A stretch of DNA of 64,000 nt from Trigonopsis variabilis (taxonomy: Eukaryota > Ascomycota > Trigonopsidomycetes > Trigonopsidales > Trigonopsidaceae). The position numbers and the translations under genes are program-made. Position 1 is the stretch's first letter. Every line of letters begins with the position of its first letter. Of this stretch, positions 1 through 64,000 are shown in pieces. The stretch is taken from NCBI GenBank assembly GCA_003707065.3, contig PPXM03000003.1, positions 992,001-1,056,000 of the forward strand. Reading direction: 5' to 3'. The notes below the pieces were generated by a model that saw only the letters and a list, made by a program, of their open reading frames with translations, searched no databases and was not told where the DNA came from.

Positions 1-1315
1 CCTATTTCTTCACAGCTTCGTCTTTTGATGTGATGGGTCGTTCCTGAGAGCATGCGGACTTCTTGTTTAGCCATAGGCAACAAGGATTCAAGAGTTCTCA
101 CGAGTGGAAGTCCAGAGGCAGCGTTAATCACCGTGGAGAGGATCTCATTTCCAGAATCGGATGGATGGGTGAGAAGTCTTCTGCAGATACTGGCCACATC
201 TATAGACCACTCGCTTCCATGTTTGACGCCATTCTCCAAAAAGAACGTTATCCAGGCCTTTAAACATTCTTTTTCAAGTTTTGCCTTTGAACTTGTAGAA
301 TTTCTGTTCACCCTGCTCAGGATTTCTTGGATTAACGACTCCAAACAGTCCGGCGCCTGACGATTCAGTTCCGAGAGAAGCGGACTCAGCATTATGACCA
401 TAGGAGGAATCAAATCCGGATTTGGACGGCCTGTGCTTAAGGGAATCATTATATTTTGATCCAGAAAAGCCTCAACAGCTAAGGAGTCATCTTCATGCCA
501 AGCATCAATCATATTTTGAACGATTCCCCAGTATTCTTTGCCATAATCCGAGTTATCACCAGTTTTTATGGCTTTTTGAGGATCTGCACGTCTTAGACGC
601 CTCCATTTCCTATAAATGTCCTTAATCTTCGATCTAAATAAAGAAGCATGGCCTTCTTCTGTCTCATCTTGAGCCTTCCTTCTCTCTTGAAGAGCCTCTG
701 GGGTATAAAATATCCAATAGCGCTCATAAAGCCATTGTAGAGCGCGATTACAGGCGTGTCGTAGGACGGATAGAGAAACCAAAGATTCATGAGTACACGC
801 ATGTCTCAGCTCGACGAAAAAAGCAGGTAGCCCGCACGATTGTGCTAGATGGTATAACGGCAAAGCGTATTTGGATTCCTGAGCAGCGTCGAGAAGGCCA
901 TTTACGAATCTTTTCGTTAGCAATGAAGAACATTTTCAATCCATACCGGACTAAAGCCATACCATAGGCTAGACGAGTAGAGTAACAATCAGAATCCGGC
1001 CTGTCATTCAAGGTACATGATACTAGTTGTGCAGTCGATTCGATAGAATGAGGCAGGAAAGCTCGAGTCGAATAAGCCTTTGTCTTTTTTTCGTTAGAAG
1101 ACAAACACATGAGTACATACTTTTTCAACCCCGCGTCGGCGCAGTAGAGGATTCGATGAATATAAAAGCTTATATAATGATGATATATCCTTATTTGTCC
1201 GAAAAGCAACGACTTTAGGCTGCCTTTGTCGAGGCATGAATGAAAATTCAGGAACTTGTGATACTGCTAGAGTAAATTCAGGTCCATGACCTACCGTGAA
1301 AGCTTTCTCTGTCAT
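1..1315 (-). CDS. LAS1: Las1-family pre-rRNA endonuclease (3' end beyond window)
   Basis: HEPN-family nuclease that cuts pre-rRNA in ITS2 together with the Grc3 kinase in the nucleolus (known of the family). Three exons: 1315-1121, 1083-947 and 909 to beyond base 1. Joined, they read through the Las1 signature FLPHSIESTAQLV, then RFVNGLLDAAQ, then ELRHACTHESL, which holds the HEPN motif RHACTH (R-x4-H). The reading frame is still open at base 1, so the C terminus lies outside. Both introns (1084-1120 and 910-946) are 37 nt, with GTATG donors and a CTAAC branch next to the AG; without them the gene looks frameshifted. The ATG at 1315 is the only good start before the conserved region. Identification is by motif only. 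Confidence 0.88.
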
Positions 1316-1900
1316 AGTCCCCTGCTCGATTATGAGGCAAGGCTGGAATTGGGATAATCATTTTAGTTACAAAAGGACGTATAGCTAATTCTTTTTTACT
1401 AGCGGCTTAAATGCCCCACGTTTGTGAGCCATCGAGTAAGATTTTTGTGGTCGAAGAACTCCCTTTTTTTTTCAAGACTTCATCCTACTTTTTCGGTAGA
1501 CTCGCCGAGTAATGACACGACATGATGGAATATGAGATAATATCGCTTGTTGGCGGCTCTTCTTTAACATGAGCGAAGAGTCCTCACAGGTGATGACGGC
1601 ACACTATATGGGTGGGGACTGGTACACTCGATTTGACCAATCGAGAACTCTTGTAGTGGTTTAAATATGTAGGAATCACAACAGAGCTTTTACTAATAAG
1701 AATTTATGCGTTTGATCGCTTAAAAAGCCAATCTCTTTAGGTGACTCACTAGTCATCGAACGTTTCGTCCCTTCTTTCTTATCAAGCCTGAACAACAGCA
1801 CGTCGCTTGTTTCCACTTGTATACGACTTGGCCATTGAGAAGAAGCTGTTAAGAAGACCAGAAGATAATAATTTCTTAATAATAAAGACTGGGATCGAAT
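1316..1900. other. Divergent intergenic region LAS1 / NAD kinase
   Basis: 585 bases between two divergent start codons, presumably holding both promoters. An 85-codon minus-strand frame at 1676-1933 overlaps the NAD kinase start, has no recognisable protein features and was not called. No repeat or RNA gene seen. Confidence 0.5.
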
Positions 1901-3622
1901 ATGGTAAGATCGGAACGCGGATCGCCTGATCAAACGGACGAATCGGACAATGAACCGAGCAGTATTGTTAGTCCTGAAGAAACAGACTCGGACGATCTGG
2001 ATGATTCATCTAAACTTGAAATTTCTTTTAGAGCTCGTCAGAATTCTTTAACTGGGCGAAGGTGCTCTTTGAGTCGAACTCGGCGACCCTCAACGTTTGG
2101 CAAAAAGAACTGCGATTATCTACTTCATGCACTATTAGACACTCAGAAGAATGAGCAGGCGCCATCATCTTCATCAAAAGTCGACTTTAAGAACTTCAAC
2201 AACGGATTTAGTGCGCACAACTCGCAGCAGACTGAGCCTACCATTGACGGCAACTATGAGATCTCTCCTTTGGCGGATGAAGCTGTTGTTCCTGATATTG
2301 ACAAACAACCCAGTATAAACTCAGATGGGAACGGGAATGGAAGATTAGGTCGTGGTAGTGGATCTGTCATTGGGCCCCAGCATTCGTTTTCCAATCAAAA
2401 TCTAGCTGATATGGCAATCTCGGTGAGAAATCTTTCAAGATACCTGAGTACCTTGCATGTTAAAATGGAAGCGAAAAACTTAATTTTGATTACCAAAGTT
2501 TTTGATGATGAAGTTATTGTGAAAACAAGGGAGCTGGCTTTGTTTTTGCTTGAATTCGGGTTCAAAAATGGAAAACCCTATACTCTGTGAGTATTGAATA
2601 AATGAAAAGGGACTTTCTAATCTTAGATATATTCAAGATATTCTTAAAACTGACAAGGCTTTCAATCTAGCTGGTGTGCTCAAGATCAATCCTCGGTATA
2701 CGAAACACATCCGATTCTGGAATTCTGATACTTGTACTAACAATCCACATCGATTTGATGTCGTTATTACGTTAGGCGGGGATGGCACTGTCCTTTACGG
2801 AAGTTGGCTTTTCCAAAGAGTTGTTCCACCGGTTATTAGCTTTAATTTTGGCAGCCTGGGGTTTTTGACGTATGTCTATTTTCATGTGTCCTTGGCTTGA
2901 CTGACTTCAATAGGAAATTTGACTATCAAGATCGTGAACAAGTCTTCCAAAGGCTGATACAGAGCGGGGTATCATGCTCTCTAAGGATGCGTTTCGATTG
3001 TACAGTTTTCACATCCAAAGTAAAGCCTAAAATAGGAGATCCTGGTGCAGCTATTTCACTTGATGACGAAATTGAGGAAATGTCTCTAACTGGAAACTGG
3101 GCAAAGACCCATGCGATGGGCGAAACCTTTTGCATTTTGAATGACCTTATTGTCGATCGGGGCCCTAATCCTAACATTGCTTCCTTGGAGCTCTATGGTG
3201 ATGAAGAACATTTGACTTCCATTGAAGCCGATGGCGTCGTAATTGCTACCCCTACCGGTTCGACTGCTTACTCTTTGGCTGCCGGTGGTTCGCTTGTTCA
3301 TCCCGAAGTACCTTCAATGCTCGTTTCTCCTATTTGTGCTCATACACTTTCATTTCGTCCTATTGTTCTTCCTGATTCGTGCACTCTACGCGTTGGCGTA
3401 CCCTATGATGCCCGGATCTCTGCCTGGGCAAGCTTTGATGGTCGAAAGAGAATTGAGCTGCAGAGCGGTGATTTTGTGATGGTTACCGCTAGCAGGTACC
3501 CTTTTCCCATGATTCAGAACGGCAAGGTCAGTTCAGACTGGTTCCGAGGACTGCGCTCGACTCTTCATTGGAATGAACGCCGACGACAAAAGGCATACAC
3601 TCGACGTCCCATTGAAAATTGA
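1901..3622 (+). CDS. NAD(+) kinase (UTR1/YEF1-like)
   Basis: Phosphorylates NAD to NADP with ATP. Exons 1901-2586, 2627-2869 and 2914-3622 give 545 aa. The first about 190 residues are Ser/acid-rich and low complexity. The catalytic core begins after them: the kinase motif LGGDGTVL near residue 279, then NFGSLGFLT split by intron 2, then NDLIVDRGPNP, and GVVIATPTGSTAYSLAAGG as the second NAD-binding motif. Introns are 40 nt (CTAAT branch, 5 nt from AG) and 44 nt (CTGAC branch). The length fits cytosolic fungal enzymes of about 500-550 aa. No mitochondrial presequence is evident, so a Utr1-like role is more likely than Pos5. It converges with the glutathione S-transferase gene, stop codons 158 bases apart. 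Confidence 0.93.
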
Positions 3623-3780
3623 TCACGATAAAATCGCTCGTCACGCTGGATTGTGACATCAGCCTACAAGCACCGAGGAATAAAATTAAAATTAAAATAT
3701 TCATAAAGATTAAAAGCTAGTCATCGTACACCGTTGGTGTGCTATAAATAAAGGCCTTGGAAGGTTATCTCAAGAGCTAT

Positions 3781-4511
3781 TTAAGTTGCTGTGGGATACT
3801 TCTTGTCCTCGGTTTTTTCTTTTGCGCGGATATAGGCCTCTCTTTTGCTCAGGTTTTGAATATATGTCTTCAAGTTGGGATACTCCTCGAGATCGAAGCC
3901 ACCGCGCCCTTGAAGAAGTTCCTCCAACGGAAAGGAAATCATGATATCGGCAGCTGATAACTTATCGCCTACCAAGAAAGTCTTGCCTTCGGTTTGGGAC
4001 TCGAGGAACTTGAGCTGCTTGAGCAGGGACTGATCGACATATTTGCCATGAAGTCTCTTGGCAACTCCATTGGTGATCGGTTTGACAAAGAAAGGAACCT
4101 TGAGCTTCTCGAGGTGATCTATAATAAATAATAAAAGCATAGTAGACATCAAGGACCCTTCAATGTAATGGTCATAAAAGTCGATCTGATGTCTGTGTTG
4201 TTCATTTTCCGGCTTGAATTTTCCCTCGGGATCATATTTCTCAAGAATACGATCTATAATGTATCCACTTTCAACCAAGATTTCCCCTTCAGGGGTCTTC
4301 ACTATGGGAAAGGTCCCTAAAGGATGAAGCTTGACAGCTTCCTTGGGAGCCAAGAGATCTGGCTGGCGGTAATATTTTTCAAGGTTATAATCAAGGCCAA
4401 GTTCTTCAAAAAACCAGACGAGACGTTGCGATCGGGATTTGCTAAGCCTATATGTCTTAGAAGGGCCCTCAATTGAGCGTCTTACCAATAGAGTGTGAGT
4501 TTTTCTGACAT
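3781..4511 (-). CDS. Glutathione S-transferase (Gtt1-like)
   Basis: Cytosolic-type GST, conjugates glutathione to electrophiles or reduces peroxides. Exon 1 is 4511-4486, the 38-nt intron is 4448-4485, and exon 2 is 4447-3781, giving 230 aa. The splice produces the usual thioredoxin-fold start MSEKLTLYWLSKSRSQRLVW; the unspliced frame would have an unrelated N terminus. The N-terminal GST domain contains HPLGTFPIVKTPEGEILVES, with the cis-Pro of the glutathione site and the E-S pair. The C-terminal domain carries the FLVGDKLSAADIMISFP segment typical of GST_C (N-capping box with Asp). Length and sequence style resemble yeast Gtt1 and fission yeast Gst3. No signal or membrane segment is obvious. 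Confidence 0.9.
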
Positions 4512-5188
4512 CTTGGACTGTTCAAACAATAGCGGCTCCTTTTAAAACGGTGGGATTTGCGGTTTTCCGAGCGGTTTCAAAGGACAAAGCCAAGACTGAT
4601 AGGCAATTAGGTCTAAGAGACCCAAAAGGGCTGGGCAGACAGTTTTGGCACCTGGTGACGCGGGATAGAGCGATGATGTGGAAGCTGGTAACACGATCGA
4701 AGACCTATTCTTAGCGAAAATCGGTAGTCTAAGAGCGGAATTGTGGAGTGTATATTATGTCAAGACAGCAGAATATGATTATTTTGAGTCAATCCGTCAA
4801 ATTCACTGTGCCACGTGACCAGTCGACTAAAGGATGCCAATGAGAGGCAAATAGAGCAATCGGCGTTAAGCAGTTTATCCGATGTAATGTCAAGTGATCA
4901 TCGAATCCGAGACTTTCATGTGCTCTCACTTAGCTACTGCTCAACTCTCTCCTGAAATCATACCTACAATTTGCGAAACTCAAAGGAGACACGAAGGCTC
5001 GGTGTGGAAGTCCGCTGAGGGCGGCGGAGACGACGACAGGGTAGGCGAGATGATTATGTTATGTATCTTGGTCATTTAGATGTGTCTTGCATAGCAAGAC
5101 ACATCTAAGAGACAGTAAAGGGAAGAATAATCTACAGAAGAGAGATCCACCTGTCAGAATTGTTTTTTATCATGCCAATATACAAAAA
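4512..5188. other. Intergenic region GST / RPS25
   Basis: 677 bases upstream of the GST gene and downstream of RPS25. Apart from the hairpin at 5076-5108 I see no gene; a 61-codon plus frame at 4894-5079 has no recognisable content. Confidence 0.5.
5076..5108. repeat. Perfect 15-bp inverted repeat with 3-nt loop
   Basis: Left arm TTAGATGTGTCTTGC (5076-5090), loop ATA, right arm 5094-5108 exactly complementary. It lies 81-113 bases past the RPS25 stop codon, so it could be a 3'UTR stem or 3'-end structure. The flanks partly match the 19-nt Tn5 mosaic end used in sequencing libraries: AGATGTGT at 5079-5086 and TAAGAGACAG at 5106-5115. An assembly or library artefact therefore cannot be excluded. 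Confidence 0.8.
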
Positions 5189-5552
5189 TTACTCAGAAGC
5201 AGCGACAGCCCGGGCTAGAGATGTTAGAACGCATAATATAGATAGAAGACATACTGTAAGTCTTTTGCTTGCTATGAGAAATGACAGGCTTAATCACACC
5301 TTGAGCCTCAAGCTCACGGAGAGCTTTTCGGGCAAGAGAGCCATTGATCTTGAGACGGTCGACGAGAACAGAGACAGAAATGAGTTTGTAGGTACCGACT
5401 TCCTTAAACAATCGATCGTAGATCTTTTCGTCGAGAAGAACAGCATGTTGAGCCTTATCCTTGACCTTTCCTTTGGACCACTTCTTCTTGGACTTCTTGG
5501 ATTGAGAAGCAATGGAAAGAGCCTGTTGGGCTTTGGATACCTTAGGCGGCAT
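5189..5552 (-). CDS. RPS25: 40S ribosomal protein eS25
   Basis: Small-subunit ribosomal protein eS25, needed for IRES-driven initiation in other eukaryotes. Exon 1 is 5552-5255, the 40-nt intron 5215-5254 has a GTATGT donor and a CTAAC branch, and exon 2 is 5214-5189. The product is 107 aa. The N terminus [13 protein letters not shown] is followed by the basic run [20 protein letters not shown], then the winged-helix core with [20 protein letters not shown]. Only the spliced form ends in the family's invariant tail, here HSKQKTYTRAVAASE. A probable second intron lies in the 5'UTR, ending directly before the ATG, and a HomolD/HomolE-like promoter lies further upstream; both are listed separately. 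Confidence 0.95.
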
Positions 5553-5728
5553 CTAAACGAGTTAGTTTGGCTCGCATCAATCGTAAGACCACAACAAGGG
5601 TCAACAGTTGACGCTTCATAATCCCCATCGAATGATATAATTTGATCCATTCTTGAATAAAAAGAATGGGACTATGGTTACACGCCTCGATAACCGTTGA
5701 TCGCTTGTTCCATCTTGAATCTACTCAC
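5553..5728 (-). other. Probable 5'UTR intron of RPS25
   Basis: On the minus strand a GTGAGT donor begins at 5728, and a strong branch plus acceptor (ACTAACTCGTTTAG) ends at 5553, immediately before the RPS25 ATG. The 176-nt interval contains ATGs and a frame (5650-5294) that would compete with the real start if retained. Leader introns are common in ribosomal protein genes. This is inferred from splice signals only. Confidence 0.6.
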
Positions 5729-5781
5729 GTTTGCTGATGTAGTTAGAGACGGACGGCCCTGGAGACCTAGTGGTGCATCCG

Positions 5782-5798
5782 TGTGACTGCTAGGGTTT
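5782..5798 (-). promoter_or_regulatory. HomolD box with adjacent HomolE-like half site (RPS25 promoter)
   Basis: Read on the minus strand the bases are AAACCCTAGCAGTCACA. CAGTCACA (5782-5789) is the exact HomolD box, and the ACCCTA immediately before it matches one half of the HomolE consensus ACCCTACCCT. In Schizosaccharomyces these two boxes drive ribosomal protein genes that lack TATA. The site is 53 bases upstream of the proposed leader-intron donor and points toward RPS25, which is the expected geometry. Confidence 0.75.
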
Positions 5799-6207
5799 GC
5801 GAGCAGTGTCATGCGTGTCACATGAATGTAACACTGCTGCTACCCAAGGATGAACTCCTTCAAGACGGATTGATGCCTTTCGAAATAATGCCTCAGAGAA
5901 GAACTGATCGTCTACTATGCTATGCTCATATGTTGTATTTGAGGAGGGGGGTATCTGTCATATTATCGATAGTAGCTCGCTCGTTCCTTAGCCGCGACGA
6001 CCATGAGACATCTGTCTAAGACTTAACCTGAACACTACGATAGCGCTTTATACATAATCTCTATGAAACTAGTAGATCCTTTGTATAAGCTTATCTTGTA
6101 ATGCCACATCGAAATATTCTATTTATCTTGAGTTTAGAAACGTGTCATTTTACTCTGTTTCGTCTTAACTGAAAGCGTCACATTTCTCCCAACGACTTCC
6201 ACAGGGC
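5799..6207. other. Intergenic region RPS25 promoter / PRP18
   Basis: Divergent spacer. A 78-codon plus frame at 5783-6019 overlaps the RPS25 promoter boxes and has no recognisable features, so it is not called. Nothing else seen. Confidence 0.5.
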
Positions 6208-7191
6208 ATGGATTTATCTGGTCTTCTAGCCAAAGAAATCGCAAAAAAGAAAGAAGGGATTAAACAATTGGGAGATGGAAAATACTTGAAAAGATCAGAG
6301 GTCGAAAATCAGCGGAGAGCGGAATACCTTGCTGAGAAGGAACGAAATGAAAAGGAGAGACTTGAACGACGCGAAAAAGAGCTAAAAGAACGAAGAGCTG
6401 AAGAAGAACGTCGAGAGCAAGTGAAGAGGAAAGTTGAAGCAGAATATGAGGGCCGTAAGAGGCAGCGATTGAAGGAGGAGGAAGCTTTGAAGGAGCAAGT
6501 CCAAGATATCGATGACGAAGAACTGATGACACGACTCAGGAAAGCTGAAATTCCTTATAGGGTGTTTGGAGAAACAAAGCAAGATCGGATCAAGAGGCTG
6601 ATAAGGGCTGAGGAAGTTCTCTCGAAACTTGCCGCGGAAAAAGAAGAGGAGGATGAAGAGAAAAGAGTCGACATGAAAATTAATGAGACTGATATTAGAG
6701 ATATTGATAATATGACCCTTGTATATCGGCAAATGGCCAAATACAGCCGGTATCTGATCTGGAGATGGCAAAGCTTCTTGGATGAGAACAAGGACATGCA
6801 TGACGAGAAAGCGGAGGCAATTCTAGCAGAGGTTAAGTTACATATTCGGATGTTAATTGAAAGACTACGTGCCCGAGATCTTCCCACACCGATTTATATC
6901 AAACTGGCTTATATTTTTCTAGGACTCCAACGTCATGACTACCATCTTGCCAACGACACCTACATTCGTCTCAGCATCGGAAACGCAGCCTGGCCTATTG
7001 GTATTACTGCCGTGGGTATTCATGAGCGCAGTTCCCAAGACCGCATTACTGGACACGATAACGATCTCAGACAGGGTACTCTTGGTCGAGAGTCTGTAGA
7101 ACTGGCTCACGTCATGAATGATGATAAGACACGGAAGTGGCTTCAGGCAGTCAAAAGACTGATCACCTTTGCAGAGAAAAATGAGATCTAG
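6208..7191 (+). CDS. PRP18: Pre-mRNA splicing factor Prp18
   Basis: Second-step spliceosome factor that acts with Slu7 at 3' splice site docking. A single exon gives 327 aa. Residues about 10-95 form a highly charged Lys/Glu/Arg helix. Residues about 98-135 (DEELMTRLRKAEIPYRVFGE) form the PRP4/SFM-type motif. The Prp18 five-helix domain follows, with the nearly invariant conserved-region loop at IGNAAWPIGITAVGIHERSS, which contacts the 3' splice site in other species. It ends with MNDDKTRKWLQAVKRLITFA, as in other Prp18 proteins. The gene itself is intronless. Given the very short branch-to-AG spacing of introns throughout this window, the second-step machinery is of particular interest here. 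Confidence 0.95.
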   Translation: MDLSGLLAKEIAKKKEGIKQLGDGKYLKRSEVENQRRAEYLAEKERNEKERLERREKELKERRAEEERREQVKRKVEAEYEGRKRQRLKEEEALKEQVQDIDDEELMTRLRKAEIPYRVFGETKQDRIKRLIRAEEVLSKLAAEKEEEDEEKRVDMKINETDIRDIDNMTLVYRQMAKYSRYLIWRWQSFLDENKDMHDEKAEAILAEVKLHIRMLIERLRARDLPTPIYIKLAYIFLGLQRHDYHLANDTYIRLSIGNAAWPIGITAVGIHERSSQDRITGHDNDLRQGTLGRESVELAHVMNDDKTRKWLQAVKRLITFAEKNEI

Positions 7192-7773
7192 AGGGTTTAT
7201 TCCTGCGATGTAAAATGGCGGTTTTTGTTACTAACTTCAAATAGCAGCTGTTTCCAAAGGCTGGGTCTCCTGATTGTTTCAAAGGTTTATAGTAATCTCC
7301 ATGATCAGATTCGCCGCGAAATAGAGGCAACTATGTGTGTTGAAAAGAGATGCTGACTCTTGATTTCACCATTGAAGAGCACCTTACGTGAATGGGAGAC
7401 AGAGAATATCATACAAGCCGTGAGTAGCAAATGTTCTAAATATTTCAGCTGTACTGCTGTTTATCCTTGCTTATGCATAGATATGGCTGAGATGATTTAC
7501 TGCCGCAATCTCGACGAGCAATTCCGCTTCGAATGAATCAAGACAAGAACAAAGGCATTACAACTTGTTCCAGATATTTGTAATTATAATAAATGATAGA
7601 TATGCGAGCCCAATATTAGCGGCTACCTATAGCATTGTCTGAGAGATAGTCGCACAATAATGGCTCGTAGATAACATGTCAACCTATCCGTAACTTTGCG
7701 AGTCTTAGGAGGAACTTTTTTTACTCCCAAGGATCTAATACAGACCAGTTCATTTCTGAAACACCAGCCTCTG
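7192..7773. other. Intergenic region PRP18 / MOCS1, possible small spliced gene
   Basis: No convincing gene. On the plus strand several intron-like signals lie close together: TTACTAACTTCAAATAG ending near 7243, GTGAGT near 7421 and a CATAG acceptor near 7481. A short open stretch at about 7255-7340 reads QRLGLLIVSKVYSNLHDQIR. A small multi-exon protein is possible, but I could not build a consistent model or recognise a family. Confidence 0.3.
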
Positions 7774-9633
7774 ATGATTATTCGGAGTGGATTAGGTCGA
7801 TATGCAATCACTGGATCTAGGTGGCCAAAGCAAGTGAAAGAGCCGGCCAAACGGACGTTTAAAGTATCCCAAGTGGGATATATTGGATCTAATTCAATAG
7901 CTGGATGGGATTCTTCTGAAGGAAAGGAAGCACGATGGAAAAAAATTCATAATGCAAAACCATTTTCCGCGTTCCTGTCCGATTCATTTGGAAGAGAACA
8001 TGATTATCTCCGCATCTCCCTAACGGAACGGTGCAATCTAAGATGTTTATACTGCATGCCTGAAGAAGGAGTTGAATTGTCGCCCAACGAGAAGCTATTG
8101 ACGACTGACGAGATTCTACGGCTTGCACGCCTATTTGTTGGTCAAGGAGTCAAGAAAATTAGACTGACAGGAGGCGAGCCAAGCATTAGAAAAGACATTA
8201 TTGAGATCATTCAGGAACTGGGTAAGATTGACGGGTTGAAAGATATTTGTATGACCAGCAATGGTATCAGTCTGTGGAGAAAATTACCTCAAATGAAGGA
8301 AGGTGGCCTTAATAAATTAAATCTCAGTCTAGATACACTTCAGGAAGGAAAATTTATTATTATGACTCGAAGAAAGGGTTTATCACAGGTCTTGAAATCC
8401 ATTGATACTGCTCTCTCGATCGGTATTGAAACTGTCAAATTGAATAATGTGGTAATGAGGAATTTTAACTACGACGAAGTACTGGATTTCGTGGAAATGA
8501 CGAAGGACTTGCCTCTGGAGATACGATTCATTGAATTCATGCCATTCGATGGAAACAAGTATAATCAAGATAAATTGGTGCCTTACAAGGAAATTTTGAA
8601 TCATATACGGTCACAGTACCCTTCATTGTCAAAGGATCTCGATGAATTTTCAGAAACTTCCAAGACATGGCATGTCCCGGGGTATAAGGGGAAAGTAGGG
8701 TTCATCACATCTATGTCGTCTCAGTTTTGTGGCTCGTGCTCTAGACTACGAATTACTAGTGATGGAAATCTTAAAGTTTGTTTGTTCGGCCCAAACGAAG
8801 TGTCTCTTCGAGATATGATGAGAAATAACGCTTCAGATGCCGATCTATTACAAGTAATTGGCACAGCAGTGGGAAACAAAAAGGAGAAACATGCCGGAAT
8901 AGAGGAACTAGTTCAAACGAAGAATCGGCCTATGATCTTAATTGGTGGGTCCGTGATTCTCAAAAAGATTTTCTAACGTTTAGGTGAAGAAGATGTCAGT
9001 GATGAGTATCTACGAGTTAATTCATTCTTTCGAAAGCATTCACCTGGAACACTATATGGGAAAAGGCGATTAAGCAGGCTCTTGCATTCTTTAAACCCGG
9101 AACTGAATGGTGCCTATGGCGCCCGATTGTTTTCAACTTTTGCAGTAAAGAAGGATGCTACATTTTCTCATGTTTCGCCTGATGGAGAAGCCAGAATGGT
9201 GGATGTTGGCGACAAAGACATCACACGGCGAACGGCTATCGCTGAATCATTTATCTACTTTTCAAACCCGCAGACTCTTGGCTTGATCAAAGAAAATCTG
9301 GTGAAGAAGGGTGACGTGTTAGGTACGGCCAGAATAGCCGGGATCATGGCTTGTAAAAAGACATCTGATTTGATTCCTTTATGTCACCCGCTGGCAATAA
9401 ATAAGGTTCAGGTGATCTTCCAGCTCATAGATGACAGTTCATGCATTCGAGTGGAATGTTTAACTCGATGTGACGGCAAGACCGGTATTGAGATGGAGGC
9501 GATCACCGGCGCCCTCATGGCAGCTGCAACGATCTATGATATGTGTAAAGCTGTTGATGATGGGATGAAAATATCCGATTGTCGATTGATTTACAAAACG
9601 GGAGGAAAAAAAGATGTTGACCGGCGAGACTAG
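7774..9633 (+). CDS. MOCS1: Molybdenum cofactor step-1 gene: MoaA (radical SAM) plus MoaC, MOCS1-type
   Basis: Makes cyclic pyranopterin monophosphate from GTP, in mitochondria in eukaryotes. Exon 1 is 7774-8944, the intron 8945-8983 and exon 2 8984-9633, giving a 606-aa fusion. MoaA part: radical-SAM cluster TERCNLRCLYCMPEEG (CxxxCxxC), LTGGEPSIRKD, and the C-terminal second cluster plus GTP site CGSCSRLRITSDGNLKVCLF. MoaC part: PLCHPLAINKV, KTGIEMEAITGALMAA and YDMCKAVDDGMKI, with the catalytic Lys. The Arg-rich N terminus (MIIRSGLGRYAITGSRWPK) looks like a mitochondrial presequence. ATG 7774 is the first in frame. Two donors exist for the single intron: GTGGGT at 8945 yields the fusion, and GTCCGT at 8949 yields MoaA ending in Ile-Gly-Gly then TGA. 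MoaA needs that terminal Gly-Gly, so donor choice probably decides which enzyme is made. Confidence 0.93.
8945..8983 (+). other. MOCS1 intron with two overlapping donors
   Basis: Acceptor CTAACGTTTAG ends at 8983. Donor A (GTGGGT, 8945) removes 39 nt, joins frame-correctly to MoaC and loses the second Gly. Donor B (GTCCGT, 8949) removes 35 nt, and the junction GG/GTGA creates Gly then a TGA stop. Retention extends MoaA past Gly-Gly by eight residues to a TAA at 8974-8976. A is closer to the consensus. The same choice exists in human MOCS1 (known), where only the form ending in Gly-Gly has active MoaA. Confidence 0.8.
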
Positions 9634-9776
9634 ACTGACCGCTGTGCGGACATAAGTTTAGACAGAGTGTTCCTATCTATCATGAATCTATGTGTACATT
9701 CTAAATGAAATCTTTTCTAAAAAACAGTAATTCAAAACCTTTTGATCCAGAAAACGCCGGCAGTCATTACAAATCA

Positions 9777-10295
9777 TTAGTTATTCACCGAAACCGCTTG
9801 AGCATAGGGAGGAGGGGAGCATTTCATCAAAGGGCCGCCGACGGTCGCACGAGTTTTAGCAATAGGAGCTTGTTTGACATTTTCTTCGGGAAATTCGTGT
9901 CGGCCGTATTCAAGATGATCGGTTAGATCCTCCAATTTATAACTTTCTTCAGTATGAAGGTCTAATTCGATCATTCTGCTTGTAACCAATCCAATAATCA
10001 TGCCTTTGCACTCGTCCCATAATAACCAGAAGTGACGGCAGGACTCGAAATCTCGCTGGTCCGCATAGGCTGATAAACAAGACCTTGTCCTTTCAAGGTC
10101 GCCCAATAATCCAATCAATTTCAAAGCAGACTCTCCTTTTGTCGCAGGACGGAATGGTAGTCGGATCATTCGATAACGTCGCTCAACAACCTTGATAGTT
10201 GTATCCAAGAATCCAATACATCTTGCTCGAGCCTCTATATCATCTTTGCTCACTAGTCCAGCTAAATTCCGATACATTTTCATAATAGATGACAT
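9777..10295 (-). CDS. Hypothetical protein, 172 aa
   Basis: Intronless reading frame with a good ATG at 10295. I do not recognise the family. The protein is predicted mostly helical, with a central stretch ESALKLIGLLGDLERTRSCL and an aromatic/Cys segment FESCRHFWLLWDECKGMIIG, and ends in a Pro-rich tail with SPPPYAQAV. No clear signal peptide or membrane span, and no metal-binding pattern. It sits on the minus strand, converging with MOCS1 (143 bases between stops). Base composition resembles its neighbours. It is probably a real gene because the frame is long for this A/T content and no better frame overlaps it, but no function can be proposed. Confidence 0.6.
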   Translation of the reverse strand: MSSIMKMYRNLAGLVSKDDIEARARCIGFLDTTIKVVERRYRMIRLPFRPATKGESALKLIGLLGDLERTRSCLSAYADQRDFESCRHFWLLWDECKGMIIGLVTSRMIELDLHTEESYKLEDLTDHLEYGRHEFPEENVKQAPIAKTRATVGGPLMKCSPPPYAQAVSVNN

Positions 10296-11056
10296 GGTTC
10301 TTCGTAGTTGATAGTAGTGAATAAGTGATAGATAATCCTTTTATTTAAGTGAGAGCCGATAGGGATAATGATGTAGGCTTGAGGGGTAGCCACGTAAGTG
10401 AGTCTCTAGAAATACCAGACTAAATCGAAAATGATTGTGCCGTTTGTTCCTACACCGTGGGTCTCGGGGATCTCCGAGATCGACGTCTTGACAGTTATGC
10501 ATAGCAACGGCTCAAAACGAGACTTTTTTGAGTTCTAACTTAGGGAATTAAGATTCTTATAGTTTCCATATAACTATTCAATTAAATTTTCAAGTCCTAG
10601 TTTTGATAAGTGGATGAATCGGCTCACTTTGGGAATGAGGAGATTAGTATCCAACGTAAGCTTACCAGCCCAAAATAGCCTAGTACAGCAACAAGGCTTG
10701 AGTCATCCGAGTCATTTGGCCGAAGCTAACCTTTATCGGGTACAGAAGCTTCAAAGATTACGCGGTCATTCCATTCAAAGCTCATCTAAGGGCCATAAAA
10801 TATATGACCGTGCACATACTTTACACCTAATTTACACATAATTCCTATCAAAGCTCGATCAATCAAAGATGTGCGGGATTATCTTCGATCCTGTGCACCT
10901 AACGCCGCGGGTATTGGACGGGAAAGCCAGAGCGCGGCCAGTCGAGTAATCGAGGAGGGGAAAGAGGACGCACAAAAAAAGGCATTAGAGGGACAGAAAA
11001 GAAATCATTAAGATTTTGTATATCTCTTCTAATCTATACCCACTCATTAGCCTCGT
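10296..11056. other. Intergenic region, one weak small ORF
   Basis: 761 bases between the 172-aa orphan gene and the MET2 stop. A plus-strand 75-codon frame at 10614-10841 begins MNRLTLGMRRLVSNVSLPAQ, which resembles a mitochondrial presequence, but the rest matches nothing I know. It could be a short mitochondrial protein or chance. Nothing else seen. Confidence 0.35.
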
Positions 11057-12549
11057 TCACCAGTTTGTGACTTCTTCCACTTCGGCCTCACCGAAAAGAC
11101 TAGATTTAGTCATGACACCAGCATCTGCATCCTCCGTGGCATCCTTATTCATAATATCAGGGAAAATTTCTCTCCAGAAGTTGAGGATAAGTTTGTTAAT
11201 AGCCGAGAACTCGAGGAGAAACGCGTCATGTCCCTCAGGCGAGTTGATTCGCTCTAATCGGGAATTCTTAACATGAGCAGCAATCTCTTGCTGTTCGGCA
11301 AAAGCAAATAGGCCATCTGATTCAATCCCAATAACCAACATGGGTTGTTCGATCATTTCTAGAGCCTGAGCAATCGAATCAGCCCGGTCACGAGAAACAT
11401 CGTGCGTGTCGAGCTTTCTGGTTATTGCAATGTAGCAATTTGCATCGAACCGGTGAATAAACTTATCACCTTGATATCGAAGGTAACTCTGAGCCGTGAA
11501 ATAGGTTTGAGGACGTCGCTGAGAAAAAGCGCCAGTCAAGCTTTCACTAGAACCATTCTGAGGAATATGGTTAGTAATACTGGTATCACTTATACTGGAT
11601 CGGTTGCTCGACGATCCATCATGTCTGAGTTTTTTGCCCAGTTTGAACCCTTCGTTATGGATTGCCCAGTTTGCCTCGGATGGGGTCGACGGTTCCCGAA
11701 TCTGAGGAGAGTTTATCATTTTATGTTTAGAGGGATCCGGAACATTTCGTCCAAATCTGGATTCAAAACTATTCCTCGATCGATAGGTTAGCAGAGCAGA
11801 CATTCTTGCAGCCCCTAACCCGCTACTGGGAGGATCATCATATGTATAATAGCCATCTTCATACTTTGGATCAGAATAGATACTCTGACGCTGCGCTTCT
11901 CCCCATGATATACACCATGCGCTATGTCTTGCTGAAGTAGCTAGAGCAACAATGGATCGGACATACTCTTTACCAAAGAACGCGTACTCCAATGCTAGCA
12001 TCCCGCCCATGGATCCGCCTACAACACTAGCAATAGAGGTAATTCCTAGATCATCCAATATAAGTCGGTGTATATTCACATCATCTCGAATAGTCACAAG
12101 GGGAAATTCTGGACCATAAGGTCGGTTAGTCTCTGGGTTAAGCGTCACCGGAGAAGCTGATCCATAAGGCGATCCCAGTGAGTTTAATCCGATGATAAAG
12201 AATCTCGCAGGGTCAAGTGCTCTACCGACACCGATAAGAGGGCCCCACCTTCACTAGGTTAGCCTCTGTCTATCTTATAAAAGGGCTCCCTACCAGTCAA
12301 CCACATCAGCTGAGCCAGTCAAAGCATGACAGACAACTAAAACATTGTCCTTTGTTTCATTCAGTCGTCCCCATGTCTTGTAGGCAACCGGGAATTCCTT
12401 TAAAACGATTCCTGATTCAAGCCTATACTCAGGAATAATGGCGATTTGTTGGTCCTGGATCAGCCGAGCAAACGGATTCTCGGGTTCACTGTCTATATGC
12501 TCTAGACATTAGCATTCGTATCATATAAATTCGTACTGTATTTTGACAT
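11057..12549 (-). CDS. MET2: Homoserine O-acetyltransferase
   Basis: Transfers acetyl from acetyl-CoA to homoserine, the entry step of methionine synthesis. Exons 12549-12537 (13 nt), 12501-12294 and 12248-11057; introns 12502-12536 (35 nt) and 12249-12293 (45 nt). The product is 470 aa. An alpha/beta hydrolase fold is seen: oxyanion motif CHALTGSADVVDWWGP spanning intron 2, nucleophile elbow SVVGGSMGGMLALEYA with the catalytic Ser, the acid in VIGIESDGLF, and the catalytic His in SPEGHDAFLLEF. As in yeast Met2, a Ser-rich insert interrupts the cap domain, and the protein ends FGEAEVEEVTNW. The tiny first exon encodes MSKYK and is supported by frame and by consensus splice sites. Intron 2 must use its second AG, since the first breaks the frame. 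Confidence 0.95.
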
Positions 12550-13348
12550 TACAGGGAATGATCTGGACGTTCAGGCTTAGGGTGAGTCACTCTTTGCGAT
12601 GGTGCAATCTAGCAAGCTACGTTACAGTTCTTGGAACTCCAAGTGAATACTGCTACATTCATGTACCGGAAAACATTCCGAGTTTATCCTTTCTTTCTAC
12701 GGATTCCTGGAAGGAATTTGATGAGATTTACGATTCCATGCGATTCTGCAAACCCCAGTCCGTCGACTGTGGGCCATCACCGAGGCAACATGACATAACC
12801 GCACAAGCGTTTGTGTTTTCAAAAAAAACTATATAAAGGACTCAGGCACATGAAAATTTCTTCATTCGAAGCAGAAGGTCAAAATCGTCTTATATGGCCC
12901 TTGCCTTTTACCAGAGCCATCAGGGTCTTGCCTTCAGATGCTTCTTGCCCCAGTTTTTGGAATCTTTTATTAGTCTTTGACTATTTTTGTCGAGCCTTAT
13001 TTCGACTTGTCTTTGATTGGTCTTGTGGGTCATGGGTCCCGTCAAAGATGTTTTGAAGTACGGTTCTAGTGTGACATGCAATGTAATTAATATTTAGATT
13101 AGTTTAATCTCTTTAATATATGTAGAATCACGATTTATTCACGAGAGGAGCTATGGAAATGAAGAACGTAATATTGAAGCTCCTTAAGAAGAGTGGCAAT
13201 GATCCAACGAGAGGTAAATCAACATATCGATCCTATGTCCTTTAGTGTAGGGGAAGTAACTATTATATTTATTGGGCTCAAGTAAGATAGATTGAATCAG
13301 CCACGTAACCCTAATGACCTCATCGCAATTGACTGATAATCCTCAATC
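12550..13348. other. Divergent intergenic region MET2 / hydrolase
   Basis: About 800 bases between divergent starts. Plus-strand frames at 12543-12836 and 12811-13056 overlap the MET2 5' end or lack any protein signature and are not called. A 31-codon frame near 13152 is too short to judge. No TATA-like element could be assigned with confidence. Confidence 0.5.
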
Positions 13349-14437
13349 ATGGCATCGAGCACAGATAATGTCAAGAAATTTGTCACTCCAGAAGGAATTC
13401 CGCCTGCTTCTAAGACTGAGCTGATAATTGGAGGCATACCTGTTTATGTTTATGGACTATCATGGATTTATGATGGTGAATTCTCATCTTCGGTCGACCT
13501 TCGACAAGCAAAGTTCACCACTCCTTCTTCTGTGCTCTATGTCAATAATCCTCGAACCCGGAATTATTTAACGTTGGAAGGGCTCATTAACTACCTGGTT
13601 TATCAGCATAATGCCGCTCCTATCAACTCCACAAAGTTAGTCTGTGTGGCCTTTGATGCTAGAAACCATGGAGGTCGTGAAGTACGTGCTTGGTGCCAGT
13701 CGCTGTATTTCTAACGTTTAGGTCTCTAGACTTGCAAAGTAAGGATTTTTATCTTGTTTTGTCTAAGAGAATAGTCAAGATTGGGAAGAAGGCAATCCTT
13801 ATCATGGGTGAGTAGATTGAAGCTGCCATCTCTAACCGAACTAGGCAAGATTTGTTTTCAATGATTGGTATGTTGCTCTTACTTGAATGCAGTCTAGCTT
13901 ATTTTCTTAGAAGGAACATCCTCGGACGTTTCGTCCATCGTTACCTATCTTCCTCAGTACATCCCTAATCTGATCATCGTGAAGAACCTCTGCACCGGTG
14001 TCTCTTTGGGAGGACATGTGACCTGGCATGTTTTGGCAAATGATCCTCGCGTCAGCGACGGAGCAATTATTATTGGTTGTCCTAATATTGAAGACCTGTT
14101 GCTGAATAGGCTTCTCAAAGGCAAGTTGAAGCCCTACGACCAATTCACGCCTCAAGAGAAATTATGCTGGCCTGAATCTCTGGTTAAGCATTTGACTCGG
14201 GCTAAAGATGAGTGCTATTTGATCAAGAATAAGAACGTTTTGATTGTGGGAGGAGAGGCCGATACTTTGGTCCCTATATTTTTCAGTGAGACCTGGGAAG
14301 AGCTAGCGGGGGATAATAACATTGTCCAATCCTTCTATCAGAAGAATGTGGGCCACGTCCTTACCTTGGAGATGGCTAAACATGTCTCGGGATGGCTGCT
14401 GAAAGCGGTAGATTCTCAGATGCCAAAGATCGCTTAG
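13349..14437 (+). CDS. Alpha/beta hydrolase, probable esterase or peptidase-like
   Basis: Five exons: 13349-13681, 13722-13738 (17 nt), 13775-13807 (33 nt), 13845-13867 (23 nt) and 13911-14437. The four introns are 40, 36, 37 and 43 nt. The product is 310 aa. Spliced, the frame reads DARNHGGREVSRLANQDWEE and on through GQDLFSMIEGTSSDVSSI into the nucleophile elbow TGVSLGGHVTW. The acid follows in VLIVGGEADTLVP and the catalytic His in NVGHVLTLEMA, so a full Ser-Asp-His triad is present. It belongs to a poorly characterised fungal hydrolase group; substrate unknown. Its small internal exons make ORF-based annotation miss or split this gene. It has no signal peptide, so is likely cytosolic. Confidence 0.85.
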
Positions 14438-14684
14438 GAGTGTGAAAGAGAATATAATATATTAACAACATACTACTACATAACAAATAACAAAGCAAAT
14501 CCCATGGGAAGTAATCAACGTAGAAAAAGATATATGCTTGATAACCAAAAAGAAACCAATGATAATCCACAATAGCAAGTCAAGTTGTATATAGCAAACT
14601 AAGGAGCCCTGCCACTCTAATGGCCATTCGATAAATTCCTCCACCAATAAAATGCAAAAGATATGAACTATCACCTATAAATGA

Positions 14685-15296
14685 TTATGATCGAGGCCGT
14701 TTAAAGAAATTCGTTCCATTTTTATCAATTCCCGAGTTATGAAAGTCACCCAAAAGGCCCCTCCGTTTAGAAAATGAGCCATCATCGAATCTAGAATTAT
14801 CATATTTAATATCTTCTAGTATTCCATCAACTACTGGATCATCTCGCCGTCGATTAAAGGGAGCCAGACGGATCCTTGAATTGAAGGAATGTGAATGTTG
14901 TTGATTTGTCTGTCCTGAATTTTGATCTAAAGATGTCTGCTGGTTCTCTGGGACAAATGAGCCCTGAGTCGATTGATTGATATTCTCATGATTGTTGTAT
15001 TCCATCCGATCGTCGCCATTCCCCGTCGTTCCCTCACTTTCTCCATTTCGCTTGGAAAATAGTTTATCCATCATTTCAGTCCGCCGATTCACCAGCCATT
15101 CCATAGGATCGGCGCCAGCTTGAACAGCAGTGATGAAATCGTCCAGACCTTGCAAGTAACCTTGGTCGTAGATTGACTCAGCCTCCGCAGTCACAGACAT
15201 ATACAGCTTTGAAACGGCATTTGCCGCAGTCTTAAATTGCGTTTTGATATCTTCTGTAGCTCCATTTGTCTGAGGATATGAAGAAGAGTTCATCAT
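14685..15296 (-). CDS. HAPSTR1 (C16orf72)-like nuclear stress protein
   Basis: Single exon, 203 aa. The N-terminal helix pair FKTAANAVSKLYMSVTAEAE and YDQGYLQGLDDF followed by DPMEWLVNRRTEMMD resembles the core of human C16orf72/HAPSTR1, which has a similar FQNAATAVTNLYKES segment, a GxxxGYQ-type turn and WVKKRRR. The remainder is Asn/Gln/Ser-rich and disordered, ending in a basic KRPRS nuclear-localisation-like tail as HAPSTR1 also does. In mammals HAPSTR1 works with the HUWE1 ubiquitin ligase in stress signalling; whether that holds here is inference. Assignment is from remembered family resemblance over about 50 residues and should be treated as moderate. Confidence 0.6.
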   Translation of the reverse strand: MMNSSSYPQTNGATEDIKTQFKTAANAVSKLYMSVTAEAESIYDQGYLQGLDDFITAVQAGADPMEWLVNRRTEMMDKLFSKRNGESEGTTGNGDDRMEYNNHENINQSTQGSFVPENQQTSLDQNSGQTNQQHSHSFNSRIRLAPFNRRRDDPVVDGILEDIKYDNSRFDDGSFSKRRGLLGDFHNSGIDKNGTNFFKRPRS

Positions 15297-16102
15297 CTGC
15301 TCTTTTTAATCCCTTGTCCGTGGCAAACTTGACCTGGAGGAATCCTGTTGATGTCGACGTCGACTTAGTGCCCAACTTGGTGTATTGGATTTAGGTGTAG
15401 CGTTTGTTGGGACTGCTTCGTCCTCGTCTTGAGCAAGCACAACGATCAGTGCTGAAAGACGTTATCGGCGCAGGCGCAATAGATAAGTCGTTCATTTTTT
15501 AGCACTTAAGAGGAACATGTACGATGGCTTTGCTAGGATGTCTCAATTTCGGATGATTATCACGATCCGTCCGGAAGAGGCCTTGAATCTAATATTCTGA
15601 GACAGGCTTCAATACCTATGAAGCAATGTTGTTCAGCCAATTATGAAATTTGTTGACATATGCTTTACTCTAGTATATCCTACGTGCAATCATCGAGATG
15701 GGATTACTTCCTTGGTCCGGGAATGACGGGCGGTTTCACATACGAGCCCGAGATGAGGGAGGACAAGTCTCACAGACCTTTTTCATTCTATATAGCATTC
15801 AAGACAGGGCAAGAGATTCTAGACGACGCAACGCTATCCTTTTCGAACTCTGTTAGCTCTTATAATGCCCGAATGCACTCGAGTAAACGCTTAATAGATA
15901 CAAATGGGCTATTAGACTGAAGTATTCTCAAGCAAGCCCAATCAATAAACATACATGCCGAGTAGAGTACACAGTAGGAATTCCACCAACGTTCTGGGAA
16001 TAGAAGTAGCACCGAGGCTCTATCGCTACGCGTCGCCTCAATTAAATCATCCTTTGTACTTGATCTTGCCAACGCCATCATATATCGATTAGACACAGAA
16101 CC
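15297..16102. other. Divergent intergenic region
   Basis: About 800 bases between the HAPSTR1-like gene and ISWI. Frames at 15660-15920 (+) and 15860-16255 (-) lack recognisable sequence; the second overlaps the ISWI first exon. No RNA gene or repeat seen. Confidence 0.5.
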
Positions 16103-19100
16103 ATGAGTGCATTGGCTCGGATTAGTGAGGATAATAGACTCGATGAGTCGGGATCGGCCTCTCCATGGCCAGATGGACAAAAAACGGAAGACGACTACAA
16201 TAGAGAAAAGGCAAGAAAGATAATGGACAATCAAAACTGATACATGTAGGTGCAAGATACAATGAGACGGTTCAAATACTTGATTGGCCTGACAGGTGAG
16301 TTAAGGACTGAATGCGCAGGGGACTAAGTCTAGATATCTTTAAACATTTCTTGGATTTAAGGGCTAAAGATGACCCGGAATTTAAAGAATTTTTAGAGAC
16401 CGTCGAGGCATCAGCACGGCCAGCAGCGCCGTCAAAAATAAAGAGCAATCAAGGGAGCCACCGGGGTCATGGAAGAAAGTCAGAGAAAGAAGAGGACGCT
16501 GAGCTGCTTGAAGAAGAAGAGGAAGACGGGACACCCGCAACAGTATTCACTGAATCTCCTGCTTTTATTAATGGTAAAATGAGAGATTATCAAGTTCAAG
16601 GATTGAACTGGTTAGTGAACCTTCATCACAATGGATTATCAGGGATCTTAGCTGATGAAATGGGACTGGGAAAGACCCTTCAGACAGTCTCATTTCTTGG
16701 ATATCTACGATATGTCGAAGGAATAAAAGGGCCTCATATCGTTATCGTGCCCAAGTCCACTTTAGACAACTGGGCTCGAGAGTTCGCAAGATGGACGCCG
16801 GAAGTGAATGTGCTGGTGTTGCAAGGAAATAAACAGGAACGAAGTGAACTAGTTTCAACTCGTTTGCTCACCGGAGACTTTGATGTCTGTATCACTTCTT
16901 ACGAGGTGGTCATTCGAGAAAAGTCCCAATTGAAGAAGATAAACTGGGAATACATTGTTATTGACGAAGCCCATCGCATAAAAAATGAGGATTCCATGTT
17001 ATCCCAAATCATTCGGCTGTTTCACTCTCGCAACCGGTTGTTGATCACCGGTACTCCGCTACAAAATAACCTCCATGAACTCTGGGCATTATTGAACTTC
17101 ATCTTGCCTGATGTCTTCGCTGATTCTCAAGCATTCAACAATTGGTTTGAACAACAGGATTCTGATCAAGATAGCGTTGTTCGCCAACTTCATGGAGTGC
17201 TGAAGCCATTCTTACTCCGCCGAGTAAAGTCGGATGTCGAAAAAAGTCTGTTGCCTAAGAAGGAAATTAATATGTACGTTGGTATGTCTGATATGCAAGT
17301 GAAATGGTACCGACGGATTCTTGAGAAAGATATCGATGCCGTTAATGGTGCTGTGGGGAAACGCGAGGCTAAAACGCGACTTTTGAATATTGTAATGCAA
17401 TTAAGAAAATGTTGCAATCACCCTTATTTATTTGAAGGAGCCGAGCCGGGACCTCCTTATACAACCGATGAACATTTGGTCTATAACTCCGGCAAAATGA
17501 TCATTATGGATAAACTCCTCAAGCAACTAAAGGAACAAGGATCTCGAGTATTGATTTTCTCGCAGATGAGTCGGTTGTTGGACATTTTGGAAGATTACTG
17601 TTCGATGAGAGAATACGCTTATTGCAGGATTGATGGATCTACTGCCCATGAAGATCGGATTGCAGCCATTGATGAATATAATCGCCCTGGATCGGACAAG
17701 TTTATCTTCTTGCTGACAACTCGAGCCGGTGGTTTAGGAATCAACCTGACGACCGCTGATAAAGTCATCATCTATGATTCCGACTGGAATCCTCAGGCTG
17801 ATCTTCAGGCCATGGATCGAGCACATCGAATTGGGCAAACTAAGCAGGTCGTTGTTTTCAGATTTGTGACTGAGAAGACGGTTGAAGAGAAAGTTTTAGA
17901 GCGAGCAACACAGAAACTTCGACTAGATCAATTGGTCATCCAACAAGGACGGGCTCAAAGCCAGAAGTCAGCTGGCAACACCAAAGATGATCTGTTGGAT
18001 ATGATTCAGTTTGGTGCCAGAGATGTTATCAGCGGTGCCGGTGCAGCTAATCAGGATGGAGAGGGACTGAATGCTGACATCGAAGAGATTCTGAAGAGAT
18101 CAGAGGAACGAACAGCAGAGCTCAATAAACGATATGAAAAACTGGGTCTAGATGACCTTCAGAAATTCTCCAGCGACTCCGCCTATGAATGGAATGGACA
18201 AGATTTCAAAAAGAAAAAAACTGTTGCCAATAATTGGATCGAGCTAGGTCCAAGAGAAGCTAAACGGGATAGGGGTGACACGAATTATTCCGTGGAAAGT
18301 TACTATAAGACCGTGTTCAGGACAGGTGGGCGAACACCGGGTGCTCCTAAGGTCCCGCGGCCTCCTAAGCAAGTTGCACTGCACGACCACCAATTCTATC
18401 CTAAGAGGCTCTATGATCTTCAAGAAAAGGAGACTCTTTATTATCGAAAAGTCAACGGCTTGAAAGCCCATCTTGATACTCCTCCCCCTGGAGACGGCGA
18501 GTCGTTGAAAGAACGAGAGAGCAAACGAGAGGCTCAGCAGAAGAAAATCGATGCAGCTGAGCCATTGACGGAAGAAGAGGAAAAGGAGAAGGTAAAGCTG
18601 TCAAACCAAGGCTTTTCCAATTGGTCTCGCAGAGACTTCACTCATTTTATCCATCTTTGCGCCAAGTTTGGCCGGAACGATTATGATTCTATTGCTTCTG
18701 AAATGGATGGGAAAACACTCGAGGACGTTAAAAACTATGCAAAGACATTTTGGAGCCGTTACAAAGAGATCGACGGGTATGACCGTTATATTGGTCAAAT
18801 CGAAGCGGGTGAAAATAGGACCGAGAAGTTGTCTAAGCAAAAGGATTTACTTAAAGCAAAGTTTTCCATGTATAAGAATCCTTTAAGGCAGATGCAGATC
18901 AAGTATCCTCCAAATAATTCCAAACGAATCTACACTGAAGAGGAAGACCGATTTTTGCTGGTGATGTTGGATAAGATCGGCCTTGAAAGTGAGAATTTGT
19001 ATGAGATAATGCGAGAAGAGATTCGAAAATCTCCAATATTCCGGTTCGATTGGTTTCTGTTGTCCCGTCTCCCGGTTGAACTCTCCCGTCGATGTTCGAC

Positions 19101-19380
19101 TTTAATGACTGCAATTGTCCGCGAATTCGAAGGTCCAAATGCAGGAAAACGTCAACGAAAGGGAGCACAGACAGCTGATGATGAAATGGAAGAAGATGAC
19201 GATTTTATTGAGAACGAGGAGGAGGATGAGGATGAAGACGATATGCTGCTGCTGCAAACTGCAAAGACTAGATCTCGAGATAGTCGTCGCGGAAGAAGTA
19301 AACGGAAATCAGATATGGTTGTTAGTCCCGCTGATTCACCTGCTCGCGAGAGTGGGAGACGGAAGCGGTCCAAGCAATAG
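16103..19380 (+). CDS. ISWI-family chromatin remodelling ATPase
   Basis: DNA translocase that slides and spaces nucleosomes. Exons 16103-16210, 16250-16295 and 16334-19380 give 1066 aa. Intron 1 (39 nt) has a GC-AG boundary, AG/GCAAGA; intron 2 (38 nt) is GT-AG. Residues about 48-62 read [16 protein letters not shown], the pre-ATPase region. Walker A is DEMGLGKT (near residue 160), Walker B DEAHRIKN, and the helicase C lobe includes [23 protein letters not shown] is followed by SANT at about 808-860 ([20 protein letters not shown]) and SLIDE at about 880-960 ([20 protein letters not shown]). An acidic patch ([18 protein letters not shown]) and a basic nuclear tail close the protein. All catalytic motifs are intact. 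S. pombe lacks ISWI, so this excludes that genus. Confidence 0.96.
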
Positions 19381-19757
19381 GGCGTGTGTTCTTTATTTTT
19401 TTTCAAGTGAATCATACTAGTATCCTGGTTTTAAGGTTATATCACACTGCTAGCGACTGCTAGTGGAATAAAAGTCTGAAAAAGTAAAACGTAGGTCGGT
19501 TGTCTTTTTACGAGATTTTTTTGATAGTTGTCGTCAAATTGACCCCATAGCCACGAACTCGGCAAAAGTTAAATATGACGTGGCAAGACGCATAGATGAT
19601 TATATGGGACGATCACGATCCTAATGGAGGTAGGAGATAGTTTTTCTTAGTACAGGGCGATTATCACGGATGAGTTCTACATTAACGTATTGAAAACTTG
19701 TCGTTCACACTTGTAATTCATATTTCACATACAAATAAAGAGTGAAAGAGAAAGCAA
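19381..19757. other. Convergent 3' intergenic region
   Basis: 377 bases between the ISWI and Iec3-like stops, holding both 3'UTRs. No gene, hairpin or repeat recognised. Confidence 0.5.
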
Positions 19758-21309
19758 TTATTCAGTCCGAGGCTTTTTCAAGGGGCTTCCGCCATCGTGC
19801 TCAGCAGAAACTGCCGCTTCGCTCTGCTCGGCAGAGACTGTGGTGGCCGAGTTAGGCCTCTTCAAGCTCGAATGAGGCACACTCTCTGAAAGATTATTGA
19901 GCTGGACAGGGAGGCCATGGGCATCACGAGAAGGAGTAACGGGTGCGGGAGATCGGGATGCAACTGGTAGGAGAGGAGGAGGAGGAGTGGGGCGAATATT
20001 AGAAAGAGGAGCCTGAGAGAGGATAACAGAAGGAGACTGTTGGCCATTAGAATGTATAGAAGGCATAGTCGGCGATGATGGTTGGGAAGGATGGATAGGA
20101 TGGGCCGAGGGAACAGAAGTCTGGGATAAGGAAGATTTAGGCGCAGGTTGTAAAGGAGTAAGAGGTTGTTGTAAACTAGAGTCCTCGCCTTTCCTTTTCC
20201 GGGCCTTGGAAGCAGTCGAGGTTGTAGAGGTCTTTTTCTTCTTCACTGCGGTAGGGGTGCTAGGAGAGGACGGGGTGGTCTGAGAAGTAGGTTCTTTAGT
20301 CGCTTTTCTATAATCTTCAGCTTCCTGAATGAAGACCGAAGGCAAGTATTTCCGCAGCCAGCCCAACGTTCCCAACGGATTACGAACGACAGGGCCTAGA
20401 CTCGTAGGAGTAGTAAAGAGGATATCTCTTGTAGATATAGCTCCAGTCAAGGAAGATTCACCATCCATGAGTTTATCGGATTTGTTTCCAGGGCCAATGG
20501 AAGCCGTATTAGGCACCGAAGTGACTGCCAGCGCGGGGAGACGAGATCCAGCATTGACAAGAATACCATTTTGATCGTAAAGGTAGGTAGCGTCTTTGAC
20601 TGCTCCATTTAAAGGGTCACGAGGATCCTTAAGACCTTGTTTTGGCTCTTCTTTAGCCAAGAGTCGCCTATAATCAAAGCCAAAGCCATGATAATCATTG
20701 TATCTATCCAGACCGAATGGTTCGATGTCATCATTGACATCGACCAGAGAAGAATACAAGTCTGGTACGTCCACTGAATCCATCGAGTCGAGATATTTTT
20801 TGTGAATCATTTCATCGGTTACCAAGTATTCATCTTGCTCAGCCAATTTCGGATCAAACCGAATTCTCGCCCGTTTATTCAACTTATCAGACGAATTTAA
20901 ATCACATAGTACGTCTAATAGATAACTGTTCTCCATGCTCAACCGACGAATCTTCATCCTTGCTTGGAGATCTTCTTGAAATAATTGCTCCGACAGTTGG
21001 AATGCACTGGAGAACTCAACCATCATCTTTTTATACTTTTTGCGATAACTTTTAAATGGTCCTCGTCTCGGACCTTTACTTTGATCCTCCTCTTTTCCGT
21101 TCTCCTCCTCGGCATCTAAAACTAGTCAGCTTTCCTTATCCATTGCTCTCGAGGTCATCTTACTCACCTTGCATAGTCACATCTTCTTGCTCTCCTTGCT
21201 CTCCTTGTTCCCCTTGCTCATCATGGTCTTCGGGCTCGCTTTTAATTTTAGACTCCTCTTCTCCTTGACTCGTTTCCTGACCTTCCACTTTCTCTTCACT
21301 AGGCTGCAT
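19758..21309 (-). CDS. INO80 complex subunit, Iec3-like
   Basis: Exon 1 is 21309-21168, the 52-nt intron 21116-21167 and exon 2 21115-19758, giving 499 aa. The first 60 residues are acidic with a GEQ triplet repeat. Splicing and in-frame extension restore the conserved block RRGPFKSYRKKYKKMMVEF, followed by a coiled helix (SEQLFQEDLQARMKIRRLSM, then ENSYLLDVLCDL). This matches the N-terminal domain I know from the fission yeast INO80 subunit Iec3 and its filamentous-fungal relatives. The C-terminal half is low-complexity Ser/Pro/Thr with basic patches KARKRKGE and LKKPRTE. The predicted role is in the INO80 remodeller. Family assignment is from pattern memory; the gene model is well supported by frame. 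Confidence 0.62.
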
Positions 21310-22077
21310 GGTCAAGCGTGTCGAGAAAAAAGAGGAATAAATTTCTCCAATTCTTTTATCAATGTCTCTTATCTGACCTTGGTTGGCCTATTCTATTTTC
21401 TCCAGCTCCAGACTGCGATCCAATAGAGGCGTTGCACTGCTGCTCCTTCCGACGTCGGCTTTGTGGGTGGACTTTCAGCACGGTCATGTCCCATGTCCCA
21501 TCTCTCGAGCGCCCGGGCACCTCAGACAGGTCTATCACCTTGGATCAAGGCAGTACCACCGCCGTTTCGACGGCCAGAATTCTCCACCCACCTAAATCTG
21601 TCTACATTTTACGCTCACAAAATCCTCTGATGACAGGTAGTCATCCTCTTCTCAACCATGATCTGCCTCAGGTATAGCTGGGGGTGCATCTTGTGACAGT
21701 TTGTCTTCGGAGCAAATTCACACTACTCGGTAAGGAACGTAGCGCTCAGCAACGCTGTCCAAGGTTCCAGTCGCTCTATGAATGTTCCTTCGGTTTGAAG
21801 CTTTTGATTGTCATATATAACGTAGACTCATTCTGTGGATGAGAAAAGGACCTCGACATGTAGAAGACCTGGCACTGTCCACTGGGTGGATGAGCTTGGC
21901 TTGGATCAGCAACTGCTAGGGCTCATTATAGAAGTCGGGGTAGCTTGATCATTTGAGTCTACGTACAGTAACAGGCTTAGACAGAAGAATCTTTAAAAGT
22001 AGAAGTCGATAAGTCCACAGATAACGTATACAATTATAAAAGGTGGTTTTCCAGGAAATCGGATCTCTCGACCAGCG
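21310..22077. other. Intergenic region Iec3-like / ECM33-like
   Basis: 768 bases. Plus-strand frames at 21169-21426, 21318-21677 and 21383-21595 partly cover the antisense of Iec3 exon 1 and show no family features. Upstream region of the Iec3-like gene; nothing else identified. Confidence 0.5.
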
Positions 22078-23343
22078 CTAGAGTAGCAAAGTAAAGAGCG
22101 AGAATACCAAGGCTAAACTGGGAAGAGGTTGAGGGTTGTGATTTGCATTCGATCTTCCCTGCCCAGCATCGGCACCACGACCACCAGGGATTGAAGCAGT
22201 AAAAGTCTCGAGCGCCCCTTCGCCAGCTTCGCTGTCTATACCGTCACTTACAGGGCGTCGATGACGGGGCTGCTCAGTGGAATGAATCATCGAGGCCGAG
22301 ATACAGTCATAGGAGAAGCCTTTAATGATTCGATTCCGCTGAAGCTCAGACAGGATATCACAGTCAAAGTCTCTATCAGTGTTGAAGTAGAAACCGCCCC
22401 TGATATCGGAGATTGCAGGCAAGTCTAGCTTGGAAATCGAGCCCTCTATTTCCACTGCACCTCCAATTCCACGAAGATGTTCCAGGTTGCCTGTTTCTTC
22501 CAGAGCGGTATTATTAGCTATGAGTAGACCGCCACCGATTTGGATTAGATTGGGAATTGAGATGTTTTTGAGGAACCGGTTGTCAACGATAGCAATAGTT
22601 CCAGAGACTTCCCTCAGCTCAGGAACATGGAGAGACTTGATATCACTGGCAATTAGACTGAACCCACCGCCTGCAACTTGGCGCAGCCGGGGCGCCGAGA
22701 ATTCGTCGACGCGGAGGACGATTCCGTTGGCGTCAACCAAATTGGGCACCTCAAGGGAGGAATGCTGTCCGTTAAAAGAGAATTCGAGGTTTTTGGTGGT
22801 ATTAGCCAAGATGGTGACTTGAGATAGATAATGGTTGTTATTGATATTAATTGATTCCATTTTCCCAACATGAGTCATCTGGCCGAGTCGGCTGAGCGCA
22901 GTATCTCCAATATGCACAGAATTGGCTTGTATGGGGTAATTCAAATCTGCAACCTCGAGGCGAGGTAGAGTCTGCCAATGAATGGAAGAAACCTGTCTGA
23001 GGGATGGGAATTCAATCCTAATCAGTGAGGTGAGGGCTGATAGGTCCAAGGTATTGCCTATCTGTTGTAATTTGGGAGCCCGGATTGCCTCGACCCGACT
23101 CATATTAGATATAACCAAATTACCCCCAAGAAAAGCTAGCCGACCTAAGTCGATTTCCAAGGTATCAATGTCGACACTAAGAGACCCATAAAGAGAACCG
23201 TTACAGAGGTTTGTCCAAGAAATCAACTCTTCTGGAGCTGATACGACGAGATTAGAGTAACAGCCTTCGTTAAGACGGGCGCTTTGAGCCAGACAGCCCA
23301 GTTTAGCGGTAGCAAAAAGAATTAGTAGGTATGAAGGTATCAT
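22078..23343 (-). CDS. ECM33/SPS2-family GPI-anchored cell wall protein (divergent paralogue)
   Basis: Single exon, 421 aa from ATG 23343; the frame extends upstream only through a GTG. The signal peptide IPSYLLILFATAKLGCLAQS starts at residue 2. The body is a receptor-L/LRR-like beta-solenoid: repeated units such as LGGNLVISNMSRVEAIRAPK, SSIHWQTLPRLEVADL, LIQIGGGLLIANNTALEE and GIGGAVEIEG, the same order of landmarks as in ECM33. Asn-glycosylation sequons are frequent. A conserved Cys pair near the end (DFDCDILSEL, then SYDCISAS) precedes a short linker and a hydrophobic tail SLALVFSLFTLLL, so a GPI anchor is expected. The Ser/Thr stalk is shorter than in the neighbouring paralogue. It faces ECM33 head to head across 1.5 kb. 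Confidence 0.88.
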   Translation of the reverse strand: MIPSYLLILFATAKLGCLAQSARLNEGCYSNLVVSAPEELISWTNLCNGSLYGSLSVDIDTLEIDLGRLAFLGGNLVISNMSRVEAIRAPKLQQIGNTLDLSALTSLIRIEFPSLRQVSSIHWQTLPRLEVADLNYPIQANSVHIGDTALSRLGQMTHVGKMESININNNHYLSQVTILANTTKNLEFSFNGQHSSLEVPNLVDANGIVLRVDEFSAPRLRQVAGGGFSLIASDIKSLHVPELREVSGTIAIVDNRFLKNISIPNLIQIGGGLLIANNTALEETGNLEHLRGIGGAVEIEGSISKLDLPAISDIRGGFYFNTDRDFDCDILSELQRNRIIKGFSYDCISASMIHSTEQPRHRRPVSDGIDSEAGEGALETFTASIPGGRGADAGQGRSNANHNPQPLPSLALVFSLFTLLL

Positions 23344-24887
23344 ATTTCTAGCAAAGAGCACTCGAAGTAAGCTGCCGTGTTATGCTAAGCAAGAGTTAGG
23401 TAGGTGGGAACAAAGCGGCATGCATACAGACAAGGCTCGAGCGACGGATTGTTTACCCTGACCGCCAAGGGGGATCACCATGGATACCAAGACCATTTGA
23501 TAGACTAAGAGAGTGGCCTAAAATTAGGACGAGAAGAACTATCTCCTGGGTTACTCGATAGTTTTAACATTACCTGTGGAATGCAAAGAGGCACAATGTG
23601 GGTGACTCGATCTGCCACGTGACCGACCAAAAATAGAAGTAGTGCGAAGCAGTACACTAACCAGCATTCCGATCTCTTTTTGGTATTGGATGTACTGGCT
23701 AGTACAATGATAATTCTTGGAGAAAAAACCTAGCTTCCGTTAGACCTTGAATCTGACGAGCTAATCAGGTGACACCAACGACTAGCTTCAGTGCCAAGGT
23801 GTGTATGTTCATATAAAGCTCTTGGTAGAGGGGGGAGGAATCGAGTCAACACATGTTGAATTCAATAAAATCATGCGAATATTAACATCATTAAGTCTGC
23901 GAAAGCTAGCTAACTGGCCTAAACCGAGAACATGTTCATTCAGTAACGGCTTTCCCGAGAACAACTCGGTAACGATATAGGAAGGCTACCTACCGCTGGT
24001 TCTTACAGTGGGGGAGCCAACCTAAGCGGGGTAGATGAGGATCAATTATTAAAGAGAGAAAGGCGTATCTACGAGCGTAAGTTGAATGAAAACGAGTAAC
24101 AAGGCAATCTGGTTCGATTGGTAATTTAAAATCACCTTTATTGTACCAGACGCAAGTCAGGCAGGTTGGGCGAGCCTGACGGCGCGTCCCCGAGCCCCAT
24201 CGCTGGTATCGCTGGTAGAGAGGGTTACACGTTCCGGCCTTGCGATGGAACCGCAAACAACTGACCCGAAGTTTTCCAATCACATCTGTAACATTGTCAC
24301 CATAAGGTAAAATGTCTAACATATCACTATAAGGCAAATGATGAGCTTTTTCCCTCCCAAGACGAAATGATATCTATAATTGGAAGTTTGCTTCCACAAA
24401 AGACAAAATTATTAGGGACAAAAAAGCAGTGTTTGTCTTCTACGTAATCATTTTATGGTGCAAACCGGAAAAGCACAATGGACAAGTGACACCCAACCAA
24501 ATAATCCGTCTGACTTGCTAGCCCTACCGTCCTAGTAATTGTTACATGTAGAGCCACCTCCTGGGAGACCTCATCGGCTGAGAGGGAAATACTCAGTTCT
24601 ATCGTACCTTGTACTGAAAACACAAGGTCAAGAGCCCACCTGTCGATCGGTCGGCTGAGCATATCAATTTCAATGTGATTGGCGATTAAATGAGCAGCCC
24701 TTGGTCTGTTACTCAAAAGGGTGAGGGCTGAGGACTGAAGACGGTTAATTCTGGCCCTACGTGCCAGATGGTTTCTGCCGGCTGACCTCTTCTTTCCTCC
24801 CTCCACCTTTACCTGTCCACTCGTGTTTATTGTTCTCTCATTGGTTTCTTCGCTTCTTTTTCAAAAAGTTAAAGGCATCTTCTATCA
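23344..24887. other. Shared divergent upstream region of two ECM33-family genes
   Basis: 1.54 kb between the two start codons. Minus-strand frames at 23990-24337 and 24453-24806 have no recognisable content. The 100 bases before ECM33 are rich in CTTT/TTCTC runs on the plus strand, as at strongly expressed fungal genes. No RNA gene seen. Confidence 0.5.
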
Positions 24888-27020
24888 ATGAAATTCTCAA
24901 TCGCTTCTATCCTCCCTCTTGTCGCCTTTGGTAGGTTTTTTCCCTTTGTTGTTTTTCTGTCCCTGGTGTCTTGAGTGCCGACTGTGCTCGCCCATCTGCG
25001 TGACCAACTTTATAATAGTTTTCTCGAGGCTATCCGATGATCCAAACATCGTTCCCCATTGATTTTTTTTAATTTTTCTATATTTTTGATTCTTTTACCT
25101 TGGTTTCGCCTGTCCACTTGTCCTATCTCCCATCGTGTCAAGGGGTTTATTTTTAGGTTTTCTTATCCTATCCTACTTCTTGTTTCTTGCCTATTTTTTG
25201 GGTGATTTTTATTGTCATTTGGCATATTTTAGTGGTCCGGAAAGCTCCGGTGAGCCTATCATTCGCTCTCTTCATCTTGACCAATATCCACTTGCTCGGG
25301 GTAAAGCCGGCAAGGTATTTTGGAATATTGTTTTCGCATCCGGCTTGATTGAATCCAACATCTTTCAAGCCTTCTTGTCTACTCCTTGTCCTTGTTTTTT
25401 TCTTTCCTGGCACGCGGCGGACGCGTCAAAAGTCGTCACGACAAGCCTCGCAGGTGGTGTGCTATCTTGCAGGACGTGCGGCTCGAGACATCAGAGGGCA
25501 GAATTGCAATCCATATTTGTTTCGATTATATGCTAACTCAGGATTATTCTATTTTTTACTTTTCCTTTTCTGTCTCATGAAAGATAGATTATGGCTCGCT
25601 TATGGTGCTGCTGGATCTTAAGGGAGCTCTGGTTGTACGAAACCCTTGTACGCCCCTCAACATGTGTCGATACGGGTCGATACGACGCAACCTTGCACTC
25701 TGCTGATCCAGAGATCGCACCACAAAGACAGAGACATTCTGTTTTGAGACAAAAGGGACTGTAAAAAATTAACTTTTTGGCATTATAGCTGCACATTCTA
25801 CTCTTGCTCAAGGTACATCTACCTCCACCGATCCTTGCAAAGCTACCAACACTGTCACCTCGCAATCTGATCTTGACGGGCTCTCATCATGTGGCACATT
25901 GAGCGGAGATCTGATTGTTGATTCCTCCTTTTCCGGCGTTGCTACTCTTAACGGAGTCAACAACATCACCGGTGACTTTACCGTTTTCAATGCAACCTCT
26001 CTGTCGTCGTTGGCTGCTCCCAGCTTGGGCTACATTGGTGGTGCTTTCAGCCTCAAGCAATTGACTGTTCTTTCGACGCTCTCCATGCCCGAACTCACTT
26101 CGGTTGGTTCGATCGAGTGGCAGACTCTCCCTGCTTTGGATGGTCTCCAGTTCAACTCCGGTGTCGACAAGGCTGATACGTTGACCATTTCTGATACTGC
26201 CTTGACGTCGTTGGATGGTATCACCTTGTTGAATGCTACTACTCTTGACATCAACAACAACCGGTACTTGGTCGATATTGCTTTTGATGTGACTTATGTG
26301 TCGGAGGCTCTCCAGATCAACTCCAATGGAAACGATCTCAATGTGTCCTTCCCTGATCTCGTGTGGGCCAACAACATGACCTTCCGAGATGCGGCCAGCA
26401 TCATGCTTCCACGACTCTACAAGGTCAATCAATCTCTTGGTTTTATCAACAACTCTCTTTCTGCAATTGACCTTCACAATCTCTCTACACTTGGTGAGTC
26501 ATTGACCATCGTCGCCAACGACCAACTCACCAAGGTCAACTTCTCTGGTCTTGAGTCTATTGGCGGGGGTCTTCAAATTGCCAACAACACCAAACTCGTC
26601 AACATCACCGGTTTCAACAACTTGACTTCGATCGGGGGTGCCGTCGACCTTGAGGGTGCCTTCAACTCCACCGACTTTGATAGTCTCAACACTGTCAAGG
26701 GCGGTGTGACCGTTGACACCACCGGTGACTACAACTGCAGCACCTGGGAAGACCTCAAGAACAATGGTGGTATCCAGGGTGATTCATACGTGTGCAGCGC
26801 TGCCACTGTTTCTACCTCTGCTTCTCTTGTTCCTTCAGCTACTACTGATGATGGTTCCTCAGCTACTGACTCTGCCGATGCCCAGACTACTTCTGATTCT
26901 GAAAGTTCAGCCTCTGCTTCTGCTTCCGCCACAAAGAAGAACGGCGGCTCTCGATCGTCTGAAATCGCTCTGCCCGTCCTCGGTGTCTGCGGTCTCATTG
27001 GTGCTGTCATGCTCTTTTAG
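24888..27020 (+). CDS. ECM33: ECM33-family GPI-anchored cell wall protein
   Basis: Wall-integrity glycoprotein anchored at the plasma membrane or wall. Exon 1 is 24888-24930, the intron 24931-25788 (858 nt) and exon 2 25789-27020; the product is 424 aa. The splice falls inside the signal peptide: MKFSIASILPLVAFAAHSTL then AQG. Next comes TDPCKATNTVTSQSDLDGLS, then the solenoid with VGSIEWQTLPALDGLQFNS, SLTIVANDQLTKVNF, IGGGLQIANNTKL and IGGAVDLEGAF. After the Cys pair (DYNCSTWEDL and SYVCSAA) come a Ser/Thr/Ala-rich stalk and a GPI signal with small residues KKNGGS before the hydrophobic tail LPVLGVCGLIGAVMLF. Codon use is strongly C-ending (AACAAC, ATCACC), unlike most neighbours, so it is probably highly expressed. 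Yeast ECM33 also carries its only intron at its 5' end. Confidence 0.95.
24931..25788 (+). other. Long 5' intron of ECM33
   Basis: 858 nt against about 38 nt for most introns here. GTAGGT donor, T-rich body, ATTATAG acceptor. Several overlapping frames inside (for example 25135-25536) look like chance in T-rich sequence. No clear box C/D or H/ACA snoRNA was found by eye, though a regulatory or snoRNA cargo remains possible. Confidence 0.75.
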
Positions 27021-27183
27021 ACTGTAAGACTTTCTCTCACATTCTCTTAGAAGCTTTTTGAAATGTTTTACTACAAAGGAAGTTTTAATTAGTTCTCGTC
27101 GTAGGCTGATTTCTGCAAGCCTTATCCTCAATACGCAAACTCCACTGAATGCCGTATAATCTAAAAGTACAACCGGACCCACC

Positions 27184-27880
27184 TCAAAGACAAATCCTAT
27201 AACTAGCATACCGGCCTGAAGTCTCAGACCGACGGATAATCTTGACCACTTGTCCCCGGGAAAGACCGAGATAGCGAGCGACAGGATCTTCACGCTGGAT
27301 CCTAGGTAATTGACTTTCCTTCAATCGATATCGTGCCAGCAGCTCCTTTTTCTCATCAATAGATAGTTTAATGTGTTTTGGAACAAGTTTATGATGCGTA
27401 ATATTGACCAGTAAATCCGATTCTTGGAATGTCTCAATCACGGCGGGCGCAACGCTGGGCAAAAGCTTAAGCGCGGAAGGAGTAATGGAATTTTGGTGAA
27501 TAAACAGACCAGTGCTGAACTGTTTATCGACGATATGAACACAAAATGTCCTCATCGTCTTAATACCCACGTTCGGTTCGTCGCAGAACTCGACCCACAA
27601 ACTTCCCATCTCGGGGAATTTCGTCTGTGTTTCGGGCGTTGGAATAGCTTGGAAGCACATGAGCTTCCGCTGCGGTTGGCCCATGCTATCACAGATTCTA
27701 GACCGAAATTCATCCAACGATATATCAATTTCCTCCTGGGAAATGTTGTAACCCTGCGCTCGTAAGCTCGTTTGTTCGGCAGCAGGTTGAACGTGCAAAA
27801 CTTACCCTATCTCTTGCCAATTCTTTCACTGTTCTATACACTCTCCATAGCTTGGATGCCTGCCTCTCGTTGTCCTCCAT
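27184..27880 (-). CDS. RPB5: RNA polymerases I, II and III shared subunit Rpb5 (RPABC1)
   Basis: Common subunit forming the lower jaw of all three nuclear RNA polymerases. Exon 1 is 27880-27806, the 52-nt intron 27754-27805 and exon 2 27753-27184, giving 214 aa against 215 in yeast. The start [20 protein letters not shown] is canonical; the frame stays open upstream to 27991, but that extension has no counterpart in the family. Splicing yields [13 protein letters not shown]. The C-terminal assembly domain is intact: [39 protein letters not shown] and the invariant end [14 protein letters not shown]. It converges with ECM33, stops 163 bases apart. Confidence 0.97.
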
Positions 27881-28110
27881 GGAAAATTTTGTTGCTATGA
27901 ACTTCTGGCAACGACCGCTACTAAACGGTGAGCGCTGGGTCAATGTAACGACCTCAACGCTGGATGTCGACAACAAAAGATGTTTGGACATGTTTCGAGG
28001 GAGCCGGAGTGGTTGTCATATACGCATGAAAGTTGATAGCTCTTCTTACGATCTAGATGATGATGTCTACTGCATTCGAGTTTATTAAACTAGACGGTCT
28101 TCTTCATCAA

Positions 28111-29082
28111 TTACCATTGGATATTAACTTGCATTCGTCGGCCTTTGTAACCAGCTTTCTCTACCTTTCCCAATGGCTTGAGGGGCTGTGGATCGACGGT
28201 CTCATCTTCGTAACCGGAAGGAGTGGATGGGACGTACAGGACATGAATGGGAAACCAAATGTTGTCGCGGTAGAAATTAGAATAAATCTGGTCTTGGTTT
28301 AGAGGAAGTTGCTTTATGAAAGAGGTATCAGCTGATACGAAAGGCTCATTTCCAGACTGATCATCAATGGGAACGTCTTCTGGCTCTGCAGCGTGGTCAC
28401 GAGTAAACAGGCGGGATAAGAGCTGACCCTTGAATATAGACGGGACCGACTTGAAAATGAACTTCGCTAAGTGAGAACAGCGGCCTTGTTGCTGAGTGTG
28501 CTTGCTGTCTGGTGGAACATAAGTGGCTGGTCTATCTTCTTGACGGTGACCAGTAGCGATATCGACGGCCTTGTGAAGGATATAACGACCTATTCGATTA
28601 GATCCGTGATGAATTATACGGCGAATAGTGCCAGGAGAGCTTTGAGCCTGATATTCGGACCAAGAATTGAATCGTTCGGCTCGAAGAGAGGGAGCTTGGT
28701 CATCATCTTCCGAAATATCATGATCATTTAAAGGTATTCTTTTAACCCCATTCAACTTGGACCGACTATGGCTCTTTCTGCTAGTTCTTCGAATAGCACC
28801 TGGCTGATGTCTCTTAGACCGGTGATCAAAATTGCTCTCTTGTTCCTCCCATGGACTGGCGTACTGGTCATCGATGTCACCTGCACTGTAATCTTCGCCT
28901 TCAGAATACCTTCCAACCCTCACACCTGTCGAATTCCTCGGCAAAGAGTAGTCTGGAAAGCCCTCAGCATCATAGCTGTATCGTGATGTCTGGGTTCTTT
29001 GTCCATTAGATCCTAAACGGCTCTGAGAAGGGGGTACAAAATAAAAGGTAGATGCATTAGGAATAGAACTATGATGAGGCAT
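28111..29082 (-). CDS. Hypothetical protein, 323 aa
   Basis: Intronless frame with ATG at 29082. I do not recognise it. Residues 1-150 are disordered, rich in Ser, Arg, Asp and Tyr, with basic clusters (RRTSRKSHSRSK). The middle holds a more ordered part, GTIRRIIHHGSNRIGRYILH. Near the C terminus there is a Trp/Tyr/Pro-rich segment, DNIWFPIHVLYVPSTPSGY, followed by a basic end. No transmembrane helix or signal peptide is evident, although FIFKSVPSIFKGQLLSRLF could be an amphipathic membrane-binding helix. It lies upstream of RPB5 on the same strand. Probably a real, fast-evolving gene of unknown function. Confidence 0.6.
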   Translation of the reverse strand: MPHHSSIPNASTFYFVPPSQSRLGSNGQRTQTSRYSYDAEGFPDYSLPRNSTGVRVGRYSEGEDYSAGDIDDQYASPWEEQESNFDHRSKRHQPGAIRRTSRKSHSRSKLNGVKRIPLNDHDISEDDDQAPSLRAERFNSWSEYQAQSSPGTIRRIIHHGSNRIGRYILHKAVDIATGHRQEDRPATYVPPDSKHTQQQGRCSHLAKFIFKSVPSIFKGQLLSRLFTRDHAAEPEDVPIDDQSGNEPFVSADTSFIKQLPLNQDQIYSNFYRDNIWFPIHVLYVPSTPSGYEDETVDPQPLKPLGKVEKAGYKGRRMQVNIQW

Positions 29083-30158
29083 GATTCACAGTCAAGTCGC
29101 GCTTTGCTCTATGAAGATGACTCTAGGTATCAAAACTTGTCAGATACTGGTAACAAAAAGTCTGCTGGATCAAGAACCTAGGGTAAATAGCGTTGCGCGA
29201 AAACGACGCCTAGAGACCAACTGTTGATATGAGCAGAGATGAAGTGCACACGATAACGAATGAGTCCTGTGATAGTCAACAACCCTTATATGCGCGTTGC
29301 GCGTAGGGTAATCCATGTATTGTCATGAGTGACAGAAGAGCAAACGCACTACCAGTGTCTTTAACCATTTTGAAACTGATAAACGTTTTCAATTGCTTTG
29401 TTAAGGAACATTTTGGAAGTGACACATCGGTTAAGCGCATCAAACTAAGAAGACAACGCTTCCTTCATGTAAATTTTCACTTCGCTAAGCCACCAAAGTC
29501 AAACAGCTAGTGCCTATCTATTATCAGTGATCGCACGAAGACCCATAATAAACGTGCTGAGAGGATATACAGTGTAAAAGGAGTCTTTATGAGCATTCAT
29601 TAAGCCTCTTTCCCATGAAGACGGAACAGTGGTGACACAGGTTACGCGCGTTCTCCTTATTACAAGACCACACTCTTCAGAGTGTTACAAAGAACCGTCG
29701 ATGTCGAAGCGAATGATCAAGGCTGTACTTAAGCTCTGCAATTGATGGTTCCGATAAATTCACTAATCGGGGGAATACTTAGACTTCTATTCACTCGACT
29801 GATCTTTACCCATGGGTAACCAACGATTCGCCTGGTGAATGGTCACGGACTTTGTATGAGTCAATGGTTAAATGAAGTAAAAGTGATTTCACTCTCAGTT
29901 TTCTATAAACTATCTATGTAACTCCCTGCTTCAATAGACTAGGCACTGATATAATATGTAAAAAAGGAAAACAAGTCAAGTTATGGTCTCGCTCGACTTG
30001 ATTCGGTAGCACCAAGCGCGCGAGCTTAAATAGTGTAACGGTAATTTTGGGGCATCGTGAGGACACGCTGGATCCAAGTCACGAGGAGATATATCGATCT
30101 AGAAGAGTCTACTGATCGATAAACGAATAAGATGAACACGGTTGATTAGAACTTGATT
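29083..30158. other. Intergenic region, about 1.1 kb
   Basis: Divergent spacer between the 323-aa orphan and the N2227 methyltransferase. A 61-codon plus frame at 29325-29510 is the only ORF of note and looks like chance. No tRNA-like cloverleaf or repeat recognised. Confidence 0.5.
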
Positions 30159-31283
30159 ATGATATCCTTAGTTGTCATACTTATCGTGATCATGCTCTCT
30201 ATTCGAGGTTTACTGCCGTTTCTGGCTCGAGCCTTGAATTCTAACAAGTCAGCAAAGAGTAAAGATCAGAAAATGATCAATGAGCTTGTCAATCTTACTG
30301 TTTTTGATAAGCAAGTCAAGAGTGAGAGTCAATGGGCAATGAAACTGTTCAGTCAAATGTCGCCAACAGATCAAACGTTAGGTCGCAGGATCGGCTACAG
30401 AGAAAGAATAAACTCTCTCCCCTCTATGGCCGGTTCAAACTCGGATTTTCTGAGAAAAGTTGCCTGTTGGGCAAGAAAACGAGAGAACGTGACTAAAAGT
30501 GAGATGTCTCTGAGCGAACTAGGTAATATAACCATGAGATCATATAATTCAAAGTATTATTATGATAACTGTGAGCTTTTATTACTTTTCAGTCGAGATT
30601 GGAGCTCAGAAGGGGAAAAGGAAAGACAAGTTCTCTTTCCTCCCATTCTGCGTGAACTGGAAGATCATCTGAAACCAAATGATACCATTCTAATCCCTGG
30701 GTGTGGATTGGGCCGACTTGCGTGGGAGATTCGTCAGAAATTCCAAGTTTCTATCGACCTTAACGAGCTATCAAGGAACTATCTTTGGGCCAGCCAGTTT
30801 TTGCTGGCATCCCACAAACACCAATTTACTATCAATCCTTACCTGTGTATTCAAAGCCATCAAGTCTCGGCATCGTTGAACGAGCGTGCAGTCCTAATTC
30901 CTGACGTGGATCTTAGCTCGTCTGAAACTAAGGGTTTGAATTATGTTTACGGAGATTTCACTAGATCTTTCAACTATAAATCTTACTCTTCAATTGTGAC
31001 TCTTTTCTTCATTGACACGGCTCAAGATATAGTAGCCTACCTCCGAGCCATTCATCGGTTGTTGGATAATGATGGCATCTGGATCAATTATGGTCCTCTT
31101 AAATGGGGAACAGCACCTTTCATGCATCTTACGAAGGAAGAATTATTTACTCTGATGGACTATGTCGGCTTTACGATTGAAAAAGAATGGTCAGGAACCT
31201 GTGGTTATCACAATGACTACAAGGGCCTTTATAATGCGTATTATACTGCCATTGGGTGGGCTGCAAGAAAGAAGAAAGAATAA
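30159..31283 (+). CDS. N2227/carnosine N-methyltransferase-like protein with N-terminal membrane segment
   Basis: SAM-dependent methyltransferase of the N2227 family, whose animal member methylates carnosine. Single exon, 374 aa from ATG 30159. The SAM-binding loop is ILIPGCGLGRLAWEI, preceded by VLFPPILRELEDHL. Later landmarks are the acidic VYGDFTRS, the motif-IV region VTLFFIDTAQDIVAYL, and the family hallmark WINYGPLKWGTAPFMHLTKE. Unusually, residues 1-22 (ISLVVILIVIMLSIRGLLPF after the Met) form one hydrophobic helix, suggesting a signal anchor; the classical enzyme is soluble. The GCGxGRL motif is intact. The substrate in this fungus is unknown. It converges with another methyltransferase gene, stops 100 bases apart. 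Confidence 0.88.
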   Translation: MISLVVILIVIMLSIRGLLPFLARALNSNKSAKSKDQKMINELVNLTVFDKQVKSESQWAMKLFSQMSPTDQTLGRRIGYRERINSLPSMAGSNSDFLRKVACWARKRENVTKSEMSLSELGNITMRSYNSKYYYDNCELLLLFSRDWSSEGEKERQVLFPPILRELEDHLKPNDTILIPGCGLGRLAWEIRQKFQVSIDLNELSRNYLWASQFLLASHKHQFTINPYLCIQSHQVSASLNERAVLIPDVDLSSSETKGLNYVYGDFTRSFNYKSYSSIVTLFFIDTAQDIVAYLRAIHRLLDNDGIWINYGPLKWGTAPFMHLTKEELFTLMDYVGFTIEKEWSGTCGYHNDYKGLYNAYYTAIGWAARKKKE

Positions 31284-31383
31284 ATACAGATTGCTTGACT
31301 GTCATATCATACTGGCGCTGTCAGTTGCGTTTTCGGCATCGCAGGAAGACCAGTTCGTATTATAGGGACATTTCCTGGCTTGC

Positions 31384-32262
31384 TCACTCTTTTGCTGTGG
31401 CAAGGATCATAACTGTGGGCCATTGGATCCTCAATGCTGTCTCAGCATTCCAATCGGGGTACAGCTTGGATATCTCATCGGAGAGTTGATCAATGATATC
31501 TCCTGGTCCACCTTCTTCCCGGGACTTCTGGTCAGGATGCCGTCGTTTCCACCGACTGACAGGTGACCAACTTCTAAGATATAGCAGAAACTCTTTCAGA
31601 CTTAAGGATTTACTCAACGCCAGGTGGATTGTCTCTGTATCGCCAGGCTCGTGTACTATTCTACTTATATCCGTGAAGAGATCACTTGGAGGAACAAGAT
31701 CCTTATATAACCCTCGTAAAACTGCTCTGCCACTTTCCCAATCTCCTCCAAAATATTGGTCTTGGGTGGAATACCGAAGCAGTAGCTCGGTCAGATCCGG
31801 ATGTCCGAGGATGGTCGGATCGGAATAGCCCCAGTAAGCGAGAGTCCCGTTAGGCTTGAGAATTCGGTGCGTCTCTTCGAACCATTCACGAGGTTTAAAC
31901 CAATGAGCAGCTTGAGCGCAAGTTACCACATCCACGGTATGGTCCTGGATAAATGGCAAACTATCAGAATCTCCCTGTTTCCACTCAACCTTGTCGGTCC
32001 GGTTATTCTCTCGAGCGGTAGCAATCATTGTATCAGAACGATCGACTGCAATGGTATGGTGAGAGCGAGCTGCCAAAGGCATCGTGGCCTCCCCTGGACC
32101 ACATCCTATATCCACGGCCAGGTCAAACGGAGGAAATCTGGCGGCAGATGTGGGATTGTGTCCACGAAAATACCCAGCTATATAATCAAAGTACAAAGGG
32201 GGGTAGGTAGGACGATATTTTGCATAATATGCTGAATTGAAGCCTTTTTGACTGAACTCCAT
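31384..32262 (-). CDS. SAM-dependent methyltransferase (Tmt1/Crg1-like, class I)
   Basis: Single exon, 292 aa. Motif I is LAVDIGCGPGEATMPLA, motif post-I TIAVDRSDTMIATARE, then VDVVTCAQAAHWF and the loop ILKPNGTLAYWGYSD. This is the methyltransferase_11 fold with the AAHWF signature shared by yeast trans-aconitate methyltransferase Tmt1 and the cantharidin-resistance enzyme Crg1, which have similar length. The C-terminal part SLKEFLLYLRSWSPVSRW also matches that group. Small-molecule carboxyl O-methylation is the best guess; the exact substrate cannot be read from sequence. Cytosolic, no targeting signal. Confidence 0.85.
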   Translation of the reverse strand: MEFSQKGFNSAYYAKYRPTYPPLYFDYIAGYFRGHNPTSAARFPPFDLAVDIGCGPGEATMPLAARSHHTIAVDRSDTMIATARENNRTDKVEWKQGDSDSLPFIQDHTVDVVTCAQAAHWFKPREWFEETHRILKPNGTLAYWGYSDPTILGHPDLTELLLRYSTQDQYFGGDWESGRAVLRGLYKDLVPPSDLFTDISRIVHEPGDTETIHLALSKSLSLKEFLLYLRSWSPVSRWKRRHPDQKSREEGGPGDIIDQLSDEISKLYPDWNAETALRIQWPTVMILATAKE

Positions 32263-32416
32263 GACCGATGATGTAAGAGGATGGGAAATAGTACAAAGGA
32301 CTGGGTGTAACGGTAGCTCCTACAGGGATAGATGATAAAGGATAACGGGTACGCTCTAAGATAATGTACAACGAGAGCCACAAATACAGTGATGAAACAT
32401 GAAAAACCAAAGTCCT

Positions 32417-33306
32417 CTAATCTTTCTTCTCTTTCTTGTGATTGAATTCGTACCATTCCGCTCCGAGATCAAAGGCAAAGTCAACCGCCTTCTCGACTGG
32501 TTTATCGAAAAGATAGGGCAAAACAGGGACAATGGCAAGGCCAAGAGTGACAGGACCATATGTCTTTATTCTGTGGTTCTTGAAGTTGACAAAGAACCGA
32601 GAAGATTGCCGAACAGCGGTATGAATGGTAAAGGCAGGCAAGGCCATTGAAGCAATTGACTGAAAGACTCCACGCTTGACAGCGACAAATCTCCAGTCAT
32701 CTTCAAGAGTCAATGACCCGACAGGAGCTCGCTCCTTAGGACGTTCTTGCCAGGGCATGAGGCCGGGACGATACAAGCCCTGAGCTCTCATATAAGCTTT
32801 CCATGCCTCGTAGCTAACATCTCCAGCAAGATACGCCCATGATACAAGATAAGCACTAGGATTAGAATTATAAATCACATATAACGGCCAGGATCACATG
32901 CACGGGGGACAATAATTTGGTTCTAGATCCCTAGATATTTTTCTTCAAATAGCCAGTAAACACATAACCATGATCATTTTTGAAAGCACCTACCCTGAAA
33001 CTAAGTATGGATGAGCCACTGGACGAAAACTTTCACCTATATCAGACGTATAGGCGACATAACGATGAGAAGCAAGCAAAATCTAAGGAACAAAGTCAGT
33101 TCAAAAAAGGTCATTAGTATCGTACAGTCTAGATATTGTGTCAGTCAAAATCAATCTTAGCCTCAACTTACTCGGATTCTTGATGCGTACGCGGCATATC
33201 GGAGTGAAGTATCGGTTGTTTCCACTCCCGGCTCTTTATTTTCTCTGGCCTCTTCAGCTTCTTGAGCAGCTATGATGGCGTCGTTAATTTCCTCAAGGTC
33301 AGACAT
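32417..33306 (-). CDS. Mitochondrial fission process protein 1 (MTP18/MTFP1 family)
   Basis: Inner mitochondrial membrane protein that influences fission in animals. Exons 33306-33172, 33082-32994 and 32855-32417; introns 33083-33171 (89 nt) and 32856-32993 (138 nt), both longer than usual here. The product is 220 aa. The joined frame gives RYVAYTSDIGESFRPVAHPY, then LVSGAYLVSWAYLAGDVSYE, the family's first membrane hairpin. It continues with AVKRGVFQSIASMALPAFTI and TYGPVTLGLAIVPVLPYLFD for the later spans, ending with FDKPVEKAVDFAFD. A short ORF ends 7 nt upstream of the ATG (separate entry). The N-terminal 45 residues are Glu/Ala-rich rather than a typical presequence. Confidence 0.88.
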
Positions 33307-33313
33307 GGCTTCA

Positions 33314-33583
33314 CTAGTAAGGCAACTCTACTGTGATTTCACGCTCTTTTGGTTGCCACAAGTACAAAGAGACTGTGGGGTTGTCCTTAATTATGGCACC
33401 CTCGTCCTTCCTAAATGTCCCGATCTTCCCTTCAGCCATGCAACTCGAGAGGTCTTGCCTACAATTGGACAAATTATTTATATGATTCAAATGAGTAAGT
33501 AGTCTGTCTAAAAGAAGTTGATAATGGGAATATGTAAGAGACGGAGGAATTGGAAATGGTTGACAGTGACGTGAGCTCGACAT
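33314..33583 (-). CDS. Small ORF of 89 aa directly upstream of MTFP1-like gene
   Basis: ATG at 33583, stop TAG at 33314-33316, and only 7 nt to the MTFP1 start at 33306. The second half (KIGTFRKDEGAIIKDNPTVS, then LYLWQPKEREITVEL) reads like a folded domain rather than random sequence, but I do not recognise it. It might be an independent small gene, the last exon of one, or an upstream ORF in the MTFP1 transcript. A splice-like CAACTTCTTTTAG acceptor inside it (about 33509-33521) leaves the exact 5' structure open. Confidence 0.4.
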   Translation of the reverse strand: MSSSRHCQPFPIPPSLTYSHYQLLLDRLLTHLNHINNLSNCRQDLSSCMAEGKIGTFRKDEGAIIKDNPTVSLYLWQPKEREITVELPY

Positions 33584-33794
33584 AACGAATCACGCTATGG
33601 CGACCAGCTCCACATAACGATAAGAATCTGTATGATTCCGCAGTAGAGAATGGATGAATCGAGCCAGAGATCCATTCTACCAAGAAATTATAGAATTAGT
33701 CGAGGGAGAGCAGGCTGATTGGGATGTTTAAAATCGTGTGGAATATCCACGAGTAACTATCTAGTAGCGTCACATCCATTGTAACAACTTGAAT
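33584..33794. other. Divergent spacer upstream of PIH1
   Basis: About 210 bases, presumably the PIH1 promoter. A minus frame at 33474-33683 spans it without recognisable features. Confidence 0.4.
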
Positions 33795-34842
33795 ATGCCA
33801 TCCTTACCAAATGGCGATATTCAATTAGATCCTTCTCCGGGTTTTGTTTGTAAAACCAGTTTAGAATCGTCGACCGAAGATCCTCCAAGGCGTCAAGGCA
33901 CCAAAGTTTTCATCAATATTTGCTGGGATCGACAAGTTCCTGAGCCTAAAGGTAACGGGGAGTTGCGTGGTTTATTTATTGACTCCCTTAGGAGGATGTG
34001 GTGGCCCGGAACTAATGCAGCGCGTTATATCTGGAGGCGATCCAAGAATACCAATTGTTGTATCTCACGACCGTCCAACCATGGATAAAGCTGGACGACC
34101 CAGTCTTGTATGGGATTGCTGTGTGAACTTGAATGTCCTTCGTCAAGCCACTGCTGATCCGCAAGTGAGAATGCTGCTAATTGAAACATGCCTTGAATTG
34201 ATTGAGGACGGATACAAGGTGTATCTGTCTAGAGGTGAGGTCATATAGGGGATGTTCTAACCTTTAGACTATACGACTCCGAAACTGCGTGCCAAAGGAG
34301 AGCTAGAGAAGACTTTTATTAGCAAATCTCAGATGGAACAATTTAATTACGATCCCGATGTGCCTCTGGATCAAGAAACTTCGAGTGATTCGAAAGAGCC
34401 TGCTATTTCTCTAAGTTCAAATACCGACAAGGGCAAAAAACATCTTATTCAAGAAATAGCCGAGTCAGAATTCGGCGGATTTGGCCAACAGAAACAGGAA
34501 TCTGAGCCTGAGCCCGCTGTCTCTACCGAAGACCAAGGATTGAAACCACTCTCGACGCGGCGCTTAACGAAACCAGCGTCAGATCTCGACAAAATATCTC
34601 GATCAATACAAATAAAAACTCTCCAGGAATCCCATCCCTATGAGTTCCGGATCGATATACCTCTGTCGCATTTGCCAAAGGACTTATCGATAAAAATGGA
34701 TCGCTCGCACGTCTATATCGCTTGGCAGAACCAAGCAGGATTAGAGTTTGATCTACCGCAGACCATCAAGACAAAAAAACAAGTCGAACAGTCTAAAGCT
34801 TTCTACGCCAAGGACAAATCAACCTTGACAATATTTATTTAA
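33795..34842 (+). CDS. PIH1: PIH1-domain protein (Pih1/Nop17, R2TP complex)
   Basis: Adaptor of the R2TP chaperone complex (Rvb1, Rvb2, Tah1, Pih1) for box C/D snoRNP and PIKK assembly. Exons 33795-33951, 33992-34234 and 34268-34842 give 324 aa; the introns are 40 nt and 33 nt, the latter among the shortest in the window. The N-terminal PIH1 domain shows PSPGFVCKTSLES, KVFINICWDRQVPEP, SHDRPTMDKAGRPSLVWDCC and a basic/aromatic patch near LIEDGYKVYLSRDYTTPKL. The middle is disordered and acidic (SSDSKEP, EPEPAVS). The C terminus is a CS-like beta-sandwich, from HPYEFRIDIPLSHLPKDL to the end. Splice junctions were fixed by frame and the conserved PIH1 strands. Confidence 0.92.
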
Positions 34843-34902
34843 AAAACCGGTAACTTACAGCCATGACTTCAACCCGCCATCTAATCAATAAAAGAGATGC
34901 AA

Positions 34903-35706
34903 TCAAGATTTCATTCTCGAGGCAACGATCCTTAAGTTGCCATAGACCTTTCCAGGAGGGCTACCGAGGATCAGACTAACAATTGCTTCTCTTGCGATTC
35001 GAATGTTTTTGAACCCTCCCAGGATATGGATCTTACTGTCAGCTAAGACAACCCGCGTGCGTGTCGCATTCTCGATAGCGAACTTGGTCTTCCCATCTTT
35101 TCCTGCAATCCGACCAATGGCTCTAGCCAAATGATCACCAGTTAAGGTCTTGACATCTTTAATTTCAAACGATTCAATATAGAGGTCATCCAATCGTAAT
35201 AAAGCAATAGCATCGTCCACGTCAAATCCCAACGTAAAAGCTTTAATGAAATCGGCTCCTTTCTGGATTGCTCCAGGGTCAACCGTGTCACGACAAGTCC
35301 GTAATTCTACTGATTTCGTTCGAAGATTCATTCTAACTTGAAGTTTCAGATGCTCGACTAATGGAGGATAAACTTTGGTCCATGCATTTCGCAATGGAGT
35401 CATCCGATGAGGAGGCACTGGTACTTTTCGGCTCTGTACCTTGACTCGAGTCTTTGTCTCCCCTATAGGTGCAAATACCGGCCGTCCTTCCTCATCCAAA
35501 TGCATTTTATTTCCGTCGGCACCAGTACTTCCTTGAACTTTATCATCAAGCCCTGCTCCAGCGTCAACGACCACTAATATTAGTCTAATTCTCCCACAGA
35601 CAAGGTGTATCTTACCTTCTTCCTCCTCCATCATCACATCAATCTCTTCCGTCACCAAATTCTCACTCTCTTGTCCTTTTCGCGCTGTTGGAGCCCCCAT
35701 TATCAT
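34903..35706 (-). CDS. PNO1: Pno1/Dim2 KH-domain ribosome assembly factor
   Basis: Pre-40S factor, partner of Nob1 at the 3' end of 18S rRNA. Exon 1 is 35706-35616, intron 35574-35615 and exon 2 35573-34903, giving 253 aa. The acidic N-terminal arm is followed by VPVPPHRMTPLRNAWTKVYP. Then come KH1-like KLQVRMNLRTKSVELRTC, FIKAFTLGFDVDDAIALLR, and the KH2 core HLARAIGRIAGKDGKTKFAI with the GxxG loop. It ends SPPGKVYGNLRIVASRM, as in all Pno1 proteins. The 42-nt intron is a multiple of three with no in-frame stop, so retention would simply insert 14 residues in the disordered arm; its GTAAGA donor and ACTAAT branch argue that it is spliced. Divergent from MDM31. Confidence 0.94.
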   Translation of the reverse strand: MIMGAPTARKGQESENLVTEEIDVMMEEEEGKIHLVCGRIRLILVVVDAGAGLDDKVQGSTGADGNKMHLDEEGRPVFAPIGETKTRVKVQSRKVPVPPHRMTPLRNAWTKVYPPLVEHLKLQVRMNLRTKSVELRTCRDTVDPGAIQKGADFIKAFTLGFDVDDAIALLRLDDLYIESFEIKDVKTLTGDHLARAIGRIAGKDGKTKFAIENATRTRVVLADSKIHILGGFKNIRIAREAIVSLILGSPPGKVYGNLRIVASRMKS

Positions 35707-35929
35707 TTTTTCCTTTGAGCTCAGTTGTGGGAGAAAGGGTTACACGAAAAAAATTCCCATGTAACTCCCAACTGAACGGTGCCCAGCAGACTTTTGCTCT
35801 GCCGGGTAAGTCCGGGGACCCTCCACCAGTCACTTTGATTCTTGCCTGTCCCAGAATTTTTATTGCTCAACGCCAAAGTTCCTGTCCTCAACGGACAGTT
35901 TATTAACTGTGATTCGGCCAATTATTCCT

Positions 35930-37966
35930 ATGAGATGGCCACTGCAAGGCCTTTTCTTGCATAGAACGGCCTATCATTCCCGGGCCTTCACAGTTGACGC
36001 AACCATGTCAAAAGCTTGCAGATGGCGTTTAAATCGATATCCCATGATGATATATGGGAATATTAGATGGAGAAATTCAATCGATAGGCGATGGTTTAGT
36101 TATTATTCATCAAAGCTCAACAAAGAGAAAGATGACGGTATCAGCAATCGTCAAGATGGCTTTCAGAGTACCTCAAAACTGATGAATGATAACCCAGAAA
36201 TGTCCACACAGGCTGGAAAGAAAGGACATGGAGCTGAGAACAAGCAAGAGTCACTGAGTCATACGAAGGAAAACCTTACGCCGCCGAATAGTCATAAACC
36301 CCACGAGAAATCGGCTTGGATTCGTCCTACGAAAGAAGAACTATTAGCTGCAACTAATAGTGTCATACGTCGATTAGGAATTCATTTCAAATGGCTACTT
36401 TTCCGCAACCGAAAAATCAATGTGGATGATATCTCAGCCATGTTTTCCTGGTTTGTGGTGGGAAATGTTCTTTGGATTGTTTTAGGGACAACTACCTTCT
36501 TTTCACTATTAATATTTACAGTGAACAGTGTTTTTGCTCAGGAAATATTGGCTGAAATGGTCGGAAACTACATAAGTCGACAGACAGGGATCAATGTAGT
36601 ATTTGAAAACGCCATTGTTCCCAAATGGAAGGATGGTGTGATATCTTTCCAGAACACTTTTGTATCTCGTCGGCCTGGATCGGCAAGAAAACGGGCAGTT
36701 AAAGGTTCGAGCTCAGAAGCAGCAGCAGCAGCGGCTGCAGCCAACTCGTCTAGTAGCGAATCTGGGACTGCCGATACGAGTGATGATGGAAATTATACGC
36801 AGTTTGATTTGACTATTGATCAGGTGAATGTTTCGCTGTCATTTCGAAAATGGTTAAACGGTCATGGGTTTCTTCAAGATGTGGAAGTCAAAGGAATTCG
36901 AGGAGTAGTCGATCGAACTCATGTTCGCTGGATCCCAGGAAGAGATCCAAAGTCATACAAGTATAAACCTCAACCAGGAGATTTTGAGATCGATAATTTT
37001 AGAGTGGAAGATGCGCTAGTGACTGTTTATCAGCCCCAAAATTTCCGGCCATTCAATGTAAGCTTGTTTTCGTGCGAGCTTCCTCGACTGAGGAAACAGT
37101 GGATCTTCTATGATATTCTGAATGCCACAAGCATGTCTGGAAGTTATGATAACTCGCTATTTACTATCCATCCCAAGCAATATTTTGAGCCTTCGTCGAA
37201 TAATAACGATGAAGGGTTTTCGAACGTTTGGAAGAAGGTCAATAGACTAAGAATCGATGGTGTGACTATCGATCATCTAAATCGAGGAGTGAGTTCGGGG
37301 TTTTTCTCCTGGATCACCAGTGGAGATGTTGACATAGTAGCCGATGTAATGCTTCCGGCTGAAGAAGGAGAATTCAAAATTTCAGAGATTCTTCAGGATA
37401 TAGTCGAGAACTGGGAAACACAAGTAATGCAGCGAAATAAGAGAGGGGAATTTAGAGTATCAAATGGAAGGAACTGCCAGGAAAATAGGAAACTGGATAT
37501 TGACCAGTTGAATGAAGCTCGATTGGAAGCTGCTGGGTACGATGAAACCCTAGAGGGATATTTAAGCCCAATGGAGCAATCGAGACGCCGCGAGGACGCA
37601 TTGAAGATTATCGTCATGGACCTTCGAGTACAGCTAAATAATGTCCATGCAGCTGTGCCCTTGATTCCGCCCGAATTAAGTTACGTGAATAGCGCTTTAA
37701 TTCGGCCGATTGTATCTTATATAAATAACCGGAGGACCTGCATTCCAATCCACTGCCGGGTCATCAAGAGAATGTTTGAGTTCCATGGCTCGTGGACGAT
37801 ATTTGACTCGGGGCTAATGGATGACCTATCAGCCGAATTATATGATGCTTTTGTGCGCTATGTCAATGATGATGAGGCACGCAGTCAAAGGATAAAGAAA
37901 GTCAGTCTTTGGTCGTTACAAGTGGCCGTGCAGCTGTTCCTGATGGGGATAGGAAGTATTGTGTAA
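35930..37966 (+). CDS. MDM31: Mdm31/Mdm32-family mitochondrial inner membrane protein
   Basis: Needed for mitochondrial shape, mtDNA stability and cardiolipin balance in yeast. Single exon, 678 aa from ATG 35930, the first in-frame ATG (the frame itself opens at a GTG). The N terminus is Arg-rich with no acids over about 40 residues, consistent with a presequence. The family core begins SAWIRPTKEELLAATNSVIR, followed by a membrane segment VGNVLWIVLGTTTFFSLLIF, then the long beta-rich intermembrane-space region (FENAIVPKWKDGVISFQNTF, IDNFRVEDALVTVYQPQNF). An Ala/Ser tract from GCA/GCG repeats near 36717-36760 interrupts it. The C terminus ends with a hydrophobic segment LQVAVQLFLMGIGSIV. Mdm31 versus Mdm32 cannot be settled here. 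Confidence 0.88.
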   Translation: MRWPLQGLFLHRTAYHSRAFTVDATMSKACRWRLNRYPMMIYGNIRWRNSIDRRWFSYYSSKLNKEKDDGISNRQDGFQSTSKLMNDNPEMSTQAGKKGHGAENKQESLSHTKENLTPPNSHKPHEKSAWIRPTKEELLAATNSVIRRLGIHFKWLLFRNRKINVDDISAMFSWFVVGNVLWIVLGTTTFFSLLIFTVNSVFAQEILAEMVGNYISRQTGINVVFENAIVPKWKDGVISFQNTFVSRRPGSARKRAVKGSSSEAAAAAAAANSSSSESGTADTSDDGNYTQFDLTIDQVNVSLSFRKWLNGHGFLQDVEVKGIRGVVDRTHVRWIPGRDPKSYKYKPQPGDFEIDNFRVEDALVTVYQPQNFRPFNVSLFSCELPRLRKQWIFYDILNATSMSGSYDNSLFTIHPKQYFEPSSNNNDEGFSNVWKKVNRLRIDGVTIDHLNRGVSSGFFSWITSGDVDIVADVMLPAEEGEFKISEILQDIVENWETQVMQRNKRGEFRVSNGRNCQENRKLDIDQLNEARLEAAGYDETLEGYLSPMEQSRRREDALKIIVMDLRVQLNNVHAAVPLIPPELSYVNSALIRPIVSYINNRRTCIPIHCRVIKRMFEFHGSWTIFDSGLMDDLSAELYDAFVRYVNDDEARSQRIKKVSLWSLQVAVQLFLMGIGSIV

Positions 37967-38476
37967 TGACCTAGGTCTTAGTGCTATGATGAATGAACCT
38001 GTAATGTATATATTTTTGATCGAATCTTTGTGAATAATAGTGATAATAGCAACATTTGACTGAACATTTTTCAGAAGAATCATCTCACTTTGATTTGTAG
38101 CCGTGACTTTTCATTTGCACTTGGCCCGCGTGAGCGGTATCGACTGTTGGGAGAAAAGGCGACCTCTCCGCCGCTATCCTCCCACCACTGCGTGCCCTTC
38201 TCATCTCAGCAGACCTGGATCTCCGGAGTTCCTAACTAAAGTGTCTATATCGAGGAATTTATACTGACTTGAAGAAGACTTGAGGAGAGCGCATGAACTC
38301 TATAACTGACTGAGAGTCTCAACTAAAGAATCTACAATATAGCGGGCACAACAGACAAGCTGAGCCAGGAAAACAAGAGTAAACGCTTGAGAATTTGAAT
38401 TAAGCAAAACTTGAGAGCATTATTTCCTCAAAACATCCCAAAGAGTATTTGTTATAGACTGGAAAGATCAAACCTC
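37967..38476. other. Intergenic region MDM31 / ATG2
   Basis: 510 bases in tandem orientation, containing the MDM31 3' end and ATG2 promoter. No ORF or repeat of note. Confidence 0.5.
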
Positions 38477-41400
38477 ATGCGACCTGCTTGGCTTCCGCAG
38501 AATGTCCAAAAGCGTCTCGTTAAATATTGTTTATCTAAGGTGGCCTTGTTTGATGAAGTTGATCTCCAGGATTTAGATGTTCAGTTTGGAAGTTCCAGTG
38601 TGATTGTCTTGCATAACCTGGGCCTTAATTATGAGGCCATATCAATCCCTGGCGTGTACATTCGAAATGCTCAAGTGGATCATGTTACGGTGCATATTCC
38701 TGGGAACGTCCTAAGTAGCCCGATTAAACTAAAAATTGAGGGTGTTCATATCACGGCAGCTTTGGATTGTACCAAGAATGAAGGAAGCTTATCCGAGACT
38801 ATTGCTGATCTCGCTTCTGAATTTGTTGAGAACGAGCCGAATCAGGAGAAAGAATTACTGGAAGAAAGCCTTCAGGATAGTAATTTAGGAATTGACGAAG
38901 ATAATCTTGGCTTAGGGGTTATTTCTTCCACTCCCTTATCATCACTAATGTCTTCTGTCATCAGTACATTGGTGAATCAACTTCAAGTTGAATGCACTTC
39001 TGCAGAGATTAGTTTAATTCTTGATGATCTTACCCTTTCTGGCTCAGTCCAAAGTATTAAAGTTTTTACCGAGCAAGGACAACGAAAAATCCAACTCTCG
39101 GATCTTGCCATGTTTGTCGATGGTATCTCTAAGAGCGATAGTTTTGTGCCAAAATTTGGTTCGACGTCTAGCTCATCCAATGGTTTCTCCACGAGCAGTG
39201 ATGACGACAGTGACGGGAGTGAGGGAAATGGTGGCGGTTCTCAGCTGTTTCAGAGCATGGTGTTTTCAAGAGAAGAGGCAAAGAGCATTTATATGAGTGC
39301 TATCTCTGACCTTCCCAAATTAAGTCCAGAATCTGCGGACAGGCGGGTCCGATTCATCCATTCGAATACCTGCAATATATCTCTAGATAAGGAAGGCATA
39401 GAGCTGAATGTTCTAGATCTGAACATTGCTTTAGAGCCTCTTCCAAGGGCGATCTCAGCTCTCCTTGATCAGCTACTACAGAGCAGCTTAGACTCTTCTA
39501 GGAGTCAAAACCATGGCGATATCGATATGCTATCTACTAAAGATGAAGGCTTTATTTTTAGTTCTCATTTATCATTGCAGAAGCTTCGAATTGGATACAT
39601 TTGCGAGCTCTCCCCCAATGGAGCTTTTCCTCCTGACTGCTCAATAATTTTCACCCTAGATGATATTGATGTCAATCATAAGATGGATAAGCTTGAGCCG
39701 GAAAGAACATCATTGGGAGTTTTGATCAAGGATTTTCAGGCATGTGTGGAAAATTCGGACCTGATAGCTTATGATGGCGTTAGTCATCCAGTATTTTCTT
39801 TGGATGCCATTAGTACTAAAGTAACTGCGAAGATAATTCCTGGCATCGCCATTTCTTTGACTCCAGAAACAACAAGCCTGCTCATTCAAGCCATTAAAGA
39901 GGTAATTGGTGAGCTAGACTTCCCTGTAAAAAGCTCCACCCGGTCTGATACAAATGCTACCCCCAAAATGTTAGAATTCTCGTCTTCTCAATGCAATCTA
40001 ATCCTTGGAACGAGCGATGAAGCTTCTCTCACTTTGACTATTCCGGCACTGTATTATAAAGATGGCCGGCTAAATAGCAGTAGCTTGTCTTTTTCTTTCA
40101 AAGAATCTACGATAACGATCAAAGACCTTATTTTGTGGCCTACCCGAGAATGGGAAAGAGACTTGGTTCAGGGAGACAAGAGTTCAAAGGAGGACGAGTT
40201 TGATATCATAGGTACTGAAATGCGCGATATGAACCCCAAAGGATATTTAGATATTTCTCAAGTTGATGTGAAAGCATCCAAAGACGATCTGACATGTCTG
40301 GCTTCGTTTATTGAGACTTATTCCAGCGCTTTTGCGCAATCCAACACCTCGAAAAGACCAAAAACCAAAACAAATAGAGTGGCGTTTGAATCATTGTTTT
40401 TGGCAAGCATTGGAGCTGTCTTGCTGCAGGAAGTCACTCTACCTGGTATCGGCCGGGTTCATGGAGAAATAAATAAAACAACAGTATTTGTCTCTTCGAG
40501 TGGAATATTGAAAGTGGGATGTAATGTGCTAGCTGCGTTTCTGTCTCCGCCAAATAACTCAGAAGCCTTTGAGTCGTGCCGATTGATCGGTCCAGCCTTT
40601 AACAGAAATGACGTGAGTAACGAGTTTGTTCTCTTATTTCTAACTTCTAGGGGCACGATATGATTGAGGCCATCATATATCCCAGTCGTTCTATCTTGGC
40701 TTTGCTTTACAACGTGCAGATTGATTACTATGCCAGACTACTGAAAGTTTTGGAAGATTTGGCTAATACTAGTGATAGACGACCTGAAGAAGCGTCTACC
40801 GCTATGGCGGAAGGCTTTTCAGCTGAAGATGAAGAAGAGGAACTTTATTCCGTCGCATCTTCATCCGCGACGCTGAGATCCAAAGGACCAGGTCCCAGTT
40901 TCAATATTAGTCTACGTACCTGTATCGTTGGACTTCATCCTATATCGCTTCCGTCAAGAATATTACTTGTAATCACTGACGGACATGTTGTCATTGATCA
41001 AGACCAAGGTCTGGGAGGGATAGCAAGTGCTGATGTGAATCTTCGAAAGGGAAGTATCCTATTGATCAATGATACCAAAAACATAATATACGACGCGTTG
41101 AGTCCACAGACTGTGAGTAAACGCAAGGGTACGTTACTGTCTCAATGTGTTCCCATTCTTCGGGCTGCTGGTTATGTATCTTTGGCATCTCTAACTTCGA
41201 CTTCTCTGACTATCCAATTCGATACTCAGGGAGGCTGTGTCGTGATAGAGCTTCAGAATGATCTATTGTACATTGAATCCTGTGCCGATTCTACTGCGAC
41301 ATTAATTGATACCTTTATTGATTTGCGTACGCAGGTTATAGAGTCCTTTGAATCCAAGTACAAGATTCAACTGGAAAGCGATATTCCAGTGATGCAAGAT

Positions 41401-43443
41401 ATCGAAGAAGACATGTTTTCATCTTCTGCACCCATAGTTTCTCAACAGGCATCATTATCCGATTCTGAGGCTCATATGGATGACTTGGAATTCATTGAAG
41501 GATACTATAGATCATCAGAGCAGAAACCAGTGCTCTCTGATGATTTTCAAGCAGATTCTATGAATCATTCGTTGTCGAGAAACAGCAGATTTGTTGGCTC
41601 CTCTTCTACTTCTGATGATATGCTTGGTCCCCTATTCCGTGACTTATCAGAATCTGTTCTTGATGATAACTTATCAGACATTGTGGCCGTCCCCTTGAAG
41701 TCTCCCAAGGCTGAGCGGTCTGAGTTCGTATCGCCAACGTCTCCAGATAATAGTATTTCTTCTCGGGTGGGAATTTCAGATGCCACAGAGCAAGCGTTGA
41801 AGACAACTGCGGGTCTATCTGATCAAGAACTCGTCTTTGCAGAGAACCATTTTGCCAATGTGTTTACCGAAATGATGACCAATCCTTCCACGCCCAAGAC
41901 GCCGACTATAAAAATCCATGCTAGCGATCTACATATAATATGGAACCTTCACGATGGCTACGATTGGCCAGATACTCGACTAGCCATTGAGAGTGCTGTT
42001 CAAGGGGTTGAGTCGCGCGCATCGAAACTTCGAGAGGATTTACTCGAGAGCAATTTTGAAGATATCACAGTAGACGAACGAGTGGGAGACTACCTGTTCA
42101 ATTCCATTTATATCGGTATGACGGCTAGTGGAGATCCCCAAGATTTTAGGCGAGCCATTAATCGAGAGGTGGACGTTGATAATTCAACTGATAACGGTTC
42201 CCAGCGCACTTCATTTGGAGGTTCTCAGCAACGAAAGGATAAGCTTAAGCTAATGAGGTCACATCGCCACAAAGTACAAATCGACGTGCGAGGTTTTTCG
42301 ATGACTTTCTCATTATTCGATGGACAAGACGAGATTCTGAATAAACTGGTCGCCACCGTTAGAGACGTCGAAGTTCTTGACAATGTTCCAACTTCAACTT
42401 GGAAACGGTTCTTGGGATACATGAAAGAAGCTGGCGAACGAGAAGCAGGGGCTGACATGGCCTATGCTAGCATCGTGACTGTTAGGCCGGTTGAAACATT
42501 GAATGCAGTTGAGAGTGTGATCAAATTAAGGATTTTACCATTGCGGCTCCATGTTGATCAAGACACCTTAGACTTTATTACCCGATTCTTCCAATTCAAA
42601 GATGGTGGTCCTCCCCCAGAGCCCTTATTTGTTCAGCGGTTTAACATCGATCCAGTGCCGGTGAAGTTGGATTACAAACCAAAAAAGGTGGACTACGCTG
42701 GACTAAAATCCGGTCATACTACTGAATTTATGAATTTTTTCATCTTGGATGGCTCGGAGATGGTCCTTAATGGGGTGACTTTGTACGGAGTATCGGGCTT
42801 AGCAAAGTTGGGTCAGCAGTTGAATGATATTTGGATGCCAGATATTAAACATACTCAGTTGGGGGATGTCTTGGCCGGGCTGGCTAATATCAACTCGATT
42901 GTGAGGATTGGTGGCGGTTTCCGAGACTTGATATTGATCCCCATTCACGACTATCAGAAGGATCGTCGCCTTGCAAGGAGTGTTCAGCATGGAGCATCTA
43001 CCTTTGCAAAGACCACCTCCAGCGAGGTGTTCAAACTGGCTGCAAAAATTGCAATTGGGGCTCAGACGTTATTAGAAGGAGCGGAGGGGCTAGTTCAGGG
43101 ACCCCCTGTTGATAATGACGATGAAGACGAAGAGGAAATCAAGGCAGTCAGTCGGTACGCCGACCAACCTCGAAATATGATGCACGGTTTCAGGAGAGCA
43201 TATGATAGCTTAGGACAGAATCTACAAGTTGCACGAGATGCAATGTATACGGTTCCTGGGCAGGTTGCTAGTACCGGCAGTGCAGTAGGAGCTCTACAGG
43301 CAGTGGCTCGGGCGACCCCACGTGTTGTGATCCGACCAATGATTGGAACGACTCAGGCCATGTCAGATGCGCTGCTTGGACTTACGAATCAAATCGATCC
43401 TGAGCATCGGCAGAGAGCGGAGGATAAGTATAAGAAGTATTAG
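38477..43443 (+). CDS. ATG2: Autophagy lipid-transfer protein Atg2
   Basis: Bridge-like lipid transfer protein that moves phospholipid from the ER to the growing phagophore, working with Atg9 and Atg18. Exon 1 is 38477-40612, the intron 40613-40650 (38 nt) and exon 2 40651-43443; the product is 1642 aa, close to yeast Atg2 (1592). The N-terminal chorein region begins WLPQNVQKRLVKYCLSKVAL and contains VQFGSSSVIVLHNLGL. The middle is beta-rich with Ser/acid insertions (about residues 255-275 and 860-1060). The C-terminal ATG2_CAD region includes DFITRFFQFKDGG, FNIDPVPVKLDYKPKKVDYA, and the amphipathic tail LGQNLQVARDAMYTVPGQVA with the final LLGLTNQIDPEHRQRAEDKY. ATG 38477 directly precedes the conserved chorein start. 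Follows MDM31 on the same strand. Confidence 0.95.
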
Positions 43444-43633
43444 CTGTATAGTAGTCATTGAGCATCTGGTATGGGGAACTCCAAGTGCACCGATCCGACA
43501 GGTCTGGCACGTATAAGAGTGCAGAGTAGCATGAGTAGCAGAGCTCAAAACCCGTGGCAAGTTGATGTTGCATGGTCGGCACGCCGCTGAGATTGAGTAG
43601 CGGAGTACGACGGTGCCAGCTCACCTTGACGAC

Positions 43634-45023
43634 ATGCTCAAGATCAAGCTCAAGGCTCCAAGTCCGCCAGAGGAAGCAGAAGAAAAGAAAGGGAGCAAGC
43701 GACGAAAGAATGAGGATAGAGCAGACGACGAGCCATCATCTGGAGGAGGACGAAGGAAGAGACGGCGGGAAGAGAAAGAGAGCTCGATACCGCGGGTGAA
43801 GATCAGTGCTCCTAAAGAAAAGCCGGAGCCACGGCTCAAGATTAGCATAGGGGGTAGTAAAACTGGAATGAACCTTCCAAGATTAAGTGTGAAAGCAGCC
43901 CGGGAGCCAGGACAAGGTTATGATTCTGAAGCTCCTGACCGAGAAGATGATCCATTGATAGAGGAAGGCTTGATTTTTCGAATGCAAGAGGGTCCTGATT
44001 TGGACTTTTTACGGAGGGCATGCGAGGAAGGAGATTTCAGCAAGGTTTGGTTCAAGTTCAAGGGTAAGTGGACCCTGAGGGAAGGCTAATAAACGTAGAT
44101 CAACGACGGGCGGTCATAAGTATCAATGGACATTTGTATGAAGCGAAACTGGTCGATTTACCGTGTATAATTGAAGCTCAAAAGTCATTTGATAGGAAGA
44201 ACCTCTACAAGACTGTGGATGTTTGTCAGGTTAGTAAAGATCGAGTACGATGGAAGCTGACCTGTTTGAGATGCTTTTAGTTACCAAGCCAATCAGCTCT
44301 GAGGATGAAGTCATGAACATGTCTGTCAAAGGGGAGGATTCGCTTTATCCTCATGGGATCACGCCTCCGTTATTCTATACAAGGAAGAGAAGGTTTAGAA
44401 AGCGGGTCTCTAATAAGGTGAGCAGAATGCGACAGCGAGAATCTAACTGGACAGACGATTGAATATGTCGAGGCTCAAGTCGATCGGCTGCTGGAGGCTG
44501 ATCTGGGAGCAGAAGAGTCCCTCTATGAACTTGTCGATCCCAACTTGCCCGTCAGAGAAGATTATCTGTCTTCGACCGAGCGGGACGGTACTCCATTCGA
44601 TATGCTGGGAGGACAGCTTAATTCTCAGCCGGTGGCTGAAAGCGAAGATGAAGACCTCTTGGAGGCTGAGCTTGAAAAAGCAATGGAAGGCCCTGAAGAA
44701 GAAGAAGAAGAAGACGAAGACGAGGAGGAGGAGGAGGAGGAAGAGATTTCTGATGACGACGAGGCAGGAAGTAAGTCAAGTTTCTTTCATGTTACGGCTA
44801 CTAACGCACAGATCGCCTACAAGTTTCTCGCCATAACGACCTTTTGCTTGAAGAAATTGGAGAATTGGAGACTACTATCAAGGCGAAAGAGCGAGATGCA
44901 ATGAGTACGACCAATCCCATTCTTCGAGGAAGGCTGATGGATGTGGTCAATAAATTGCGTCTGGAACTGGAAGCCAAACAAGCTCAAATTAAGGATGACG
45001 ACGATGCCGCAACCAAGGAATGA
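43634..45023 (+). CDS. TAF7: TFIID subunit Taf7
   Basis: TFIID subunit that binds Taf1 and restrains its activity. Five exons: 43634-44063, 44099-44229, 44271-44417, 44455-44770 and 44812-45023; introns 35, 41, 37 and 41 nt. The product is 411 aa. The start MLKIKLKAPSPPEE is the first in-frame ATG. The TAFII55 N domain reads EEGLIFRMQEGPDLDFLRRA, FKDQRRAVISINGHLYEAKL, VDLPCIIEAQKSFDRKNLYK and TVDVCQMLLVTKPISS, then HGITPPLFYTRKRRFRKRVS. An acidic tract of about 20 Glu/Asp lies at 44697-44762. The C-terminal helix (LLLEEIGELETTIKAKERDA) and the NPILRGRLMDVVNKLRLELE segment complete it. Every junction restores conserved Taf7 sequence. Confidence 0.95.
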
Positions 45024-45855
45024 GTTGCTCATTCCTCTTTATGCTGACAATTATGGCAGCTGTGCCTTTGCTTGCATTCAAAAGTGACAGTTGGAAGAAG
45101 AGCAGCTCATGCATATCTTTTTGTGTCAATTATCGCGGTCACTGTTCCTGACGATCTGGTAAGGTCCTTATGGACGCTAAGTTCGCCAAAGGGAAGCAGG
45201 CGTGTCTAGAAAAAAATTTCTCCTGGCGCCATTTAATAATAACAAAAGACAGCCTCATATCTAGGGCTCCTCACGACTTGTTTCTAGAGGCAACCAATGC
45301 ATGCCAGGTTTGGTTCGGCGGTGTCTGTGAGACGCCGCCCAACGGTGCGCGGGTCAACCCATACAGGGGCCAGAGTTCTTTCTGGGGCACAGGTGGCCAA
45401 AGAAGTGCGGTCACAGAGTAACGGGTGATAAGCTTCCAAGGGGTAACAAGTCTTGGGAGACGTCTAGTGTTCATTTAGCAAATCCAAAAACCAAGCATGG
45501 TTACGAAATGGCCCCGTAGACGCTTGCAGGAGACTACGAGCACCATCAGATAAAAACAGCCAGCAGGGGCTCGAGGAGACTTATGAAAAGGTAGCGAAGA
45601 GTAATAGCCCGCATGTTTACATAAGTCAGGGGCAGGTTGCCATGGAGTCAAGGGGAGCACTGGCAAACGATAGCAAACACGACCGACAGTCAATAAGCAT
45701 TTCTGGCGCCGAGCGCTCAAGAAGGAGGAAAGTCTCACGCTCATTTTCACCTTTTCCATTAGCCTTTTTCTCTGTTTTCCTTTTCGAGGGCATTCTTTTG
45801 CAGCCGCCGGCGGCTGCCGATACAACGCAGGCCTTGAGACAAGAAATCAGCACTT
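45024..45855. other. Intergenic region TAF7 / LRG1-like, with small hairpin
   Basis: 832 bases. A short inverted repeat at 45317-45339 (GGCGGTGTC, loop TGTGA, GACGCCGCC) would form a 9-bp RNA stem with one G-U pair. ORFs at 45170-45421 (+) and 45475-45825 (-) have no recognisable features. Otherwise the upstream region of the LIM-RhoGAP gene. Confidence 0.45.
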
Positions 45856-48800
45856 ATGAGTGAGTCTAAGATTGAATCGTCGACTCGACGATGGGGAGGG
45901 GAGAATAATACTCTTACTGCCTCGCCAAGTATAGCCAATATCGTGGAGAATCCCAACCGGCAGAATCATCTGGGGTGTCACAAATGTGGGCGACGACTGG
46001 ATGTTAAATACGTTCGAGCGCTAGATGGGATATATCACATTGGTTGTTTTCGGTGTCAGGTGAGTAATTTAGTAGGTTCCTGCGACATGAAGGGTTTTGG
46101 TGGAGGTACGAGTCTTATGAATCGACTTACTCGCTTTTCACTGGTGGGTGTCTGAGGATTCCGATCCGAAATGACTAGATATCGATATAAGAGAGATCAT
46201 AGGGCAGTTTTAGATTGTGGGGTGTGGATATGTCTGCTGGAACTGGCTTTACTCTTTACGTTTACTGACTGTCTAGGATTGTGGAGTCCCTATCCATAGC
46301 AAATTCTTTCAGTACGAAGATCCGACATTGCCAAGGCCGAATCGATCGTTGGCATTATGTGAACATGACTATTTTCGACGACTTGGACTGCTATGCCATG
46401 TATGCGATGGAGCCTTGAGATCGTCGTATATAACGGCTCTGGGAAAAAAGTATCACATTGAACATTTTACGTGTTCTATGTGCCAGACAGTGTTTGGTCC
46501 TGAAGACCGGTATTACGAGCACGGAGGAGAGATTTACTGCCATTACCACTTTTCGATGAACTTTGCTGATAAATGTGAAGGATGTTACTCGGCGATTTTG
46601 ACACAGTTTGTCGAGATTTATAGGGGAGGTCGCCAACAGCAATGGCATCCCGAATGCTACATGATTCATAAGTATTGGAACGTGCGGGTGGGCTCTGACG
46701 CACCCGAGTATAAGAATTTCTATAAGGAGGATCGAAACCGTGAAGAGCTGGAACGATGGGAGAAATATATCGAGGAGCGCGTATATAACATTTGGATGGT
46801 TCTCAGTCAGTTTGAAGAGAGTACGGCAGCGACAATATCGGATATGTTGCAGCATTTATCTTCAGGTCACAAGCGCGAAGCGTTAAATGCTACAAACAGT
46901 CTCATTGGACATACCGAAGATCTCTTTGGCGCGATTGACTCGCTCTTCCAATTCAAACCTTTGGAATCCTCCCTCGGCCGAAGCCCTAAAATCTTATCCA
47001 AAAAAATCGTCAGCTACCTCTCTCTCCTATCTAAGGCAAGCCCAGACAAAAAAATTGGAATAACCCAGGAATTACTGGGCATCGCTACTGGACTGGCTCA
47101 CTATTTCAAGCTCTTGATTCGGTTCGGCCTATCAAACGCATTAGCGATCGACCAATCAATGTCTGGATCCAGAGCTTTAAACACCTTCCTAAGCTTTATT
47201 ACCAGTCATGCTCCTTCAGCTGATAGCAAGCCATCACCTAATATCGAGACCTCAGCCCTCCGTCCGGAAGCGGACTCATGTGAGACATGCCACAAAGGCA
47301 TAGAAGAAAGCTGTGTTAAATTCAATAGTCGGAGGTGGCATTTTGATTGCTTGCATTGCGGAGTGTGTAACAAACCATTGGGCTCAGATTTCCGAAGAAA
47401 CGCTCTCTGGAGTGATTCCTTAGCTAACGCGGTGTGTGGTGCCTGTGCTAGCCAATTCCCGGATGCAAAAGAAGGATTTCTGCGGGTTTCAAAACTGAGC
47501 CAGTATATTTTTCTTCTCCGGGTGGCTATCACCAGAGTCACATTTGTTTTAGACTCCAGCCTTACAAAGACAAACTTCACGAGCAGGAATGGTTCAACTA
47601 CGAATGCGTCTAATGCTGGAGACACATCTGTGTCAAAAGCTCAATCGACTGCTTCTGCCCGCCCTGAGAATCGTCCATCGGGATCAGACACGTATATCGC
47701 TACTTTGAACGATATCAAACGTATGAAGTCCTTGAAGAATGAAGAAACAGTCAATACAAGCGCTCGAAGAGTCCGTCATTCTCATGTTCTCAATATACCA
47801 GCATCGACTTCAGCGAGTTATGATATGGCTGTTGATCAGCGAGCTAACAAACCCGATTCTGCTGATGATGATCTCGATAAACAACACCCAGGGACGGGCG
47901 ACCGAGATGTACCTGTGCCGAGGGGTCTAGAGGACCATGGCGCGTCCACAGCGCTAGGCATCCCTGACCATCCCGAGGAAGATCATCAGCCGACACATGA
48001 TGATAAGCATGATCCAGATACTAATGCCGACATCCCATTGCCCTCCAATCCTGATCGTGGCCATAATCATTTGACTGAAGAGGTCAAGCGGTCGTCTAAC
48101 CATATCGAAGTCGACGAGAAGGTCGATAATGTTGATCGGTCAGGATTAGATAAGGCCAATGAAATTGTGCGATCCGAGAAAGTCCTGTCATTGGATGATA
48201 TTTCCCGAATAGCTAATGCCCAACAGACCTTGCAACATAAGAATTCGAGTCGACAGGCCAACCAAAGTAGAGAGAATGAACGATTTGAGTTGAAAGAACC
48301 AGCCAGCGAATGTCAGATCGATATTACTCCCAGTGGCCGAGTAAGAAAGTATTTCTCAGAGCTGACTCCGATTGAGTACTTCATTGTTCGCCATTTGTCA
48401 GTCATGGCCCTTCATCCGTTGGTTTCTGAATGGTTTTCTGTCGATGAGTTATTTGACTTAATTGAGGTCCGCAAGCCTCCATCGTTCTGGATGAAGTTCG
48501 GGAAGGCATTCAGTGTCTCAGGCAAGCAAAAGGAAGAGTCAAAACGAAAAGGGGGACGAGAAACCAAAGTGTTTGGAGTATCACTGGAAAGTCTGATCCG
48601 CGATCGCTCTCAAAATTCGTCCTTGGGTATAGGACCAGGAAAACTGCCTATTCCTGCTTTTGTGGATGACTGTTTGAATGCAATGAAACAGATGGATATG
48701 TCAGCTGAAGGTATTTTTCGGAAAAACGGCAATATCAAAAAGTTAAAGACACTATCCGACGCAATCGACAAAAGTCCTGACGGGCATGTGGACGGATTAT

Positions 48801-49462
48801 TTGACGAAGGGCCGATTCAGCTGGCTGCGTTGCTGAAAAAGTTTCTGCGTGAATTACCTGATCCTCTATTAACATTTAAATTGTATAGGTTATGGACTTT
48901 AGTTCAAAACATTGATGACCCTGAACATCGGCAGCGAGTTCTACACCTAACGTGCTGTTTTCTTCCCAAGGCACACAGGGACACGATGGAGATTTTATTT
49001 TCTTTTCTTAAATGGGTTTCGTCTTTTGCACAAATCGACGAGGAGACCGGATCAAAGATGGACTTAAGGAATTTGGCACTAGTTTTGGCGCCCAATATTC
49101 TCTATCCCCGGCCCAAAGAGCCGGTAGGCGAGCGGCCAATGCCAGATAACTCAGAAGGTTTCTACCTGGCCATAGAGACAGTGTATAATCTGTTGGAGGA
49201 CAACGATAAATTTGCTGAAGTTCCTGAAGACATTGTTGAGCTCCTCAAGGACCCGCGGCTGTTTGAGCTTCCCCCAGACGTGACTACGAAAGATTTGTTG
49301 AGTCTGTACAACCAGATCGTGAAGCGAGACGAAGGGCCGGTGTCGCCACGGTCGGGCACATTCAAACGAATGCCCTCGGGTGAAAACCAAGTCTACGGGA
49401 TGGTTGCGTCTCAAAAAAGCTCTCATTCTCTCCTTGCGCCAAGCTCGTCGACCGAGCATTAG
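45856..49462 (+). CDS. LIM-domain RhoGAP (Lrg1-like)
   Basis: GTPase-activating protein for Rho proteins; yeast Lrg1 acts on Rho1 to tune wall glucan synthesis. Exon 1 is 45856-46059, the intron 46060-46276 (217 nt, GTGAGT donor, CTGAC branch) and exon 2 46277-49462; the product is 1129 aa. Three LIM domains: residues about 40-100 (GCHKCGRRLDVKYVRALDG, finishing across the splice as CFRCQDCGVPI), about 105-160 (CHVCDGALRSSYITAL, CSMCQTVF), and about 400-455 (SCETCHKGIEESC, CGVCNKPLG). A disordered linker rich in Asp/His/Pro follows. The RhoGAP domain is at about 833-1035 with the arginine finger in MSAEGIFRKNGNIKK and LKKFLRELPDPLLTFKLY. Domain order and number match Lrg1 rather than Rga1. 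Confidence 0.92.
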
Positions 49463-49581
49463 CAAGTGTTTACGTTTGTTTTGATTGGAGTGGTTTTGAC
49501 TGTAGTACTGGGAAATTTAATGTGTACCATATCATTGTGCTGGCATGTCTGTATGTTGTAACTCATATATCGTACATTGTC

Positions 49582-50467
49582 TTACTTTTCAAACCCCAAT
49601 AGCCGGTTAAGTTCTCCTCCCACCGCCAATCCTTCCAAGTCTCCCGGTCGATCATACTCTTCTTCAAGCACCGTGCCTTGAAACCGCTCCTGCTGGGTTT
49701 TGCCCACTCGCACTTGTTTCGCCATCACTAGGCTGAACCATGTCTTGCCTTCTTGGATCTCAGGTCCCACCCGCATGGCAGCAGCACCGTTTCCTACCGT
49801 GGCGTAGACGGGAAGAGATAATTTGCCAATAACGGAATCTGGCCCGGTGTTTTCTTTACACCATGCAATGAATGCGTCCACAGAGGCCGTCCTGGAGTGT
49901 CCTGAAAGAGGCTGTTCATCTTGAGCAGTATCGTCTTTATCAGGTAAAAGCTCTTGGGCTAGTAAGCCCGCAGATGCGAGCCCAGGAGGAAGGTCGGAGG
50001 AGGACGGTTTGATCAAAGGAGAGAGGTCAGATAAAGGTTTCGAGATGTCGTCACTGGCCTGTTCTGGGACAGTTTCGTCATTATTGTGGGTTGGATTTCT
50101 TCGTCGATCAAGAATTCTCGCTACTTGTGTCTCCAATGCCTGAATAAAGTGATGTTTTCTTGAATTGTACTCGTCAATATCGCTGTAAATGTCTCTCGGC
50201 ACCAGAATACCCGCATTTTCCATAGCCATTCTAAGATCAGGAACAGTGACATAATTTCGGCCACACAGATCGGCATACGCGAGCGAGTCTTGAGCAAGAA
50301 GTGTTAAATGGCGAATAAGAATATCAGAAACGGTCGCAAGCACTTTTGGTGAACATTTATCGATACCGGCCGAGCGAAGGATCTTAACGTTAGATACCAA
50401 ACGAAAGTAGGACACTTACTTGAGCTGCACATATTTGAATCAGTCGAAAGAAGAAGTCATATGACAT
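49582..50467 (-). CDS. TAF3: Taf3-like histone-fold protein (TFIID)
   Basis: Exon 1 is 50467-50420, the 37-nt intron 50383-50419 and exon 2 50382-49582; the product is 282 aa. The spliced N terminus is a bromodomain-associated histone fold: MSYDFFFRLIQICAAQILRS, then AGIDKCSPKVLATVSDILIR, YADLCGRNYVTVPDLRMAME and NAGILVPRD. This is the Taf3 type that pairs with Taf10. The middle is disordered. The end has VDAFIAWCKENTGPDSVIGK and TQQERFQGTVLEEEYDRPGD, segments I associate with fungal Taf3 proteins. There is no PHD finger, as usual in fungi. Without the splice the first helix is lost. It converges with the LRG1-like gene (119 bases) and lies 4.6 kb from TAF7. Taf8 is the main alternative. Confidence 0.75.
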
Positions 50468-50652
50468 TGATACCGGCCCTGATGACTGCTCTTACGCTCG
50501 AGTGGGACTGGTGAGCGATGGAGTTTGGTTGTCTTGATCACTTGATGGAAACGCTACACGGGCCTGAGCTGTGGTTAGCGACGTTTGGTAAGCTACGCGA
50601 TTTGGATGCTCCGTTGCACTTAGTTATGTACCAATAATCCAGTCGTATCTAT

Positions 50653-51777
50653 TTATTTAGATAGATCAAAGCTAATTTCTGCTTCGGGGGTGTCGGGCCG
50701 GCCACAAATCACAACGCCTTTGCGGGCTTTGACGTCCATTACTATGTTAAACAGAGTACTAGAAGGGTTGGATTCTGGTCCTTCCGCTCTGCAGATAGCT
50801 CCGGGGGAGTTTTTGACATCCAAAAAGACCGATTGGAATGATTCAAGATTCGATTCGATGGATTCAGCCAGCTCTTTCATACGTTCAAACCTGAAAGGAG
50901 AGTCTTTGCTGTAGTTGATTCCTTGGAGCTTATGTTTTAATAGGTAGTGGTTGGAATGATAGATTTTGTCGTGCTCATCGAGATGTAGACATTCGATATC
51001 ATAGGCTGAACACTCTACTCCAACCGCAGTGGTGGGATCCGCAATCAAGATATGGCCTGGGGAAGCCATGCCATATTCATTTAGCTTGTCCATAGCGTCT
51101 TGAGAATTCTTACTTTCCAAGACCGCTCGTAGGGCAAAATGGATGGGTATCTTCTCTGGGGCAACACCAGGCGCTTTGATGGCGTTCAACAGACATCCTG
51201 TGCCATTTTCATTGAAGCCAATCTTACCGATAATCCCAGCTTCACTTACCATCATGAAACGAGGCTTCCCTGTCACTTGAATATCTAGAATCACTAGATT
51301 TTCTTTCTGCCGCGCTTTCCAGTCCCAGTTCTGGCCAAGAAATGAAAAGTCCTTAGTGACCCAGGCCAGCGACGTACATCCGTCTGGCTCAGGAGGTTTA
51401 CTTAACCCAAAGGCAATCTCGGTACGGACATTCAACGCAATGATTTCAAGTACGCCATGACCTATCACCATGGTTAGTGTAATCATGAAGTAGATTTACC
51501 AGAGCCATCAGCAATGCCTTGGATTTCTTGAAAGAAGTCTGGCCAGTTACGCTTTATATTGGGAAGAAACTTTTGGGCCTCTTCCTGAACCATTTCCCAA
51601 GAATAATCAGAAGTATGCACGAAAAAATCTCGGTAGAACGCAATTGACCGAGTAATGGGGATAGGAAAGGTTTTTCCATGAGTATACCCAACCTTGTGGT
51701 TAACTTTACATGATTTGTCCGTCACTCACCTCATAAGGGGTGCCGCGGCATTTTGCTTGAGGAAATCCTTGAGTCAT
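50653..51777 (-). CDS. C45-family autoprocessing acyltransferase (isopenicillin N acyltransferase-like)
   Basis: Ntn-hydrolase related to acyl-CoA:6-aminopenicillanic acid acyltransferase. Exons 51777-51730, 51692-51500 and 51461-50653; introns 37 and 38 nt. The product is 349 aa. The first exon supplies the family start CRGTPYEVGYTHGK. The self-cleavage and nucleophile site is Gly108-Cys109 in PEPDGCTSLAW, comparable with Gly102-Cys103 of the Penicillium enzyme. FLGQNWDW and ENGTGCLLNAIKAPG form substrate-pocket strands. Later come PGHILIADPTTAVGVECSAY and YHSNHYLL. No penicillin genes (ACV synthetase, IPNS) are nearby, so a general amide or acyl-transfer role is likelier than antibiotic synthesis. 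Whether it ends in a peroxisomal tripeptide is unclear; its end FDLSK is not a canonical PTS1. Confidence 0.88.
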
Positions 51778-52013
51778 CGTTAAGGCTTGCTTAAACTGGC
51801 TTTGTGACGCTAGATAGTAAGGATGAGAAATCAAAGAAGCCGCTGGCGAAGGACATCGCCCGTCAAGTGATAGGGAAACTGGAGAAGACCGTTACCGGCG
51901 TTACATCGATAACCGGAAAGAGCATGTCCTAATAAGAGCATGAACGAATTGCAATTAGAATTACAAGATAGATTCCAAAGGGTCGGAGGAAGTGCAACGA
52001 AATAAGGAGGAGC

Positions 52014-54051
52014 TTAATCGAGATCTCTAAAGAACGCCTTTGCGCCGGGATCTAGTCTAGAGAGAGCGCGGAACTCAGGACCAAACACGGCAGCAAACCG
52101 GAGTAAAGACAAGTTAACCACTGTTTGACCTTGATCGAACTGGTATCGCAAGGCTTGTGACCATTGCTGCACGAGTTCCCTTATATCTCTTTCGTCTTGA
52201 TCTGACACTGCAGAAATTAGCAGATTAGCACCATAGAAGTTGATCTGAGAAAAGAGTTGACGGCACCCTAAAAATTAGTTGCCAATCATATGCACACTCA
52301 CAAGTAAACCATAGGCTAGAGAATTGTGCCGGGGAGATTTGTTTTACAAAACGAATGTTCTCTTCAAATAAAAGCTTGGCTTGATTTCGAAGATAAGACA
52401 CTTTTTCAGGTGACTTTTTCCTCTCTTTCTTGGAGCGAAGGGCTAAGAGAATCGACCTCGAGAGGAGAATTTTAATTGCCAAGATGGATAAATGTAAAAA
52501 GCACGCTTCAGGACTTGATGACGACGCGCCAGAGTGAGAAAGCTCTTTCGACAGAGCTTGCAGCTTTTCATCGAGCTCATTGGTGATAGCCAACGTTTCT
52601 TCGAGATTCTCGCAGAGATCATAGGCAGCGCTAAGGGAATAGAGGCGGTCCAGAACATCATAAAGGATCTGCGAAAGACGACAGAAGGAAATGAAATAAA
52701 CTGGAGGAGATAGAGAGTTCTCTAAAGTCGACAAGTCAAAATCATCGACAGTCAACATCGAGACATTGCAATTTCTAGGGTTCATATTGGAAGGACGACC
52801 CATGATAGACGCCAGCCACACATCACAACTATAGACCGCCCACCATAAGCGACGACGATGGCTCTTTTCCCAGGAAGGAATATTCCAGTTTTTGCAATCG
52901 ACATGGAGACCAAGGTTTTGAGCAACTGAAACAGCTATGGCCACCAAGCTCCACTGGAAAGGAGAATTGGATACGTATAGATGAGAAGGAGGGAGATTGA
53001 TAAGTAGTAAACAGATCTCCAACGTTTCGAGATGACAAGTATATAAAGTTCTCCGCAAGTGCTCCATGGCGATATTACAGAGTTCTTTTGGTTGAAACCT
53101 ACTCGTGTCATAGGCTGGGCAGCAGTTCTCTAAATCGCTCTCGGCAAGGATAGGTTGCACAACCAAATAAATGGCGGCTAAAAGTCCAGGAGATAGATGC
53201 TCGATGGGAGTCTCATTTAGGACAGGTATGGAGACGACTGGAAAAAGAGGATAAATAAATTCTAGGAATAATTTAATTAGATACCTGCCAACGTCTGCGG
53301 GAACAAGATCATTCAGATCTTGTTGAATCGTAGGATAATAAGTTTGCTCCAATGCAGGAATGCTTAAATAGTAATTGTTGTACATGATCAACGCCGGCGG
53401 AATTTGGGTATTGGGAAAGAAGCCTTCCATCATTCTATACCCAATAGCTTGAAAGAAAAATTCATCGCGGTCATCAAATTTATGAGGCCACAGACGAATA
53501 GGATCTGTTTCAACGGATAATCCTGCCAACTGCGTCGAGAATCCTTCCCGGTTATCTAGTGACGGCCCCTCTTGGACTGTTTTGGGACGCTCATTAGACT
53601 GACCGCTCTCCCTTCTCGAGCTCACCGGATTCAGACCTTGAAGAAACAAGTCATAATCCTCTACTTGGCAGTTCGGATTTTGGCCGGATAAGCTAGGATC
53701 AGAATAAGCGAACTTGTTTCCAGGGCCAGAGTCTTCGCTAGGGTGGTCAGATCCGATATTCGAAACATTTGACTGCTCTCTTTGTTCACGCTCAACTTCA
53801 GATGACTGCACAGGAGCCGACTTGTCATTTTCCATCCGATTCTTGTCCTTGTAACTCGTTCTCTTTAGAGGACCGACTTTAAAAGTGCAGTCTCGATTAT
53901 GCCTTTTGCACATCTCACAAGGAGGCTTGTCTTCAATTATACAACAGTATCGACGAAGCCTACAGAAATCACAGGGTCTGAACTTTCTCGACTTATATGG
54001 ACGGCCTCCTTCTCCGGTAGATGACCCTCTTCTTTTGGCTGCTTTTGCCAT
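52014..54051 (-). CDS. Zn2Cys6 transcription factor with fungal-specific middle domain
   Basis: DNA-binding regulator. Exon 1 is 54051-52302, the 34-nt intron 52268-52301 and exon 2 52267-52014; the product is 667 aa. The N-terminal binuclear zinc cluster has spacing C-x2-C-x6-C-x7-C-x2-C-x6-C, starting at PCDFCRLRRYCC and closing at CEMCKRHNRDC. A disordered Ser/Gln-rich linker follows, then the middle homology region with LLAAIYLVVQP, LGLHVDCKNW and the typical RRRLWWAVYSCDVWLASIMG RP motif. The spliced tail WCRQLFSQINFYGANLLIS continues this helical domain. The in-frame start before 54051 is only a GTG, so ATG 54051 was chosen. Target genes cannot be inferred; the divergent neighbour is coatomer zeta. 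Confidence 0.9.
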
Positions 54052-54453
54052 CTTGCACCACTTTTCTGGTTTCACCCACCAAAATTAATCAAATTTCTGT
54101 TGTATAGCTGCAATTGACTTCAATTCGTCAAACATTCCGTGGCTTTTCTTGGCAACTTGATCTTCCAGTTCCGATGACTCGTACTCTGGTAGTAACACAA
54201 AAATGTGTGTATCGCTACGACGTAAAGTTATGTGCCTCTGGCTTTCTGGGGCCGGCGTTTTCGAGAATCGAGATAAAAATTACTCGTTTACAATTAATAC
54301 CAGGTCAAAGTCCCATGAATATAAGATCATACGGTCCTAAGTACGATCATAGCATTGTTTGTTGTAAATCAGTTGAGAGCCAGGATTGCCTTGACAACGG
54401 ATCCTGTCTTTGTAGCGCTCTTCTTGACGAGTTTCCAACCCTGGCTTGAAACA
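54052..54453. other. Divergent intergenic region
   Basis: About 400 bases between the Zn2Cys6 factor and coatomer zeta starts. A plus frame at 54114-54449 shows no family features and is read as chance. Confidence 0.5.
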
Positions 54454-55088
54454 ATGGTGGCCGATATTAGTCTCTATTCGATCCAGGCGATCCTAATTCT
54501 CGATAGTGATGGTGAAAGAATAATGGCCAAGTACTGCGGACAGTCAGAGGATTCGTTTCCAACGATCAAAGATCAACGGGAGTTCGAAAAATCATTATTC
54601 CGCAAAACTCACAAGCATGCTATTGATATTATTCTCCACGAAGGCCACGTCGTTGTTTACAAGGAAGCGGTGGACGTTATGATTTGTATTGTCGGCAGTC
54701 CCGATGAGAATGAAGCCTTATTATATCAAGCCTTACTGGGTATCCGAGACGCCATTGATATCCTCCTCAAGTAAGTCTCGGTTCGCTTGATCGGGATTCT
54801 AACTTATAGACATTCAGTTGATAAACGGTCAATGCTAGAAAACTATGACCTGGTGGCCCTCGCGGTCGATGAGGCAATAGATGAAGGAATCATCGTGGAA
54901 ACATCAGCTCCCATCATTGCTGGAAGGGTTTCGAAATCGTCAGCTGAGGATGATAATATTACAATTGGTTTGGATCTTAGCGAACGGGGAGTACGTATTA
55001 CTTTGTGGGCTTGGGTTCTAACTTGTAGATGCGGTCTTACTATCAGCTTGCCAGGGATTTCTCGGAAAGGTTCAGACAAGGCCTGTAG
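54454..55088 (+). CDS. RET3: Coatomer subunit zeta
   Basis: Small COPI coat subunit for Golgi-to-ER traffic, a longin-fold partner of gamma-COP. Exons 54454-54770, 54810-54990 and 55029-55088 with introns of 39 and 38 nt give 185 aa, the usual length. The start MVADISLYSIQAILILDSDG and ERIMAKYC form the first longin strands. KAIDI-like helices are in KHAIDIILHEGHVVVYKEAV. VDVMICIVGSPDENEALLYQ and HSVDKRSMLENYDLVALAVD carry the strand-helix core up to EGIIVETSAP. The final 20-codon exon ends SYYQLARDFSERFRQGL. The frame upstream of 54454 contains another ATG (54355), but the sequence before MVADIS has no counterpart in the family. Confidence 0.94.
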
Positions 55089-55154
55089 AAAATGTTCAAA
55101 TTATAATTCTTTATTAGTGCCAATCCTCTCCATCGTACAGTTTTCTGCTCCAAA

Positions 55155-58100
55155 TCACTTTTTCTTCTTGTCTCCTCCCATCAACTTGATCTTTGACACG
55201 CAAATCGGTAGCATGAGCTCGTTCTCTTTTATTCCTGATAGCAATTTCTTCTCTTGCGGCCACATCTTTTCTTGATCTTCCTCACTCGTATCAATCTTCA
55301 TTCCCAAGAATTGCTCCATGATACTTTTCACCGCCTTGCCCTTTTTCATGGTCCCGCCAGGACTAATCTTAACCTTAAACTTATTTCTATTTAATGCCGC
55401 CCAAGGAGCACATATAGGGATCGCATCGATAAGATTGTCCTCTTTAACTGGTGTTCCGATCAACGCGTCAAGGTTCTTGATCTGAGCAGCATGCGAATCT
55501 TCATCCAACAGACTTTGTTGCTCTCGTCTCATCCGTTCAGTCTTTTCTAGCCTTTCTGCCTCTTTCTTTGCTCGTTTCCTATCTCGCAAGAGTCGAGCTT
55601 TCGCTTCCTTCTCCTTTCTCCGTTGCTCTTCTTCTTCTTGCTTCCGCCGCCGTTCTTCCCCTTTGGTAGATCCTAAAATTTCCATTCGAATTTTTCGGTC
55701 TTGCTCGTCTTGGTCGGCATATTTCTTGGCAATCTTTTTCATTTTGCCTTTCTTTCCTCGAACCTTCTTGGGAGCATTGTTGTCAAGTACCAATTCTAGT
55801 TGGCGGACCGAATCTGTTATACTGTCAGTGTCCTGTTGCTTGTCAGTGGCAGTCTCTTCTTTTTCTTCGTCCTCAATACCAGACTCTAGAGCCTGCCCGT
55901 CATCATTCAGCTCGATGTCCTTCGCACCCTCTTCTAAAGCATTAGAGACATCCTCATCGCCTTTCTTAAGATCGCGCCTCTCCGATGCCGAAAGATGCTT
56001 TTTGGAGTAGCCAATCAGATTAGTTGGCGTCTGAGACTTTAGCAGGTCCTCCAAAACGCTACTCATTTGAGTATCAGGGACGTTTTCTAAATCATAGTTA
56101 TCCTTCTTATCGAGAGAAGGGAGAGACTGAACATCATCATTTACGTATGACTGAACCAAGTCTTGACCTGCAAATGCTTTGCGTGCATGTCTTGATGCGC
56201 CTTCTTCGTCAGTGAGAAACATAAAACTATATCCAAGAACTAAAGGAGTTGGAGGCAAGTGAGATTTATTGCCTTGGATCTCAAATTTTCCTGGTCCAAG
56301 AATACCTCCGGTGAGGTCAGCTTTTGAGACCGCTGAATGGCCGCAATACCAGGCTGACCCGGAAATCTTTTGGTCCCAGGCCTTAGAAGGAGCAAGACTT
56401 AATATGCTAGCTTGAGATAAGGTCGAATGTGGTATCATTGCATTGTTGGTCAGACGATTTTTGACGAAAACGGGTATGGAGCCAGGGATGTCCGAATAAA
56501 CAAAGGCATCATAGCTAGAAAAGTATTTATAAAACAGCATATCTGCTTGAAGGTCATCTCTGGCTCCTAAGCATAGATAACCATCACTTGAGATGAACCA
56601 ATAAAATTTCTCAAACCAGAATTTGTTACGAACTGGGCGAAGAAGCTGACTATCCATTTGATGTACCTTCTTAAGATCCTTTTTAACTCGCTTCTCAGTG
56701 TTTTCAAATGCCTTGGAAGCTTGCTGAAGCGTCTTCTCGTGCTTGGTAGAGGCATGTCGTTTAGCTTCAAAGTACCGCTGGGCATTGCCCCAAGATCCCT
56801 GATTAATATCTAGGCTGATAACAATAGATTTTGAAGTGTCTTCTCCACTACTGCCGGAATCGTCGGAGGAGCTGTCGTCGCCATCGCTTTCTCCTTGTTC
56901 AGTCTCCTCTGGGAGATTCAGTCTGATATCAATTCGATTTTGTTTGAGATGCAAAGGTAGCTCGATCACGCTGGCAACCTGATTTCCGTAAGACTTCTCC
57001 ATTTTTATGAGCTCCTGAATATTTTGCCAATCCATTCCATCACTTATTAGCTTCTGCACTGATTGAATCACCTCATTCACTAATTCATGATTTAGTTGCA
57101 GCACCAGGGCCTTTCGTCCATTGATATCCTGCTCAGCCTCAAGCTTTTCAAGCTGTTGAAGAGATTTCTGTTTGGCGTTATCTAATCTCTTATTAGCTGC
57201 CAGATCTTGACTGAGAAGTTTCAAAGCTATCTTATTAGCTTCAATTGATGAGAAGAAGGTATCAATAGTCTTGTTATATCCCTCGATATCTTCAATTTTA
57301 AATCCATCTTTCTGAAATTGAAGAGGGAAAAAAGGCTGAAAGTCGTCATATGTCCATTCGGGATATTCAATATTGTCAGATTTGCTCTTAGGGATAACTG
57401 TTTTTTTGGATATGATGTATCCAGTCACCATTGGACTATTGATTAAGTCTATAACCATTTTCTGGGCCCATTGGATCGAATTGTATATTTTATCAATAAT
57501 TTTATCGTAGTTTGAATGCTTAGCAGCCGGATCTACTTCAAATTTAATTAACGCAGTCTCTAACAATGCAGCAGGGATTAAGAAATCAGCAAGAAAAGGT
57601 GATAGTATCTTTCTTAATGATACAGACTGTTGTTTCTTTACCTGAGGCGGCATATCTGGAACCTGACTAGATGAATCTAAGGCATTGCCATGTTCAAAAG
57701 TCTCCTCCTTCATCTCAAGAGTGTGAGCTTGAGTAGAGCTAAGATAATCCACAAGCATTTCCTGTGAGATTTTTCTTGGGATATTATTAGACGAATATAT
57801 ATCATATTTCTCCCCAACAGCGCATCTAGACCGATCAGAAGTAGAAGACACCACTCGCAATAAACTCAAGATAATCTGATCAGAATTAAGTAATATGATG
57901 TTTCCTGCCGCATAAAATTCGATCACCAAATAATAGAGCCCGTCAGCAAAAGTCAAGATGAGTATACGATCAGTGCCTTTTTGCTCAATATTTGTCACTC
58001 GCTTGGATTGAAGATGCTTTCGTAGCTTCGCGACGAAATTAGAAGGACTAGGTGCCGTATTTCGGGTAAATTCTGTTAAATGAGCTCTGAAACCAGAGTC

Positions 58101-58295
58101 AATAATTAGATATTTCCTGGCATCTTGACCGGAAAATCGAAGAAGAAAGACTTTATTTCCTTGTTCCACATCATAGATGTTCTGCAAGCGACATCCCGGT
58201 AAAACTTGATTTAACTCTAGAGAGATTAATCGAATGTCTAGAGATGTAAATCGTTGCTAATATTAGAGACACCAAGCCGAGATTCGTACCTTCAT
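55155..58295 (-). CDS. RQC2: Ribosome quality control factor Rqc2/NEMF (Tae2)
   Basis: Binds stalled 60S-peptidyl-tRNA with Ltn1 and adds C-terminal Ala/Thr tails. Exon 1 is only six coding bases (58295-58290, Met-Lys); the intron 58257-58289 is 33 nt; exon 2 is 58256-55155. The product is 1035 aa. The spliced start MKQRFTSLDIRLISLELNQV then CRLQNIYDV is the NFACT-N signature. GTDRILILTF holds the Asp-Arg pair required for tailing in yeast. EFYAAGNIILLNSDQIIL follows. The middle has long coiled coils, then NFACT-R: RNKFWFEKFYWFISSDGYLC, LGARDDLQADMLFYKYFSS. A Lys/Glu/Arg coiled region and the NFACT-C end (ICAPWAALNRNKFKVKISPG) close it. Convergent with coatomer zeta, 66 bases between stops. 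Confidence 0.95.
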
Positions 58296-59701
58296 GACTA
58301 ACAAGATCGATGGATGTCGATGATGTAACGGTTAGTTTGATTGACGATGGTGATCAGGTTAATGACAAACCACATGGAAAGGCTGCTACAAGATCCTTTC
58401 GGCTATCATCGCTCATAGGGTATCGATGGACACTGTTACTTTTTCTCTGTCAAAGAGAAGGCAAATAGAAACCATCTGACCGTCCGAGTATCTCCAAAAT
58501 AAGTCTTTGGAACGTCAGTGCAGAGCTCAATATCACTCACTACCTTTGAGGGAATTGAAGGTCAATATGTGGAAGTGTCTACATTGATTGTGTAGGTTAT
58601 GCGATAACCTGACCGGTTGAATTTGCTATAGCGAAAATTTGGTCGTTATGAAGGTCCTTTGCATGTCGCAATGGTTATTCACAAAGGCAGTGATATTTTT
58701 ACAAATAATTTAGCGTTTGTCCTGTGAAAGGTCTATTACGGATCTCTTGACCTCTACCGTGATCTGCTGATCTGCGCTTCTTATGAATTAAGGCTATATC
58801 TCGTTGATTAGTATAAGACAAAAAAGATTGCTTATATTAGGGAATAGGAATAAAAAAGTGAATCCTATCTGTGACCTTTGATATCCTGGGTTTGTGTCCA
58901 TATTCGGCTTATTGAGTGTTTCTTGTTGAAATGGCAAGAAAGAACGTCCTATAATCATCAGATTGTAAAGTATGACTAAATAGAGAGGTTAGATGGATAG
59001 CCAAGATTTCAATCTTCTTCGCTCATCATGATTCTTGAAGCTCTCTGGCGACGCGATATGTTATATCAAATGAATGGAAGTTACTCGTCATACCTCGCAT
59101 GCATGAGCATTACTTTTTTAAATATTCAGGGCTTGCGAGATTTTTGCAAGGTCGCTTCAGAATTAGCAGAAGGCTCGAAAGTTTCAGATGATATCACTCT
59201 TGGCTCATCCTGAATACTGGAATGCTGTCTTTCTTATACCGCCTTGTTACCTTTTCTTTTTCATTCGATTGATCTTCTTTCCCTTCAATTCCTCTGATGA
59301 CGGCAGTATCAGGTTATTTGAACAATATCTTAATCGGGTTCACCACGAATATGTGTCATGTCCTTTGCGGGGTTATTGCCAAAAGACTAAAACTCTTCTT
59401 GGCACAGATATTTATCTTACAGATAATAATCACTCAGAAATACACATGAGAGTAATAATGAGGTTTAAATATCATGTAGATATTTACTCACAGTGCAAGA
59501 TTCTTGATAAAGCATTTTCATCTCGGACCGCCAGATCTTTGGTCTTACTATGGTTCTGACACGAGAATGTATCGGTATTCCTTGTCAATCTGTGTCTATC
59601 TGGCTTATGGTTGCGCAGCTCATCACAGGCTGAAAGCTTATCGCATTTAAATGAGTGGCGTGCTTCTTTAAAGGCGGCTGTCAGACCCAAGATAAGGTAA
59701 G
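58296..59701. other. Long divergent intergenic region
   Basis: 1.4 kb between RQC2 and the nucleoside transporter. Plus frames at 59028-59213 and 59188-59559 and a minus frame at 59484-59765 have no recognisable features. The space is A/T-rich and among the longest gene-free stretches of the window; nothing else identified. Confidence 0.5.
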
Positions 59702-61453
59702 ATGGCTTCAAAGATAACAGTATCCGAGCAAGGAACAGAATATGGCATGTCGGACTTGGATGCAATCAACAGAAAGTGCTCCTCTTCGGCAGACCTTGAA
59801 GCTAAAAACGGGTCAGTCACGTTCTTAGAAGGTCAAGTGGAATCTAGAGTGGAATCAGCTGAATTTACTGATCATGAACAGAATATCTTCAGACGTGTGA
59901 TATGTTATTTGAGGGCCCATTTCTGGACTGTTCATCTTGTCATTGTCTTATTTTTCACTGGATGGTGGCTGGCTGTCATAATCCCTGTTAAACGACGACG
60001 GAATGAATGGATCGTCCCTACATTATTATATTTTGCTATCATGTGGAGGATATTTACCTTATACGTGCCCATGAAGATGATATGCCGTCCTATTGTCTTT
60101 GTATGGACTGCGACCGTGCGCCCGGTACTAAAAGTCATTGACTCACGATTGCAATATGTTTTTGGATCTGTCATAACTGTTGCTGTCGTCCTGTTAGCGG
60201 TCTTTGTGACCCCTGAAACGCAATTTTCTTCTTATAAAGACCGAGGACGAGCGCTGGGAGGGTATGTCATAATTTTAGGATTATTGTACCTTACTAGTTC
60301 ACAGCGGCGTCTTATCAACTTAAAGGTTATTATAGTGGGGGTATTGATGCAGTTTATAGTTGCATTATTCGTTCTTCGAACATCAGTCGGAATGAATATC
60401 TTTCATTATATAAGCAAGCTTGCTCGGGGACTGGCCAATGACTGCAATGCTGGGCTGGCGTTCCTCACGAATACTTCAATTGCAGAAACACCAATCTTTG
60501 TTTTCACTGTTTTACCTACGACATTCTTCTTTATCATGGCGGTCTTGTGTCTATCTCATATTGGATTTATCCAGTGGCTGGTGTCGAAGTTTGCCTTATT
60601 CTTCTCTTGGGCGATGTCGGTTTCGGGAGCTGAAGCAGTCACCGCTGCAGCTTCTCCGTTTATTGGGATGGGAGAATCAGCCGTGATTGTTAAAGACTAC
60701 TTACCTCACCTAACGACGGCTGAAATACATCAAATCATTGGCTCCGGCTTTTCGACTATCTCTGGGGGCATCTTGGTAGCTTATATTGATATGGGGTTGA
60801 ACCCTTATGCTCTGATATCTTCCTGTGTGATGTCCGTTCCGGCTGGGATCATTACTTCCAAGTTGCGATGGCCCGAGAGTGACGAACCAGAGACTCGCTC
60901 TAATATTAAACTTTATCGAGACGCGAGAGGCTTAATGACCGTGCTAGATGAAGGGTTCTGGATAGGTGTGAAAATTGTCGCTTCAATTGCCTTTTCGTTA
61001 TTTTTAATTATCACTTCGATTGTCCTTATCGATAACTTGTTGATCTGGTTTGGTCAATTTATGAACACTGAGCACTTGACTGTGGAATTCATCCTTGGTT
61101 ATGTCTTCTACCCTATGGCCTTTCTTATTGGAATAGAATTCAATGACATGCTTAAGGTAGGCCGACTGCTAGGCCTGAAAATTATTCAAAATGAATTCGT
61201 CGCTTATTCAAGATTGTTAAACGATACCGACTTTAATGACATGACTGCAAGATCCAAGATCTTGGTTACCTTTGCTTTATGCAGTTTTGCTAACTTAGGG
61301 TCTATCTCAATCCAAATAGGGATCCTGACTCAACTGGCTCCAAATAAAAGGCGGCAGATTCTGAGGGTAATGACTTCAGCTTTCATCTCTGGTATCTTTT
61401 CTACGGCTCTGGGTGCTTGCGTCGCTGGAATGGTCATGACATCTGCTATTTGA
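59702..61453 (+). CDS. Concentrative nucleoside transporter (CNT family)
   Basis: Cation-coupled nucleoside uptake at the plasma membrane. Single exon, 583 aa. The N-terminal 75 residues are cytosolic, then membrane spans begin (TVHLVIVLFFTGWWLAVIIP). The CNT core order is present: Nucleos_tra2_N-like VGVLMQFIVALFVLRTSVG, a gate/helical hairpin FTVLPTTFFFIMAVLCLSHI, the substrate hairpin SVSGAEAVTAAASPFIGMGE followed by SAV, SGGILVAYIDMG, and the second hairpin with IIQNEFVAYSRLL and FANLGSISIQIG. The motifs G-x-G-E-S-A and E-F-V-A-Y, which hold nucleoside in known structures, are intact. The length is as in Candida CNT. It has no homologue in S. cerevisiae (known). Confidence 0.94.
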   Translation: MASKITVSEQGTEYGMSDLDAINRKCSSSADLEAKNGSVTFLEGQVESRVESAEFTDHEQNIFRRVICYLRAHFWTVHLVIVLFFTGWWLAVIIPVKRRRNEWIVPTLLYFAIMWRIFTLYVPMKMICRPIVFVWTATVRPVLKVIDSRLQYVFGSVITVAVVLLAVFVTPETQFSSYKDRGRALGGYVIILGLLYLTSSQRRLINLKVIIVGVLMQFIVALFVLRTSVGMNIFHYISKLARGLANDCNAGLAFLTNTSIAETPIFVFTVLPTTFFFIMAVLCLSHIGFIQWLVSKFALFFSWAMSVSGAEAVTAAASPFIGMGESAVIVKDYLPHLTTAEIHQIIGSGFSTISGGILVAYIDMGLNPYALISSCVMSVPAGIITSKLRWPESDEPETRSNIKLYRDARGLMTVLDEGFWIGVKIVASIAFSLFLIITSIVLIDNLLIWFGQFMNTEHLTVEFILGYVFYPMAFLIGIEFNDMLKVGRLLGLKIIQNEFVAYSRLLNDTDFNDMTARSKILVTFALCSFANLGSISIQIGILTQLAPNKRRQILRVMTSAFISGIFSTALGACVAGMVMTSAI

Positions 61454-61913
61454 GTTAAATTCTCGCACGAATAGTCTCCATTCATTATTGCAGAGAATAG
61501 TTTCATGTCCCGTTAGATATATATATTGTTCAATGAACGACGAGATACCTGCGCAGTGATGTTTCATTGCCAAAGAAACACTGTTAGTTGGTCTACATTT
61601 CACTCCGTATTAGCAATGAATTACTCGGGATCTTCAAGATACCTCAGTTGCTTCTCCGGGCGTCTCTGGGTGGCTGCCGCTCCATTCACGTAATTGTCGT
61701 TAGGACCGTTGCTAGGTGAAGCAAACCTAATTAATATCAAACGCTTAGATAGATTGGACATCTGATCCGGAAACAGTTCCAATTTCAGAGACACTTTTCT
61801 AGTTTTATTACTAAAGCAGTATAATTATACTAGGGTGAAAATACCTCGAAGGTGAATACAAGGCGGCAAGGTTCGAGCACGGGTGACTTTATTTCTTATA
61901 TGCGCACGTTCTC
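61454..61913. other. Intergenic region CNT / kinase
   Basis: 460 bases in tandem orientation; a minus frame at 61376-61603 is antisense to the CNT end. No other feature seen. Confidence 0.5.
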
Positions 61914-64000
61914 ATGAAGAGTTCCCGTAAAAATACAAAACATTCGTTCTCTCAGTGGAATAACCGTCTGAAATCTATCTGGGATCAAGGTATAGCGGCA
62001 GGAAGGTGAAACAATAACACTAGATACCGCTGGCCAGGCCACAAGCTCCTGTTCATCGTCTTATCGAGCTACTGGAGGGCTTTCTTTGAAGAAATTGGCG
62101 GGGAATTTGCGCTCAAGGGCTATTGATGAGGATGCGATGAACGCAAAGGGTGATTATAAGCTCTACAAGTCTAAAAAGAGAGATAGATACAAACGGCGAA
62201 TACCAGATATGAACGCGTTTGATGGGGAAAATAATTTGATATCTAGTTATGGCCAGGAATATGAACATAATACCATATCGAAGGTTGGCTCAAAGATACT
62301 TACTGCTTTTAGGACCATGAAAGCTGCATTAAGGAGCAAGAGATTTCATCTCACATTGGATGATCCTGAAGAGTCAAAACTTCGTCCTTCATCAACCGAT
62401 TGCGCGTTAAATATGCCGAGTTTCTTGGAGATCTACCAGCCAGGAGATCAAGAAGAGGAAGTTGGTGATTCTTTTGATGACAACGATATCCCTGCGACCC
62501 CGTCTGTTAATTCAGACGTTGAACCCCATGATATCACCAGTCTATACCTGACTAATAAATTTAAGCACTGTAATGACTATGTATCTAAACGTGTGAAATA
62601 TAAACAAAATCTTCAACCTAATCGTCCATTGGGCTTATGGGATTTGGCCACATGGCAAAATGGGGAACCTAATCTCCACCTGGATTTATCACTTGAAAGA
62701 GCTTCAGGCGAGTCAAGAAAGGAGTTATGTACCTCTGAAGAAATGCGAGGGTGCGATGGATACAGTCTCGGCGATGTCCTCATGGACAGGGAGTTCTGCA
62801 TACTTTATGATTTATTGAAGCAGTCGATGAATCGAGGGGACTTTAGGGTTGGAAAAAAGTTAGGAGGAGGAGGATTCGGGAGCGTTGTAGCCGTAATGAG
62901 ACGAAAGGATCATAGGCCGCTTGCTTTGAAAGTTATAAACAGGCAACATGTTTCCGATATATCCCAGAAAGAGTCAATTGAAGCAGAAAAAGATATCCTG
63001 ATCCATCTGACTAACTCTAAGGCAAAATGGTCGGTAATCATGGACAGCTGGTGAGTGACCAGGCAATATGCTAGTTCCTGTGAGCTAATCACCAGGTTTC
63101 AGGATTCTACAAACTTGTACTTTGGAATATCGTTATTCTGCGGAGGGACCTTGATCGAATTGTCTCGATCATTGCATGCGAAGATGGCCATCACAGAGCC
63201 TCTTGTCCGGTATGCTGAGAAATGAAAAGAGCTCTAATATTGTAAGGTTTTATGCCATGGAGATGATTCTTGCAGTTGAGGAGCTCCATAACCTGGGTAA
63301 ATTGCACTGCGGTTCTTTGTCTGACTTGAAGGAATCATTCACAGAGATATCAAACCAGATAACTTTCTTATCGACTCCCTTGGACACATAAAGGTGACCG
63401 ATTTCGGCATTTCTTGCCGGGCAAATAAGAAGCGGCGGGGGAAACCCGAGTATCTCAGAGGCCGATGCGGGACTCCGGGTTACGAAAGTCCGGAAATAGT
63501 GTTCGGTTCTCCTTATGATGGAAGGACTGATTATTGGTCTCTGGGTATGGTTGTTTATGAACTATTCTATGACGTTAATCCGGTCATAGATTACCGGTTC
63601 CGAAAGGACAAAGACGAGGACAATGTGAATCAAGAAATTGAGGTTGGCACGAAGAAATTATGTGACGATCTTGTTCTTCCTGAACGTGACTATGATACCT
63701 TTGCGGCTAGGTCTTTTCTCTCAGGCATCCTTCGTCCTCAGCATGAGCGGCTGGGTGCTCGCGTTTATGTAGAAGCCAAGCGGGGAAAAAGAGTGTCTGC
63801 TCTAACAGCAAAGAATGACGCTGTGGATATAAAACGTCATGTGTGGTTTAGAGACGTCGACTGGAATAACCTGACCACCAAGATATCTCCGTTTATTCCT
63901 CTCCTGGACAAGCCTGATTGTATTGTGGACTATTTCCAAGAAGCATCAAACCTCGAGGAGCCTGGAGACGCTGCTGACCGTCTGTCCCATTGCGACGTCT
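61914..64000 (+). CDS. AGC-type serine/threonine protein kinase (3' end beyond window)
   Basis: Exons 61914-61989, 62024-63050, 63096-63209, 63247-63296 (50 nt) and 63332 to beyond 64000; introns 34, 45, 37 and 35 nt. About 310 residues of charged, mostly disordered N terminus precede the catalytic domain. Kinase motifs: glycine loop [17 protein letters not shown]-type [42 protein letters not shown] and [14 protein letters not shown], all key residues present. The AGC-like tail [14 protein letters not shown] then ISPFIP follows an unusually long insert of about 90 residues. The splice inside the catalytic loop (LHNLG/IIHRD) and the small exon were needed to recover HRD. The exact subfamily is not recognised; a YANK-like or fungal-specific AGC kinase is possible. 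The frame is open at the window end. Confidence 0.88.

Follow-up and report, generated by a model that had tools for sequence, protein, structure and literature searches.

Catalysis by MoaA requires that its C-terminal Gly-Gly be free, and the choice between an A form and an AB fusion of MoaA and MoaC is, as a principle, already known in animals and in Neurospora. In Neurospora crassa, non-spliced nit-7 RNA gives NIT-7A, in which the Gly-Gly is encoded by the start of the intron, and RNA spliced by removal of positions 1460–1696 gives the NIT-7AB fusion (PMC7232280). A further spliced variant (delta 1469–1696), formed from a second donor nine bases downstream with the same acceptor, is non-essential (PMC7232280). 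Both NIT-7 isoforms are needed in this fungus, and the non-spliced RNA increases under nitrate-inducing conditions (PMC7232280). Expression of NIT-7AB and NIT-7B without NIT-7A gave no wild-type-like growth; when NIT-7B was started from its own Met, it failed to reach the mitochondria, and its combination with NIT-7A did not bring back wild-type-like growth (PMC7232280). The same paper calls the Gly-Gly motif functionally relevant and names cnxABC of Aspergillus nidulans, which has both catalytic domains, as a nit-7 homologue.

The constructs in Table 1 of the Neurospora paper, namely NIT-7A (1–1467), NIT-7A-eGFP (1–1464), NIT-7AB (1–1459 joined to 1697–2664) and the mutation 1461T>C (PMC7232280), show that the GT of the nit-7 donor occupies the second and third bases of the first Gly codon (codon 487), so that the intron lies in phase 1. 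From the same construct numbers the second Gly codon was deduced to lie at 1462–1464 and the stop codon at 1465–1467.

Alternative splicing in exon 9 of human MOCS1 is described in a review as leading to either MOCS1A or the MOCS1AB fusion (PMC9607355), and the either/or choice that the initial annotation of the locus studied here had named for the human gene matches this description. For cattle MOCS1, a figure legend distinguishes two splice types (I and II) that involve a single intron at the A/B boundary (PMC3034695). According to the review, mammalian MOCS1AB has a targeting motif that is internal and precedes the MOCS1B part (PMC9607355). Alternative splicing at GYNNGY donors is reported for 0.58% of human coding GYNNGYs, and in mammals it is attributed mostly to noise and secondarily to regulation, often by way of message decay (PMC4267661). 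The molybdenum trait is reported from all Pezizomycotina examined and as absent from most yeasts (PMC6147048). No report of a donor-shift form of the A/AB switch was noticed among the papers listed by literature searches that covered few subscription papers, and this is weak evidence of novelty.

Gene Content and Domain Identity

The window, i.e., the whole 64,000-nucleotide stretch of Trigonopsis variabilis DNA that was analysed, contained a MoaA-MoaC gene divided by one short intron. Exon 1 (7774–8944, +; predicted start ATG 7774) encoded the MoaA (GTP 3',8-cyclase) domain and exon 2 (8984–9633, +) a linker and the MoaC domain. Pfam matches to Radical_SAM (1.5e-32) and Mob_synth_C (3.7e-38) were found 5' of the intron and a match to MoaC (1.5e-52; Pfam stretch 9196–9606) 3' of it. 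After splicing from a donor at 8945 the MoaC domain was in frame with MoaA and the frame was open to 9633.

All six Fe-S cysteines of the MoaA domain (Cys87/91/94 and Cys319/322/336) were invariant in an alignment with bacterial MoaA, and because all six are retained the domain should be an enzyme. A Foldseek search with the predicted MoaA model ranked MoaA structures first (2fb2, 1tv7), and the genes adjoining the MoaA-MoaC gene looked fungal (Pfam Fungal_trans, Pih1_fungal_CS). Judged by its sequence, the gene is a fungal MOCS1/nit-7-type gene, predicted to encode the enzymes for the first two steps of molybdenum cofactor synthesis.

The MoaA-MoaC gene was preceded by a gene for the splicing factor Prp18 (6169–7191, +; Pfam Prp18 9.5e-38) and followed, about 3.2 kb downstream, by a U5 spliceosomal RNA (12867–12982, +; Rfam 44 bits); the presence of both nearby is probably a coincidence. 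Elsewhere in the window, two divergent genes at 22078–23379 (-) and 25773–27020 (+) were alike by eye and looked like Ecm33-type cell-wall proteins. The plus-strand gene matched Pfam Recep_L_domain above the cut-off, with a match to Ecm33 below it, and the minus-strand gene had no Pfam match.

The C-Terminus of the MoaA Domain

A scan of genome contigs with the fusion protein yielded at least 588 confirmed loci, and those among the best 80 were bacterial only. These 80 served as a control for the C-terminus. All 80 MoaA frames ended in Gly-Gly followed by a stop (64 IGG, 12 TGG, 2 VGG, 1 MGG and 1 LGG), and in none of the 80 loci were MoaA and MoaC fused in one frame. The window protein was aligned with 53 of the 80 sequences. 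Its glycines G391 and G392 occupied two of the 27 invariant columns, the six Fe-S cysteines were among the rest, and M387, which precedes the Gly-Gly, was nearly invariant. Homology thus places the true MoaA C-terminus, as the initial annotation had assumed, at the Gly-Gly codons GGT GGG (8944–8949, +). As this Gly-Gly is the conserved MoaA end, the exon/intron boundary falls within the penultimate sense codon of MoaA.

Two further searches were made. A plasmid blastn search returned one short bacterial match, and a short peptide pattern scan of viral contigs found no fungal relatives.

Reading Outcomes at the Junction

The junction codons (8941–8952) were ATT GGT GGG TCC, and both donors began inside the Gly-Gly codons. 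The first donor, GTGGGT, opened a 39-nt intron (8945–8983, +), and the second, the candidate donor GTCCGT, opened a 35-nt alternative intron (8949–8983, +). The acceptor AG (8982–8983) and a branch-like CTAAC (8973–8977, +) were common to the two introns. With GT-N-N-GT and a single acceptor, the site is by sequence a GYNNGY tandem donor.

Joining 8944 to 8984 gave NRPMILIG-EEDVSDEYL and continued through MoaC to 9633, i.e., the MoaA-MoaC fusion, and this removal of the 39-nt A/B-boundary intron destroyed the Gly-Gly end. Joining 8948 to 8984 gave NRPMILIGG, with a TGA in exon 2 (8985–8987, +) as the next codon, and by reading frame donor 8949 can yield an isoform whose C-terminal Gly-Gly is free. 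Retention of the intron gave ILIGG-SVILKKIF-stop (C-terminus ILIGGSVILKKIF), which extends eight residues beyond Gly-Gly and uses the TAA (8974–8976) of the branch-like motif as its stop. The initial annotation had the letters and coordinates of both donors and of their shared acceptor right, and the two products it had proposed were both reproduced by translation. Its description of the junction as a two-way choice was incomplete, the third outcome, intron retention, having gone unmentioned.

Among the four readings examined, 8949 alone ended directly after Gly-Gly, and a free-Gly-Gly MoaA needs this donor because retention adds eight residues. A third GT, at 8953, gave IGGSV and then a shifted frame and was rejected as a donor. 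An intron from 8945 to a different acceptor (8945–9036) was also among the intron candidates listed in the window. Local RNA folding at the junction gave no special structure (z -0.97; 36 of 200 shuffles folded equally well), and RNA structure as the chooser between donors, being indistinguishable from shuffles, was set aside.

Comparison with Neurospora nit-7

The window gene and nit-7 each encode both domains in one gene, and in each the spliced form is the fusion. The intron lies at the same place and in the same phase, inside the first Gly codon (the nit-7 side of this comparison comes from construct coordinates), and a further donor site that shares the acceptor lies at +9 in nit-7 and, as a candidate, at +4 in the window gene. 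The intron is 237 nt long in nit-7 and 39 nt in the window gene. In nit-7 the stop codon lies inside the intron directly after Gly-Gly, whereas in the window gene it lies in exon 2 and is reached by way of 8949. In nit-7 either retention or use of the +9 donor leaves the Gly-Gly free, but retention does not do so in the window gene: translation of its retained intron did not give the Neurospora arrangement of Gly-Gly directly followed by a stop. Mammalian MOCS1 is similar in that splicing at the A/B boundary is described as choosing the A form or the AB fusion, but its exon structure differs from that of the window gene.

The initial annotation, which did not mention the fungal precedent, had offered common ancestry and independent origin as alternatives. 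The position and phase of the nit-7 intron lean towards the first of these, the switch having been kept at least within fungi.

The Neurospora precedent also raises the explanation that MoaA is made from transcripts that keep the intron, just as NIT-7A comes from non-spliced nit-7 RNA (PMC7232280), with donor 8949 unused and the eight-residue tail (IGG-SVILKKIF) tolerated or trimmed. The retained reading is indeed open through Gly-Gly and stops soon after. The tail would nevertheless bury a Gly-Gly at which 80 of 80 bacterial MoaA frames (the best 80 of at least 588 confirmed loci) end exactly, and the stop that follows Gly-Gly directly in Neurospora does not do so here, so this explanation is judged unlikely. 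AlphaFold models of the Gly-Gly form and the retained form, each run with 53 of the 80 bacterial sequences, had the same fold with a poorly predicted C-terminal tail (mean pLDDT of 52 for residues 391–392 of the Gly-Gly form and 50 for residues 391–400 of the retained form) and gave no support either way.

Tandem Donors among the Introns of the Window

Seventeen other introns of the window were hand-picked from two candidate lists, one donor-filtered and the other without a donor filter. The donor-filtered list leaves +4 free when +5 is G, and two of its entries that were not taken, at 44820 and 35597 on the minus strand, had G at +4. The unfiltered list comprised 19 acceptor groups: MOCS1, 11 groups that were used, and seven that were dropped (single open frame, or a better gene opposite), among which were three donors with G at +4 (56756, 22710 and 22677). 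For three of the 11 used groups the donor was chosen among several by consensus. Eight of the 17 introns were checked by eye for protein continuity (two in NAD kinase, one in COPZ, two in AAT and three in a kinase). One candidate, 63545–63589, was dropped because the unspliced reading gave a better kinase sequence.

The introns counted in the window were very short and uniform, and in many of them CTAAY or CTGAC stood a few bases upstream of the acceptor. Since the 17 introns were 33–46 nt long and one of them (63297–63331), the removal of which restored a kinase motif by eye, was also 35 nt, the length of the 8949 intron is no obstacle to its removal.

The letters of the tandem donors are as the initial annotation gave them, but it overlooked that the second GT (8949), being the +5/+6 of donor 8945, comes automatically with any GTNNGT donor, a type also found in 11 of the 17 other introns. 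The tandem GT by itself is not more than chance. The unusual points are three: the G at +4 of the first donor, the G+5 T+6 at the second site, and a shifted product that ends where the family ends.

The base at +4 was A in 14, T in two, C in one and G in none of the 17 other introns, and the first MOCS1 donor has G, the base that creates the second Gly codon. This G goes against the local preference, as if coding held the donor off consensus. The count of 0 of 17 carries selection because the introns were hand-picked and some untaken candidates have G; among the 11 introns used from the unfiltered list, G at +4 was likewise found in none. G at +3 occurred in 8 of the 17, and a stop after the shift had a frequency of 7.1–7.9% within the MoaA-MoaC coding sequence. 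A rough hand estimate from these values (G+3 8/17, G+4 <1/18, shifted stop 7.1–7.9%) put the joint chance at ~0.002. An early stop following a +4 shift is by itself not rare, as three of the 11 other GTNNGT introns had one within two codons; in those three it was formed by the four bases that the shift adds from the intron (GTGA or GTAA), and in MOCS1 it came from exon 2.

Site 8949 has G at +5 and T at +6, as did none of the 11 other +4 GT sites. It also has C at both +3 and +4, with a purine at +3 in all 17 others, a set that is partly donor-filtered. Predicted pairing with the U1 5' end was -5.0 kcal/mol for 8949 and -8.4 kcal/mol for 8945, and 8949 is thus the predicted weaker site, although it ranked second best of the 12 +4 sites. 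The gap of 3.4 kcal/mol between the MOCS1 donors was ordinary, the others spanning 2.3–8.3 kcal/mol with a smaller gap in 7 of 11. An INO80 Iec3-like gene (Pfam 3.1e-15 for Iec3) also had a tandem donor, GTGAGTAAGA (at 21167–21122, -), and its second site, GTAAGA, was close to consensus.

These counts bear on a further explanation, that only the fusion is made. Free MoaA would then be supplied by another gene, or MoaA would be active within the fusion although its Gly-Gly is not free, the Gly-Gly codons would be a relic, and the second GT would be a mere +5/+6. GTNNGT in 11 of 17 other introns, the weak second donor site and the mostly noisy character ascribed to mammalian GYNNGY splicing (PMC4267661) are consistent with it. 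In a relic, however, one would expect drift of the +4 base to A, as in 14 of the 17 introns, the MoaA catalytic residues are all retained, and in Neurospora growth with NIT-7AB and NIT-7B but no NIT-7A was not wild-type-like (PMC7232280). On balance the explanation is doubtful but deserves some weight.

The junction resembles GYNNGY sites as described in mammals in having two GT donors four bases apart, a frame shift and an early stop. It differs from the noise reported there in that the shifted product of the window gene would be an active enzyme. Were both spliced forms to occur with the 8949 product as noise, its message degraded and without a role, this would accord with the main cause named for mammalian GYNNGY alternative splicing (PMC4267661). 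Such an outcome is very improbable for a product that ends exactly at the conserved enzyme C-terminus and for a message in which exon 2 is open to 9633, with no later intron of the kind needed to mark the stop as premature.

Source of MoaC and the Linker

The first in-frame ATG of exon 2, at 9196, is the first residue of the Pfam MoaC stretch and is preceded by eight out-of-frame ATGs. For this reason MoaC is most likely produced as the fusion from donor 8945, in line with the fusion reading of the initial annotation, and its separate translation from 9196 on the message that stops at Gly-Gly is unlikely. A start at 9196 would keep the whole Pfam stretch and lose the presequence-like linker together with about 12 E. 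coli-matching residues, as the match to E. coli MoaC extends about 12 residues further upstream.

The linker contained a basic, amphipathic, presequence-like stretch, YGKRRLSRLLHSLNPELNGAYGARLFSTFAVKK (9055–9153, +), in which 18-mers had a net charge of +3 and a hydrophobic moment of 0.52–0.53; it may be where MoaC is released in mitochondria. ARLFSTFAVKK (9121–9153), located in the linker before MoaC, looks like the end of a mitochondrial presequence and is a possible point at which MoaC is cut from the fusion. Its R-x-F/S-T resembles a mitochondrial cleavage motif. By simple scores, basic amphipathic stretches were found at residues 9–33 and 415–434, and the presequence score is weak evidence because an internal MoaA helix (113–131) scores equally high.

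Proposed Switch and Its Meaning

The favoured reading, to which a probability of roughly 0.6 is assigned, is that the junction carries an inherited fungal A/AB switch in a new mechanical form. Splicing from 8945, expected to be the major event, would remove the second Gly and the stop of MoaA and make the MoaA-MoaC fusion. MoaC would derive from this fusion and would probably be released within the mitochondria, close to ARLFSTFAVKK. A smaller fraction of splicing events would slip four bases to 8949, where Gly-Gly would be restored and the TGA in exon 2 met, and the product would be MoaA with a free Gly-Gly, and active. The proposal draws on the gene content, the frames, an intron size within the local range, the Gly-Gly homology and the lack of a likely separate MoaC start, all of which were read from the sequence. 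The use of 8949, its role as the source of active MoaA and the cutting free of MoaC are what we infer.

A more specific version is held tentatively, at a little under even odds. The old fungal switch would have been rebuilt in a very short intron, with the stop in exon 2 and retention inactive, so that all active MoaA would arise through the four-base slip. Should that be so, what is usually splicing noise might be the sole source of an enzyme needed for the molybdenum cofactor, a consequence that is about as tentative.

For annotation, the locus carries a warning: a gene model with the 8945 donor alone predicts no MoaA with a free Gly-Gly. If the favoured reading is true, the gene would be a clear case of a GYNNGY slip giving a needed product and not noise, and the decision between free and fused MoaA would have persisted while its machinery changed, a four-base shift of the donor having replaced intron retention.
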